Assembly (NCBI RefSeq): GCF_029962835.1
Contig: NC_080577.1
Location: 4,960,001 to 5,024,000 of the forward strand
Direction: 5' to 3'
Source: Magnolia sinica
Lineage: Eukaryota > Streptophyta > Magnoliopsida > Magnoliales > Magnoliaceae
Length of the DNA stretch: 64,000 nt
Position numbers and translations under genes: made by a program. Shown one piece after another: positions 1 through 64,000 of this stretch. Positions within the stretch are counted from its first letter, which is position 1. Each line of letters begins with the position of its first letter. The notes under the pieces are model-generated. The model had not been told where the DNA came from and searched no databases. It saw only the letters and a program-made list of their open reading frames with translations.

Positions 1-1491
1 ATATATGCTTCAGGCATGATTGTAGATTGCTCCCTTCGGTGTGTCCCATCGAAGTCTTATATCAGGATGATTCTCGAAATGCACGGTAAAAATGAGGAAG
101 CTGCCGGATTCCACGGACTCGATTCAACATAAACATAATGGGTGGGCCCCAAACATCGCGATCATAGGGTGATTACGGTACACTCGGATGCATGTGATCA
201 TGGAGGTGTATACTCTCACACTCAAATGGCCATCCTTCTCTCACGAGAGATATCGATAAGATTTCATACTTTTGCTGAAAGATATGGGCCGTGCATCTTT
301 CTTTCTCTCTATTTGTTGCAATTGAAGAAGTGCTCTTTCCTTTCATTACCAAGCGAAAGGAATTTCTTTCTTCTCACCCTCTAAAAATATTAAAAAAACA
401 ACCTCCACTCGATCCAGAATCGATGCCTTATACCCCACACAGACACAGGCATTCTTTTCAATGAGAAAATCTCCAGTGCTTTCTCACCACTATAACCTAT
501 AATGCTCCTAATTGCATTTGGACACTTAGAAAGTTTCATCCATTGATCTAGACTGTTCATTAGGTCCAACGCGTGTTTCATCGGCTACCATGAAAATATC
601 ATACCAATATGATACATATTAACCTTTTGATCAGTGGTCCGAAATATTGATGGTCAAGATCATTTACACAAAATAGGCTTACCTAGCAATATGATCCATC
701 CATTTTTTAAGGGCCACCATTGATTGCTTATGATTCTAAAGAACCACCTCTTAAAGGCAATTTTAACCATCCAATCCTTGGCTTGGGAAAAGGTTGGATA
801 AAGAAAATAATACCAAATCAAGGATGGATTGGATCATCTGATTAGTGGGATTTTTGCATGGTAGCCCATGAAATGTGTTATGAATGTAATGGACGGGTGA
901 GATCGATTGATTGAACTGTCCAAGTAAGCGATGCAACTAGATGCACCATAACTTATGTTGCTCTGAGGGCCATGGAGTATTTCTCCCTTATAATAAATAG
1001 ATATTTGCTGTGAAAGAGATAAAGGCTCACCCTATCTTCTGATGTAATGATTCTTTGTGTTTTTCGCGGAAAACAAGGCATACTTGATTAAGACTGTTAA
1101 AGTCTCACGAATTATTCAAGTGACTCTACTCCCGTCCAATAATAGATCTGAACCGTCCATTCATTTACACCACTGGGTCGATTTTCCGATAATACGGTCA
1201 AGAGATCTGATTCAGGTCGGGTCCTAAAGATTCCAGACATGGGATGATCGGATGGGTCTTGCTAGGCTCGGGTCCTTTCAGGTACCCATCGGGTCTTTAG
1301 ACTGGTTTCAAGTAGGATTTGGGTTGGGTCCACATTGAATAAGGCTTTACAAGTGGTCAGGCCCACCTAATAGATGGATTAGATTACATATATGTGTGCC
1401 ATTTCAACAGTTGCATTGTTTAAATGTCCTTTCTCACGTGTACACGACTTAGCAAACCTCATCCCATTATTCAATAGTAGAAGGATTGGTA
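1..1491. other. intergenic, no gene seen
   Basis: I see no credible coding region here. Open frames are short and lack any recognisable motif. The DNA is ordinary AT-rich intergenic sequence. Positions 1200-1340 carry degenerate GGGTC/GGTTGGG-rich sequence of the kind found inside small DNA transposons of this genome, but I could not define ends for it. Confidence 0.6.
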
Positions 1492-1499
1492 TATATAAT

Positions 1500-2042
1500 T
1501 AGGGGTGCACACGGTTCGGTTTGGTCCGGTTTTGGGGTAAAACTGGAACCGAATCGTTCCTAACGGTTCTAGGAAATTTGGAATCGGAACCGAACCGTTG
1601 GCACCCTAGAACCGAACCGGCGGATCGGTTCCACGGTTCTTGGCTTTTTATAATCCAACCCAATTGCAAGCCCATGTCCATCCATGTTGTGGTCCATTTG
1701 ATTAATGGTTTAGATGTTGTATAAGGTGTTCAAAAATACATTTATGAAAATAATTATTCTAAAGAAAATAATTATAAGATATGTAAAAATATATCGGTTC
1801 GGTTCAAGGTTCGGTTCCACGGTTCGGTTCTACGGATCAGATCCACGGTTTGGTTCTACGGATCGGTTCACGGTTCGGTTCGGTTCTACATACCCCCAAA
1901 CCGAGAACCGAACCATTGTCACCGGTTCTTTGATTTTTGGAACCGGAACCGAAACCGTTGCACTCTAGAACCGGACCAAACCGGACCGTTTGGTCGGTTC
2001 CGGTCCGGTTCTACGGTTCTACCGGTTAAATGTGCACCCCTA
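1500..2042. mobile_element. non-autonomous hAT-type element, 543 bp
   Basis: The ends are perfect 12-bp terminal inverted repeats (TAGGGGTGCACA and its complement). An identical 8-bp target duplication, TATATAAT, sits at 1492-1499 and 2043-2050. An 8-bp duplication and TAG-type ends are the hAT signature. The interior is almost entirely degenerate repeats of an AACCG/CGGTT unit in both orientations, with no transposase. Two more elements in this window (15277-15731 and 52697-53239) have related ends and 8-bp duplications, so this is a family mobilised by a transposase encoded elsewhere. Confidence 0.88.
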
Positions 2043-2050
2043 TATATAAT

Positions 2051-2470
2051 CCAACTACTAAAATTAATCAAACCCGACCCGACCTGAACCAATTTTAATT
2101 GGGTGTAAGATGGTGCACCTAGCCTAGCCCAAACTTCACTTGATTTCTCAAAATGGCGAACCCAAACCTCGCCCAATTTCTAAATGGGTATCAAAAATTG
2201 GACAGTCCTTCTAAAATGGGGACGTGTCGTTTGGGGTACGCAAGGATATGAGTAGATGTTGACAGTCCACGGGAGCATGCCATGGTGAAAATATTATGCA
2301 GAGACGATATGATCAATACCATGAAATTTAGAAGGCGGTAAAAACATGGTCCGTGCTCGAAGGGTTACAACCATCCAGTTCGTATATTTTTTTAGCTGGG
2401 ACTTTTGTCGAATGTATGTGCAAGACAACCACTTGATCTAAAAGCTCGAGTTGTTAGAGAATGTAGTATT
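2051..2470. other. intergenic, no gene seen
   Basis: About 420 bp of unique-looking sequence between the hAT element and the retrotransposon target site. No gene or structured repeat is visible. Confidence 0.5.
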
Positions 2471-2475
2471 AATGT

Positions 2476-3265
2476 TGTTAGGGAAAAAATATGACAAGTC
2501 CGAAGACTCGGTTATGAAATGGACCAACTCTACTAAAACCGACTAGAGGATCAGATCCAATAGTTCGGATCGAGCAAGATAAAACCAAAAGAGAGACTTG
2601 TTCGGATTTGTAGGAAATGAATCCCGACCGAAGTTGAGAGTCGAGAACCTTAGGCAAGTATAAGACACATCAAGTTGACTCGGTTAACGAGGCAGCAATG
2701 TCTAAAGAGACCTATTAAAGGTCTCAAATCAGAAAGCCACCTGACCAATTATGAAAACGACCTATGTATAGTTGGTTGTAGTATCGGTTATTGGATAGAA
2801 GAAAAACATCGGTCCTGAACCGATTCAGTTTTGTCCGACAATAGGCAAAAAGTCTCCTATGTAAGCCAACCGAGATTACGAATCTATTGAGGCCGAGCCA
2901 AGCAAATGAGAGACGGTGTAATCTTAAAAACCGTCCCGAGAATCTTATAAAAGGATCCCCGGTGCTGGAAATCTCAGAATCTGAAAGTATCCGTAAACAA
3001 AACACCATTTAAATCAAATCTCCAAATTATCGAGAAAGAATCCCCATACGGCGGGATCCTCCTTCTCCTATAAATAGGAGAGACTCCAAGGATGAAAGGT
3101 ACGCAAAAACTCTCTCTCGAACTCCCTCAATACAATAATACCCAGATTTTTGGCCTAACTTTGGCATTGGAGGGTCCCCTACTCTAGCCAGGGTCTCCTT
3201 TGTTTTTTTCTTGTGCAGGTACTCGACGGCCAAAAAGAGAGACAACCAGATTTTTTGCATCAACA
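2476..3265 (+). repeat. 5' LTR of the Tat element
   Basis: 790 bp, beginning TGTTAGGG and ending ATCAACA. It matches the 3' LTR along its whole length with about 10 % divergence and one single-base length difference. A TATA-like stretch (CTATAAATAGGAG) near 3069-3081 is conserved in both LTRs and is the likely promoter core, so the transcript would start about 25-30 bp downstream. Confidence 0.95.
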
Positions 3266-3266
3266 G

Positions 3267-3285
3267 TTTGGTGCCGTATGTGGGA
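3267..3285 (+). promoter_or_regulatory. primer binding site of the Tat element
   Basis: Immediately after the 5' LTR the sequence reads TTTGGTGCCGTATGTGGGA. This resembles the TTTGGCGCCGTTGCCGGGG start common at the internal edge of plant Athila/Tat elements, where a tRNA primes minus-strand synthesis. I did not assign the tRNA. Confidence 0.65.
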
Positions 3286-3340
3286 ACCGATATAAAAAGT
3301 CATTTTCTACGCTCTATCTAAAGGTTGAAAAACGTGCTTT

Positions 3341-5039
3341 AATGGTGGTTACTAGAAGAACGGTCCCAGAAGATCCGAATGAAGCTGCCGTCGTTGAGCC
3401 ATCGGATGCAAACGCTGTTCGAGGGAATCAAGGTCAGAATTTTGCTGCTCGACCAGCGACCTCTGCTGGGGCGAGGAACACTCAGCGGAACCGAGGTAAT
3501 GGGCGACTGGATAAAGAAGTCTAGGAACTCAGATCCGACATCAACGTCATGAAACAGCTGTTGGAACAGATACACCAGCAGCAAGTTCTGCCGAGTGTTC
3601 AGACGACTAACACCCCGCAGCAAGTTGCTGATCCCGAGTCTGACGCTCCGCAACCGATAATCCTTCAGAGAAGTTAGCCCCAAGGTCCGTCCGAGCCGGC
3701 CCCCGCTCATTCCGTTACTGCCATGCTGCCCCCCATTGACCTCCGATATGAAATCGATCGACGAAGGCGCAGTCGGCCTCCGGTCGAGGGAATAGCCGAC
3801 AGCAACGAACCTTGGAAAGCAGACCTTCAAGATTTCAGGAGGGAGGTACGGGAGAAGATTGAAGACATGAAGCAGGGTCGGGATTTGTGTCAGAATCGAC
3901 CCGAAACAAAAGCGTCCCCGTTTGTGGATGAAGTAATGCAGGCTCGACTACCGGAACGGTTCCGTCTTTAGCAAATTATGCCTTTCACGGGTAAAACCGA
4001 CCTAACTGAGCACATCGAATGCTTCCGGACGTACATGGAACTACATAACGCCTCGGACGCCGTGATGTACCGGACCTTCTCCCTCACCTTAGCCGACGTA
4101 GCCCGACTTTGGTTCAAACAGTTGAAACCGAAGTCCATTCGAACCTTCACAGAACTTAGTGATACCTTCCTTACTAATTTTATTGGCGGGAAAAAGAAGT
4201 TGAAACCTCTAGCGCATCTGAACAACATAGTCCAAAAGGAGGGAGAGTTGTTGAAAGATTATATCAAACGATTCAACTTCGAATCGCTCCAAGTTCAGAA
4301 ACATTTAGAGGAGACAACACTCAACTCCATCATGCAAGGTGTAAGGGATAAGTCGTTCCTGGCGTCCTTAGAGAAGAATCCACCCGAAACTTTGGCGGAG
4401 TTCATTACTCGGTCAGACAAATACGCAAACACTGAAGAAACACGGAACTTGCGCGAGGCCGTCTATAATGCAAAAACTATAGCCAAAGAGTCCGCCAAAA
4501 AGGAGATTGACTCGGTCGGAGGGAAAAAGCGTAAGGACGACCGAGCGCGCGACGAACGCAAGTCAGGCAAGCGACCCGACCGAATGTTTTCTACATACAC
4601 CCCGCTTAACAAACCTCGAGAACAGGTGTTGATGGAAATCAAAAGTGAAGGATTCGTAAGTTGGTCAAATAAGTTTCGGAGTAATCCGAATCGACGAAAT
4701 AAGGACAAGTACTGTCACTACCATCGCAATCATGGGCATAGTACAAGTGATTGCTATCACTTGAAGGAGGGGATCAAAAGGCTTATCCGAGAAGGCCGGC
4801 TCAAAGAACATGTCGAGAGAACGGGAGCAACGGAAGAACGACCGAGCGACAACCGATCTGCGGAAGAAATCCGGACGATAGTCAGAGGACCCCTGTACGG
4901 AGGCGACTTAAATAATGCCCGGAAAAACCACGCCAAAAGCCTCAGCCAACCTGAGTCCGACATTCTTATCATATCTCGGCCTTCAAAAGAAAAGAAGAAG
5001 GAAAAGTACTGTATCTCGTTCACTGATGAAGATGCCTGA
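3341..5039 (+). pseudogene. gag region of the Tat element
   Basis: Recognisable as plant retrotransposon gag. A capsid-like stretch lies at about 3978-4450, and a basic region is followed by a Cys/His motif of the CHYHRNHGHSTSDC type near 4711-4755, which is typical of Tat-lineage gag. The region is fossil and interrupted. Confidence 0.85.
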
Positions 5040-8000
5040 AGGATCCATCATCCACATGACGATGCATCGGCCGTTACTCTGACCATTGCAAACCAAAGGG
5101 TGTTCCACATACTCGTCGACATAGGGTCATCGGCCGACATGTTGTTCACTCAGGCGTTCGACAGGATGGGTGTTGAGCGATCAGCGTTACGACCGGTTCG
5201 TACCCCGTTGGTCGGATTCTCGGGGGGACAGATACTCCCAGAGGGGATCATTTCACTGCCGCTCATAGCCGAAAATCCTCCATACCAAGCGACAACAATG
5301 GTTGATTTCCTGATAGTCGACCAATCGTTCGTGTACAACGCTATACTTGGTCGACCCTCTCTGAGTCTCCTCCAGGCCGTGGTATTTACATACCACCTCT
5401 CCATGAAATTTCTGACTGAATCAGGAGTAGGAGTCATCAAAGGAGATCAGCAGGACGCGAGATGTTGCTACATGATAGCTATAAAAATACCCACCGAGAA
5501 AGCACCAGCCAAAGTATCGATGATCGAGTCGCTAGACCCCCGGGTCGAGACGCACGAACGAGGGCAGTCAGTTGAAGATCTTGTCTCGGTGCCTTTGGTT
5601 GAGACAGACGAGTCCAAAACAATGCAAGTTGGCTCGTCTTTGCGATCTCCTTTGAAAGATAATTTGATAGCCATGCTCTGACGATATGCTGACGTATTTG
5701 CGTGGAGCCATGAAGATATGCAGGGAATTGACCCGTCAGTGATCACTCACCGACTCAATATCGATCCGACCTACCGACCAATTCGACAGAAAGCGACGAC
5801 CACTCGGCCCCGAAAGGTACGCTGTCATTGAAGAATAGGTTAGCAAGCTCCTCAAGGCAAAATTCATAGAAGCGATATACTACCCGGAATGGGTAGCTAA
5901 TGTCGTATTTGTGAAAAAAGCTAATGAGAAGTGGCGAGTCTGTATTGACTATACCGACCTAAATAAAGCCTGCCCGAAGGATAGTTTTCCTCTTCTGAGG
6001 ATAGACCAGTTGGTAGATAGTACTGCGAGGCATGAACTTCTTAACTTTATGGATGCGTATTCAGCGTATAATCAAATTGTAATGCATCAGTCCGATAAAT
6101 CTAAAACAACCTTTGTCACTGACAAAGGCCTTTATTGTTACCGTGTGATGCCATTTGGTTTGAAAAATGCTTGTGCGACTTATCAGAGATTGGTGAACAA
6201 AATCTTTGCTTAGCTGATCGGCCGAACCTGGAACTGTACGTTAACGACATGCTCGTCAAAAGTGTACACGCGGCCGACCACATAGCCAACCTAGAAGAAA
6301 TGTTCCTTACCTTACGTAAGTTCCGAATGAAACTGAACCTGAGCAAGTGCGCCTTTGGCATAAGCTCGGGAAAGTTCCTCAGTTTCTTGGTCAGTCAGCG
6401 AGGAATATAAGCAAATTCGAAAAAGATAAATGCCCTGCTTGACATGGAGTCTCCAAAAATGATTAAAGATATACAAAGACTGACTGGACGGGTAGCAGCA
6501 CTTAATCGTTTCCTGTCCAGAGCCACGGATAAATGTCTCCCGTTCTTCAGACAGTTAAAGGGATGACAAACGTTGGATTAGATGGAAGAGTGCGAAGCAG
6601 CGTTTCAGCAGTTAAAGTCTTATCTCGGATCTCCACCAATCTTATCGAAACCCGAGTCAGGAGAAACTCTGCTGCTGTACCTAGCGGTGTCCAAGGCAGC
6701 AGTTAGCTCGGCCCTGATACGTGAGCACGAAGGAAAGCAGCTGCTGGTTTACTACGTCAACAAAGTACTGTTACCGGTGGAGATGAGATACCCACTCTTG
6801 GAAAAGGTGACCCCAGTTCTAGTAGTTTCCTCACGCCGACTTCGACCATATTTCCAAGCCCATACCATCGTCGTTATGACCGATCTCCCACTGCGTCAAG
6901 TTCTACAGAAACCGGATGCATCCGGCCGACTTACGAAATAGGCGATCAAACTCAGCAAATTCGACATTCAATATAAGCCGAGAGTAGCAATCAAAGGGCA
7001 AGTCGTGGCCGACTTCATTGCTGAAGTAACACCACAAACCAACCCGATGATTGAGCATACAACCGAGCTTGTCGAAAAATTAACTACTGCTTTTCCCGCG
7101 TCATTGCCCGACCCAATACCTTGGAAGCTGTATGTCGACGGCTCCTCCAACTCTAAGGCAAGCGGGGCAGGAATAGTTCTGAAAACTCCAGATCAAACCT
7201 ACATGTAATATGCCTTAAGACTTGGATTTCAAGCTTTAAACAATACAGCAGAATATGAAGCGTTGTTGCTTGGCCTTCGACTTGTGGCCAACTTAGGTGT
7301 CAGGCATCTAAATATTTTCAGTGATTCTCAGCTAGTTGTTAACCAAGTTATCGGTGCATATCAAACACGGAAAGAACAATTAAAAGCGTATATGGAGAAA
7401 GCTAAAAAATTGATTAAAGGCTTTCAACGTTGTATCGTCACTCAAATCCCTCGGACAGAGAATGTCAAAGCCGACCTGTTAGCAAAACTCGCCTCCGCCG
7501 ACGAAGATGATATACCCAGGTGTGTTCCGATCGAGTATGTCGCTAAGGCCAGTATCGATGAACCAGTTAGCTCGATCATACATACGATCAACTCGAAACC
7601 TTCTTAGATTGATCCGATCGTCTGATATCTCAATAAGGGTGAGTTGCTTGAAGACCGCGCTGAGGCCCGACGATTAAAGGTCCGAGCCTCCCGTTATACC
7701 ATACTCAACGAGACGTTATACAAGAAAGGTTATTATGCTCTACTGCTGCGATGTTTAAACCCCGATAAAGTGAACTATGTACTACGAGAAATCCACGAAG
7801 GGATCTGCGGAAACCATTCAGGAGGACGGTCACTCGTGCATAAGGTATTGCATCAGGGATACTACTGGCCAACTATCCAACACGACACTCGTAAGCTCGT
7901 TCAAAAATGCGACAGATGTCAGAGATTCACAGTTTTTCCGAGACAACCTTCAGAAGCGCTGACACCTATGACTGGTCCTTGGTCCTTCGCATAATGGGGA

Positions 8001-8840
8001 ATCGACATTATAGGGCCACTCCCAGTGGAAAGAGGCCAGACCAAGTTCGTTGTCGTGACCATGGATTACTTCACGAAATGGGCCGAGGCTGAGCCACTGG
8101 CGAAAATAATCGAATAGAAGATCATTGATTTCGTGTGGAAGAACATTGTCTGTTGGTTCGGAATACCCCGGACCATTGTTACCGACAATGGAAAGCAGTT
8201 CGACAAGAATAGCTTTCGTGAAATGTGTGGCAACATCGGGATCAGAAACGTGTACTCATCGCTCCACCATCCTCAGATGAACGGGCAGGTTGAAGCAGTC
8301 AACAAGATCATTAAACACCATCTCCGGACCAAGCTTGACTGAGCCAAAGGAGCGTGGGCTGAAGAACTCCCGAAAATATTGTGAGTATATCGAACTACAA
8401 CACGAACTGCCACTGACGAAACTCCTTTCTCCCTTACTTATGGCTCGGAAGCCGTTACTCCGGTCGAGATCGGGTTGCCTTCAGCCCGAGTCAGTTCGTT
8501 TAACGAAGAGGATAATGAACAACTCCTAGCACTCAGACTCGATCTTGTGGATGATCAAAGAGAAAGAGCTCGGCAACGTATGAGAGCTCGGCAACAGCAG
8601 GTTACTCGATTCTATAATGCCCGAGTCAAGGTCAAACGTTTTCGAGTGGGAGACATGGTTCTCCGAAAGACGTTCCTCAATACTAAGGAAGTTGGCTCAG
8701 GAACACTGAGACCTAACTGGAAAGGGCCCTATATCGTCTCAGCCACCATTCGACCAGGGACGTATCAGTTAGAAGACCTAACCGGACGACTATTACCTCA
8801 CCCGTGGAATGCCAAGCATCTAAAAATCTATTACCCCTAA
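5040..8840 (+). pseudogene. pol region of the Tat element
   Basis: Parts in order: retropepsin-like protease about 5060-5680; reverse transcriptase about 5780-6560; the RNase H that goes with it about 6580-6950; a second, archaeal-type RNase H about 7110-7600, with the AEYEALLLGL-type helix; integrase about 7640-8840, with an HHCC-like zinc region near 7790-7920, a DDE core near 8050-8330 and a GPY/F-like C-terminal module near 8640-8840. The protease-RT-RNase H-integrase order identifies Ty3/gypsy, and the second RNase H supports Tat. The region carries multiple breaks and is not functional. Confidence 0.9.
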
Positions 8841-9029
8841 AGTCCACACGGCAAAGCAATGAAAGAGACTCGGAAAAAACAGGCATGTAAACTTAGTCAA
8901 AAATGAATAAAATGAAATTGATCATATTCATTTATCAGTATGTTACATCGAGTTACATCTTGTTTCGATAATACATTGTTAGACTAGAAATGGGCAAAAG
9001 AAAGATCGGCCACAACGTGCAAATGTCTT

Positions 9030-11535
9030 CTTCAGTTAACGCTATTCTCGAGCTTCCCCAGAGCTGGTGTTAGTACCACAAATGGAGCCGATGATGATAC
9101 CAAAAACTGAGTTCCCAGCGGAGCTGGTGTTAGTACTAAAAATGGAGCCGATGATGATACCAAAAATTGAGTTCCCAGCGGAGCTAGTGTTAGTGCTAAA
9201 AATGGAGCCGATGATGGTACCAAAAATCGAGCTCCAAGCGGAGCCGATGATGGTACCAAAAACCGAGCTCTGCGGCTCTCAAGGGTCATTCGGAATGACC
9301 TCTGAAGCTTGAGCCGCTTCAGGCTCGGCCCCGGTACCACCCGCAACATCGTCAGGCTTGGACGCTTCAGTCGCCGGATCCTCGGGAGCCCTTCCTCAAA
9401 TTTTGAGAGATCAAGGTCGGAAAAAAATTGCTTCACCACTTAGATGCAAGCTTAGTACCCGCTCGCGTATAGGCGATCTCTTTCGTCTTCGAACTCCGAG
9501 ACTCAAGGAAGCCTTTTACAGCCTTCTCTCCCGTGTCTTTCTTGGCCACCTCGAGCGCTGCTTTTGTATCGGCCTTCAGCCGGGTTAGCTTCTCCTCGGA
9601 GGCATCACGAACCAGATAGAGTTGCCGACTCTCATCAATAGCCCCTTTCAGCAGCTAAGCCATCCGAGTACATTCAGCTCTAACGTCTTCAGTCGCCTTC
9701 CGAGCCAAGCTCAACTCGTCAGTCAAATTGCCGACCCTAGTTGAGGCAATCTCAAGTTGAGCCTCTGCCTCTGTTGTCCGTCTCTAAGCCGCTTCGACAT
9801 CCGTCACATTTTTCTGAGCCTTCTCAGCCTCGGTTAGGTCTACGCTGGCTCTCAATAGGTAAGGAGCAAGCTGCACAATAAAAAAGAAGAAAAAAATAAC
9901 TAAGTCCGATTAAAGCCAAAAGAGACAAGGAGCTAGAGGATAAAATTTAAAATCCCACCTGAAGCAAGACCTTTGCAGTATGGGAGAGTATCCGACTCCC
10001 AGGAGCTTCGAAGATAGAAGCGAATTCCCTTTCGCTCCTGGCAGAAACAGCCCAAGGCACCATATCCGCTACGGCCCGACAGAAGGATGATTGCTCCTGC
10101 GGAGCCGACTCCTCCCTTGAACTCTCCCCTCTCTGCTCCTCTCTTCGCCCCGAGACTCGTTCGGTAACAAGTCCTGGCTCAAGAGTCGCTCGGGACTCGA
10201 CAAGAACGTCCTCCGCCCTCTCTTCGGGGTCAGAAAGATCGACGACAGGCGGGACGGCCGAGGTAGTGGCGACTAGGGCAAAGGGTTCCGCAACCGAGGG
10301 AGCAGTCTTAGCCTTCTTCAGGGGCCGAGGCTCTGACAGAAGGACTGACCTGGGAGGAGCCTTTAACTTCGACGGCCTCAAGAGGGGTCGAGCTTTGGCC
10401 ATTTCTGTGTCGGATAAAATGCAGAGTCAGAAAAATTCAAGAAGGATGTGCCTGAATAATTCAAAGTTATCTGTCACGGACGAGTCTAGGCCCGAGAGAA
10501 GAAGACGCTCCGGCTGTAAGAGGGACTTCCAAGACCTGTCTTCCGGGCTCAACGTCCACAGGTCTCTGATCCGAGCTAAAACGTTGGCTGCTAGCTTCGA
10601 TTTTTTCTTGGAGATATCTGCAGAAGACGTTCAGTTAGACTCAAGAGGAGTTTAACAAAACAAGACGAGGGAAAAGGCGTGTCGAGTCACCTGCTTTAGA
10701 GAACACCTGGGGAAGGAGGGATTCGAATAACCCATGCTCGGCAGTTTTTCAGCGACCGCATGCCTAGAACCACCTCTCTCTCCAGTACTTGTTAGTGGTA
10801 GGAGGGTCAGTTATCAAAGAACTACCCTTGTTCCGCTAAGCATTCAAAAAATACCAGCCGGGCTGCGAAGTGTTCGGGTGAACTTGGTATAGATAGAGGA
10901 ACTCGTCCATGGTCAGTGGAGGATGCTTTACCTCAGCCCACAACACTGCACATCCAAACAAGTTCCTCCACCCATTTGGGAATATCTGCCCGGGAGCAAT
11001 TCTGAGCCGGGAAAGAAAATCTCGAACAATAGGTTGTAAGGGTAGACGCAAACCACATTGCATGGCGACTTGAAAAATTGCAACTATCCCAAGAGGGGGA
11101 TGGTTGGGCAATTCATTCAGAAGCGAAAGTTGAAAAATTACTGAGTTAGGGACATGATACCCTATTCGGATCCTATTTAAATCCGTCTCAGTCAAAACTG
11201 AGGAAACCGACCCCTTTTCTTCATCTCCGACCTCCTCACTCTCGGCAGCCTCTCCTTCTTCAGCTGTCGACTCATCAAATCGAGTCAATCTCCATAGGGG
11301 GACCGACTCAGTGGTTCCCCCAAACTCGGTCCTCATCGGTCTCCTGAGAAGAGCCGACTCAGAGGTTCCTAATTCTTCCTCCTCTTCCTCTAAGTCATCC
11401 CCAGGGAAAAAGGGGGTGGGCCTGCTCGGGGCATGTCTCAAGACAGAGGGGCCCTCCGGAGCAGGGCGTTCCACTGGACAACCTAGTAGTGAGCTGGAAA
11501 GTCTCATTGGCACTCATCGCCATCTCCGCCAATAA
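9030..11535 (-). pseudogene. antisense coding region of the Tat element
   Basis: On the strand opposite to gag-pol, open frames with protein-like composition fill the space between integrase and the 3' LTR. The upstream part (about 10836-11513) contains an acidic Glu/Ser-rich stretch followed by a conserved-looking block with FQVAMQCGLRLPLQP, IAPGQIFPNGWR and PGWYF motifs. That block resembles the 'putative gypsy type transposon' domain (Pfam Transposase_28 family) as I know it. The middle part (about 9947-10402) is low-complexity and charged, and the 3' part looks coiled-coil. Antisense genes at this position are known in Retand-like Tat elements; their role is unclear. Fossil condition. Confidence 0.7.
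9061..9280. repeat. 60-bp tandem repeat inside the Tat element
   Basis: Three consecutive 60-bp units begin at 9061, 9121 and 9181, followed by a shortened unit near 9241. They lie in the 3' part of the antisense coding region and would give repeats of about 20 residues. The copies differ at only a few positions. Confidence 0.85.
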
Positions 11536-12098
11536 GGAAGACAATTCCGAAACATTCCAAAAATGCTCCGTTTCGCCCTCATCACCAGAAATCCCCTCCT
11601 AGGGACTTGAATGATGCATAGTCACTGAGCGTTGAAAAGAAAAGGGAGAAAGATAAGACTCACCGGAAAGACGATAAGCACACAGTTGAGGAGGAAGGAA
11701 GAAAGTAAGGACGGAGAAGAATGACAGACCGCAAAACACAGCTAAGAAGAAATAAGGGAGAATGGGAGAAGGAAATGAACTGGGCAGACGAAAGTGCGAA
11801 AGTCGATCCCGCTCCTCCTTTTATGGCCGAGCCACGTGGCAGCAGCATTTAAGGAGGAGTCAAATCGACGCCTATTTCGACTCCCCCGCCCGACGTATGG
11901 CGCACACCGACTGACGCAAGTAACGTCTTCGCCACGTGTCTGGCACTCATAAGCGGACGAAACGACTTGATGGCTCTCTGCTCGTGCGACCTCGAGTAAC
12001 GATCCGTCGCACGTCAAGAACGACACAAGAAGCAATAAATACCTCATCATAACCTCGGCCTGCAATACAGTACTCCTTAGTGCCGATATAACGGACAC

Positions 12099-12111
12099 AA
12101 GGAGTAGGGGG
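12099..12111 (+). promoter_or_regulatory. polypurine tract of the Tat element
   Basis: The purine run AAGGAGTAGGGGG lies 5 bp before the 3' LTR. This is the expected place for the plus-strand primer of an LTR element. Confidence 0.7.
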
Positions 12112-12116
12112 CTTAC

Positions 12117-12905
12117 TATTGGGGAAAAAATATGACAAGTCTGGAGACTTGGTTATGGAATGGACCAACTTTACTAAAACCGACCGAAGGATCCGAGCCA
12201 ATAGTTCGGATCGAGCAAGATAAAGCCAAAGGAGAGACTTGTTCAGATTTGTAGGAAATGAATCCCGATCGAAGTTGAGAGTCGAGAGCCTTAGGCAAGT
12301 ATAAGACACATCAAGTTGACTCGATTAACGAGGCAACAATGTCTAAAGAGACCTATTAGAGGTCCCAAATCAGAAAGCCACCCGACTGATTACGAAAATG
12401 ACTTATGTATGGTTGGTTGTAGTATCGGCTATTGGATAGAAGAAAAACATCGGTCTTGAACCGACTCAGTTTCGTTCGATAGAAGGCAAAAAGTCTCCTA
12501 TGTAAGCCAGTTGAGATTACGAATTTATTGAGACCAAGCCAAGCAAAGGAAAGACGGTGTAATCTTAAACACCGTCCCGAGAATCTTGTAAAAAGATTCC
12601 CGGTTCCAGAAATCTCGGGATCGGGAAGTATCCGTAAACAAAACATCATATAAATCAAATCTCCAAAACATCGAGAAAAAATCATCATACGGCAGGATCC
12701 TCCTTCTCCTATAAATAGGAGAGACTCTAAGGATGAAAGGTACGTAAAAACTCTCTCCCGAACTCCTTCAATACAATAAGACACAGATTCTTGGCCTGAC
12801 TTTGGCATCGGAGGGTCCCCTGCTCTAGCCAGGGTCTCCCTTGTCTTCTTCCTGTGCAGGTACACGAAGGCCAAAAAGAGGGATAATCAGATTTTTGCAT
12901 CAACA
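12117..12905 (+). repeat. 3' LTR of the Tat element
   Basis: 789 bp matching the LTR at 2476-3265 end to end, followed directly by the target duplication AATGT (12906-12910). It keeps the same TATA-like box near 12710. Confidence 0.95.
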
Positions 12906-12910
12906 AATGT

Positions 12911-14228
12911 ATATCAAAGAACTTTGACATGATAAGTGCATCGACATTCCAGATTATTGGGCCCCCTCTGTTGCAAGTGTATTTTTCCATGGGAGCTTTA
13001 ATACACCACAAGTGTGCGAGCATGACATATACGACTACGACCGTGTAAAGCTCTGCCTAAGAATGAGAGGAGTCCATTTGTCAACCCAGCCACATTTAAG
13101 GAAGCAAATGCATATGTTAACATTGAAATATTTCTAATATTATGGCCCACCTGTTGAATAGACTAAATTTAATCTTAAGAGAGAATAGCAACTCTAAAGG
13201 GTTTTTCTTTTCATGTGTGGGTAGTCAGCATCTCCACCGAATCACTTTATGAGATAGTGACTCAATCGTTGTACCTTTAATGGGAGTCGGAGCTTACCCA
13301 ACAAGGAATTTGGCTACCGCAGGACATCTGCAATTTAGACCTAGCTTCCATCAGCATTCAAGAACCTGTGATGGTGTGTATACGGCATGCCTTGTATATG
13401 TGTGTGGACTTAGAAAAGCTCTTCCAGTGAAGCCCAAATGCTTGGTTTCAGACTCACCCATCTATTACTTGGGCTTTAGTTATGGCTCAGGGTGTATTAT
13501 TAGCCAGAAATGGCTTATAACGGATCTTGGGCCTGACCTGTTTATATTCAACTGTCGAAATTAAACCATGGTTCTTCAGCTGGACAATTCAATATTGTTC
13601 ATCCCCTGAGTTTTAGATTTGATTTGAGACCAGATGAGTTGGCCTGAGTGACCAGGACTTAAATCCTTGAATTAAAATTAAACTGTCCACTAAAAAGACA
13701 CCCCTAATCTTAACCTTAAAAACAAACAGATTGGAGATGTACGGTTTGAAACGAATCCATGGTTGCAAAATAGGGGTTTTTGAACTTACATTTCATTGAC
13801 ACCATACTAAGGAATCTTCTAACTATCTCCATAAATCTCAATTTGGTGTAACCTCATCATAGGGGTGAAAGTGGGCCATGCTGAATTGTGCTGATAATGG
13901 GCCAGTGTGCTTCGGCCCAAGGAAAAAGGCTTGTGGATCATCCCTGTGCAGGAGTAGGATGGGCCAGGGCCTATTTAATTAGCTCATGACTCTGAAAAGC
14001 CATGGTCTTCCACAAAAGTGGGTGACTAGGCTCGGGCCAGATTTGGGTCCAATCAGTCGTTGGTCTACGCTTGGGTCGAGGCGAATGGTTCATCATGTTG
14101 GGCCCAGTCCGGCTCAGTCCCATCCATTGACATCTGTAATTAGGTGACCACAACCAACATTTGTCGTTGTAGTAGAAAAAAGGACGCGAATTTTCTGCAA
14201 CAGTTGTTGTGGTAGGGAGCCCGTGCAA
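12911..14228. other. intergenic, no gene seen
   Basis: No supported gene. From 13860 (TAGGGGTGAAAGTGGGCC) to about 14110 the sequence is rich in GGGCC/GGCCC words and starts like the TAGGGGTG hAT-type ends seen elsewhere, but I could not find a matching right end or target duplication. The rest is unremarkable. Confidence 0.5.
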
Positions 14229-14610
14229 CCAAAAGCTCTGTGGGGTCCACAGTGACTTTTTTTTTTTTTACTTAAACTCCGTCCATCCGTTTGAGTCAGA
14301 ACATGTTAGAACGTAAGCCCAAAAGTCAAGCGTATCCTACACTCAAGCGGGCTGCATCACAACGGAAAACAGTGAGTTGGGAACACCCACCGTTGAAACC
14401 TTAGTAGGGCCAACCATGGTATTTATATGCCATCCAACCCGTTCACAAGGTGAGTCCCACCAGGATGAAGGGAAAGCACAAAAATCATCCTGATCCGAAA
14501 CATCGGTGGGTCTCGAGAAGATTTCAAAGGTGGATATCCTCATCCCCACCGTTTCCTGTGGTACGATGGCCCGCGAGTTTTGGATCTACCCAGAACGACG
14601 GACGGGGATT
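14229..14610. repeat. long-TIR element, copy 1 (degenerate)
   Basis: Carries the marker words of a family repeated throughout the window: CCGTCCATCCG at the left, a central CACCGTTGAAACC block, and a CACCGTTTCCTGTGG block on the right that is the inverted complement of the left arm. The right arm ends early. The 280-bp Mutator-like element at 14632 lies beside its broken right end. Confidence 0.65.
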
Positions 14611-14631
14611 TCCTGCGAAACTCTTTGGAAC

Positions 14632-14911
14632 GAGAAATTGACCACTGTAAACGCCACCTTTTACCCGGCGTCTTTTCAACGCGCTCCCAAACTTTACTTT
14701 CCCAAAGTAAACAGTACGGACACACTATTTGCAGACGAAAATACCCTTGTATTCACTGTGGCAAAATACCTATGGCTACGGTTATAATCCGTAGCAATAT
14801 TTTCATCAACAACTAGTATACATATGGAATGGTTAACTTCGAGAAAGTAAAGTTTTAAAGCGCGTTGTAAGACGCTGGGTAAAAGGTGGCACATACAGTG
14901 GTCAATTTCTC
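14632..14911. mobile_element. Mutator-like MITE, 280 bp
   Basis: Terminal inverted repeats of about 70 bp start GAGAAATTGACCACTGTA and differ at a few positions between arms. The flanks are a 9-bp target duplication, CTTTGGAAC at 14623-14631 and CTTTGGGAC at 14912-14920, with one mismatch. Long TIRs beginning GAG plus a 9-bp duplication are diagnostic of the Mutator superfamily. There is no coding capacity; overlapping short frames here come from the inverted arms. Confidence 0.88.
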
Positions 14912-14945
14912 CTTTGGGACGAAGTTCCTCCTCATGGTATGCTAC

Positions 14946-15815
14946 ATGGGGCCTACCATGATGTTTCTTAAAAATTCACTCGGTCCATCCGTTTTCATGG
15001 ATCATTTTAAGTATTAGAGCAAGAATTAGTTGGATCCAAAACTCAAGTGGGCCGCACAAGAGGAAACAGTGGAGATTCATTGACCACCCTTTAAACATTT
15101 GTATGGCCATGAAAGTTTAGTATAAGGCTAGTGGTTTTGTGTTCTCACTTCATCTCAATGAGAATTAACTTATAAACAGTTTGGATGGCATATAAACATC
15201 AAGATAGAGCTTTATGAAGGTTTCAACGGTGGAAAACTCTTTCTCCAGCTTTCCTTCAGGCATGGATGCCTTTAGTTAGAGTTGTACACTAAATGAGTTA
15301 GCTAGGTTAGCTCGTTCAACTCGGATTCGAGCCAATTTTTTAAACTAGTTCTAGCTTGCCCGAGCCGAACTCAGATCGAATCACACCTGGATAGAACTAG
15401 TTCAGTCATTCAATTATTTTAATATTGATATTGCTCACCAAGTGTTTGATGAAATGATCAATAAAGTGCCGACAGGTGGCAAGGAATGTACGAATATGAA
15501 ACAAATACTACTGTATCTTAATTTTTATATTGCCTACCAAGTGTTTTGATGAAATACATGTAAATTGTTGCCGTTGTATAAGAAAATGCTGCTCAAGCTC
15601 AACTTCATCTCGAATGCTACAAACTGGCCCAAACTCCTGACCAAATCGGGCCGGGCTAGCCAGTCAGGCTCAAGGACTGAGCCAAGCCGAGTTCAAGCTG
15701 GGTCACACGGTTCAACTCGTGTACAACTCTACCTTTAGTTTAGGATCCACCTGATTTTTGGCATCATCTCCAGAATGATTTGAAAAAACGGACGAACGGG
15801 TTGGATTTTTCATAT
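14946..15815. repeat. long-TIR element, copy 2, split by a hAT element
   Basis: The left arm (GGGGCCTACCATGATG, then GGTCCATCCG) and centre (TTTGGATGGCATATAAACAT) are intact to 15276. The sequence resumes at 15740 with the right-arm words GATCCACCTGATTTTTGG and ACGGACGAACGGG. The hAT element at 15277-15731 is inserted in the right arm, so this copy is older than that insertion. Confidence 0.75.
15277..15731. mobile_element. non-autonomous hAT-type element, 455 bp
   Basis: Perfect 13-bp terminal inverted repeats (TAGAGTTGTACAC) and a perfect 8-bp target duplication CCTTTAGT at 15269-15276 and 15732-15739. The interior near both ends is rich in GAGCTCG/AACTCG-like words, including AGCTAGGTTAGCTCG, shared with the element at 52697-53239. 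No transposase. It sits inside a long-TIR element. Confidence 0.9.
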
Positions 15816-15839
15816 CATATCCCTGCGTAGCATCCTTGC

Positions 15840-17330
15840 GCAGGAACTTCCTGGAAATCAGCGTCCCAAAACTACCTAGCACGCGTAGCTGATGGAGGGA
15901 GCGGATGGCGCACAGACATCACGTTGGCCACAAGGGAGGAATCCAACATGCCTCTCACCTGCTTTCGCATTAACCGTTGCGTTTTCAACGTCTCGAATAA
16001 CGTGTTAGCGTGGGAAGTAACGTGGATGGCTAGTCTCATTCGCTCGAGTGCACTTTAAATGTGCATTATCCTCAAACGTGGGAATATGGAAAGCGTGTTA
16101 GAGATCTGAGCCGCATGTTTGACAAACACCAACGATATGAATACCATGTCTAGGAAAACAGGTCTATGTAATCAGTGGATGGGCCACACCTAAGAAAAAT
16201 AAATAAAATCCAATGGTTCAAAATATGAGTGCATGTGTGGCCCACTTTGCAATCACGTTTCCATCATCTTAGATTCACGGAACCCAAACAATACAGATAG
16301 CTTGACAAGCAGGTCCAATCTGGTGCACGTGTGACTTCATTACACGTGTGATGCGAGTGCACTTTCAACGCGTAATAGACCGAGTGCGTTTCCCATCCCG
16401 GAGAGGGAAGAAGCTCACCCGTCCAATCCGACTTGGGCCTCTCAGTTATACCCACGTCCTTATCCAGAATTGCGAAAAGGCCATTCCCAGAATCCACTGG
16501 AATTGATAGAGTTTGTTGCTGCACACGCATCGGCAAACCCTTCTCGTGCACACGACAGCATATGTGTGTAAGATCGGATCTTTCCATTATGTGACAAGAA
16601 CCGTCCAGATCATCTCACCCAAAAATCAGATAGGTTTACTACTAATGTTGCCCACGATATACAAAACAAAAATGGACGGCCAGAAAATAAAATCATTTAG
16701 ACATTCCAATCTATTTCACATACTCCGCCAATCCGATTTTGATAAGATATTCTAAAAACTGTGGGCCATCTCATGGAAAGCTTGGATCACTTAAATATGC
16801 GCCGCACGTGTAATGAATGGCGTGTGGCCATTCTAAAGCTTTTACGAGGTGCTTTTCGTAAATTCATATTCAAGCCGTAATCGTCAAGCAGTTGAGATTC
16901 CTCATCTCACTTTCCTCGACGCAGCTACTGCGTTTCTCTCCTCTAATGAGAGGCGCTTTGTCATTTGGGGGGAAAGTGGTTACGCCGTCTTCCTAACATG
17001 CGCCGCAGCTACACGTTCCAAAAGCCAACAATCCTCCACCTCAGAATTTGGAAGTTTCTTAGCTCGGGCGGAGGTTTCTAAATCGGCTTTCAAGCGAAAA
17101 GGCTGGCCCATTTGATGGACGGATAAGGTTCGCTTTAGAAAAGGTATGTCTGTCTTTAGCGCCTCTTTTCCTTTCGATGAGTTACATGATCCTCGTCCGA
17201 GGATTTGCTTAATATCCTCTCGTTTTTAGTTTGTGGTCCGTGGATTTTTGGCAAATGGTCCAGTTATCCGAACCGTTCATCTGATGGCTCTCAGAATGGA
17301 TGGATGGACCAAGCCTTGTTTCCACCAGAA
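15840..17330. other. intergenic, no gene seen
   Basis: Mixed-composition intergenic DNA. An 88-residue open frame at 16849-17115 has no motif I recognise and lacks a convincing splice or promoter context. Several GTGGGCC/GGCCCAC words hint at further decayed inverted-repeat elements, but I could not delimit them. Confidence 0.45.
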
Positions 17331-17338
17331 TTTTGGAC

Positions 17339-17781
17339 CCGGATTGTGTACTACCCCGCCTGTTCTGAGCTTGGCATAGGTTGGGGGTCTGGGCCCACCG
17401 TGATGTATGGTTTTTATCCACACCGTACATCCATTTTGCTATATGATTTTTGGGTATTAGGCAAAAAATGAGTTGGATCTAAGGCTCAAGTGGACCACAC
17501 CACTGGAAGCAGCGGTGATAATGATAAAGTCACATAGACGGAAAACAAAAATATCAGCTTGATGGGGAACTTCTGCGGCTCTCGAAAAGTTTTTAATGGT
17601 GGCCGTTCAATCCCTATTGTGTGGTCAAATTGAGGAATGGATCTGTATGATTTTTGGGCTTCTACCATTAAATGATATGAAAAAATAGATGGACGGTGTG
17701 GATAAATCCATACATTATGGTGGGGCCCTCAGAGCCGCAGCCTGTGCTGGGACAGGCGGGGCCAGTATCAATCCGCATCCG
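17339..17781. repeat. long-TIR element, copy 3
   Basis: The two ends are inverted: GGATTGTGTACTACCCCGCC at the left against a complement ending GGCCAGTATCAATCC at the right. Core arms: GGGCCCACCGTGATGTATGG at 17394 and the complementary block ending at about 17730 (TACATTATGGTGGGGCCC). The arms contain TCCACACCGTACATCCATT and its inverse. Length about 440 bp, non-coding. Confidence 0.75.
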
Positions 17782-17789
17782 ATAAATTT

Positions 17790-18605
17790 GGGTCGTGATT
17801 CTTCCGCTGTGTCCGGGTTTTACTAGGGTCAGGTGGCACCGTGCCAAGTGTCTGGTTTTCACCTTTGTATTGCATTTAAAATTATAATCTGAACCGTTCA
17901 TGTTCCGTGCTACCCAAGTTATTTTAAGAAACATTTGTTGAATGGCTGATTGTCAATGAAGATGAATATTTAATGGCCCATATTCTAATTCAAGATTTAA
18001 ACAAAAAAAAAAAAAAAAAAACCATCATCATTAATGAAGCATGATTGTAAGATTATAGCTTCCATACGGTGGTACTGAGAACATGAACCGTTCAGATCAA
18101 TTCAAAAAACAATCCCCACGTAATCCAGCCCTGATCAGCTTGAAAAGGCCAGTGTAGTGGTCCTGTAGGGCCCAACCTCTTAAGGAAAAGACTTAAATGA
18201 TCAAACGTCGAAAACAATTCAATCTAACAATTTCTGTTATATCTTCCATCCATCGTATCAGCAGCTTGTCGATCGTTATTTCTTTTTTGTTTATCTTTTA
18301 TGATGGTGGCCCACTTGATTATTGGCCAACAGACCAGGTAGGTGAGACAGGATACTGATTTCCGCCTTGATACACCTGCTATTATGACAAACATGTGACA
18401 GTTCTTCAATTGGGACCACGGAAAACGTACTGGGGCTGAAATATAAAGCCGGGAGAATCGTTGAAATAGAATAGCCAATGGTAAAAGCGTGGCCCATCTG
18501 ATGAGTGGATCAGCTCATTTTCTTGCCTTGGCCTGTTAACAGTGGGCCTTGATGAATGGCATATGTCTTGCATACAATCCTCTAACCATCCCTTCAAACT
18601 CCCAT
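17790..18605. other. intergenic, no gene seen
   Basis: No gene. A poly(A) run of about 20 bp lies at 18002-18021. Nothing else is structured enough to name. Confidence 0.5.
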
Positions 18606-18612
18606 CTGCAGA

Positions 18613-19172
18613 TGGACTTGGGGGTCGTTTGGCACCATGGATTAAATTCCCTGATATGTTTAGCACCATAAACAAACTGCCAGTTTCATCTAAAATCCTT
18701 CCAAAAGTTGCACTAGTGTAACATGTGTGGCACTAGGCTATTAATCTACTGGTCACATGGCCCCACTAATGATATTCCAAAACAATTAGATTATCAATTA
18801 TATCACTATAATCACTTTATTACGATGATTTGTACCGTCCAAACATTATCTATTTAAATCAATGGTTAAAAATCCTTGGTTAATCACTCTGAAGTGATCT
18901 TGTGCTTGTGGCTCATCCAAGACTTGGAATTTCATCATTTTCAGGCAGAGTGTATATTTCAGCGAGCTTATTATAACCATTGTGTCAAATATTACATATG
19001 TACACTAATTAAAGATAATAAAATTAATTTAATAATTAAATTAAATCCCTATAAATATACTATGCATAGCTACTTTTAAATTTAAGTGGATTTGAATATA
19101 AGTGCCAAACAAGGATTTCAAATATAGGGTTTCTGAAAATAAGGGGTTTCAAATCCACGCTCCAAAACAGGC
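18613..19172. repeat. possible MITE with GTTTGG-type ends
   Basis: The left end (GGGGTCGTTTGGCACCATGG) and the complement of the right end (GGGCCTGTTTTGGAGCGTGG) are similar inverted repeats of about 22 bp. The interior is AT-rich. A target duplication is not clear, so superfamily (PIF/Harbinger or hAT) is open. Confidence 0.4.
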
Positions 19173-19179
19173 CCTTAGC

Positions 19180-22100
19180 AATATCCCATCCTAGCTAATT
19201 TTCAGTAGCAAATCTTATGGTTATTTAATATTCTGTCATAGTGTGATGATGGCTTATACGCTCGTTCTCAAAAGTTGTGCACGTGTCATGCATGTAAATC
19301 AAATTCAAATTCAAGGAACCATACATAAATCATGGCCCTAAAAGCAAATCGATGAGATGATTTTTCCCTAATTAACATTTGTTTGTTAAAGTCTGACGGC
19401 TAATCATTCTGTACTTTAACCGTCCATTAGATGTCCAGCAATCAGCCAATCAAATGTCAAACTGTCTTGAATGTGAGACTGTGGAACCCATCCTCCGTGA
19501 TGTGGGGCCCAAAAAAAGCGGGTCCACTCATCAGGTGGTCACGCTCGTACGAGAAAAGGGTAGTTAATGAGCCAACGGTTAACGTACTATGCTGTACTGA
19601 CATGCCTGGCCGGCTTAATGAATGGACCTGCTTGAATTTTTTGGCTAGCATGCTTTCATTGCTAGTCCTACCTAATGAACGGCCAGGATCATGTCTGGTA
19701 TCTACAATCATCTTGTTTTAAACTCGCTTGACCACCTCTCCTAAAAAACGACAGAGCCATTACATTGACCAGACAAAGGTACGGTGGACCCACATTTTGA
19801 CGATGCAATCTGTTTATCTGATGGACCTCATGATGGGGCGATCCATACCGTAATATCTATCACATCAGATGATCCAAGCCGTCCAGTGGAGATGAGCTGG
19901 CCATTGAACCGGGATAGACGTGGACCGATCGCCAACTTCATTCGTTTCTTTTACCTTTGTTTTGGTCCACCATTTCTAGCATATGAAACGGAGACGATCC
20001 CCTCGAGGTGGGACCCTCATTAGAGTTATTTGCCTTTCTGGGAAAGTGTTGTAATGCACTTAAATTGTACAAATGGCAGACATGGGACTTAAATGAATCT
20101 GTCAAAGTCATGGGCCCACTGTAGATGGAACGGTTTTGACCATTGATTAGTCGACACTTTATTATTATTATTATTATTGAGATGGCACTATTTTTAACTT
20201 TACTCACCCATTAGCTGTACCTAATCAGTATATATTCCATCCGAACGGATATTTTTGCCAATTAATTTGGAATGTTGGACAACTACGAGCATTTTAAAAA
20301 TATTTAAAGAAATTTAAATGAAGTTAGAAGTATTTATGTTCAAGTAATTACAGCTAAGATTTTAGGATAAATGCCTCTCTGAGGTTTATATTTTCTGAAA
20401 AACACAAGTAAAAAACATCAATGCACCAATTTTATTTCCCTCAAAGCCGACATTTACCAAGTGCACTTGGTTATGGGCAGGAGTTTCATGAATAGAGAGT
20501 TGTGGGTAGAATTATCGTGAGATTCACTCCGTCCATCAGGTTTGCTATCCCATTTCAACTATTTTGATGCAAGAATCATTCATAACGAAAGAAGACCCCA
20601 TCATAGAAAGTAGGTAGAAAGGAATGTCCGCCATTTGTTTTATATAGAACTTACCGTGGTGTGGCGTTTATGTGCCGATCAATCAATTCATCTGATTTGC
20701 TTTTGTTTGCTAAGAGTTACAATATTTCATGACTTATGTGAGCTGTATATGCTCACATGTAAAATATTAAGTTTTAAGTATAACATTATAGACAGGTCAA
20801 TCTAAAATAAATCTTTTGGCGCTCAATTTGTTTCCTATCACATGCAATGTGTGTGGATGTGACAAAATCGATAAAGCAACTTAATTCAAATTGATCAATT
20901 TTGACTCTAAGTGTCAAAATAAACAAGTTCAATATGAATACATGATCGACTTTTGAAAAGATTAATCACTTACTCAGCTACTTGTATAATTTTTAAATAA
21001 TCAAGAGATATTAATAATGTAAGGTTATTTCTCTAAAAATGGATTACATTGTGCCTTCCACTAGAAAAGATTTTTTAAAATACTAGTGCAACCAAACAAA
21101 AGTAAAAACTCATAATCAGTCATTAGGAGTGAGTATAAGAATACATCTCTTGAAAGAACTATGTGATATTTGATAAAGAATAAATCTAGCATCTGAACAT
21201 AAATTTGAATTATAATAAAAAATTATGGTTAAAAATTATTGTTACTGTATTATCGCAACTCTTAAGATAAGTTAAGAGAAAGCAAATTGATAGATTTGGT
21301 TTGATCAAATTTGAAGATGATTGTTGATTGTTGGATTTTTTTTATACAAATTTTTTTTAAAAATTATAAAATTCTCAAATATTATGTTTTTCTATATGAT
21401 TCTTTTATTACTCCAATAATTATAGTAGTTGAAAAGTTTATTTATTTATTTATTTATTATTATTATTATTATTTTTAATGTTTTCCTTTTATGACAGCTC
21501 ATCTTATGTTAATAAAGTTCTATTGCATTTCTTAGTCACCTTGTGTATTTTGAACTGTTTGATCGTGTTTTTCTCTTCGCCTGTTAAATTCCCGTATAAC
21601 TCAGCCACATCACTTTGTCAACCATCTACTTGTATGTAAAATTAAAGTTAAGTCAACCATGATTTCGTGAAAAAAGAGGTCCTAATAGTTTAAGGAAATT
21701 TCTACCTACCTTCTATTTCCTATGCAATGTCATATGTCACCGACTATTAGCTTTTTTCTAAATGACCAGAAATAAATTACAACATAATCGACTTGACTTT
21801 TAAAATCGTGGCTAAACAAGGTATAATTTACCATGAATGGTGTAGCTTTTATGCATATTAAGTCATTCATACGACATTAGTGGAAGAAATCCTCCTAAAT
21901 ACTTAGGTAAGGCACACAGGTATTTTTAACTATCCCTCGACCTTATCTCTCTTCTTTTCTCTCATTGATGCATTAGCCAATTAGCCACTAGTGCATAACA
22001 CATAGGTTGAGTATAGCCCAAATGAAGCCCTTGATATGGATGAGTGGTAATGTTAGAATAAAACTTAAAAATGAACATGTCCAATAAATTTACAAAAACC

Positions 22101-22790
22101 CAACAACCAATGAGACGAGAGAAAGTAGGCTTGGAGGGTTTGAGCATGTGCATCGGAGCCAAGGTCTATGAATGGGTCAAATGGGCCAACCGATGCGCAT
22201 TTAATCAATTGTGGGATAAGAATCCATGGTCCAATCAACTGACAGCCGACCGTTAACCAGAGGTCATGATTGCGAATTGATCTGATTTTGGGTCCATGCC
22301 CTTTACTGCGGATCCACTATTTTAACGGTTTGGATTCAAGTACATAAATGCCAATCTACAATGGCGTTGGATTCATGCCTGCAAGTCTCGGTCGAGTCCC
22401 ATCCTCTGCAGGGCCTAAAACACCTAATAAACCCTTTGATGCCTACCAAGTTTAAAACGAAAAATCCACTCCATCTAACGGTCAACGATGAGATACTCAA
22501 TATGTTTATGAAAATAATGGTTGAAAAGTCCTGCACGTCCTTTTCACCGTGCATAGATCATTTACACTGTGGGTCCCTCCTGACGTATGGTTCTGATGCC
22601 ATCCACGTGTACCTTCGCATGCCGAGGAATGTGGGGCCAACAAACCTCTGTAAAAAGAAATTCTCTGCTTTTTTATTTAGTAATTGTTTCATGTTATTAT
22701 TGACATTGTCAGAAATGCTGCATTAAATACAGTGGTCCAATTAGATTGCACCAAGTTGGGTTTAGCTGCCTGAGAGAGGATCCCGATTCA
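19180..22790. other. intergenic, AT-rich, no gene seen
   Basis: No supported gene in 3.6 kb. Around 19225-19330 there is a half-copy of the GTGTGATG-GCTTATACGC palindromic family (see 60338-60704). Positions 20159-20178 and about 21448-21473 are ATT trinucleotide repeats. From about 20220 to 22000 the DNA is notably AT-rich and low-complexity. The 121-residue frame near 22361-22726 shows no domain. Confidence 0.5.
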
Positions 22791-22794
22791 AAGT

Positions 22795-23245
22795 TTTCCC
22801 AACACACTGCAGCCCTGACCGTGGGGCCCACCTTGATGAATGTGTAATATATTCACACATTACATCTGTTTTTTTCCGATCATTTTAGTGAATAAGACAA
22901 AAAATAAGGTAGATCCAAATTTCATGTGGACCACATTATAGGAAACATTAGTGATTGGCCATTAAAAACTTTGATCAAGATGTTATTTACTTTTTTCTTC
23001 CTTCATCCAGATTTTACTGACCTTATCACGGTGTGACTTAGGAAGTTGTTAAATGTGGAAGTTCAATAAATGATATTTCCTGTGGTACGGTCCAGCTTAG
23101 ATTTGTATCTGCTTGGTTTTTGGGATCATCCTATGAAATGAAATGTATGGACGGTGTGGATAAACCACATAAGCATCAAGCTGGGCCCTACGGTCAGGAC
23201 CGCACCGTGTTGGGTAAGGCCGGGCCGCACCCAATCCGTTCCACT
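22795..23245. repeat. long-TIR element, copy 4
   Basis: Left arm: CCTGACCGTGGGGCCCACC followed by TTGATGAATGTGTAATATAT. The right arm is its inverse, ending CTGGGCCCTACGGTCAGG and then a GCACCGTGTTGGG tail that pairs with CCCAACACACTGC on the left. The interior contains the family words CCACATTATAGGAAAC and CTTCATCCAG. Non-coding. Confidence 0.75.
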
Positions 23246-23284
23246 CTGAAGATTAATCCGCTAATTAATTCAGATCTAAGAAAG

Positions 23285-23990
23285 TCTTTGATGCTCTCAC
23301 AGAGTGTGATGGCTGATACGCATATTCTTGGAAAATGCATACGTGGCATGCAGATAACTCAACTGAAACCATCCAAACTATGGGTTCCAGTTTAGATGTA
23401 TCATGAACTAAAAATAAATCTCGTTTAATTATCTAACTATTGGATTAGTGGACATTTATTGAACGGTTAAAAACAGAAAAATCCGACGGTCATAATTCCA
23501 CTAACAAGTGTCAAAAACAGAACTTAGGATCATGGCATGCAACTTAGAAGCAGTGGCCTCCATAATTTTGACCGTAAAAATTTTAGCTAACATATGCCAC
23601 CTGTACATTTTCTGAGTGCCTGCGTATCAAGCGTCAAAGTCCGCCAGAGTATCAATAAGGGGAGAGTCATGTAATAAATGGACTCAAATTAAACCGACTG
23701 AATTGTGGAACCCACCGTCCCTAAATCTCAATCCCAAAATCAGGTTTGATGAAAAATCCTAACCGCTGGTTTATAGATTTATTGAAAAATATATATATTT
23801 TTAATTTAACCGTCCAATAAATATTTTCCAATCCTGTAATCAAATCATCAACTAAGGGTAATTATTGGTTCATGATACATCTAAAATGTAATCATATTTC
23901 GAACATTTTGATTTGTCCTACTTGTGCAATTACAGAGTAATTTCTAAGTGCCTGCGTATCAAGATTCACACTCTGCCCGAGTATCAAATA
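23285..23990. repeat. palindromic repeat family B, compound copy
   Basis: The left end has GCTCTCACAGAGTGTGATGG then GCTGATACGC. Two right-type ends follow at 23614-23660 and 23945-23985, each containing GTGCCTGCGTATCAAG and a (C)CAGAGTATCAA-like word that are inverse complements of the left end. The presence of two right ends suggests a copy with a duplicated or nested second arm. The same family occurs at 60338-60704. Confidence 0.6.
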
Positions 23991-23999
23991 AACTCCTTG

Positions 24000-25584
24000 G
24001 TTGCTTTAAGCAGCAGAAAGAGAACTAGGTGCCTGAAAAAGCTAGCGAAAGGTTGCTTTTATCTGGGTCTGATTTCACAGTCTGAAAGAACTCTCCAGCT
24101 TTTGATATTAGCATAAATTCCATCTTTCAATTGGATCCTGGTTTCAAGGGTATGGCTCACAAGGATTTAAAAAGAAAAATGAAAAAGCTGATGATGGGTT
24201 GGATTTAATGGAAGTTGTTTTTGGAGATTTGTAGTGTTTTTCTTCAACAAAGTCCTGCTTTACAGGTCTCAGCAAAGGAAGGAAGGAAAGTAGAAGAGAA
24301 GAAGGGACAGGCTCATGAATAGCTGTTTTTTTTTTTTTTTGGTGGGTGTTGATGATGAGGAGAGATGGGCCAGATTGTCGAAATGACAGCTTTGTTGGAC
24401 TTTTCAAAGGTAGAGATTACTGAAATGTTTTATATAGGATGATGACGATGATGTTGATGACTTTTTATTAGTTTTTGGTATGTTTGGCCTTTTGGTTAGT
24501 GGTTTTTTTTTATTTTTTTTTACCCTCTTTGTGAAATTTGGTTTTTAAATTCAAGCCTTTTTTTTTTCATTCCTTTTTAACTTTTTAATTTTAATTTTTT
24601 CCACTATGGAAAAAGCTGTAATTTTTCTGGGTCTTCTTTGATTAGAATGCCAACGCTCTGGATTTATTGGTCCGCCTTATAACGGTTCTCCCCGGCGCAC
24701 GTTAGACATCTCCCATGGGCTCTGCTATAATGCGCTGCGGCGGGAGCTAGCCGCTGGGCGGGAGTCACGTTTTGCCCATGATCTGGCGGTTGGAGCGTGT
24801 GGTGGAGTTAAGATCACTGGCGAAAATTTGTTTTGACTGCGAGTCGGTTAAATCATGGTTTTAGTCCAATGGGTCTGACCATGTGACTCAGGCCAACCGC
24901 GTGATCTCACACCCGGAGCGCACGCTAGATCATGTCCTGGTTTTATGAGAAATGGGAGTGGGGCCGCTTGCAAAAGAATCCGGGCCGTATGACAGCGAAA
25001 AACCACTGTTGTGTCGTGGGCGAAGGACTTCTCTTTTCCTTTTCGAACAGATCAGCTTTTGTACTGTCTCTCCTCTCTTCTCTGAAAACCAGGGAAATAT
25101 GAAAACACCCATGATTTTCTGCAGCTTTTCTATTATGAAATCTGTCATGCAATTGATCCTGCACACACACGTGTGAGCTGCATGCTTTTGGCGATACTGG
25201 GCCATGAAAGGTGGGTAACGTACGCACCCACCAAGACAAAAAGACAAGGAAGTCATTGTTTCACTTTGATTTTTTTCCGGAAGATATGATTTTCCTCATA
25301 AAATAGCCGCTTTCTTTCAATTTCGTGAAGATGGGTTCTTTTTTCTTTTCCTTTCTTTTCTGAAATTCTACAGGTCAATTCATTTTCTTATTGCAGTTAG
25401 GAGAATTTCATGATTCCCTGTCCTCCAAACACCCACCATGATTTCGAAAAATCATGGTTCTGCACGTGGGTATGATGAATTTCTGTGATGGGTTTTGCTT
25501 GGTTTTGTTTTCTATTTGAATTTCTATCACTTCTCTCCTTCGTCATTGTGTGAGGAAGAAGAGGAGGAAGAAGAAATTTGCTGA
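24000..25584. other. upstream region of the coiled-coil gene
   Basis: No coding sequence recognised. It holds poly(T)/poly(A) runs around 24330-24350 and 24500-24600, and a GC-richer block at 24690-24790. The segment from about 25260 to 25584, with pyrimidine-rich sequence and a GAAGAAGAGGAGGAAG stretch just before the start codon, is the likely 5' untranslated region. A possible TATA-like ATAAAATA near 25299 is weak. Confidence 0.45.
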
Positions 25585-26848
25585 ATGATGGATGAGAAGA
25601 TGGTCTCTGTTTGGCGCGAATTTGCTTCCGAAGAGAGAAATGATGGTGTTTATCCTATGTATTTCGGTGTTTCGTGTGCGTTCGCTGCTCTCCATTTCAT
25701 TCAGAATGCAGAAGGACCTGTTGTCGATGGTGGTCGATGGTCGGCAGTCGTTGATTTGATGCTTCAAGGCAGTGCCCAGCTTCTAGGATTGCTTGTTTGG
25801 AAAGCTCAGCAGGGAGAATCAATGGAAGGAAGGGCGGAGCTTTTGAACAAGCTCAAGAAAGCCGAGTCGGAGGTTGTGGAGTTGAAGAAAAGGAGAAGTG
25901 AAGACGCAAAGGCCAATGAGAAGGTCGTGGGCATCTTCGCCACGCAAGAACAGAGCTGGATTGGTGAAAGAAAGAGGCTTCGGCAGCAGATTCAAGCTCT
26001 TTTGCATAATTCACAGATTCTTGAGAAAAGGAGGGAAGAAACTATATCGAATTTGAATCAGAGAGTCGAGAAGGAGGAAAATCTGATACGGTCTAAAGAC
26101 AATGCCTTGGAGGAAGAAGAGAAGAAAAGGGGAGAGTTGGAAGAGAAGCTACGAATGGCAGAAGCAGCTGCGGAGGAATTGAGAGAGACCGTGAAGAAAG
26201 AGTCCCAAGAGCATTCATCTGAGCTCTGGAGGCATAAGACTGCCTTCATTGAGCTTGTTTCTAACCAACGCCAGCTGGAAGCTGAGATGAGCCGTGCTCT
26301 TCAGCAGGTTGAAGTGATGAAGCAAGAGCTTGATGCCGTCTTCGAGCAGAAGGAAGAGTCGGTCAGGATGGTTCAAAAGCTTTCCATCGAGATCATCAAG
26401 TTGCAGAAGGATTCAGAACAGAAGGACAAGATCCTATCAGCTTTGCTGAGGAAGAGTAAGCTAGATACGGCAGAGAAACAGATGCTGCTGAAGGAGGTGA
26501 AGATATCTAAGGCAAGGCGGAAGCAGGCCGAGCTCGAGACTGAAAGATGGAAGTCGCGTTACCAATCAAGGCATGATAGGCATCTCAGAAGTGATTTGGC
26601 CAACAGAGGGAGTTTGAGATCGGAGATGCTTTCGGAGATGAAAGGATTGAATTTAGTTGAGGCGGGGTGTTCACAAAACATTAGGACAGAATTACAGCCT
26701 AACTATGGTGGGAATTCTAAAACTCATGCTGTCGACTACTTGAAATCTGAGGATGGGAATGAGCTTGCGTGCATTATGCCGAAGGCAATGAACAATGCAA
26801 CAGGCAACTGTTTCCACCGATACTCGCCAGAAGGAAATGGAGAAATTG
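25585..26848 (+). CDS. coiled-coil gene, exon 1
   Basis: Encodes residues 1-421 plus one base. The donor is ATTG|GTACGA at 26849, phase 1. Reading through the donor reaches a stop within 11 bases, which supports splicing here. Confidence 0.8.
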
Positions 26849-28150
26849 GTACGATCTGATTCTCTTTTCTTCTTTTCATCAAATATTGTTCGTGGTGCAT
26901 TTGGTTTTGCCAACTATCATGATATTTCACAATTAATCAGTCTAATTTGATGCAAAATTTCATGATATTTCCTGAAATATGGTGCAACCAAACATGCCCC
27001 TACCCATCTTATGACAAATCAAACACAGAACTTCTATCAGAATTGCCTCTGGATATTGCTAAAATTCAAATGCCCTGTGTAGCGTATGTGGTGGGGGGCA
27101 GGGGATGTCTCACACCCAACTAGTTGTAGATGAGATTTTTGTGCAACTAGCTATGTGTGGGGCCCACTGTGGTGCGTCTATGTGTCCAACCTGTTCAGCA
27201 GGGTCGCCCCACAACAAAATAGGATCCCCAAAAATCACACCCATCCAACCATTAGGTTGGCCACTACGTGAATTTTAAGGGGTGGTTGTCCATATTTTTC
27301 TCTAGTGTGGCCCACATGATTTTTGGGGGATCCCACTTTCATGGTGCAACCCTTTAGGATGGATTGGATGACATAGAAACACTACCGTGAGCCCCACATG
27401 CAGCTAGTTGTGCCACAAAAATAAAATAAAATCATGGACATTGTAAGACATTCGAAGTTCAAGGGTATTTTAATGACTTAAAAATGTGGCTGGTGTTCGT
27501 CGGACAGCTCAGATTTCATCTGAAAAATCCCATGAGTGGCTTATATTTTACCTGCAAAAAGCCCGGTGCGCTACCGACTCTCTCTTCCCAACTCTGGCGC
27601 TGATTCTCTCTCCCCGATTCCTTTCTTCCTTCCTCTCTCTTCACATGTGGTGCAAGTGCCACGCCCCTAGTATATGTAATAAATTTGATATAAATTCTTG
27701 GATAATTTTTGTTTTCCAGGAGATTTTTAACAATCTTTTCATGTAAATTTTCCAAAAAATTGAAGGTACGAAAATTTTTGTGGCCTCAAAGCTGTTTAGG
27801 GCGCATGGATGATGGGGGGGAAGCTGTTTATGGTGTGTTGGATGTGCAAAATAACTGAATTTTGAGAATTCAGTTCAATCAAGAAGAAATAATGAGACTG
27901 ATAGCATTTAGTAGTTTTCATGTTGAAGAAGTATCTCTCATTCCTTTCAAGTCCTACTTGAAACTTGAAAGTAATGAAATGGCACTTTGGAGATTACCCC
28001 CAAATCGAATCATACAGAATGTTATTTCAATTTTCGATTTAGTTGTTTTCAGTTTATTGAACTAATAAGTGCAATTCAAATCAACAGTGCATCCAAACAC
28101 ATCCTCATGCAATTCTTCTGTACCCAATTCATTATTTTCATGTTTCTGAA

Positions 28151-28186
<36 letters not shown>

Positions 28187-30748
28187 CTTTCAAGTAATTA
28201 CAGCCGACGCTAAGCAATTGGAAGATTGGGTTCGGCTGGAAACAGAGAAGTACATATCTGTTCTCGAGCAGAAGCATTCTGTGGAAATAGATGCATTCAT
28301 AGAACAGATGAGGCTCAAAGACGAGAAGCTAGAAGCTTTCCGTTGGCAGTTACTGAGCATGGAACTAGAATCGAAGCGGCTGCAATCTCATGTTGAAGAA
28401 CTCGACGAGAATCTGTTGCAGTTCAGAGAAGATAATATGAAACTGGAAGCCATGTTACTAGACAAGGAAAGGGAATTGAAATCCTTGATAGAGACATTCA
28501 GTCGCAGGCCTACTTCGAACTACTCTACAAAACCTCCAGCAGTTGTCCCAGAAACCTTGTGGTCTGAAGTGAAGATTATAAGGAGGAAACAAAGGGGGAG
28601 AGAGCAAGAACAAAGGGCTGTATGGATTGATTCCACACCACCATCCGATCAATCCAAAGACCACGCCATTGTGGGAATTTATGGAGAATCTGTGGAAGAT
28701 CTTGAAAGACGAGAGAACCTAATTGAAGACCAACCGCAAGATATGAGCCTGGCGGTCCATGCTCTTGAAGAAGAGATCGTAGAAGAAAAGGAGGTTGGCA
28801 TGGATCCGGGCCATCTTCCAGGAGGATGCCTGGGGAATGATGGCCAGGAGGAAGCTGAGGTTGTCAATGAGCTAGCAACGGGCAGGAATTGTTTGGTTAG
28901 GAAGGACACTCAATGGAAGATGGATCTCCATGCACTTGGAGTTTCTTACAGGATCAAAAGACTGAAACAGCAGCTCCTGCTGCTCGAAAAGCTGGCCGCA
29001 GCACAAGCTGTCAAGAAGAAGACACTGAAAAACAATGGAATTGATGCGTCGGAAAGCTGTGAAAAGCAGAAGATCAATGAGCATGGGCCGCAGACGAAAG
29101 GCTTCCTTCTGATCATGTCTTTGCTCAATAAACAAGTGAAAAGATACCAGTCCCTTGAGGAGAAGACCAACGATATATGCAAGCGGATGGTGAGTTTTTA
29201 CATCTATTGCTTGAATCGTATCAGTTTTTACGTCTCTTCTTTTCATAACTCAACTTACAATTTCATGAGGGATCAGGGTAGATCAGTAGAGAGGTGCATA
29301 TTTTGGTCCAGCCCAACGTTGATATGGGCAGGACCCACCTTTGGAAATTGGAGCCCTTCATCTGGTTGCTTCATATTTGATGGGCCATGCTTCAGTATCT
29401 CCGGTGTCGAATGATCCTAGCCATCCAATGAAATTGGGCAATAATAACCAATGATCCACATTTTAGGGGACCAATCAGAGGATCCGCCAGATGCTGCGGA
29501 TCCTCTGATGAGGGAGTTTCTAGAGGCATCTCCCACACATTTGTAAGGCCTGCTGCAATATGAACGATTTGGATCACCAGGAGGTGGACCCAAGAACTGC
29601 AGTTTACTGTGCTGGGCAAATGCTTGGCCAGACATTGTATTGGATATGGAGAGTCCAAAAAGTGGACATGATAAACCTGCAACCTGACCTGAATTCCAAC
29701 CTGAGGTGCCCGACAAACACAACCCAAAGTCCTCTGTACTCAACTCGACCCAACCCGACCCAAATACATGTGATTATCGCCAACCTGACCTAACCCCACT
29801 CGAATTTGCTCAAGCCATACCCAATCCGTATTCAAATCGAGTTGATGTTTTCCAACCTGAACCCAACCCTAGAAACTTGACAACCCAACCCGAATTCAGG
29901 TTGGCTGTGTCTGGTTCGGGTTGACCCAAACCCAAGTTGCAGCCCTAATCCAAACCATAGTTTTAAAACTCACTGACTAGGCTCGAAACCTAGGCGAGTG
30001 GACTTAAAGAGATTTTGAACCATCTCTTGGAAACTCAGTTCTGGGTCTGACTCGATCCCAAGTCGAGAAGACTCATCGAATAGACTTGAAAGGACTCTTG
30101 GTGACTCGAACGAAGTCACATTGTTATTCCTAATAAATGCAGAGGGTGAGAATCAAGCCCACAACCTCCACCCATGAAGTGATGCACCAAAGCAAAGAGC
30201 CTACCAACAATTTCATGCTGGTGTTTCTATTTTTAATTACTTACCCATGGTTTTAATTGTTTTTGACATTTATTGGTATACATAGAATTTTTATTGTAAT
30301 TGTTAAAAATTGAGTTGAGTTTTCATGTTTTCAAACTATGATCCAATCACCCGCTAATTTTGTTTCTTTTCCAATTGTTGGCCCTTTATTTTCTTTCTTT
30401 TTCAAGCATGAGAATGATGTGGAGGGCAGTGATAGAGATTCCGGTAATGGAAGGACAAGGGAGCAGAAGCAGACGCTGGAGTGTTTCCTTGAAGAAACAT
30501 TCCAACTACAAAGATATATGGTTGCAACTGGGCAGAAATTGGTGGAGATACAATCCAGGATCTCATGCGGTTTTGGCAGCGTTGAAGGGCTCAATGAATC
30601 TGCCGGCTTCAATATGCAGCAATTCTCTGAGAGTGTTGGGACTCTCTTCCGAGAAACACAGAGAGGTTTGGAAGTCAGGATAGCTCGGATAATTGGTGAT
30701 CTTGAGGGGACGCTGGCTTCCCAAGGAATTCTACATTTGAGAAAGTAG
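25585..30748 (+). CDS. plant-specific long coiled-coil protein (TGN-associated-like, tentative), three exons
   Basis: Three exons (25585-26848, 28195-29189, 30407-30748) join in frame to 2601 bp, or 866 residues. Residues 22-39 form a short hydrophobic patch (YPMYFGVSCAFAALHFI), followed by LLGLLVWKAQ. From about residue 85 to 345 there is near-continuous Glu/Lys/Arg-rich heptad coiled coil. Exon 2 adds more coiled coil, a basic KIIRRKQRGRE patch and a conserved-looking GVSYRIKRLKQQLLLLEKL helix. Exon 3 is a helical C-terminal domain (ETFQLQRYMVATGQKL, then EVRIARIIGDLEGTL). No transmembrane span, kinase or motor domain is seen. The layout recalls plant coiled-coil proteins linked to microtubules or the trans-Golgi network, such as Arabidopsis TGNap1, but I could not verify this. 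The start could be either of two adjacent ATGs at 25585 or 25588. The gene structure is well supported; the function is not. Confidence 0.8.
26890..26999. repeat. small MITE in intron 1 of the coiled-coil gene
   Basis: Inverted ends: GGTGCATTTGGTTTTGCC at the left, and a right end whose complement begins GGGGCATGTTTGGTTGC. Inside, CATGATATTTCAC and its inverse also pair. About 110 bp. A target duplication is not resolved. Confidence 0.5.
27085..27415. repeat. inverted-repeat element in intron 1 of the coiled-coil gene
   Basis: Left arm: TTTTGTGCAACTAGCTATGT then GTGGGGCCCAC. The right arm is its inverse, GAGCCCCACATGCAGC then TAGTTGTGCCACAAAAA. Further inside, CCCCAAAAATCAC pairs with ATGATTTTTGGGG. 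A separate family from the long-TIR group, with no ORF. Confidence 0.6.
28155..28183. repeat. (CT)n microsatellite at the exon 2 acceptor
   Basis: About 14 CT units end about 11 bp before the first acceptor AG of exon 2. The array therefore forms the polypyrimidine tract of that splice site, so its length could vary between individuals and affect splicing. Confidence 0.85.
28195..29189 (+). CDS. coiled-coil gene, exon 2
   Basis: Two in-frame acceptors lie 9 bp apart: TTTCAAG|TA (exon from 28195) and TTACAG|CC (exon from 28204). Both complete the split codon, giving Val-Ile-Thr-Ala or Ala respectively. The donor is CGGATG|GTGAGT at 29190, phase 0, a strong consensus. Confidence 0.78.
29672..29947. 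repeat. possible hAT-type MITE relic in intron 2 of the coiled-coil gene
   Basis: The right end, read as complement, starts TAGGGCTGCAAC; the left end starts TAAACCTGCAAC. The interior is rich in CAACCCGACCC-like words in both orientations, as in the element at 1500-2042. No clear target duplication, so it is old or mis-delimited. Confidence 0.45.
30407..30748 (+). CDS. coiled-coil gene, exon 3 (terminal)
   Basis: The acceptor is TTTTTCAAG|CAT after a pyrimidine-rich run. Phase 0 matches the preceding donor. It encodes 113 residues and ends at TAG 30746-30748. Confidence 0.8.
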   Translation, partial: HENDVEGSDRDSGNGRTREQKQTLECFLEETFQLQRYMVATGQKLVEIQSRISCGFGSVEGLNESAGFNMQQFSESVGTLFRETQRGLEVRIARIIGDLEGTLASQGILHLRK

Positions 30749-31364
30749 TTACATTGAAAAAAGAAAAAAATAATCCATTTTCATGATAACAAAAAGGAGG
30801 CTTTTCTGTCAAATGTATTTGGTAACCACAGTAGACTGATTTGTTTGGATGTACTCTCATTTCAGTGATTTTATACGGTTGAGTTTGTAAAGAAGGGCTA
30901 GTCCCGATATGTTATAAATGCAGTTTTTGTTTTTATATATTTTGATTCTTTGCCATGAACTCTACATCTTATTTTGCCAAGGAATTTTTACCCCCATCTT
31001 GTGTTTAGGCTGCGTTTGGATGTACCATAGAATTGAATTGCAATATTCTAGTTCTAAATTACAACTATCTTCCTCACAGTTTGCATCGGACTCAAAACTG
31101 CAATTGCATCACACTTCCAAGTTGGGTCTGAAAGTAATGCAAGTGCAATTTGAGGACTACTTCCGCACTGTGAATACTAGGAAACATTGCTCAAAATTGC
31201 CGCTTCCTCTTTATATAACAGGATTCTCACAATTCAATTCGTTTTCATATCCCAATGCTGCCATGGAAAATATGAAGAAATTAAGTCTCAGAAGTTCCCA
31301 AAGAGCGCGCCGCGGTTATCTTTCTTATTTCATTCCATTTGTCTTAACATTGGACTCAAAAAAT
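30749..31364. other. downstream region of the coiled-coil gene
   Basis: No gene. A likely 3' untranslated region follows the stop at 30748, with AT-rich sequence, but no clear AATAAA was identified. The 149-residue open frame near 30918-31367 has no protein-like features. Confidence 0.45.
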
Positions 31365-31735
31365 TGAATTCATCCTCGAATTTGAATTGGGTTTCATCAG
31401 CAAGCTGCAAGATTGGCTCTACTACAAAACAAAAAAATAAAATAAAATAAAATAATAAAATAAAAAATAAAAAACTTTGTATGGTACAAAAGTCCGTCTT
31501 AAGTGCAGTTAAGAGTTCAAAATCGAATTCATCATCGAATTGGAATTGGGTTTTATTGGCGAGGTTGGTTCTGATTCAAAAAACTTTGTATGGTACAAAA
31601 GTCCATCGTTAAGTGCAGTTAAGAGTCCAAAATCGAATTCATCCTCAATTTGGAATTGGGTTTTACCGGCGAGGTTGGTTCTGATACAAGCTCGTATGGT
31701 ACAAAAGTCCATCTTAAGTGCAGTTGAATGCATTT
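31365..31735. repeat. tandem repeat, about 106-112 bp units
   Basis: The word GTACAAAAGTCC recurs at 31481, 31593 and 31699, with the surrounding GAATTCATC and GGCGAGGTTGGTTCTGAT blocks also repeated. A partial unit begins at about 31365. That gives about 3.4 copies with a few per cent divergence. Interrupted by an AAAAT-rich stretch at 31425-31470. Confidence 0.8.
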
Positions 31736-31739
31736 AAAT

Positions 31740-32310
31740 GTATCTATATGTGTTTAAATGCGTCTGGGTGTGTCTAAATATGGTTTATAAGTCCAACTAA
31801 GTGCAATACACTTACAATGTGCGCTTAGATGCACATTGTACACATACAAAGCAGCCTATTGGATCCGAGCTGTTTTGCGACGTCTGGTGATTAGGGTGCA
31901 CTTGGGCACTACCCGATCCAATTGTAATTGTTAGTTCAGTTAAAAGTGGAAATTTCCAAAATGCAATTTCCTTTCCTTGCATTCATTTGAGGGTCTGGAC
32001 TCTAGATTGCAATTGCATTAGTTTCAAATCGTACTTGAAAGAAGCAGGATTTTCAACTTGGGGGCCACTTTGTAATTATGAGTGCTAAGAAACATCGTTA
32101 TTTTTGTCATTTGCTCTTCCTTAAACTGAATGTTGGGGAATTAATTGAACATCCAAACACGGCCTTACGGAAACAGCATCAAAACTGCATAGATAATGCA
32201 GATAGTATTGCCATCTACATGAAAATTGAGAAGACAGCACGAAAATTTGCTCAGCCAGTCTAATGATGGAAGTGGGTTATTTATTTATTTTTATTTTTAT
32301 TTTCTTTCTC
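31740..32310. other. intergenic, no gene seen
   Basis: Contains sequence words (TGCAATTGCATT, GCAATTTC) also present at 31030-31150 in the opposite sense. With GCGTTTGGATG at 31013 and CATCCAAACACGG at 32151 this hints that the whole 31006-32166 segment is a decayed inverted-repeat element holding the tandem array. No target duplication found. Confidence 0.4.
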
Positions 32311-32319
32311 AACACTCTA

Positions 32320-32510
32320 TGAGCCCCACCATGATGTATCTGTTTTATCCACGCTGTCCATCCATTTTTCCTGTGGTGTGGTCCACCTGAGATTCGAATC
32401 TGCCTCGTTTTGGGGCTCATGCCCTAAAATGAGCTGGCAAGATGGAACCACATCATGTATAAAACAGATACATCATGATGGAGCCTATGGAGCTTTGACA
32501 CCAGCTAGCT
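32320..32510. repeat. long-TIR element, copy 5 (deletion derivative)
   Basis: The left arm (CCCCACCATGATGTATCTG, then CTGTCCATCCATTTTTCC) runs almost directly into right-arm sequence (GTGGTCCACCTGAGATTC) and ends with the inverse of the left arm (CAGATACATCATGATGG). The usual central spacer of about 200 bp is missing. Confidence 0.75.
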
Positions 32511-32584
32511 TGTTGGTGTTGGGGTCACTAGCCAAACCGCGTCCCATGGGGTCGGCTGTTCTGTTTTGTTAGCTGGGGCCCACC

Positions 32585-33390
32585 GAAATTCAGCGGTCAT
32601 CATGCCTCGAATTGGTGTCTAGTACTTTTGGGCTGCACTTGTTTTTTTCACGGTTCTTGAAGCCCAATGATCTGATTACTGTAATTGTCACATTGAAAAG
32701 ATCCAACTTATTTGATATCCCCTTTGTCACATTGGAATTAGTGGTAAATGAGATAGCTCCTTTATAAGTTTACAATCCCAACAAAATGCTAAGATTCTTG
32801 TGTAATTCAAAGGAAATTTCTTTTTTACCTTTTAAAAAAGAGAGTAACAAAAGTTAATATCCAGCCAATCAATTCATTAGACACATGCCCAATAATGATG
32901 TCTCAAAATAATTCAATTATCAGCCGCAACACTAAACTCACGTTAACAAAATGATTTGAACCATTCAAACATTGGACATCTAAATGGACGGTTAAATAAC
33001 ATTGACGAATTGGTTGTTTGTGATATTGCATTTGTGGCCCACTAAAGCTTGAAGTTTTCTCTCTCTCTCTCTTCTTTTTTTTTTGCTCTAAGTATATATT
33101 TTAATGAATTTATTACAATTATCCTATCAAATATCTCACACACATATATTAATTTAGGATGTGAAAGCTAATTTAATTTATCGATTTTAAGTCATGTGAA
33201 TATGCCCTACAATTTCAATACCTTTCAAATACAAGCTCTAAAATAAAAAAATTGGATTCTAATGCATGTCAATGCAACACAGATGAGATTCAAAATCACA
33301 TTGATTTCAGTGTAACTATAATTTGAATTCCAACGCATTCTAAACCCAAGCTCTGAAAAAAGACTTGATAGTTGGATGGGCCCATCGTTG
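32585..33390. other. intergenic, no gene seen
   Basis: AT-rich, with a (CT)n/poly(T) stretch near 33058-33084. No gene or well-bounded repeat. Confidence 0.5.
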
Positions 33391-33398
33391 CCAATGAG

Positions 33399-33523
33399 TA
33401 GGGTTCTCAATGGGCCGAGCTTGAGGTTAGTCTTGGCCCAATTGTTTTGGACCAGGCAGGCGGGTTGGACGTATTCAAAATTCTGTTGTTTCCAGGCCCG
33501 AGCCCAGCCCATTGACAACCCTA
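33399..33523. repeat. 125-bp MITE, hAT-like ends
   Basis: The ends match as inverted repeats at 16 of 17 positions: TAGGGTTCTCAATGGGC at the left against TAGGGTTGTCAATGGGC read from the right. Flanking 8-mers agree at only five positions, so a hAT-type duplication is suggested but not shown. Confidence 0.6.
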
Positions 33524-33552
33524 CCCACCAGCACAGGAATGGAATTCGGGTT

Positions 33553-34052
33553 GGTAATGACCCCTCCAGTACTGAGCTCGGTACTCGTTGAAGCTTTATG
33601 AGCCCCACCATAATATTTATGTTTTATCCGCACCGTCCATCCATTTTTCCAGTATAATCCCAAACACGATGCAAATCTAAAACTCAAGTGGACCATACCA
33701 TAGGAAAAGGCAGGGATTGAATGTCTATAGTTGAAAACTTCTCATGGGCCATAAGTTTTAGATCAAGCTAGGTTTTTTTCCCCCTTCTTCTAGGTTTATA
33801 TTTTATGAGCAGGTTTGATGGCAAATAAAAATTACGGTGGGCCCAAGGAAGGTTTCTAGGGTAGGTGCTACGATTCCTACAATTTTATGTGATGTGGTCC
33901 ACTTGAACTTTGGATCTGTCTCAATTTTGGACCAATATCCTAAAATGTACTCTCAAATTAGATGTACGGCGTGGATAAAACAAATACACCATGGTGGGCT
34001 CATAGAGCTTTTCCAGTACCGAGCTCGGTACTGGAGAGGTCACTACGGAATC
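33553..34052. repeat. long-TIR element, copy 6
   Basis: The arms pair over about 170 bp: GACCCCTCCAGTACTGAGC at the left against GACCTCTCCAGTACCGAGC read from the right, then TATGAGCCCCACCATAAT against TATGAGCCCACCATGG. The centre contains TAAGTTTTAGATCAAGCTAG and TTTGATGGCAAATAAAAAT. One of the more complete copies. Confidence 0.8.
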
Positions 34053-34059
34053 TGAGTCC

Positions 34060-34995
34060 GAATGAATGGTTAGATAAAAAATGCCAGCATTCACACTCAC
34101 CGGAGGTCCATTAAATGGATGGTTAGGATCACCACACTATCGGTGAGAGTTTTAAATCATAGATTCCACATTGAGGCTCGTGGCGTGAACGCTTCCTGTC
34201 AATGTGGGACCCACCATACCAACATGCTCCCCGATCTACAATTTCCAATACTAGATGTAGATGGGCAACGAGCGTGAATTGACTGTGAACCGTTGGCCAT
34301 CTTTTCAGCCCTCCATTTTTCGTATTCTCCTTGCCCATCTCATAATAGCACCAGTCTGATTTTAGACAAACATGGCAAGGCCATCGAATGAACTGCCCGG
34401 ATTGGTACACACGTGCCCCGATGATATGTTTTGGCGGATTGCGGAGTAGGGTTTGTAGGTGTACACTCGCCAGCAGTAAGCCGTGCATCTCGGATACAGT
34501 AGACGAGGAGAGCTCGACCATCGTACGGACCCATGAACCTCAAATCCAAACCATCCAAATAACGGGACCAACTGTAGATGGATTGTATCCCAAAAAATTA
34601 CACTGAAATATAAGCTTTTAAATGGTTTGTTGGTGGACACCTAATGGACGAAAAAAACTCATTAATTAGAGGTCAGTATTTGAGTACATTACTATAGTTA
34701 TTGGGTCCCACTATTTGGGGCACAGATGAGATGTGCGGTAGGGGAGATTGTCTAGCATCCACGTGGATTGCCTGGTCCACCGATCAGGCAGCCCACATGC
34801 CTACGTTGAATCTGGATCGTCGGATTCCAAACCCGATGGATAATTTCTCACAAAACTGTTTCACTTGATCAAAGTGGACCAGCATTAAAGAATCATCTCC
34901 AACGTCGGATCCACCTGATGAACGGCTCACATATCATACGCACGTGCTGCACGGGAGACGTACGTGTGGAGGCAGGTAGGATACCGTTCCGCACT
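34060..34995. other. intergenic upstream of RPN12, no gene seen
   Basis: No coding sequence. Overlapping short frames on both strands around 34129-34640 mirror each other and have no motif. Confidence 0.5.
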
Positions 34996-35056
34996 TTTAT
35001 TTAACCTGTGGCCCAAGCAAGTAAAGGGCTTTTCCTTCTCTTCCCTACTTTAGACC

Positions 35057-35087
<31 letters not shown>
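34996..35087 (+). promoter_or_regulatory. RPN12 core promoter and 5' leader
   Basis: A TATA-like TTTATTTAA lies at 34996-35004. GGCCCA at 35010-35015 contains, on the other strand, TGGGC, which is both the site II core of housekeeping genes and the core of the proteasome-related cis-element bound by NAC factors in Arabidopsis. The leader ends with a (GA) array from 35061 that abuts the start codon. The motifs are seen; their use is inferred from related genes. Confidence 0.5.

Positions 35088-35088
<1 letters not shown>
35061..35088 (+). repeat. (GA)14 microsatellite abutting the RPN12 start codon
   Basis: Fourteen GA units run from 35061, and the final A is the first base of the ATG at 35088-35090. 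The array is therefore transcribed as the last part of the 5' leader and sits in the ribosome's initiation context. Confidence 0.95.
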
Positions 35089-35092
<4 letters not shown>

Positions 35093-35192
35093 TCCGAAGA
35101 CAACGGAAGTTTCGCAGCTATTTGAGCGATTCAAGGCTGCTTTCATAAGGAACGATTATGAAACCTGCTCCAAACTCCTCTCCCAGCTCAAG
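35088..35192 (+). CDS. RPN12 exon 1
   Basis: 35 codons from ATG 35088 to CTCAAG, donor GTAATC at 35193, phase 0. Residues 1-35 match the conserved RPN12 N-terminus. Confidence 0.95.
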
Positions 35193-38100
35193 GTAATCCC
35201 CAGTTTCATATTTTCAATCCAAACCCTAAGGGCTCTTTTGGCAGCATGGATTTAGAGGGATTTGTCGTTTTTTTTTTTTTTTTTTTTTTTTGCATTCCCA
35301 CCTCAAAGCTAATTTACAAAATGCACACAATTCCGCAGGTTGTAAAATTCACTGGATTCCACAGGATATAAAATCCATGCTGCCAAACGAGTCCTAACTC
35401 TCTCTCTCTCTCTCATCGTATTTCTCTGAGTTCTAATGTTTCTCATGCTCATGGAGAAATTTGTCTTGCATTTGACTCTTTTTTATCCTTTGTAATGCTT
35501 CCACATTTCTGATATCGTTTTTTTACCTTTTCGTATTTCCGAATTAGCACTAGATTTTTTTTAAAAAAAAAATTAAATCAGATCTGTTGTGGTACATTGA
35601 TTGTTTTCTTCACTCTTTATGGGATTTCAAGGAACTCTTTAGAAGGGAAGCTGATTTAATAAGAACGTCCTTGTGTGTTTATTTTTTTAAAGGAAACTTA
35701 ATTCAAATGAGAAGAAGAGCACAATGTCCATCAAATGAGAGGGTAAGATGAACATGGTATATAAACGCAAATCGTATCGAGGGAATGTTCATCGCAAGAG
35801 AAGAAATCTGCTGTTAGTACCAAAATTATAGACCCTTTATGAAATACTCCTTTGCTAACTGGAACCCTGGCTACCGGCAGTTGTAGGAAGAACACTGGTA
35901 CCAAATCTCAAACCCCCTGTGTTTTCTGTCCCAAATCCTGTGATCCAGATTATGGGTCATGTGTGATTCAGGTTGCTATTACTACTCATCCAAAATTATG
36001 GATCTACATCTTTCAAAAAAAAAAAGAAGGAAAAGAAAAGAAAAGAAAAGAAAGGTTCTATACTCCTAGTGTAGATTAATTCTTATATCTATCTGTACTG
36101 TAGAGGCGGTATTGGGGGAAAAAATGATATTTAGAGAAGCAGAATTCTGGGGTGCAGCTTAGTGAAGAGGGGAAAAAGAGAGAGTATGCACAGTTATTTG
36201 GATGTAAAGAAGGGCAGCTCCCATCACGTTACCTTGGCTTGCCTTTGTGTAGTGGGAAACTGGTGAAACCTTTATGGAACTCTGTGTTGGAGAGATTCCA
36301 ACAGAAGAGCAAACACTTGTCATTTTGGGGTCCCATTATGTTCATTAAAGCAGATCTTTCCAATATGCTATTGTACCTCATGCCGTTATTCTGTTGCCAT
36401 GCTATCGTAAGAAGAAGAAATTTCATCTAGTCAATTGGATCGAGGTGTGCAACCCAAAGGAGAAAGGGGGTCTTGGCATAATATTGCCGAAATTGTTCAA
36501 TTTAGGATTACATGTCAAGTGTTTGGGAGAAAAGGGACAGCTTGTGGAACAATGTTCTCTCTTGCAAATACGGCGAGAAAGATAGAAGGTGGTTCACAAT
36601 GTCATCATCTTCTTACAGAGCTTCAAGAATATGGCAAGCAGTTCTTAAAGTCATGAATCAATTTAGGGCGGGAATCTCCTTTGTTTAGGTGATGGGGCTC
36701 GTATCAGGTTTTGGGAGGACAAGTGGTGTGGTCTGTTTGTCTTGCAGTTCCACAGTTGTACTAGGTGGCTATTTGGATAGATACATACATATACCCATAC
36801 AACTGTACGTACAATTGTACATAAGCTATAGATTATCTTAGACTTCATTAGTTGTACATACGTGTAACTTACACGTAATGCTCTTATGTACAATTTAGGT
36901 ATGTTAATGGGATATTACATACAAGCTTTTAACAATATAGTCGCTAAAATTATCATGGTATTAGAGCCTAATCTGGGCTCTGATATGGATATCGACAATT
37001 GGTAGTTTAGATGCACATTGATGTGAGTGCACATTGGTTTTTATTTCCAGATCCAGTTTGCTAACCATAATTGGATATCCAATCTAATTAGAATATGATA
37101 ATGGAAAAGAAATAGGTCCGACTAGAAAGGCTTGGTGCTCAACAAATTCAGTTAGAAAAGTTGGAGAAATTAGAAAGGAAGTTAGATCTAACAGCATCGG
37201 TGGTGATATGGGTTGCGCAATTAGATTGGGCAATGCTAATAGATGTTAGAAGTTTGGATGAAAATTTGGTAGCACAAAGAGATAGAGGATTCATGAGGCA
37301 ACAAAGTTGGTTCAAATTATGATAGGAATAGGAAAGAACAATATGTTGGAATGAAGGTGCACCATGCACATAATTTGCTCCCACTTGCAGAGTGCCAAAC
37401 ACAAACTAAAAGAAAACAAACTTATGGCTCGAACACCCGTCTTCTCTTAGGCTACCGATGGTGAATATTGCAAAGGAGGTTCCCAAATTTGATAGGCATG
37501 GCTAATGAGGTCGATTGTGGTGGAATCCGGTAATAAAGGTGGCAATAGATGTCGGATCTGGCACTAGCCATGGGTGTAGGGATGTCTTCAGGCAATAATA
37601 TTGGTAGACTTTGGATCTAAAACTGGTAGTGGGCAAAGACTAGTTCTAGATCTAGGATTTGAAGGTTGGAGTCAGTCACGATGGTTGGGGCACTAAAGAT
37701 CTGGGCTTGGAACAAAATTCGAGTGATAGGTTTGGATTTGAGGATGGTAATGTGGGTTCGATGCCAAGATGGGCTGCAATGGAGGCGGAGGACATCGGGA
37801 ACAATTTGTTGGAGAGTGCATGGGTAGATCTGACGAAAACAGAAAGGGATTTCATGATGGTTATTGGTTTTGGGTCGTAGGAGTTACTTTTAGGTTGTAG
37901 GAGACACAGGTTTAGAGATCGTTGTAGATCATGAAGGTTTGGATCTGGGATTGTAGAGGCGAGGGATTCCAGATGGTGATGTTGGAGACTATCGGAGGCG
38001 ACAATCTTAATAGATCCGAGGTTGTAGTTGCAGAGATCTAGTTTTGGACCTATTGTTGGAGATGCAACTAATGCATGATTATAACACATGATTCGTCATT

Positions 38101-41100
38101 AGAATCGACGAATGTCAAAGGTGTAGATGATGGCGATGGTTTCTGGTTGTGGGATCCGACAAATGCTGGTGGTTGTAGACGAAGGGCCAAACAATTGTGG
38201 TAGCTGTGAGCATATGAGAGACGAACAAGAATAGATGGGAGTAGATGCGAGAATCAGATATCCTCCTGGTGGTAATGCCGGTTGCTTTGGTGTTTCAGAT
38301 CCCTGTTCGTGGGCTCTAGTGCTAACAAACGGATCAGATTGAAGTTGATAATCATGAGATCTGGGATGAACAATACTACCAAGAAGGATGGTTCAAATAG
38401 GTTGTAGATGTGGAGATGGAGATGAATGGTGATTAGATGTGCGAAATTTCAATGAGGAAGAAGGCCGTTGATTTTGGTTTGAATAGGGACTGATGGATGA
38501 ACAATACTACTAAGAAGGATGGCTCAAATAGGTTGTAGATGTGGAGATGGAGATGGATGGTGATTAGATGTGCAAATTTTCAAAGAGGAATAAAGCCGTT
38601 GATTTTGGTTTGAATAGGGACCGACTGTCTAGATTAGACTTTAATATCATGATAGTTTAAGGGACTATATTGCTAAAAGCTTGTATGTGGTATTTCATTG
38701 AGATATCCAGTGTTTGAATTGTCGACGAGAAATCGATAATATCGGCGATATTATCGGTATCGTTGAACCGGCGATACCGAAACCCCAAGTTTTCTTTTCT
38801 CTTCTAAATGTTGATGAAATATCGGTGATATTTTCGATTTTATCGAAAAAATAGCTATTGTTCTCCTTATTATTGAAAAAAATTGAAATAAATATAAAAA
38901 TATATATACAAAAAAGATCTCTTACCTTCTTTTTCTCCCGATCTACCTGCGGAAGTGGATTTTGGCTAGATTTAGTGGGCCAATCGCTGTTGATAGCTCT
39001 GAATTTTCTGAGATAAGAAAACCCTTTTAAAAAACCCTTTTGTTTTCTTCAAAGAAAGAGATTTGAAAAAGAACTTGATTTCACCAAGATTTACGGAGAT
39101 TTCAGTTCGGATTTGAAAAAGAAAAAGATAAATTTCTGGAAAGATTTTTTACGGAAGATGAGATTGATTGCGATTTTCCGGAGAAGAGGAGAAATTTCGT
39201 AAAAACGAAATCTCTCTCACGTCCGGGAGGGGATTAGCTACTGGCGGGTTGAGTATACTCACAGTCACAGGTTGAGTAGCGAGACTAGCGACTGAAGTGA
39301 CGTCGGCAAGTTCCGTGGGCCCCACCATGATGTATGTTTTGCATCCACACCTTCCATCCATTTGGAGAGATCATTTTAGGGCAATATCCAAAGAATGAGT
39401 TAAATCCAAAGCTCTAGTGGACCCCAACACAAAAAACAGTGGGACAGTGACACCCACCGTTAAAAACTTCTAAAGGCCACAAAAGTTTTAGATCAAGCAG
39501 ATATTTGTGTTTTCCCTTATTTAATGTCTTTTTTAACTTTTGAACAGGTTGGATTTCAAATAAACATATGATGGGCCTTAGGATAGTTTCAACGGTGGGA
39601 ATCACTCTCCCTGCTGTTTTCTTTGGTGGGGTCCACAATAGATTTTTATTTGATTCATTCTTTGGTTCATACCCTAAAATGATATCTAAAAATGGATGGA
39701 CGGTGTGGATATAACATATACATCATAGTGGGGCCGCAGAACTTGGTGACGTCACTTCATTAGCCGACTGGCTACTCAACTTGTTAGTATCTATCTAATC
39801 CACGTCCTCTCACACCAGCTGTATAGCTGCTGTATACGTAAGCAAGTTCTGTGGGTCTGATCACAAGGTATTTGTTATATCAAAATCGTCCATCAATTTG
39901 GCGAGCTCTCTTAAGGCTTGAGACGAAAAATAAGACAAATCTAACTATCATGTGGACCACACTGCAAAAAGCAGTGGGAGATTGAACGTCTACCATTGAA
40001 ACCCTTTTTGGGGTCACAGAAGTTTTGGATCAATATGAAATTTGTTTTTCCTCTTTATTTAGGTCTTTGTGACCTTATGAACAGATTGGATGGAAAATAA
40101 ACATTATGGTGGGCCCTACGAATTTTTTAACAGTGAAAATCATTATCTCCGCTGCTATTTGTGGTATGGTCCTGATGATCTTTGGACATGATTCATTTTT
40201 TGGATAATGCTCTAAAATGATCTCTAAAAATAGATGAACGATGTAGATATAATAAATACATTACTGTGGGGCCCATGTAACTTTGATCTCCTTTGAACCG
40301 TTCGTACAACTCGGAGCTCGAGCAACGTCAGAGCACGTCTTCGCACGACACGAACCTGCAGCAGCTATATAGCTAGTGTGTGGTACACCAGCCAATCCGC
40401 TTCCAGTTTTAAGGGAATGGAATCCGCTTCCAATTTAATGGTGGGATTTAATCGCTGTTGTTTCCTTTGATGTGGTCCACTTGAGATTTGGAACTACCTC
40501 ATTTTTTGGACCATGTACTAAAATGATATGCTAAAATGGATTAATGGAGTTGATTTCTCGCATATATCATGGTGGGCCCACGGAACACTCTCTAGTAGCC
40601 ACCTCGTTATTCACAACATGATAAAACACATGGGATATGGTGGGTACCACAAAGTCCTTACACCACCTGGAGGACTTGATTTGGCTAGTGACGTTGCCAC
40701 TATCAAGATGGCTAGTGGTTGGTGCTATGTGGGCCTAATCATGATGTATTTATTTATCCATGCTGTCCATCTATTTTTTCAGATAATTTTAGATCTTGAT
40801 CCAAAACATCAAGCACATATAACTCTCAGGTGGAACACACCACAAGAAATAGTAGCAATTGAATGTCCACCATTAGAAACCTCCTAGGGTTCAATGTAAT
40901 GTTTATTTGACATCCAACCTGTTGATTAGGTTATACAAACTAGTTTGATACAAAATTTGTGGCCCTTGAGAAGTTTTTAATGGTGTGCATTCAATCAACA
41001 CTGTCTTGTGATGTGGTTCACTTGAGATTTGGATCTATCCAATTTTTGGGCTTATACCATGAAATGATCTGGAAAGTTGAATGGATGCGTCAATATGTCA

Positions 41101-43135
41101 AACAAGTGCCATATCCAAGCCATCAATCACGAAGTATACCATAGATTCCATGTCCCAAGAAAGGTGTACTTTTTTAGTTCATTAACTTTTACATGTCCTT
41201 ATTATTATATGTTAACAGCATTGTATTATATGAACTCATTTTGATTACAATTGGAGCGATTTCTTATGGCAGCATATGTTTTTTGGGTCCCATTAAATGA
41301 AAACTTATTATTTAATGCATTTTTTTTGGTATTTTTTTAATTCCTAAATATGCAAATATGTGTATTTAGGCATGCCCTGAAGTTTTACTGAAAAATTCCA
41401 TCATTTTCCCCATTAGTCGTCATTTTTTTTTATTTTCTGCATTTCCGGTTATCGGCGATAACGATAATATATCTTTATCTCCAGTCAGTGGAACTTGTAG
41501 TGATACCGACAACTCGAACACTGGAGATATCTAAATTATATAAAAGGGCATTATGTGTATCCTATGCGTATGTACAATTAATGAAATCTAAAATAACATC
41601 TAGCTTATGTACAACTTTATGGGTATGCATATGTATCTATGCCAACAGTGGTGATCATTGCTACATGCACCTTGAGGGAGGGGGAGCAAATGGTGTGGAA
41701 TCCTACCTTCGGAAGGGTTCTCCTAGATGTGGAGATTAATGAATATATAAGGATGTTGGAAATGCTTCACAATCATGGAAATCTCATCTTGAAAAGAGAT
41801 ATATGGGTTTGGAAATTTCGTCAAAGTGGATCTTATATGGTGAGATCCTTTCACTCGGCTCTTCAAAACCCCCACTTGCAACTTCAAAAGGATTTGATAC
41901 TTTACATTTGGAAGCACCTAGGTCCTCGCTTGCTAGCGTTTGGTTGGCTTATTGGCAAAAACAAGATCCTAACAATTGATAACTTAAGAAATCGACTGAT
42001 GATGTTTCCTCATGGATGCATCCTTTGCTTGAAAGATGAGGAAAATGCGGACCGTCTCTTCTTGTAGTGCTCTTTTTCCTGGAAAGTGTGGAATAGGTTT
42101 TTTGAGTTGCTGGACACTCACTGGTTCATGCATAGTAAGCGCTCAGATTTGCTAGAAATGTGGCATTTCGCTAGAAAATGAAGGAAGAAAATGAAGATGT
42201 GGTGCTTGGTGCTTTTGTCCATAATATGGTCAATTTGGTTGGAGCAAAATGGTTGAAAATGCAATGAAGAATCCACATGCCCAAAATCAAATGTTTCACA
42301 AGGCTACATGGTTGGTTATGGAATCAGTTAGGTTGGATGCAATGTTCAATAGTAGCATGGTAGAAGCTTTTTAGGGCAGTTGGGGGAATTCCTCTTTTTA
42401 TTGTTAGCCGGTTTCTCATCATTCTTTTGTTATCCTTTCTTTTGTTTTCTCTTCAATAAAATTTTCAGTTAATCTTATAAAAAGAATAGAAAAAAGAAAA
42501 ATTAGAATGTGGAGATTTATGCAACATCATACATACATATATAGAATATTATGCATGTGACCTATACTAATAATTTACCATTTCATATTTAAATCACTTT
42601 ATCAATTCATATATAGAATGTTGTTCTTTTTCTTCTTGTTCTTAATTTTCTGTTTTTGGCTAGAGTCTGTTTTGTCACTTTCTCAGCGGCCCTTCTCTCT
42701 CTGCTTTGTTTTGTTTCGCTTTTTCCCCTTTTAATGATATTGCAAGTTTCCTCTCAAAAATAAAAAAATAAAAAATAAATCAATTCATATATAAAACTGT
42801 AATTTATTTACCTAGTGCATGTACTGAATGGACCCACCTTATATTACCCTTGGAGTACCACACATTGGAGAAGTAATTTACTGGATATCTGTTCCCATAC
42901 CTTGTACCAGAAGGACCTATGATCTAGGAAACCCTGGGCTGAAGGCTGCATAGAAACCCATAAAGATAGCTCTGATCGGCCAAACTGTAACAGAAATTAG
43001 CTCCTATATCAGCATCAACATCGAAATTAAATTTTCCTGGAGCACCCCAGCCCAAGCTTGGCTGTTTGTTGTTTATTTCCCCAAAAGAAACCTTAAAATA
43101 AATAAAAATAAAAAAATAAAATTAAAGTTATAATT

Positions 43136-43166
<31 letters not shown>

Positions 43167-46100
43167 CACGAGTAGACTTGGGAGAGTGGCGAGCTGAGTT
43201 GAGTTGACTGGGATAGTCCATTGCTCATCAAGTCCCCTCGTAATAAAGTTTTTGGTAGAGTTGTGTCAAATTTGATCGATTTGAGTGCCACTAAAAAAAA
43301 AATTGATCGATTCGAGTGAAGTTCTTTCAAGTTTTCAAAATGTGTCATAGACTGATCTTGAACTTTGCTGCTTAGAAACACATCAAGTCCGTAATCCTGT
43401 TTACATTAAAATTAAGCACTATGGTTCCTAGATCTTCCTTGATGCCCAGGTTGTTGCATTCCTTGAGTATCCAAAAAATGATTCTCTTTCGAATGTATTT
43501 CCACCATTTTATGCACACTCCGCCAAACAATTGTCCCAACTCCTACCTTTCTCTCTTATAAAAAGAGTTATCAAGTTTGATAAACACCATTTTTTCTTCA
43601 TACAAGCAATCGTATACTAGCTCCTTGAAAGCCTAAAAATAGCTTCCTTCCAAGTTTGGTGCAACACCAATTTCACTCCATCCAAGCAATCCTAATGTAC
43701 CTCCTTGAAAACCTAGAAGTAGCTTGTTTCCAAGTTTGCTGAAATGCCAGGTACAAGCAATCCTATAGCACCTCCTTGAAAACCTAAAAGTAGCTTGTCT
43801 TCAAGTTTAGCGAAACACCAATTCCACTTCATACAAGCAATCTTTTGGCACCTCCTTGTGAACCTACATGTAGCAGGTTTGAGGCATGATTTGTGCCAAT
43901 GTTGTTCGAGGGTCGAACAAAGGGGGTTCCGTTAGAACTGAAGCCTTGTGTCAGTAGGTTGTGCCTGCATGGAGAGGTTGATCTTCATGTAGATGTAAGG
44001 ACTGTCACCAATATTTTTCTTGTTTCAAGATACCTAGTCCTGCTCTGGGCTTTTCAGTTAGCAACTTTTGACAGCCATTTGGTAGTGCCACAGGTTTTTT
44101 TGTTGAAGACTCAACTAATCCAGCATATTAGGGCAAGAGTGCTTCATCATGTCAAGGATGCTCATATTTTGGAAACCTCATTGCTGGAGAATATCTCATT
44201 GTGACCTGCCATGGGTATCAAAATGTTCATAGATTTGATGCAGAGATTGGAAGTGATTTGAGATTGCTATCCAAAGACCCTGCCAGGCAGGCAGGCAATT
44301 GATCCAGTTGTCATTTTGGTCACCATTATTCTAGTTGCTATTGTGGGTGTATTTCGATGTTGACATGGTGGCTCTTGCTTCGTCTAAGCTGACAGTCCAG
44401 TACTGGTCATGGCATGTTGTGAATCTTCAAGGATTTTATGACCTCTCCCGCACTTTTCTATAGAAAGAGGCACTCTTAGTCGATTCAACTTGTTTAGAAG
44501 CAAAAGAAGAGACAACTATCCTCAAGTTGTCTTGTCTTTGTCCCTCTTCTCAGTCATTTCCTTAATCTTGAGCTGTCAGGCTTGGTTCAGCCTGTTTGCT
44601 TCTAGTATCAGCATCTTCCTTTTTTTTAGTATTCTTTTAGCTAGTCTACTTAGAATTCCATAAATTCTAAAGAAGCGTACCCCAATTTGAATAGAACTCA
44701 TGTATCCTATGTAGCAGAATCATCATCATCGGTGTGAAAATGCCCCTGCATTAATCACCCTCCGCTCTGATACCACTTTGATGCAAGACAATTAACCACT
44801 TGCTCTAAAAGCTCAAACTGATAGAGCATGGCGAATCAATCCCTTTTATCTCATAGCCCAGGCCCCACATCTCATGAGTTAGGACCTCGGCCGAACCCCC
44901 CTTGTGGACCCCACTTCACATGGGTCACACGAACACCACCCGCCTTACACGGGTGGGGCCCGCCTCACATGGATTGCCCACCCCGAGTGTGCCCCAGCAT
45001 TCCACAGGCCACCCCACTCGAGCCCGTTTTGAAAATGTCCCTGCATTATAGCTCTTGGGGCAAGTTTCGAGGCCCAGGCCGTGGCCCTATAGGGCCTGCT
45101 GCTTGGCCCATTGCGACCCCTAGAAGAGCATACATTTGTCGAGGAGTTTCATTTTGGTCATAATAGTCCATGCATTGGAATAAATAACTTGTGCTCTCTT
45201 CATATTTCACTTCTTATGCTGTATTATAGCTTTGGCGAATATTATCCCCTGCATATCTCTAAAAATCGAGATCAAATTGTATTTGATCATGTCTTCTCTT
45301 GTCAATATCATTTTTTCTTCTAAAGGATGAAAATGGTTGAATTCTTGGTATTGTTAGCTCATGTAAGAATCTAGCTATTTCTTTGCAGGTCTTGTTGACA
45401 GAGTTTCGAAGCCTTCCTCCATTATTTCAAGAATCGCCTAATGCTATTCATGAGCTGACACTTGCAAGTAATAGTCTTAAACGCCTTTTTGTTATGCTTT
45501 GTCTTTCCTCCAGTATGACATAGTAGGAAGTGTTCCTAAAGCATCCAGTTTGTGTGGGTGATGTCTGTATTTTTTTAAATTTTTTATTCACAGAAGATCG
45601 GGATTTTCTTGGCTTTTATTACTCTTCTTTATTTTCTGTGCACTCGCCGGTCAAATAAACCAACTTTCTTTTCCAAAGGAACAAATAACGAATCTTATCA
45701 TGTAAAAGAAGTCTGGATTGTTTCAATAATTTCACAATAATTTTATCCACGAGAAAGAGTTTCGAAGGAGCACAGTAATCAGAGTGGAATTTCTGCCATT
45801 TCACTAATCTTTCTCTTCACGTGAGGCAATGATACATCTAACTAGAAACTCCTTATGGCCCTCGTAAGAGCTTCACTGGTGTCTCATGCTCAACGGGGCA
45901 AACTAATCTTAAAATTTTCTCAGGCCCTGCCAGAAACTGTGGCTTGAATGAAGTGGAAGCCTGGGCCTTGCTTTGCAGATTGACAATCTTTCACAGTTTT
46001 TTTAATGGTCCATCATGCTTGAGGGAAACTCTTGTTATTCAGTGGGTGATCTCTGGATCTTTCATTGTAAGGTAGCAGATACATTAAGAGGTCTGAGTGT

Positions 46101-46910
46101 GGGTGGTGGAGTTAAACATTTCCTTTGTTCATGCCAGTTGTTAGCTAACTCCGATGCAGACTGGTTGGCTAGATAAACTGTTAGTTGAGCTTGCTGCAAG
46201 TGTCTGATTTGCTCCTTTTGGTGGTAATAGCTCTCAGCTTTGGCATTTTTATTTTGTTTTATTTTCCCCTTACTATTACAAAATTCTTGTTATTGATTTG
46301 GGTGCGTTTGGTTGCACAATGCACCCCAAAACAAAGAAAAAAGCAGCAAATCATGGTGCACTTCAGGTAGCTAACTTTGCTGTTGGATGACATAACTTCA
46401 AGACCTGTTCTAGTCCCCCCTTTATTGTAAACTAAGATAGCAAATATAGATAGGTACACCTGGGTTGTTGATAAACAAATCCACATTTGCCAAAAATCGG
46501 GGAGGCCAATATGGATATGAGAGTCCCATCTCTTTCTTTTTTCTTTTTTCTTTTTTTTTGTAGGTGTTTCACCTGGTACTTAGGAACCATCAGAAAATTG
46601 CTTGGAGTTCAGAAAATAACAAACACGATCCAGTGTGATATTGTTAAACTGTATGTTTCTAGTATCCATGCAGTATTTGGTGTTGGTATCATATCTTGTG
46701 GACACGAAAGCTTGAATGCTTGATCGAGTGCTCTGATAAGGACAACCAAGTGGACAGGGATGGCCGAGTGCTCAGATAGGGATGAACGGCCGAGTGCTTG
46801 GACAAGGAAGGACAACCGGCAGGGACGACCGATTACTCGGACAGGGAAGGACAATGGGAGAGAGAGGGTCGGCTAGGGTAAAAAAAAGGAAAGGGAATTT
46901 AGGGCGATAT

Positions 46911-46997
<87 letters not shown>

Positions 46998-49900
46998 TTT
47001 ATATTTAATTTTAAATGTATATATGTCGAGCCGAACTGAGTCGATTTTGAGTCAAGCTTCGAGTTGAGCTCGAGCTCGGCTTGAAAATTTTTTAACAAAA
47101 AAAAAAAAAGGCTTGACTCGGCCCGAACCCAACTTTTGATCCGAGCTGAGTCAAGCGAGTTAACCAAGCTAGCTCGGTTCATGTCCAGATCTACTTGTCA
47201 ATACTTTTATCTTTGAAAGGTAAATATCTTGTCAATACTGATACCGGATGCATACATAGGTTATCTTGATTGTAAATTTTTTATGTTCTTGTGTAACCTC
47301 TGGTTCTATAAATGGTCTGTGCCTTTGCCTTCCTTGATGAAGTGTAATGTTATTAACATCTTTTTACTTATGAAATTCATCTCGTTGCTTATATTAAAAG
47401 GGTGATAATTTTTTTTGTCAGCTCATTTCATTGTATAATAGCATGCCTTCCAGATATGGTGGTTTAGCACATGCTCATTTAACCTATATTCACTCAGAAT
47501 TTCTGTTATTTGGCAAAATTTCAGGAGATATATATGAGCATGCAGTTGTTTTAAGTGTGAAGGCTGAGGATCAAGATGCCTTCGAGAGGGATTTCTTTCA
47601 GTTGAAGCCTTATTACACAGACACATGGTATACATTCTAGTAACTTGGATGTTTTTTGTCATTATTTTGGCTTTCCTTTTTTTTTTTTTTCTTTTTTTCT
47701 TTTTTTTTTTTGTATTTTGACTTTTCACAAATAGAAATGCATGAAAAAGAAAAGAAGAAGCACAACTGTTTTGCTGCTTATATTGATGCTTGTTTTTTTT
47801 TTTTTTTTACGATAATGATTTATATTAAAAGGGAAATAGGATACAAAAGGAGAAGTGAGAGACTGCTGAGAAAGTGGAAACAACTACACGTCAAGGAAAA
47901 GAAAATCAAAATCCTAACGATTTATATCGATACTTGTTAAAGTAACAAGTTGCTAGATTCACATATTGGAGTCACACATGTCTGTAAATGGCTTTCAGAG
48001 TGAGTGCAACGTCAGGATTTCTAACGATAAATCTTTGGGTCCAAATATTTCACAAGGATGAGTGGTGGGTTGTAGAATGGGCTAGGGCTGATAAAGATTT
48101 CATGGGAAGCCCCGTTGATGCTTTTCAGGGTAGCTGGGGGGATTCTTCTTTTTTTGCTGGATGATTTCTCAACTTCCTTTTTTGTTTTACCAATTTTCTT
48201 TTTCTTTGATAAAATTTCCAGTTAGCCTTACCTTTCAAAAAGCGTTTCCAGTTACCCTTAAAAAAATGAAAATAAAAGTCCACTGCCTGATTTTGTAGTA
48301 TGCATGCAAGAGCAGCCACCATTGGCAAGGCAATTAATGTCAGTTATCAATTTGTTTATTGCTCCATGCAAATAGAACAATTTGACCAAAAATGTAAAGT
48401 GGGAACCATCTTTGGAGTTTTGGTATAATTCTTTTGTAGGTTCAGTATGAGAAGGGAATTAACCTTAGTCCAATATTTTACAAGCATCATGTATGTTAGG
48501 CTGTTTGATTTAATGCATGCACCACTTCCACTGGTTTGGATATTCACAATTTTCTGTGATTAGATTCTAATTTGCTTGAGACATGGTGACCAAAAGCAGA
48601 ATTTAGTGGTCTTATTGTCTTCGCCATTTTGTTGTAGAGTTAGTTCATTCCAACCTCTTGAATATTAAGAGTAGAGGTTGAACTTTTTTTTTTTGGAGAA
48701 TTGAGTAGAGGTTGAACTTTAGACTTTCCGTTCTTGACAGTAAGCTAGCTTCAGCTAGATCCAGGTAGCAATGATGAGTTGCTTGAGTTGGTGACCTCAT
48801 AGTTTTTAATGGTTTTATCTATATTGCTTGCTTGTTCTTTTGCAAACATTTGTTTTTACTATAATGCTTTTCTCTTTTATTGGAACAGTGGTATCATTCC
48901 ACCGTCACCTCAGGAGTACCCAATCTTGGGTCTTAACCTTCTGAGGCTCCTAGTGCAAAATAGAATTGCAGAATTCCATACAGAACTAGAGCTGCTTTCA
49001 GCCAGTGCTCTAGAGAATCCCTGCATCAAACATGCTGTGGAGCTAGAACAATCCTTCATGGAAGGTGCTTACAACCGCGTTTTGAGCGCTAGGCAGACAG
49101 TTCCACATGAGACATATGTTTACTTCATGGATCTCCTAGCAAAGACAGTCAGGCAATATGTTTTAACTTGAACCTATGGCTACAGCTATCTTTTTTTTTT
49201 TTTGGTTTCGGAGTTTGAAGCATGTATAAACAATCTTCATTCTCTCTGTCACTTGCAGAGATGAAATAGCTGGATGTAGTGAAAAAGCATATGATTACCT
49301 TTCCATCAATGATGCAAAGCAGATCTTGATGTTCTCCTCTGACGAAGAGCTGTCTGAATATATCACGGAGGTAAGGGCTCTTTGCAGTCTTGTTCTCGGT
49401 TCCTATTTCTGTTGTCTCTTTTGTTATGTCATCCATTTAAATTTGAGAAAGCACAACATTTTCTTTGGTATCATTATTTAAGGTGAAATTTCCTCAACCT
49501 GTTTATTATTGTATGAAGTGATCGGTGTGAGTTTAGTCATTACCTTCTAATGCAGTCAACCTATTTTGATCTGCCAATATTTTAATTTGCTTCTTTTTTT
49601 AAGGGCATGACTTGAGTATGCACAGAGTGAATGAGGGTCGGAGCGTTCGTTATATCTCAGCATTAGAGCTGGTTGGTGGGAATCTAGCAGCATGCCAAAG
49701 TGAAAATTTTCAAAAGTTTATTTTGAAATGCATGTTAAGATTCCCACTCAACATTGTTGGATGGTCGAGATATGTGCGGGCTGACCCTTCTGCACACCAC
49801 ATACAGAAACTCTTCCCTCTTCTTAGTAAAAATACTCTCTCTCTCTCTCTCTCTCCATTATTATTATTATTATTTGAAAATGATGGCAACAACTTCTCGA

Positions 49901-52900
49901 ACCTTTGACTTAGAGATAAAGAAACCATCACATGGACTAGCCTTGCAAAGAAGAGGAATGCTCTCTCTCCCTCTCCCTCTCCCTCCCTCTGACTTAGAAG
50001 TTAAGAAACCATTATGTGGACCAGCCTTGCAAAGAAGATGAATGCTCTCTCTCTCTCCTTATGACATACTGAAAATCTTTAAATTGCATAACAAGTAATT
50101 GGTGTTCTATTTTACCTAGAGCTACTAATGACCCATTGTTGTTTTAATTGGGTCCAAGTGAAAAAAGGGCTGAAAATCTTTAAATTGCATGACATTTAAT
50201 TGGTGCTCTATTTTATCTAGAGCTACTAATGATCCATTGTCGTTCTAATTGGGTCCAAGTGAAAAAAGGGTGGGCATGTTTATACTCATCAATGTTGTGC
50301 TACAAACATGTCCATCTTATTCTTACGTTTATCTTTTTGTTGGATCAAATTCGTCCGGAGAATGAGTGGTTAACTTTTTGATGTTACAGTGCATTCACAA
50401 CATAGCCATCGCAGTTTCTATTGCCTTTACTGCTCTAGGGCTTCAGACTCTCAGATGCTTTGTCACGCTGGCTTTCTGATTGCATATTTCCTCCCTAATT
50501 GATTCTCAGTGGCTTCTCATTATGTGGGTTCTTTCATCTTTCATTTGTTTTTGCTCATCATTTTCCGCACTTATACATCAAACTGGTTAGTTTGATTGAG
50601 TCTGCTGCTTGTATTTGCATCACTTCCTTTTACTCTAACTCATGCTTACTGTTCCTGACTCTCTTAATTCAGTTTTGCTATCATATGCTGGAATTTCTTA
50701 CTAGCATTTCATTAGTAATCATCGTCCCATTCATCCTAACCACTGGGTCTCTACTTTTCTGCTACTCAAGCAGATTGATGCGTTCTTTCCATCCTTTTTC
50801 TCGTTCTCTGCTGCTGTACCCAATTGTTGCTTTCTTTCCAACTTTTTTCTTGTTCCTATCGAAACCTTTTATCCAATCTCTTCCTTTCTCATTCTTTTAC
50901 CAAAAACTAGTGGCATTCAATGAGTTTGGTGAGGATGAAGATCAAGAAGATGCAGACAGTCCCCGGTCGGTGATGGTAGAAGCTTCAGCCCAGATGACAA
51001 TACCGGAGATGCATCCATGAAATATAAATTAAGCAGGGGAACCACAAGTGTTGACTCCACTAGTGATTGAGCGTTGGGCGGCAATTGAAGAACCAATGCC
51101 TGCAGGCCCACAAATTTTCAACAGGGTTGGTGGCGCTTGTGACGTAACTTTGCCGCAGAATCGAAAAGTTTCCATGGCTCAATTGATGAAGTGTATTAGA
51201 ACCTTTGCAATGGAAGTGGCGAGGTTGGTTGGGGTTACTTTCGGCGACAGGCTGGAGGACGATGTAGCTTTATTTGAATTCTTTGAAGAGAGAGGCAGAC
51301 AACCTAGCCAACCAGATGGGTTTAGTCTGATGCATAACAGTGACTTGACCACCATCGCTATGATAAATGTGGAATTAAGCAATCCGGAGTTGGGCAGTAC
51401 GGAAGCGGGGCTTTTGGGATTAGCAAGTGACCAATGAAGATCATGAGTTGGAATGTTACGGGGTTGGGATGTCCTCAGAAACGAGGTCAGATCAAAGATT
51501 TCTGTAAAATTTATAAAGTGCAGATCTTAGCTTTTCAGGAAACAAAGCTGGAAGGGATAGAACAGAGGATTGTAAACTCATTATGGTGGGGGCAGGCGAA
51601 AGAATGGGTGGCTTTAGGTGCAATAGGGACAGTAGGGGGAATTCTAGTTGTATGGGATACGAAAATTTGGAATAAAGAAGAGTGTTGGAAAGGAAAGTAC
51701 TCTTTATCAGTATTGTTTAGAGAAGTTGCATCAGGATTTCGATGGGTATTTACAGCGATATATGGCCCATGCCTTTCGGGCAGATTTTTGGGAGCAAGCA
51801 GACGTCTGTAAGAGCAAGTGGGCATTACCTTGGTGTATGGGTGGTGATTTCAATGTGGTTAGATTCATTTATGAGAAATTGAATGGGGGACACATAACAA
51901 GCAACATGGGGAATTTTTCAGATTGGATTCATAGAAATGAAATAGTTGATTTACCAATGGCCAAAACCTGATTCACATGGTCGAACGTTCAAGAGAAAGC
52001 GTTTCAGTCAAAATTAGACCAGTTTCTCTTTCACCAGAATGGGTGGAAAAATTCCCGCTGTCATTCCAACGGGGTTTGCGAAGGCCAATATCTGATCATT
52101 GCCCAGTAATGTTAGAGTCGCAATAGGAAGATTAGGGCCCCTGGCCTTTTAGATCTGAACTTGTGTGGTTAGAGGTTGAAGGTTTCGTAGATCAGGTGAT
52201 TAGATAGTGTCATCCTTCTCTGTGGGCGGTTCTGAAAATAGAAATATGTAGTGGAAGATGTTGAAGATGTTTGTTTAAATGCTTGATTGTAGGGAGGGTT
52301 TGTTTCCCAGGACTTATCTTGGTCTTCCTTTAGGCATTGGTACGCTGCCAAAACATCTTTGGGACAGAGTGATTGAAAGATTCGAATTGAAGTTTTTCCA
52401 GTGTAAGACTTGCCAACTATCTTTGGGAGGAAAAATCAACTTGATTAAGACAGTCATGTCTGATTTTCCGATCTATTATATGTCTTTTTTCAGGTGCCCA
52501 AAGTCAGTTTTGGAAAGATTGGATAAACATAGGGAGGATTTCTTGTGGAGTGGAGGGGGGGCTAGCCATGAGTTTCACCTTTTGAAATGGGAAGAGGTAT
52601 GTAAACCATGGAATCAGGGGGTTGTGGGTTTTAGAAACTTGGAGATGATGAATATAACATTATTGGGAAAATGGGTTTGGAGATTTAGGGTAGAGGTAGG
52701 GGTGTACATCGAGTTGAACCGAGTCGAGCTGGCCTCAGCTCGACTCGGCTTGGCCACTAGCTGACCTCAGCTCGGCTCGGTCCTCGAGCCTCATTGGCCA
52801 GCTTGGGCCAGTTCGAGCAGAGTTCAAGCCAAGATCAAGCTGAGTTTGCCATTGCAGCATTTTCACAAACACTTGGACTGCACCTTCAAAACCTCACTGT

Positions 52901-54379
52901 ATTTGAGACAGCAGTAATGGTTTTACAAGTATTTTATCAAACACCTTCTAAGCAACATAAAAATCAAGAAAAAAAGGATATTGGTTTCATATACATACCT
53001 TCCTTGCCACCAGCAACACTTCTTTGATTCATTTCATTAAACACTTGGTGAGCAACATCAATATCAAAGTAACTGAGTCACCGAACTGGTTCGATCCGAG
53101 TTCGATTCGAGCTGGGTTCGAGTCGAGCTGGGGCCAGCTCGAACTGGGCTCAAACTCAGCTTCGAACCAAGTCGAATCAAGCTTTTTCGAGTTGAGTCGA
53201 GCGAGCTAACCGAGCTAGCTTGGTTCGTGTACACCTCTAGGTAGAGGTGGGGTTTCAATGGTGAGAGTTGATTGTTAGGAAGTATGGACTTCAAGAATTG
53301 GGGTGGTGGACTAAGTCTTCTTCGCTATACAGGACCTCGCATGTATGGAAAGCGATGGCCTCAATAAAACATAAAGTATGGGAATGGATTGGCTTCTTAT
53401 TGGGGAATGGAGAGAAAATTAGATTTTGGGAGGACGGGTGGGTGGGAGACCAAAAATTGAGCCATCTTTATCCACAATTAACGGGGATCTCGGTTGAGGA
53501 GGGGTTGAGGGTAGCTAGATGTTTTTCAGTAGTTGGGGAGGAGGTAGTCTGGGCACCGCGGTGCAGGTGGGATTTAGGTGATGAAGAGATTTGTGGAGCT
53601 TATTTCATTGTTGGAGAAGTTGCCACTTTTCAGTGATATCCCTAGCTCTCTCAAATATGGATTCCATGATATGGCCAAGAGAGACAACATTTTCTTACTA
53701 AAATCCTTCTACATGGTTCTAAGTGGGGCCAATTCTAAAGATGGGAATTGAACTCATGTCCATGGGGAGTAAACCCACTACCAAAGCCATGTTTGCCCAG
53801 ACTGACAGGTACAAAACCCTATAATTTAAGGCACTAAATTTTAAGAAAACACAATAATTCAGCACATATAATGTACAATTTAAAGCACATAACACTTATT
53901 TAGTTGAGCACGTATAATGCACTAATTTAAAACACCCTTAGGGAAGATCTCCAGAAAAATATTGAAAAAATGTTTTTTTTTCCTGGGGTGTCATCAAATT
54001 TTTTTTTTTTTCATGTATATTGATGGTACAGTGTGCTTACTTCAAATGACAGTTACCAGTATCTCGTGACATTGAAAATATTATGCAATATTGGGGATAT
54101 CATCAATAACAACCACCGATGAGATTTATTTTTTTAAATCATATCCTGCATCTCTATCACTGACCCTGGATATAGATAATATTAGCTGATATCACTGATG
54201 AGGGTGAAATTCATTTCTGTAATGACCGTTGCTTGCAGGAGCATTCGGAGTGGGAGATAAAGAATGGGTGTGTTTTTTTCCAGAAGGCGAAAGAATCTGC
54301 ACCTTGCAAGGAGATACCATCCCTGCAACTCATCAATCAGACTCTGAGTTATGCAAGGGAGTTGGAGCGAATCGTATGA
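35088..54379 (+). CDS. 26S proteasome regulatory subunit RPN12 (lid), six exons
   Basis: Six exons (35088-35192, 45389-45467, 47525-47627, 48889-49152, 49259-49370, 54239-54379) give 804 bp and 267 residues, the same length as Arabidopsis RPN12a as I recall it, and colinear with it. Landmarks: VSQLFERFKAAF at the N-terminus, YEHAVVLSVKAEDQDAFERD, GLNLLRLLVQNRIAEFHTEL, KHAVELEQSFMEGAYNRVL, DLLAKTVRDEIAGCSEKAYDY, and the C-terminus LINQTLSYARELERIV. RPN12 is the small PCI-type subunit that completes assembly of the 19S lid and its joining to the base, in nucleus and cytosol. All splice phases match. Intron 4 is GC-AG. Introns 1 (10.2 kb) and 5 (4.9 kb) are swollen by transposons. No disabling change is seen in the coding exons, so the gene looks functional. 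Confidence 0.97.
35230..35394. mobile_element. Tourist-like (PIF/Harbinger) MITE in RPN12 intron 1
   Basis: 165 bp, 37 bp past the exon 1 donor. The inverted ends match at 18 of 20 positions (GGGCTCTTTTGGCAGCATGG against GGACTCGTTTGGCAGCATGG). A 3-bp TAA target duplication lies at 35227-35229 and 35395-35397. TWA duplication and GGG/GGA ends fit PIF/Harbinger. The interior has a poly(T) run. Confidence 0.85.
36140..36769 (+). mobile_element. L1-type LINE fragment, upstream half
   Basis: The translated sequence matches the region downstream of the LINE reverse transcriptase core: SRYLGLPLCSGKL, WNSVLERFQQKSKHLSFWG, NWIEVCNPKEKGGLGI, then ARIRFWEDKWCG near 36690-36725. More than one frame is needed, so it carries old frameshifts. 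It is 5'-truncated (no endonuclease or RT core) and cut at 36769 by the LTR-like element. The other half resumes at 41648. Confidence 0.85.
38365..38626. repeat. 131-bp tandem duplication
   Basis: The block starting GATGAACAATACTAC at 38365 is repeated starting at 38496 and runs to about 38626. The copies share GGTTGTAGATGTGGAGATGG and GTTGATTTTGGTTTGAATAG words and differ by a few bases. It lies inside the LTR-like element. Confidence 0.85.
39222..39810. repeat. long-TIR element, copy 7
   Basis: The arms pair across the whole length: GGTTGAGTAGCGAGACTAGC and GAAGTGACGTCGGCAAGTTC at the left, with inverse partners GCCGACTGGCTACTCAAC and GACGTCACTTCATTAGCC at the right. The GGGCCCCACCATGATGTATG and GGACGGTGTGGATATAAC core words are present, as is the central GTTGGATTTCAAATAAACAT. 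Near-complete. Confidence 0.82.
39815..40412. repeat. long-TIR element, copy 8
   Basis: The left arm (AGCTGTATAGCTGCTGTATA, GCAAGTTCTGTGGGTC) pairs with the right arm (GCAGCAGCTATATAGCTAG, GTGGGGCCCATGTAAC). The central GATTGGATGGAAAATAAAC is present. It sits immediately beside copy 7 and partly truncates at its left end. Confidence 0.78.
40440..40610. repeat. long-TIR element, copy 9 (right half only)
   Basis: Begins at the word TTTCCTTTGATGTGGTCC and runs through TGAGATTTGGAACTACC to CATATATCATGGTGGGCCC. The left arm is absent. Confidence 0.7.
40722..41100. repeat. long-TIR element, copy 10
   Basis: Left arm: GTGGGCCTAATCATGATG, CCATGCTGTCCATCTATT. The centre is shortened (a 'hybrid' of GTAATGTTTATTTGACATCC). 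Right arm: TGATGTGGTTCACTTGAG, GGATCTATCCAATTTTTGG. Divergent copy inside the hAT element. Confidence 0.7.
41648..42490 (+). mobile_element. L1-type LINE fragment, downstream half and 3' end
   Basis: The translated sequence is the zinc-binding C-terminal module of plant LINE ORF2: WNPTFGRVLLDVEINEY, WVWKFRQSGSYMVRSFH, LGPRLLAFGWLIGKNK, GCILCLKDEENADRLFL and then, past an in-frame stop at 42066, SFSWKVWNRFFELLD. The 3' end has TTCAATAAAATTTTC and an A-rich tail at about 42475-42505. Continuous in domain order with 36140-36769, so they are two halves of one insertion. Confidence 0.85.
42616..42778 (+). mobile_element. short retroposed insertion, 163 bp
   Basis: Flanked by a perfect 15-bp target duplication ATCAATTCATATATA (42601-42615 and 42779-42793) and ending in an A-rich AAAATAAAAAAATAAAAAA tail. 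These are marks of target-primed reverse transcription. The body (TGCTTTGTTTTGTTTCGC, CCCCTTTTAATGATATT) looks like the extreme 3' end of a LINE. No promoter boxes for a SINE were identified. Confidence 0.85.
43571..43875. repeat. tandem repeat, about 71-80 bp units
   Basis: The word A/CCAAGCAATC recurs at 43602, 43682, 43753 and 43833, each followed by an ACCTCCTTGAAAACCTA-like and a CAAGTTTGGTGAAACACC-like block. About 3.8 units, moderately diverged, in RPN12 intron 1. Confidence 0.82.
44764..45110 (-). mobile_element. copia-type LTR relic, minus strand
   Basis: GCTCTGATACCA at 44764-44775 is the exact complement of TGGTATCAGAGC, the initiator-Met tRNA primer site of copia elements. The adjoining sequence from about 44778, starting TTGATGCAAGACAATTAACC and going into a C-rich stretch, would be the LTR of an element reading on the minus strand. 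Its outer end and the second LTR were not found, and the probable interior to the left (about 43880-44763) has no recognised domain. Fossil. Confidence 0.55.
45389..45467 (+). CDS. RPN12 exon 2
   Basis: Acceptor TTTGCAG before 45389. It encodes VLLTEFRSLPPLFQESPNAI then HELTLA and one base of an Arg codon. Donor GTAATA at 45468, phase 1. Confidence 0.95.
46720..46860. repeat. degenerate short repeats in RPN12 intron 2
   Basis: The words GCCGAGTGCT, GGACAAGGAAGGACAA and GGACAGGGAAGGACAA recur every 25-45 bp. This creates a spurious Arg/Gly-rich open frame. Non-coding. Confidence 0.6.
46917..46994. repeat. (TA)39 microsatellite
   Basis: Thirty-nine uninterrupted TA units in RPN12 intron 2. 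The length as assembled may be inexact because such arrays slip. Confidence 0.95.
46995..47200. repeat. partial relative of the GAGCTCG-rich hAT elements
   Basis: Contains GAGTTGAGCTCGAGCTCGG, AAGCGAGTTAACCAAGCTAG and ends CATGTCCAGATCTA, matching the subterminal language of the elements at 15277 and 52697. The left end seems replaced by the TA array. No target duplication found. Confidence 0.5.
47525..47627 (+). CDS. RPN12 exon 3
   Basis: Acceptor ATTTCAG before 47525 completes AGA (Arg). It encodes DIYEHAVVLSVKAEDQDAFE and onward to KPYYTDT. Donor TG|GTATAC at 47628, phase 2. Confidence 0.95.
48000..48245 (+). mobile_element. LINE 3'-end fragment in RPN12 intron 3
   Basis: GATGCTTTTCAGGGTAGCTG and GGGGGATTCTTC then GATAAAATTTCCAGTTAGCC closely match the 3' end of the LINE at 42350-42480 (GGGCAGTTGGGGGAATTCC, AATAAAATTTTCAGTTAATC). 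A 5'-truncated copy of the same or a sister family. Confidence 0.7.
48889..49152 (+). CDS. RPN12 exon 4
   Basis: Acceptor GGAACAG before 48889 completes TGT (Cys). It encodes the helical PCI-region core from GIIPPSPQEYPIL to MDLLAKTV plus two bases of Arg. The donor after CAG at 49152 is GCAATA, a non-canonical GC. Confidence 0.93.
49259..49370 (+). CDS. RPN12 exon 5
   Basis: Acceptor ACTTGCAG before 49259 completes AGA (Arg). It encodes DEIAGCSEKAYDYLSINDAK to ELSEYITE. Donor GAG|GTAAGG at 49371, phase 0. Confidence 0.95.
49907..50058. repeat. 84-bp tandem duplication
   Basis: GACTTAGAGATAAAGAAACC at 49907 is repeated as GACTTAGAAGTTAAGAAACC at 49991. Both are followed by CCTTGCAAAGAAGA(G/T)GAATG and a CT-rich array. 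In RPN12 intron 5. Confidence 0.8.
50069..50270. repeat. 101-bp tandem duplication
   Basis: Two copies starting CTGAAAATCTTTAAATTGCA at 50069 and 50170, about 92 % identical, each ending GGGTCCAAGTGAAAAAAGGG. In RPN12 intron 5. Confidence 0.85.
50905..53640 (+). mobile_element. L1-type LINE, internally deleted, in RPN12 intron 5
   Basis: An ORF1-like segment (about 50905-51437) ends GACCAATGA, overlapping by four bases the ATG (51434) of ORF2. ORF2 opens with the endonuclease domain: MKIMSWNVTGLGC, ILAFQETKLEG, AIYGP, WCMGGDFNVV, then FTWSN and LDQFLF near 51970-52030, with at least one frameshift at about 51790 and a stop at 51969-51971. The RT core is missing. The sequence jumps at about 52200-52270 to the post-RT region (RTYLGLPLGIGTLPKHLWDR, SLGGKINLIKTVMSDFPIYY, REDFLWSG) and, after the hAT insertion at 52697-53239, to the GEKIRFWEDGWVGDQKL block. 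The 3' end is absent past about 53640. Dead. Confidence 0.88.
52697..53239. mobile_element. non-autonomous hAT-type element inside a LINE, 543 bp
   Basis: Ends TAGGGGTGTACA and, read from the right, TAGAGGTGTACA (11 of 12). A perfect 8-bp target duplication GGTAGAGG lies at 52689-52696 and 53240-53247. Removing the element and one duplication restores continuous LINE sequence, an internal proof of the ends. The interior near the ends is GAGCTCG/AGCTCGA-rich. Same length as the element at 1500-2042, though the inner repeats differ. Confidence 0.92.
53645..54238. other. distal part of RPN12 intron 5
   Basis: AT-rich, with poly(T) runs near 53972-54012 and no recognisable element. It ends in the exon 6 acceptor. 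Confidence 0.55.
54239..54379 (+). CDS. RPN12 exon 6 (terminal)
   Basis: Acceptor GCTTGCAG before 54239. It encodes EHSEWEIKNGCVFFQKAKES to the C-terminal RELERIV, with TGA at 54377-54379. Confidence 0.96.
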   Translation, partial: EHSEWEIKNGCVFFQKAKESAPCKEIPSLQLINQTLSYARELERIV

Positions 54380-55215
54380 AGCCCATTTCTTTTGTACTCA
54401 CACCAACAACGGCCCAGCATCTCATCAATCCGAAGAGTACCCTGATTCCCTTTCTGTCTTTCTGGTCAGTGAAAAAACTACAAACATGAAAAAGGGATCT
54501 TTTTAGCTCACTGAATCATGACAAGTGCCACTATATTCGTATTTTTGGTTTGTTTATCATTTGGGGGCATCCCAGGCATCATTGGCATTTGATTCTCAGA
54601 TCTTCTATCACCATAACTCTCTGAGACTGATTCAAAACTGATTAAAAAAAGAAAGGATATGAAAATTGCGGAGATCTCACTCCTTGTATGGTCTTAGCTC
54701 TTGTTTGTTTTCCTCTTTGGAGTTTTATGAGGTTTGTTTTCTTTCGTGCAAATCCAGTGAGGGCAGATCCAAATGGTTGCATTGATATAGCGTAATGCGT
54801 GCATTTGTGTGTGTTTCATTAAGCTAATTACTATACATTATGATTGTTATGTGTATTGTTGTGTATGTCCATCGACATTGAATGCTGAGGAGTAATTGCC
54901 AAGACAATGTGGACTGAGAAAGGTTTGAGAAGTCCTGAGGAGTGGCGGAGACAAGTGTCCATGTCGTATTGAGAACGTTTCTTTTTCTTGCTACTTTCCA
55001 TCAGTGACGTGTCTGCAGTCAGCATCGTGGATATCAATAAAATGGCCCACTTGAGGATGGTGGATATCATTAACATGGATCACTTGAGGATTGTGGATCA
55101 GTGGTAATGGCCCACTTGAGGATGGACTTGTTGGCCATGTACATCCACTTCCCTGAAAAACACTAGGAGAAAACTTAAGACGCGATTGCCTGCTACACCC
55201 AGCCACAGGTTGGAA
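54380..55215. other. downstream of RPN12, 3' untranslated and intergenic
   Basis: No coding sequence. The first 300-400 bp are probably the RPN12 3' untranslated region, but no strong AATAAA is evident. From 55015-55125 the phrases GGCCCACTTGAGGATGG and GGTGGATATCA recur as short imperfect repeats. Confidence 0.45.
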
Positions 55216-55219
55216 GCTA

Positions 55220-55575
55220 GGAGGGCCCACCATGATGTTTGTGAGAAATCCACCGGGTCCATCTGTCTTGCCACCTCATTTTAGGACATGATAAAGAAAA
55301 TGAAGCAGATCCAAAACTCAAGTGGGCCACGACAGGAAACAGTGGAGATTGAACTCCCACCGTTGAAACATTCATGGGGCCACAAGTTTTGGATCAAGCT
55401 ATAGTTTTGTGTATTCAGGTTATCCTAGTGGGAATGACCTTATAAACAGTTTGAATGGCATAAGAACACGGTGGAATCCAGAGGTTTTAATGGTAGGGCC
55501 CACTTCAATTTCGGATCTGCCTCATTTTTGGTGTCACCTCATTAAATGAGGTGGAAAAAATGATGGACGGGATGG
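55220..55575. repeat. long-TIR element, copy 11
   Basis: Left arm: GGGCCCACCATGATGTTTGT. Centre: TTATAAACAGTTTGAATGGC. The right arm (TTTCGGATCTGCCTCATTTT, GATGGACGGGATGG) is truncated at about 55575. Confidence 0.72.
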
Positions 55576-56056
55576 ATTGCTACAGCCAAAGCCCACCTTT
55601 TTGCCCTTGGTGTTTGCTTTGAATGAAGTACAGCCTGCACCCAAGTTATCAGCAGATCTGGACCATCCGCATGGTATTGGAGTCTCACTCTGATTGAATG
55701 AAGTACAGCCTTCTCTTGGGATGATTCCAAGCTCAAGGCTAAGGCGTCTGCACTGTAGGTCGGACCCAATGAATGGTTAGGATCATGCAGATTTCATCAG
55801 GACAGCCCAAATGATGGGTAGTTTTCAACTTATTGATGAATTTACCAACCACCAACTAAACATCTGGATCATCTTACATTGGTCAACGGCCGTGATTTCG
55901 CTTAAGAAACATGGTTCATATTGATCTGGATTTTGCGATTTGACTGATTGCATTTTACGTAAGTGATGTATGTATTGTAATGTTTTCTTTTGACTAAGGT
56001 TCCTCAGCAGCTTCACTTCATGTGTGGTTAAGATCACATCTACTTTTTGGCATTGG

Positions 56057-56058
<2 letters not shown>

Positions 56059-56089
<31 letters not shown>
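56059..56089. repeat. (GA)15 microsatellite
   Basis: Pure GA array from 56059 to 56089 in intergenic DNA. Confidence 0.9.
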
Positions 56090-56093
<4 letters not shown>

Positions 56094-56544
56094 CATATAA
56101 CCTGGTCCAAATTGCCGGCCTCTGCCATTAGAAAGTTGGGAAAATGGGCATGAATCGCACGTCTAGATGTCGTTTGAATGGATCCTGTAACATGGCCTGC
56201 ATTCATTTGTGATGCCATCCGTGTTTGGATTATTGGTTATAACGGAATATGATGGTTTGGGACACTTAAAAATGATCCTTAGATCGGTTGGATCCAGATG
56301 GGACCCACACGTGTTATCAACTGTTCACCTTTTAGATTTATGGGTCCCACCTAGTGGGTAACCATCATTAGCTGTTTTGCATTCCCTTAATTACTGCCCT
56401 TCCATTAGAAATAGGAATATGGATGTGGATTGCATGGCGACCTTGTGGCGGAATTTGATTGGGCCATCTGCATTTGTAAGAGATGAAACCCATGCTCACA
56501 AAGCATGGCGGGAAACTGTGACTTCGGTGGGACCATGACCATGG

Positions 56545-56925
56545 GCCCACCTTGATGTTTGTGTTGTATATTCACACTGTTCAAATGTTTTGCCAGCTCA
56601 TTAGGCCCTAAAATGAAGGAAATCCAAATCTCAGGTGTACCACACCACAGGAAACAGGGGCCGCAAATATTTATAATTTTCTCTTTATACAGGTTTGCGT
56701 GACGTTATCAACGGGTTGGATGGCAAATAAACATTATGGTGGGGCCTTAGAAAAGTTTTTATTTGTCGTTGCTCAATTGCAACCTTTTCCTGTGGTGTGA
56801 TCCACCTGATATTTGGATCTGCTTCATTTTTTTTGTCTCATGCACTAAAATAAATGGAAAACAGATGGATTAAGTAGATATACAACTCATACATCAAGGT
56901 GGGTCCCACAGTGATCTCCTTGTGG
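56545..56925. repeat. long-TIR element, copy 12
   Basis: Left arm: GGGCCCACCTTGATGTTTGT. Centre: GGGTTGGATGGCAAATAAAC. Right arm: TCCTGTGGTGTGATCCACC to CATACATCAAGGTGGGTCCC. The arms are inverse complements. Near-complete. Confidence 0.8.
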
Positions 56926-56929
56926 AAGT

Positions 56930-57970
56930 CAATGTTTCCCACCCTCATCATTAGTACTGGACTGCACCCACCTACAGCAGTAGCAAGTGGCCCAATCAAA
57001 TCCTACTTCATCCTAACACCACTTAGCCACTTATAATATTGAGTCCTAGGAAAAGTAAGCCACCTTTTTTCTATACAGAGCAGTGATGATGTACAATATT
57101 ATCATTCTTATTATATATGCTACATCATATTCCTAGCCAATGCCTCACGTGTAGGACATCTGAGCCGTGCAAGAGGTTGGGCCCACCATTAAGATAAACT
57201 GGATCAGAAATAAGGTGGGCCTCATTTGTAAATTCGGGCAAGGTTGGCTAAACCTTGTTGGAAATCAAGAGGCATTATTCTTTTGCCTTACAAGGGCGAA
57301 GTCTGACCCTTTGACAATCGCCAACGGAAGTCTGGGTTTCTTCTTCTACGTGCATTATGTCCTCAGTTTTCTTGTCTCATGGTTCGTTGATCCAGACCGT
57401 TGATCTGATGGCCCCTTGGTGGTTGGATCACTGCCCCTAAGGCTCCACAAAGGAAGAACCTACTAATTCAATTTCTGGCAATTTTCAGTTGAATATTGAA
57501 CAGCGCTGTGCTTCTTTTCTTGACCATCTATTTTCAGTCAACAAATGGAAGGGCTGGTTTGGATCGTTCCATCAAGGATGTTTTGGAATTATAGTCAATC
57601 CAGTGCGAGTCCCACCAGACCAACGGTCTGGATCAACAAACCGTAGGTCCCATTCCTACAAACAAAGACTAGAGCATACTATACATATGGTGGTTTTTAA
57701 ATGCCAATACCATTGATCTGAACCATCCATTTGATACATTTCGTCCGTAACTTTTGTTTTTACAGAAGGTCCACCTATACGATGGTTAGGAATGTCCTGA
57801 TCACTACTAGCTTTAGGTTAAAGCTCATCCATGATTTGGCCCATTAATTGGACGGTCAGCCGGTGGTCATTTGCAGTAATTGTACGATGGATGGTGATGG
57901 TTTGCAGTTCCATACAACCTGTTTAGGACTGGAGTAGTCTACTATCCCGGGTGTATGCAGAGGGTAAAAC
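56930..57970. other. intergenic, no gene seen
   Basis: No supported coding region. GTTGGGCCCACC at 57177 and the adjacent words are of the same repeat vocabulary but not a definable copy. Confidence 0.5.
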
Positions 57971-57974
57971 ATCA

Positions 57975-58415
57975 AAATTCTATGGGGCTCGCCGTCTTGT
58001 GCGTGCGACATCCACTCCGTCCATAAAATGTGCCTTCTCATGTTCACCGTAAATCCGGAGAATGAGCCCAATCCAAAACTAACGTGGGCCAAACCACGCT
58101 TAACAATGTAACATCGAGCAAAAAACCTTCATCTTCACATGGTGTGGCCCACCTGAGTTTTGGATCTGGTCCATTTTTAAGTTGTCTACTCTCCCTAGTG
58201 AAACACATCTGATCAACGGGTTGGATGGAATATAGACACCTTAGGGGTCCCCAAATGTAAACCGATTATCGACGTCCCCTCCCATTCTTCCGTAGTGTGG
58301 CCCACCTAACTTGTGGTTCTGGCTATTTTTAGGCTCAGGGACTAACATCGAGGATCTCACCTGACAGACGGAGCGCATGTCCAGGCACAACACGGTGGGC
58401 CCCACGGAAGTCGGC
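57975..58415. repeat. long-TIR element, copy 13 (divergent)
   Basis: Left arm: TCTATGGGGCTCGCCG, CATCCACTCCGTCCATAAAA. Centre: GGTTGGATGGAATATAGAC. Right arm: GTAGTGTGGCCCACCTAAC to CACGGTGGGCCCCACGG. More diverged than the others. Confidence 0.65.
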
Positions 58416-58419
58416 TTGC

Positions 58420-59125
58420 ACGTGAAGATTCCGGTCCCTCGGTTAATGCTACAGAAAGACACGTGGCAGATGTACACGAGATTTGGATGTCACAGGGGCC
58501 ATATTCCAGAAATTAAGTTAATCATGCAATCCTAACGACCTGCTTGGATTTAAACTTATATGTGGTTGTTGGACGGTCAGGATCGTGTGTAATAATGGGA
58601 CCCGCAGATGAACAAAATCCCCATCTGAACAGGTGTCTCCGACGTGGATACTTCTTTATAAAAATAAAAATAAAATAATTGATGGAATTTCATTGGAAAA
58701 GTCTCCACAGGTTAGGAGAATAGAGGGATGACTTAGGTGGAACGGCATCTACGGTCCAAACAAAAAAGCACCGTTGAGAAAGGGACAGTTCCTTGCACGT
58801 TAGCATCCGATGTCGACACACCATACCAAAGAGACGTGTGCAAAATAAATTATAGTGCTATGAGTTGCATTGGATACATTGGAAGCCCCAATCTGTCGAT
58901 CTGGACCGTCCACTAGGTCCAGGAACAACTTAATGGGCCACCCTGAAGAAGTCACGCCGATTGGATCATCCTATCCATCCATATTTATCAAACAATCAGA
59001 ATCATCCGATCCTGTGATTTTTACGTGATGGCCTATGAACAGTGGGCTGGATCGAGTTGACTGTCCAGATCGATTAATTGGATTGTCCTCGTCATCATAC
59101 GCACTATTGCTTACTTACCCAGAAT
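58420..59125. other. intergenic, no gene seen
   Basis: No gene. An AAATAAAAATAAAAT run lies at about 58662-58676. Nothing else to report. Confidence 0.5.
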
Positions 59126-59129
59126 GGAA

Positions 59130-59535
59130 ATTTTGGGAAGAGGATTGCGTGGTGTCACACACCACCGACCTTGGCCTCAGTGATGTGTTGACGTCAGTAA
59201 GTCCTGTGTATGTATTATATATCCAAACTGTCTGTCCATTTGAAGAGATTTCTCCGGGTCATGAGCCCAATAATGAAGTAGATACAAAACTCAAGTGGAC
59301 CATATCAAGGTTCCAACGGTGACCATCATTGTCCTATGGTGTGGTTCACTTGAGAAATTAATCAGTCTCATTTTTTGGCTCATGCCCTATAAAAGTCTCG
59401 CTAAATGTACGGACGGTTTTGATATAACGTATACATCATAGTGGACCCCACAGAACTGAGTGACGTCAACACACCGAGGAGTTCGGTGGTGTACGGCACA
59501 CCACGCAATCCACTTCCGAAAATTTCTCCTTCAAT
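59130..59535. repeat. long-TIR element, copy 14
   Basis: The left end GAGGATTGCGTGGTGTCAC and the right end, read as complement, GTGGATTGCGTGGTGTGCC pair, as do GACGTCAGTAAGTCCTGTG and the inverse of CAGAACTGAGTGACGTCA. The central spacer is mostly lost. Confidence 0.78.
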
Positions 59536-59552
59536 GAATAGATTAAGACTTA

Positions 59553-60093
59553 CGAGCGGATTAGGTAAGACCCCGGCCTCACCAAAGACGGTACAGCCCT
59601 TATCGTGGGGCCCACCTTGATGCATTTGTTATGTATCCATGCCATCCATCCGTTTTTTAAGATCAATTTATGGTATCATGCCAAAAGCGAAGCCGATCAA
59701 ATTATCAGGTGGACCATAACATAATAAAAAGTGGTATTTGATCATTAACGAGCCACAAAAGTTTTGGATAAATCTGATGTTTGCTTCTTCTTTTTTTCCC
59801 TTCATCCAGGCTTACGTAACCTTATCAACAGATTGGATGGTAAATAAACATTAAGGTGAGCCCTAAGAAAATTTTAATGGTAGTATGGTATATAAACACT
59901 GTTTCTTATGGTATGGTCCGCATGATAATTGGATCTACTTCATTTTTGAGATATTATACTAAAATAATATGGAAAAACGGATGGACAGCGTGGATGCATT
60001 ATACATATATCAAGGTGGGCCGAACGGTAACCCCACAGTAAGGGCTGCGCTGCCTTGGGTGAGGCCGGGGTCTCACCTAATCTCGTCTCGACT
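59553..60093. repeat. long-TIR element, copy 15
   Basis: The arms extend further out here: GATTAGGTAAGACCCCGGCC at the left against GATTAGGTGAGACCCCGGCC read from the right. Next come GGGGCCCACCTTGATGCATT and its inverse, with the central GATTGGATGGTAAATAAAC. One of the best preserved copies. Confidence 0.85.
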
Positions 60094-60337
60094 ATATTGA
60101 CTCCTGAGACCTCGAACTTGACGATTTTACCCTCGACTGCTTTTTGCTTTTAAATAAATCCAGTGCATTCAAGGTGAGGAGCAGCAGATCAACTGTCTGG
60201 ATCACCCGATCCGTGGGCCCCACGCATACGTGTCGCAGATTATAGATCGCAGCAGACAAGAAGCGACCAGAACGGTTATAATTAAAACAAAACTCACGAA
60301 GGGTAGTTTGACACGGAGAAAAAGAAGAAAGTGGGGT

Positions 60338-60704
60338 TATTTGATACTCTGGCAGCGTGTGACGCTTATACGCGGGTACTCACAAATTTTACACGAGGCA
60401 TACATGATCTCAATTTACACCTACTATATTTGGGATCCCACGGATAAATGGTAACCTTTGCTTTGTTGATGATTATTTGACTCATGGCCATTAGATATTT
60501 TCTTTCTTAACCGTACAGTCAATGTCCATCAATCCAATAGTAAGATAGTCAAATAAACAGAATTTTTGGTTCATCATGCATCTAGGGTGGGACCCACAAT
60601 TTTAATGGTTTAATTTTTAGAACTTATGCATGCCACTTATGCAAAATCTAAGCATTTTCTAAATGCCTGCGTATCATCCCTCGTACTCTGCCAGAGTATA
60701 TAAG
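60338..60704. repeat. palindromic repeat family B, complete copy
   Basis: The left end TTTGATACTCTGGCAGCGTG then ACGCTTATACGCGGGTACTC pairs with a right end whose complement reads TATACTCTGGCAGAGTACG then GATGATACGCAGGCATTT. About 45-bp arms, 367 bp overall, no ORF. The same ends occur at 23285-23990, and a half copy lies near 19225. Confidence 0.7.
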
Positions 60705-60709
60705 TTTTT

Positions 60710-61290
60710 CTGAAGAAGAAAAATGAAAACAACTGAAAAGACTTCGGCCTTTCTCGTGAATGAAGGCGCATGGGAGCGTCAGTCACATTCACTCCCCTCG
60801 GTCGTCTACTCAATTTTCTAGTGGTGTACATCCACGCGGCCTGCTTGTAAGTAAATCCTGACCGTTAAAATCGTGGGTTCTCTTGTAGATGGAGCGTAAC
60901 CTTAAATTCCACAATCAAATAATCTTAGTCATCCATCAAATTCTCTTGTAGATTTTGGACCACTTACTATTTTGATTTCAACCGTCTAATTGATAGCAAC
61001 TGATTGGATGGTCAGGATGAAACAATTTCGAAGATTCTCCGTCCACAAGTCTTCCCATGATTCGAACGGTTTGGATTGACACGATTGTGTGCTGCAAACA
61101 TCGACTGGCAGCTAGTTGGGCTTGGGCTTTTGATGGATACCTGCAGCAGAGCCAGAGAGCGTGTTTTGGACCCGAATTAGTAAAGGATCGGGTCCAGCCT
61201 TATTTTGCAAAATCTACTTCCGGTCTGTCCGGAACCCTGGAACATGCCCATTTAACCAAGGTGGCAATCGGTCATGTCGGCCCGCAGGTC
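60710..61290. other. intergenic, no gene seen
   Basis: No gene or defined repeat. Short frames around 61057-61436 lack motifs. Confidence 0.5.
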
Positions 61291-61294
61291 AATT

Positions 61295-61995
61295 TATCTG
61301 GGACCTGATTAGGTGCAGCCCTTACCATGGTGCCCACCATGATGTATGTATTCATTTTAGGGCAATAGCTCAAAAACGAAGAAAATCCAAATATTGGTGG
61401 ATCATACCAAAGGAAACAATGGTGATTGGCCATTAAAATATTTCTATGGGCTGCAAAAGTTTTGGATTAATCAGATATTTGTTTTTTCTATTCATGTAAC
61501 TTTTTATGACCTTATCAACGGTCGGTGGAAAATAAATATTACAGTAGGCCCTATAAAGTTTTTAATGTGAAGGCACTTGATCACCATTATTTCTTATAGT
61601 ACAGTCCACCTAATATTCGGTTCTTCTTCATTTATGGACTCTAGCCCTAAAATGATTTGCCAAAATAAAAGAGAGAATATAAAAGGGTACTTTTTTACCA
61701 TGAAGCTAACATAGCATTCACCTTTTTTTTATTCGACCTAAGCAAAACCTACCTTATCAATCTGGACCTTTACTTGTAAAGATAAATTAATAAAGATGAA
61801 AATACTCTTACTTTTTTCAACTACTTTATTCTAAAACTAAAAATGTTGTTGTCCGGAATCTTTTTTTCGTATCTTAAAAATTTACTTTGGTAACATAAGT
61901 TTTTAGCCATCTAAAAAAAAAAAGCATGGAAAGGGAGCATCTACAGTGCTAAATGCATACATTAAGGTAGGTCCCGTGGTAAGGCCTGCACCTGG
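61295..61995. repeat. long-TIR element, copy 16, with internal insertion
   Basis: Left arm: GATTAGGTGCAGCCCTTACC, CCCACCATGATGTATG. Right arm: TACATTAAGGTAGGTCCC, GTGGTAAGGCCTGCACC. The inverse words pair. The stretch at about 61680-61930 is AT-rich and foreign to the family, suggesting an insertion in the right arm. Confidence 0.7.
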
Positions 61996-61999
61996 TCTT

Positions 62000-62740
62000 C
62001 TCCCAATTGCCCAAACTCCTTAGGTTTGGGCTAAGCTAAATTGGTACTGTGTTGAGCACGGGTTAAAAAAAATGTAACCATTTTAAGAAAATGGGTCAGA
62101 CCTAGGTAGACTCCTATCAAAAAAACCTGCCCATAAAGCTAATCAATGGGTTGGCCCAGATGACTAGACTCACCTAACCTAGCCCCAAATGCAATAAAAT
62201 TAATAGGCAATGAGTATAGATAATGTACGTTTGTGTGTATGCCTATGCTAATTAGGCACGGTGGGACATACCTTTAGTCCCATATTCTATCTTAAACCCT
62301 AGTGCCATTGTGCTAGGCTGTGTTAAGTCAGTCCAGCCGTACTCAACTATTACTAGACGAATTTAGTGGAGTTAGGTTTTGGCTTCATGAATCTTAATTG
62401 GGTTTGCTTGATGAATCTTAAATGGGTTTGGTTGGGCCAGTGGGTAATGGGTCCCAGGTTGGGTTCGGGCTTTCAATAACTCGGCTTTACTAAATGGGTT
62501 GGGCTCGGGCTGAGTCCTACTCGACCTGAACCAGTCCTAGATTTAAGCTGTCAATGGGCGGCTGGGGCCTGAAATAGAATGGCCAACTACTAAACTCGGC
62601 GAGCTCGACAATGACGTTAGTTCCAAGTAATTTCGGGTCCGGGCCCGAACCGGGTCGCAGCCTAACCTAAACGTGAGAATGACGTTAGAACAAAACGGTG
62701 GTGAACTATCACTATACAAATACGAATCCTGCCCAGGCCT
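62000..62740. other. intergenic, upstream of the DUF688-type gene
   Basis: Rich in degenerate TTGGGTT/GGGCTCGGGC words (62400-62560), like interiors of hAT-type MITEs, but without defined ends. The gene's promoter begins at its right edge. Confidence 0.45.
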
Positions 62741-62743
62741 ATC

Positions 62744-62752
62744 TATATATAA
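62744..62752 (+). promoter_or_regulatory. TATA box of the DUF688-type gene
   Basis: TATATATAA lies 49 bp before the start codon, in the context CTATCTATATATAACAC. This spacing would leave a short leader of about 20-25 bases, which is consistent with a plant TATA promoter but compact. Confidence 0.6.
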
Positions 62753-62800
62753 CACACATAGCGAGTCACTGCATGCATAGAGGAAGAGAGGCAGGCAGGC

Positions 62801-63415
62801 ATGGGAACCGAGCCAGACCCCGAGCCAAGCTCACCTAAGCTGTCCTTCTATTCCCTCCCGAGGCAACCAACCGAGCCTGCAGGCATGCTGACTCCGCCGT
62901 TCCGGCCTTCAGCCTCGGTCCCATTCGTATGGGAAGAGGCGCCGGGAAGGCCCCGAACCTGCGACTCCAAACCAGCCAGCGCAAGGTGCTTGGATCTTCC
63001 ACCAAGGCTCCTGACCGAGATGATAATTACCAGTTTGCCCTCCCCAACGACTGTACTGGAAGGACCGTACGTGGGCCGGTCCGTCTCCTGCTCTTCCTTC
63101 AGAGAGGCACATCTGCGCCGTTCGTTCAAGGGCGGTAGTCACAGGAGCATCAGCCCTGAGGAGGCCCAGCTTGGGACCGTTCGAAGGAAAGAGAAGGAGA
63201 GGGGGGTGGGGTTTTGGGGGAAGAGGGTGGGGAAGGTGAAGGGTGGGCCAGGGATGATGAACGGTGATGTAGATGGTTCTGTTGTGCTGTCCTCATCTCC
63301 ATCGTCATCTTCTTCTTTTGGTGAGAGATATGAGAATCCAAAGGTGAAGATCACGAGGTTTAGAAGGAACCGGAGCTTGTTGAATGTTTCCAGCCCCACC
63401 ACCACTCACTTTTGG
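62801..63415 (+). CDS. DUF688-family protein, exon 1 (gene continues beyond the window)
   Basis: The first exon encodes 205 residues and ends at a strong donor, TTTTGG|GTAAGT, in phase 0. Residues 39-52 read SVPFVWEEAPGRPR, the hallmark N-terminal motif of the plant DUF688 family, followed by a LDLPPRLL segment at 65-72. The rest is basic and Ser-rich: SVSCSSFREAHLRRSF, then a poly-Ser stretch (SSSPSSSSSF) and KVKITRFRRNRSLLN near the exon end. No signal peptide or membrane span. DUF688 proteins have no established biochemical role that I know of. The start at 62801 is the first ATG after the TATA box. Alternatively the frame could be a single-exon gene ending at TAG 63449-63451, but the donor and the loss of family-like sequence after it favour splicing. 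Confidence 0.8.
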
Positions 63416-64000
63416 GTAAGTCAGATGCACTTATCTTTCAGTTTGTACTAGTGGGGCCCATTTATCAACGATCCAAACCGTTGATCCGATTGGCCTCAAC
63501 ACGGATTACGTGTACACCAATTTCTCTCAGATTGGGCAATTCTAGATTTTCAAGATGGGCAAAAGCTTTCTATCGGTTGAATCTATACAGTGGATTATTT
63601 TTCAGCCATCCATGTCGGACCGACGTTTTGATTGTTTTACCTTCTCGAGGATTTTATCCTTTGAACGGTTTGGATCACTGGATCATGGCTCCACTCGTAC
63701 GAACTGAAAACCTGGACGATATTCTACTAACTTTACGGAGGTTTGCTAATGCCACACGGCTGGAGATCCTGCCCATATACCTTATACACGAAGGAACACG
63801 TGCTAATATGGAACGCGTGTTTACGATCAGAGCTTTTCATCGGCAGGCTGCTTTATTCCTCGGATGGGTCACACTGGACAGTAAACGGACGGTTACAACA
63901 TATTCCATCCGTCCATTTGCCGTGTGTGATATCAGATATGGCACGCCTGAGGTGTGAAATGGCCAGAAAATCTAAACCGTGTAGTGTAGACCACGTGATG
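63416..64000. other. start of intron 1 of the DUF688-type gene
   Basis: Opens with GTAAGT. The sequence contains GTGGGGCCCATTTATC and ACCGTTGATCCGATTGG words typical of the repeats in this window. An open frame of 181 codons crosses it but has no protein-like features. The acceptor lies beyond the window. Confidence 0.55.

Follow-up and report, generated by a model that had tools for sequence, protein, structure and literature searches.

An old, apparently single-copy retroelement fragment in Magnolia sinica with its terminal repeats in opposite orientation

How does a fragment of a plant retroelement come to have long terminal repeats (LTRs) that face in opposite directions, each with something resembling a tRNA primer site on its inner side? 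The question is raised by a unit in a 64,000-nucleotide stretch of the Magnolia sinica genome (C5:4960001-5024000), the whole of which we call the window; the genome that we searched comprises 1.84 Gb in 127 contigs. This fragment of a plant retroelement is old and, to all appearance, present as a single copy, with its terminal repeats in opposite orientation. On balance we think it probable that this is a defective DNA copy of an LTR retroelement, folded back in its interior, that integrated as one unit by two U3-type LTR ends. An earlier note on this DNA had offered three origins: an aberrant product of reverse transcription, an inversion after insertion, or an unusual type of element. The first of these, taken as a product of aberrant reverse transcription or joining, is the best fit; a simple inversion does not fit, and a new type of element is not supported. 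The ends of the unit are laid out as follows.

36770..36955, plus strand: left LTR (LTR_A), 186 bp, from arm alignment and shuffles
36956..36968, plus strand: primer-site-like TGGTATTAGAGCC, 12/13 to the initiator-Met primer site
38637..38649, minus strand: primer-site-like TGATATTAAAGTC of the right arm, 9/13
38650..38699, minus strand: right LTR (LTR_B), inner 50 nt, from arm alignment
38700..38707: 8 bp, GAGATATC, duplicated around the hAT-like insert, with perfect copies on both sides
38708..41523: hAT-like insert inside LTR_B, 2,816 bp, ends CAGTGTT, nested inverted repeats
41524..41647, minus strand: right LTR (LTR_B), outer 124 nt, which begin with the second 8-bp hAT duplication

Read on the reverse strand, the right arm runs from 41647 to 41524 and on from 38699 to 38650, 174 nt in total. 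We aligned the arms as two pieces, leaving the hAT-like insert in place, and shuffled each piece 500 times. In inverted orientation the pieces score 96 and 85 (shuffle maxima 36 and 31) and in direct orientation 30 and 18. The earlier note had described a 186-bp left end and a roughly 174-bp right end as inverted copies of one another, and scores beyond every shuffle uphold that description; a small correction concerns the termini, which are TG...CA in the right arm and TA...CA in the left. The arms are about 81% identical over 194 aligned positions (about three of them counted twice), with 26 transitions and 10 transversions (K2P 0.22), and the similarity stops at 36974/38631, 19 nt beyond the LTR ends. 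LTR retrotransposons carry direct long terminal repeats and a polypurine tract inside the 3′ LTR; here the repeats are inverted, and both arms read as 5′-type, with primer-site-like sequence inside.

The insert that divides the right arm is rich in nested inverted and direct repeats that are seen again elsewhere in the window and in 200 kb beside it; in those 200 kb the insert finds 241 blastn matches (E 0.001). At the same threshold and over the same 200 kb, the arms, the interiors of the unit and its LINE flanks have no match at all. A hAT of the same family also sits inside a related LTR elsewhere in the genome, at a locus we call L038 (3061-5410, with the duplication AATGGAAT read by eye). 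We had entertained the idea that the insertion was common to both places by descent, and dropped it because the L038 duplication, AATGGAAT, and that of the window, GATATCTC in the same sense, lie 8 bp apart. Judged from these duplications, the two hATs would have inserted independently, at almost the same point of the LTR.

Primer sites were scored against what we take to be the initiator-Met tRNA sequence. The earlier note placed sequence like such a site inward of both arms, and it is there. On the left it lies directly inside the LTR (36956-36968), as expected of a 5′ LTR, and its score of 12/13 is reached at 2 of the 127,974 window positions, counting both strands. All four differences in the right-hand TGATATTAAAGTC are C-to-T or G-to-A; because 126 window positions also reach 9/13, this second site persuades by its position alone. 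The left site is followed after 6 to 7 nt by its own inverted copy (36956-36985, GAGCC TAATCTG GGCTC), a possible hairpin noticed by eye, and the right arm has a shorter GTC/GAC version, also seen by eye. A further initiator-Met-type site (44763-44775, minus strand, 12/13) stands beside G+C-rich sequence unlike the arms and probably belongs to another LTR element.

The inner sites bear on two explanations. A simple later inversion of the 3′ LTR we rejected, because the right arm has primer-site-like sequence on its inside and a 5′ LTR terminus on its outside. It is also very improbable, in our estimation, that the unit is a DNA transposon with terminal inverted repeats of about 186 bp whose resemblance to a primer site arose by chance. 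Such an element would account for the inverted ends and their short duplication, and for interior frames among which those tested gave no retroelement protein; it would leave unexplained why a 12/13 primer site falls precisely where the left repeat stops, why the ends are TG...CA, and why L038 has TGGTATTAGAGC after its own LTR-like end. Duplications made by transposons with terminal inverted repeats are 8 bp for hAT, 9 bp for MULE and 3 bp for CACTA elements, and the 5 bp at the unit matches none of these.

Did the two ends arrive together? The unit lies in a decayed LINE, and the answer comes from other copies of that LINE.

36101..36764, plus strand: host on the 5′ side, a decayed L1-like LINE reverse-transcriptase ORF, from translations, with several frame changes
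36765..36769: left target-site duplication GTGGC, compared with LINE copies
41648..41652: right target-site duplication GTGGT, compared with LINE copies
41653..42067, plus strand: host LINE, continuation; Pfam zf-RVT, E 2.1e-8

By translation the upstream LINE frames extend to 36768, and the downstream frame that matches Pfam zf-RVT spans 41597-42067. Related frames occur at 53400 in the window and in L022, L019 (compared as protein only), L030, L031, L033 and L034; protein queries with the LINE found no relative in viral_contigs, genome_contigs or plasmids. The window fragment at 53400-53606 is a second LINE, distantly related to the host. A genome search with the downstream flank returned the locus itself and eight further places, identities ranging over 68-100%, and in four of those eight (L030, L031, L033 and L034) we read the junction. 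Matches in L028, L029, L032 and L035 start 34 to 91 bases inside the query; L028 and L032 are 0.5 kb apart on the same contig.

Random 5-mers agree at no fewer than four of five positions with a probability of 0.019, and the LINE copies strengthen the case that GTGGC and GTGGT at the two flanks are a true duplication. The motif GTGGC/GTGGT is present once in L030, L031, L033 and L034, whereas the locus has GTGGC before the unit and GTGGT after it. We aligned left flanks to three of these four copies and right flanks to all four. Aligned separately, the flanks overlap by exactly GTGGT at L031 85-89 and L030 92-96, although with L030 the fit of the left flank is weak (score 6). For L034, the right flank begins at GTGGT; an upstream interruption of this copy kept its left flank out of the comparison. 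On L033 the left flank reaches as far as GTGGC, and the first seven bases of the right flank are placed elsewhere in a poor fit. The GTG codon phase on both sides is, by eye, that of L033. The more distant LINEs, at 53400 and L022, have other bases at the GTGGY position. Compared with its relatives the host LINE lacks 13 nt (against L031), 15 nt (L030 and, by eye, L033) or 16 nt (L034, in two gaps), and this gap starts 0-3 nt inside the right duplication (41653-41660). Our own first counter-reading had been a chance duplication with 11-22 nt missing from the LINE at the junction; we gave it up because the closer copies show GTGGC/GTGGT there, with the gap just inside.

From these comparisons the 5-bp flanking duplication looks real, and its length is within the 4-6 bp typical of LTR retrotransposons. 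The earlier note was therefore right to see a near-matching duplication around the whole unit, and its suggestion that the unit inserted as one piece gains support from the uninterrupted copies: because the duplication fits them, two 5′-type (U3) LTR ends probably entered as one piece. Three other explanations are to be weighed against this evidence. The first has two independent insertions in opposite directions, close together in the LINE, followed by loss of both 3′ halves. Recombination of separate insertions makes up the vast majority of complexes in plants, and these lack a shared flanking duplication (PMC1950507); the exact 5-bp overlap on L031 and L030, and the need for two hits at one site, make this course very improbable here. 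The second, a little harder still to credit than a transposon with a chance primer site, would have reverse-transcribed pieces captured by end joining at a double-strand break, the 5 bp being chance or fill-in. The loss of 13-16 nt of LINE sequence beside the right junction would suit it; that both outer ends are LTR termini, and that the duplication fits uninterrupted LINE copies, would not. The third, an assembly error at the inverted arm, is extremely improbable: inverted repeats are prone to mis-joining, but the LINE continues on both sides with its 5-bp duplication, and the arms can be told apart in an assembly because they differ by about 19%.

What, then, lies between the arms?

36969..36982: putative junction of the inverted LTR and primer site with the 5′ half; ATCT common at the switch, by eye
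36983..37110, minus strand as the presumed native one: segment X, 70% to L038:5737-5865
37111..37519: interior, with no Pfam match in the open frames tested
37520..38630, minus strand: leader-like interior, C-rich on the reverse strand; the genome search returned only itself
38364..38624, minus strand: tandem duplication in the leader, two copies, 131-bp spacing, 93% identical

Among the interior frames tested, Pfam gave no match to a retroelement protein or a recombinase. A gag-like reading on the plus strand may exist in 37111..37519. The left and right interiors align with a score of 20, the shuffle median also being 20; at this chance similarity they look unlike two copies of one 5′ end. 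Tandem repetition occurs elsewhere in the window too, at 9061-9268, with a 60-bp spacing.

The earlier note had proposed looking for other inverted copies in the source genome. In our genome search, which skips very common words, no other copy of the arms turned up: the left arm matched itself and two pieces of the right arm, the right outer arm matched itself and the left arm, and the 1,144-bp right interior matched only itself. The left interior (565 bp) matched itself and C12:23725742-23725852, at 72% over query positions 41-150. No ordinary full-length relative with direct LTRs was seen in the genome searches. Since the LINE query recovered copies down to 68% identity and very common words are skipped, rarity of the unit is likely, short of proof.

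The left interior thus has a single relative, L038. Here an LTR-like 3′ end at 5403-5454 gives way at 5455 to TGGTATTAGAGC; counting 282 nt from where this primer site starts, one comes to the equivalent of X (5737-5865), on the strand opposite to the LTR match. Under a permissive alignment X alone stood out from the shuffles (291 against 161), which led us to stricter scoring, under which X (70% over 36983-37110) scores 246 with a shuffle maximum of 108. The LTR end of L038 scores 122 against the left arm (shuffle maximum 103) and 85 against the inner piece of the right arm (shuffle 95% value 86, maximum 132); because 85 falls under the 95% value, the link to the right arm is weak. The upstream parts of the LTR, the C-rich leaders, 37111-37520 and the LINE flanks of L038 and the unit are alike at chance level. 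Between 37161-37246 and L038:6279-6367 there is a marginal similarity (E 0.12) that runs the other way round and is under the shuffle 95% value, and in the 4.1 kb after the X segment no second copy of the LTR was found in either orientation. By these alignments L038 is a distant relative of which the 5′ end alone is visible.

In L038, X stands downstream of the LTR end and primer site, oriented as it is here towards LTR_B. If that order is the ordinary one, the sequence from 38649 down to 36983 is one 5′ half that goes with the right arm, to which the left arm has been added as an inverted LTR with its primer site. This orientation weighs against the chief rival, in which two 5′ half cDNAs of related elements had their U3 ends integrated in trans at one 5-bp staggered site, the broken inner ends being united afterwards by end joining. 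We consider that course unlikely, while granting that it would explain the unlike interiors, the 81% identity of the arms and the target duplication, and that PMC8742673 has separate viral DNA ends being paired in vitro. It would also lead one to expect two parent subfamilies, yet the genome search found no further copies of the arms.

The fold-back that we favour could have come about as follows. The interior would be a single 5′ half which, from right to left, consists of LTR_B, its primer site, the C-rich leader and X. A strand carrying the LTR, the primer site and about 6 nt more would have crossed over to the opposite strand at X, with ATCT as the microhomology, either during reverse transcription or by microhomology end joining. 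At the join (36969-36982) the CTAATCT of the left arm and the L038-like CAGATCTGG have ATCT in common, by eye. The product would be a linear DNA ending in U3 on either side, and the element's integrase would have joined both of these ends to a 5-bp staggered target, long decay following. The joining of two like ends has a precedent in vitro: PMC8742673 reports that HIV integrase joins pairs of viral ends, mostly with 5-bp duplications. Replication by the ordinary cycle is not expected of such a product because a 3′ LTR in the right orientation is absent. Plus-strand strong-stop DNA extends past the LTR, and the 19-nt extension of the arms is close to that extent. Had such a product been copied from the tRNA, the sequence beyond the primer match should be that of the tRNA. 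The 6 nt that follow the 13-nt match in both arms have no likeness to it, and for that reason we do not claim a strong-stop intermediate.

Several observations weigh against the fold-back. The orientation of X depends on one relative, whose leader is unlike and whose LTR was not refound downstream, and the LTR end of that relative matches the left arm better than the right. A gag-like reading on the opposite strand would favour two joined 5′ halves. The 13-16-nt LINE gap adjoins the right duplication, and the flank alignments include the weak left-flank fit to L030 and the misplaced right-flank bases on L033. Lastly, in the in vitro work of PMC8742673 HIV integrase preferred pairs of U5 ends over U3/U5 or U3/U3, so that the U3 pair was not the favoured one there.

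Does the unit belong to a class already described? DIRS elements have inverted terminal repeats and a tyrosine recombinase, and are not known to have a tRNA primer site or a target duplication. The unit is like them in its inverted ends and unlike them in having a primer site and a target duplication, and no recombinase match appeared in the frames tested. The right arm is followed in order by primer site and leader, as at the 5′ end of an ordinary plant LTR retroelement, from which the unit departs in having an inverted LTR and primer site in place of the 3′ LTR. A close precedent is that of Sabot and Schulman (2007; PMC1950507), who described four plant complexes (two from Triticeae, one from rice, one from maize), in each of which three LTRs lie within one target duplication, and proposed abnormal template switching. 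A single 5-bp duplication around the whole is common to those complexes and ours; theirs have three LTRs in a row with the outer ones highly alike, whereas here there are two inverted LTRs, 81% alike possibly through age, and no 3′ half. Two like LTR ends and a 5-bp duplication also recall concerted integration by HIV-1 integrase (PMC8742673), but that work was done in vitro with U5 pairs preferred, and here we are dealing with a presumed U3 pair, a plant and another integrase. Titles and abstracts in the open-access literature that we searched yielded one paper on Dictyostelium and no inverted-LTR insertion in a plant, and we make no claim that none is in print.

A new type of element with inverted LTRs is not supported by these sequence comparisons, because the genome searches, in which very common words are skipped, found no further copy of the arms or the right interior, and no inverted LTR was detected beyond X in L038. 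It is very improbable, to our minds, that fold-back DNAs bearing U3 on each end arise again and again and serve as regular integrase substrates, forming a small class of their own with L038 as a second, older member. The unit is more likely to be a faulty copy of a rare sort than a mobile element of a new kind. Software that annotates genomes on the expectation of direct LTRs would probably fail to detect units like this one, and how frequent they are in genomes is a question that is easily tested. If the fold-back is true, the Magnolia unit would be in vivo evidence that the integrase of a plant retroelement attached a pair of U3 ends to a single staggered target, and it would mean that an inverted-LTR DNA fit to integrate can arise when strands are switched close to the primer site.
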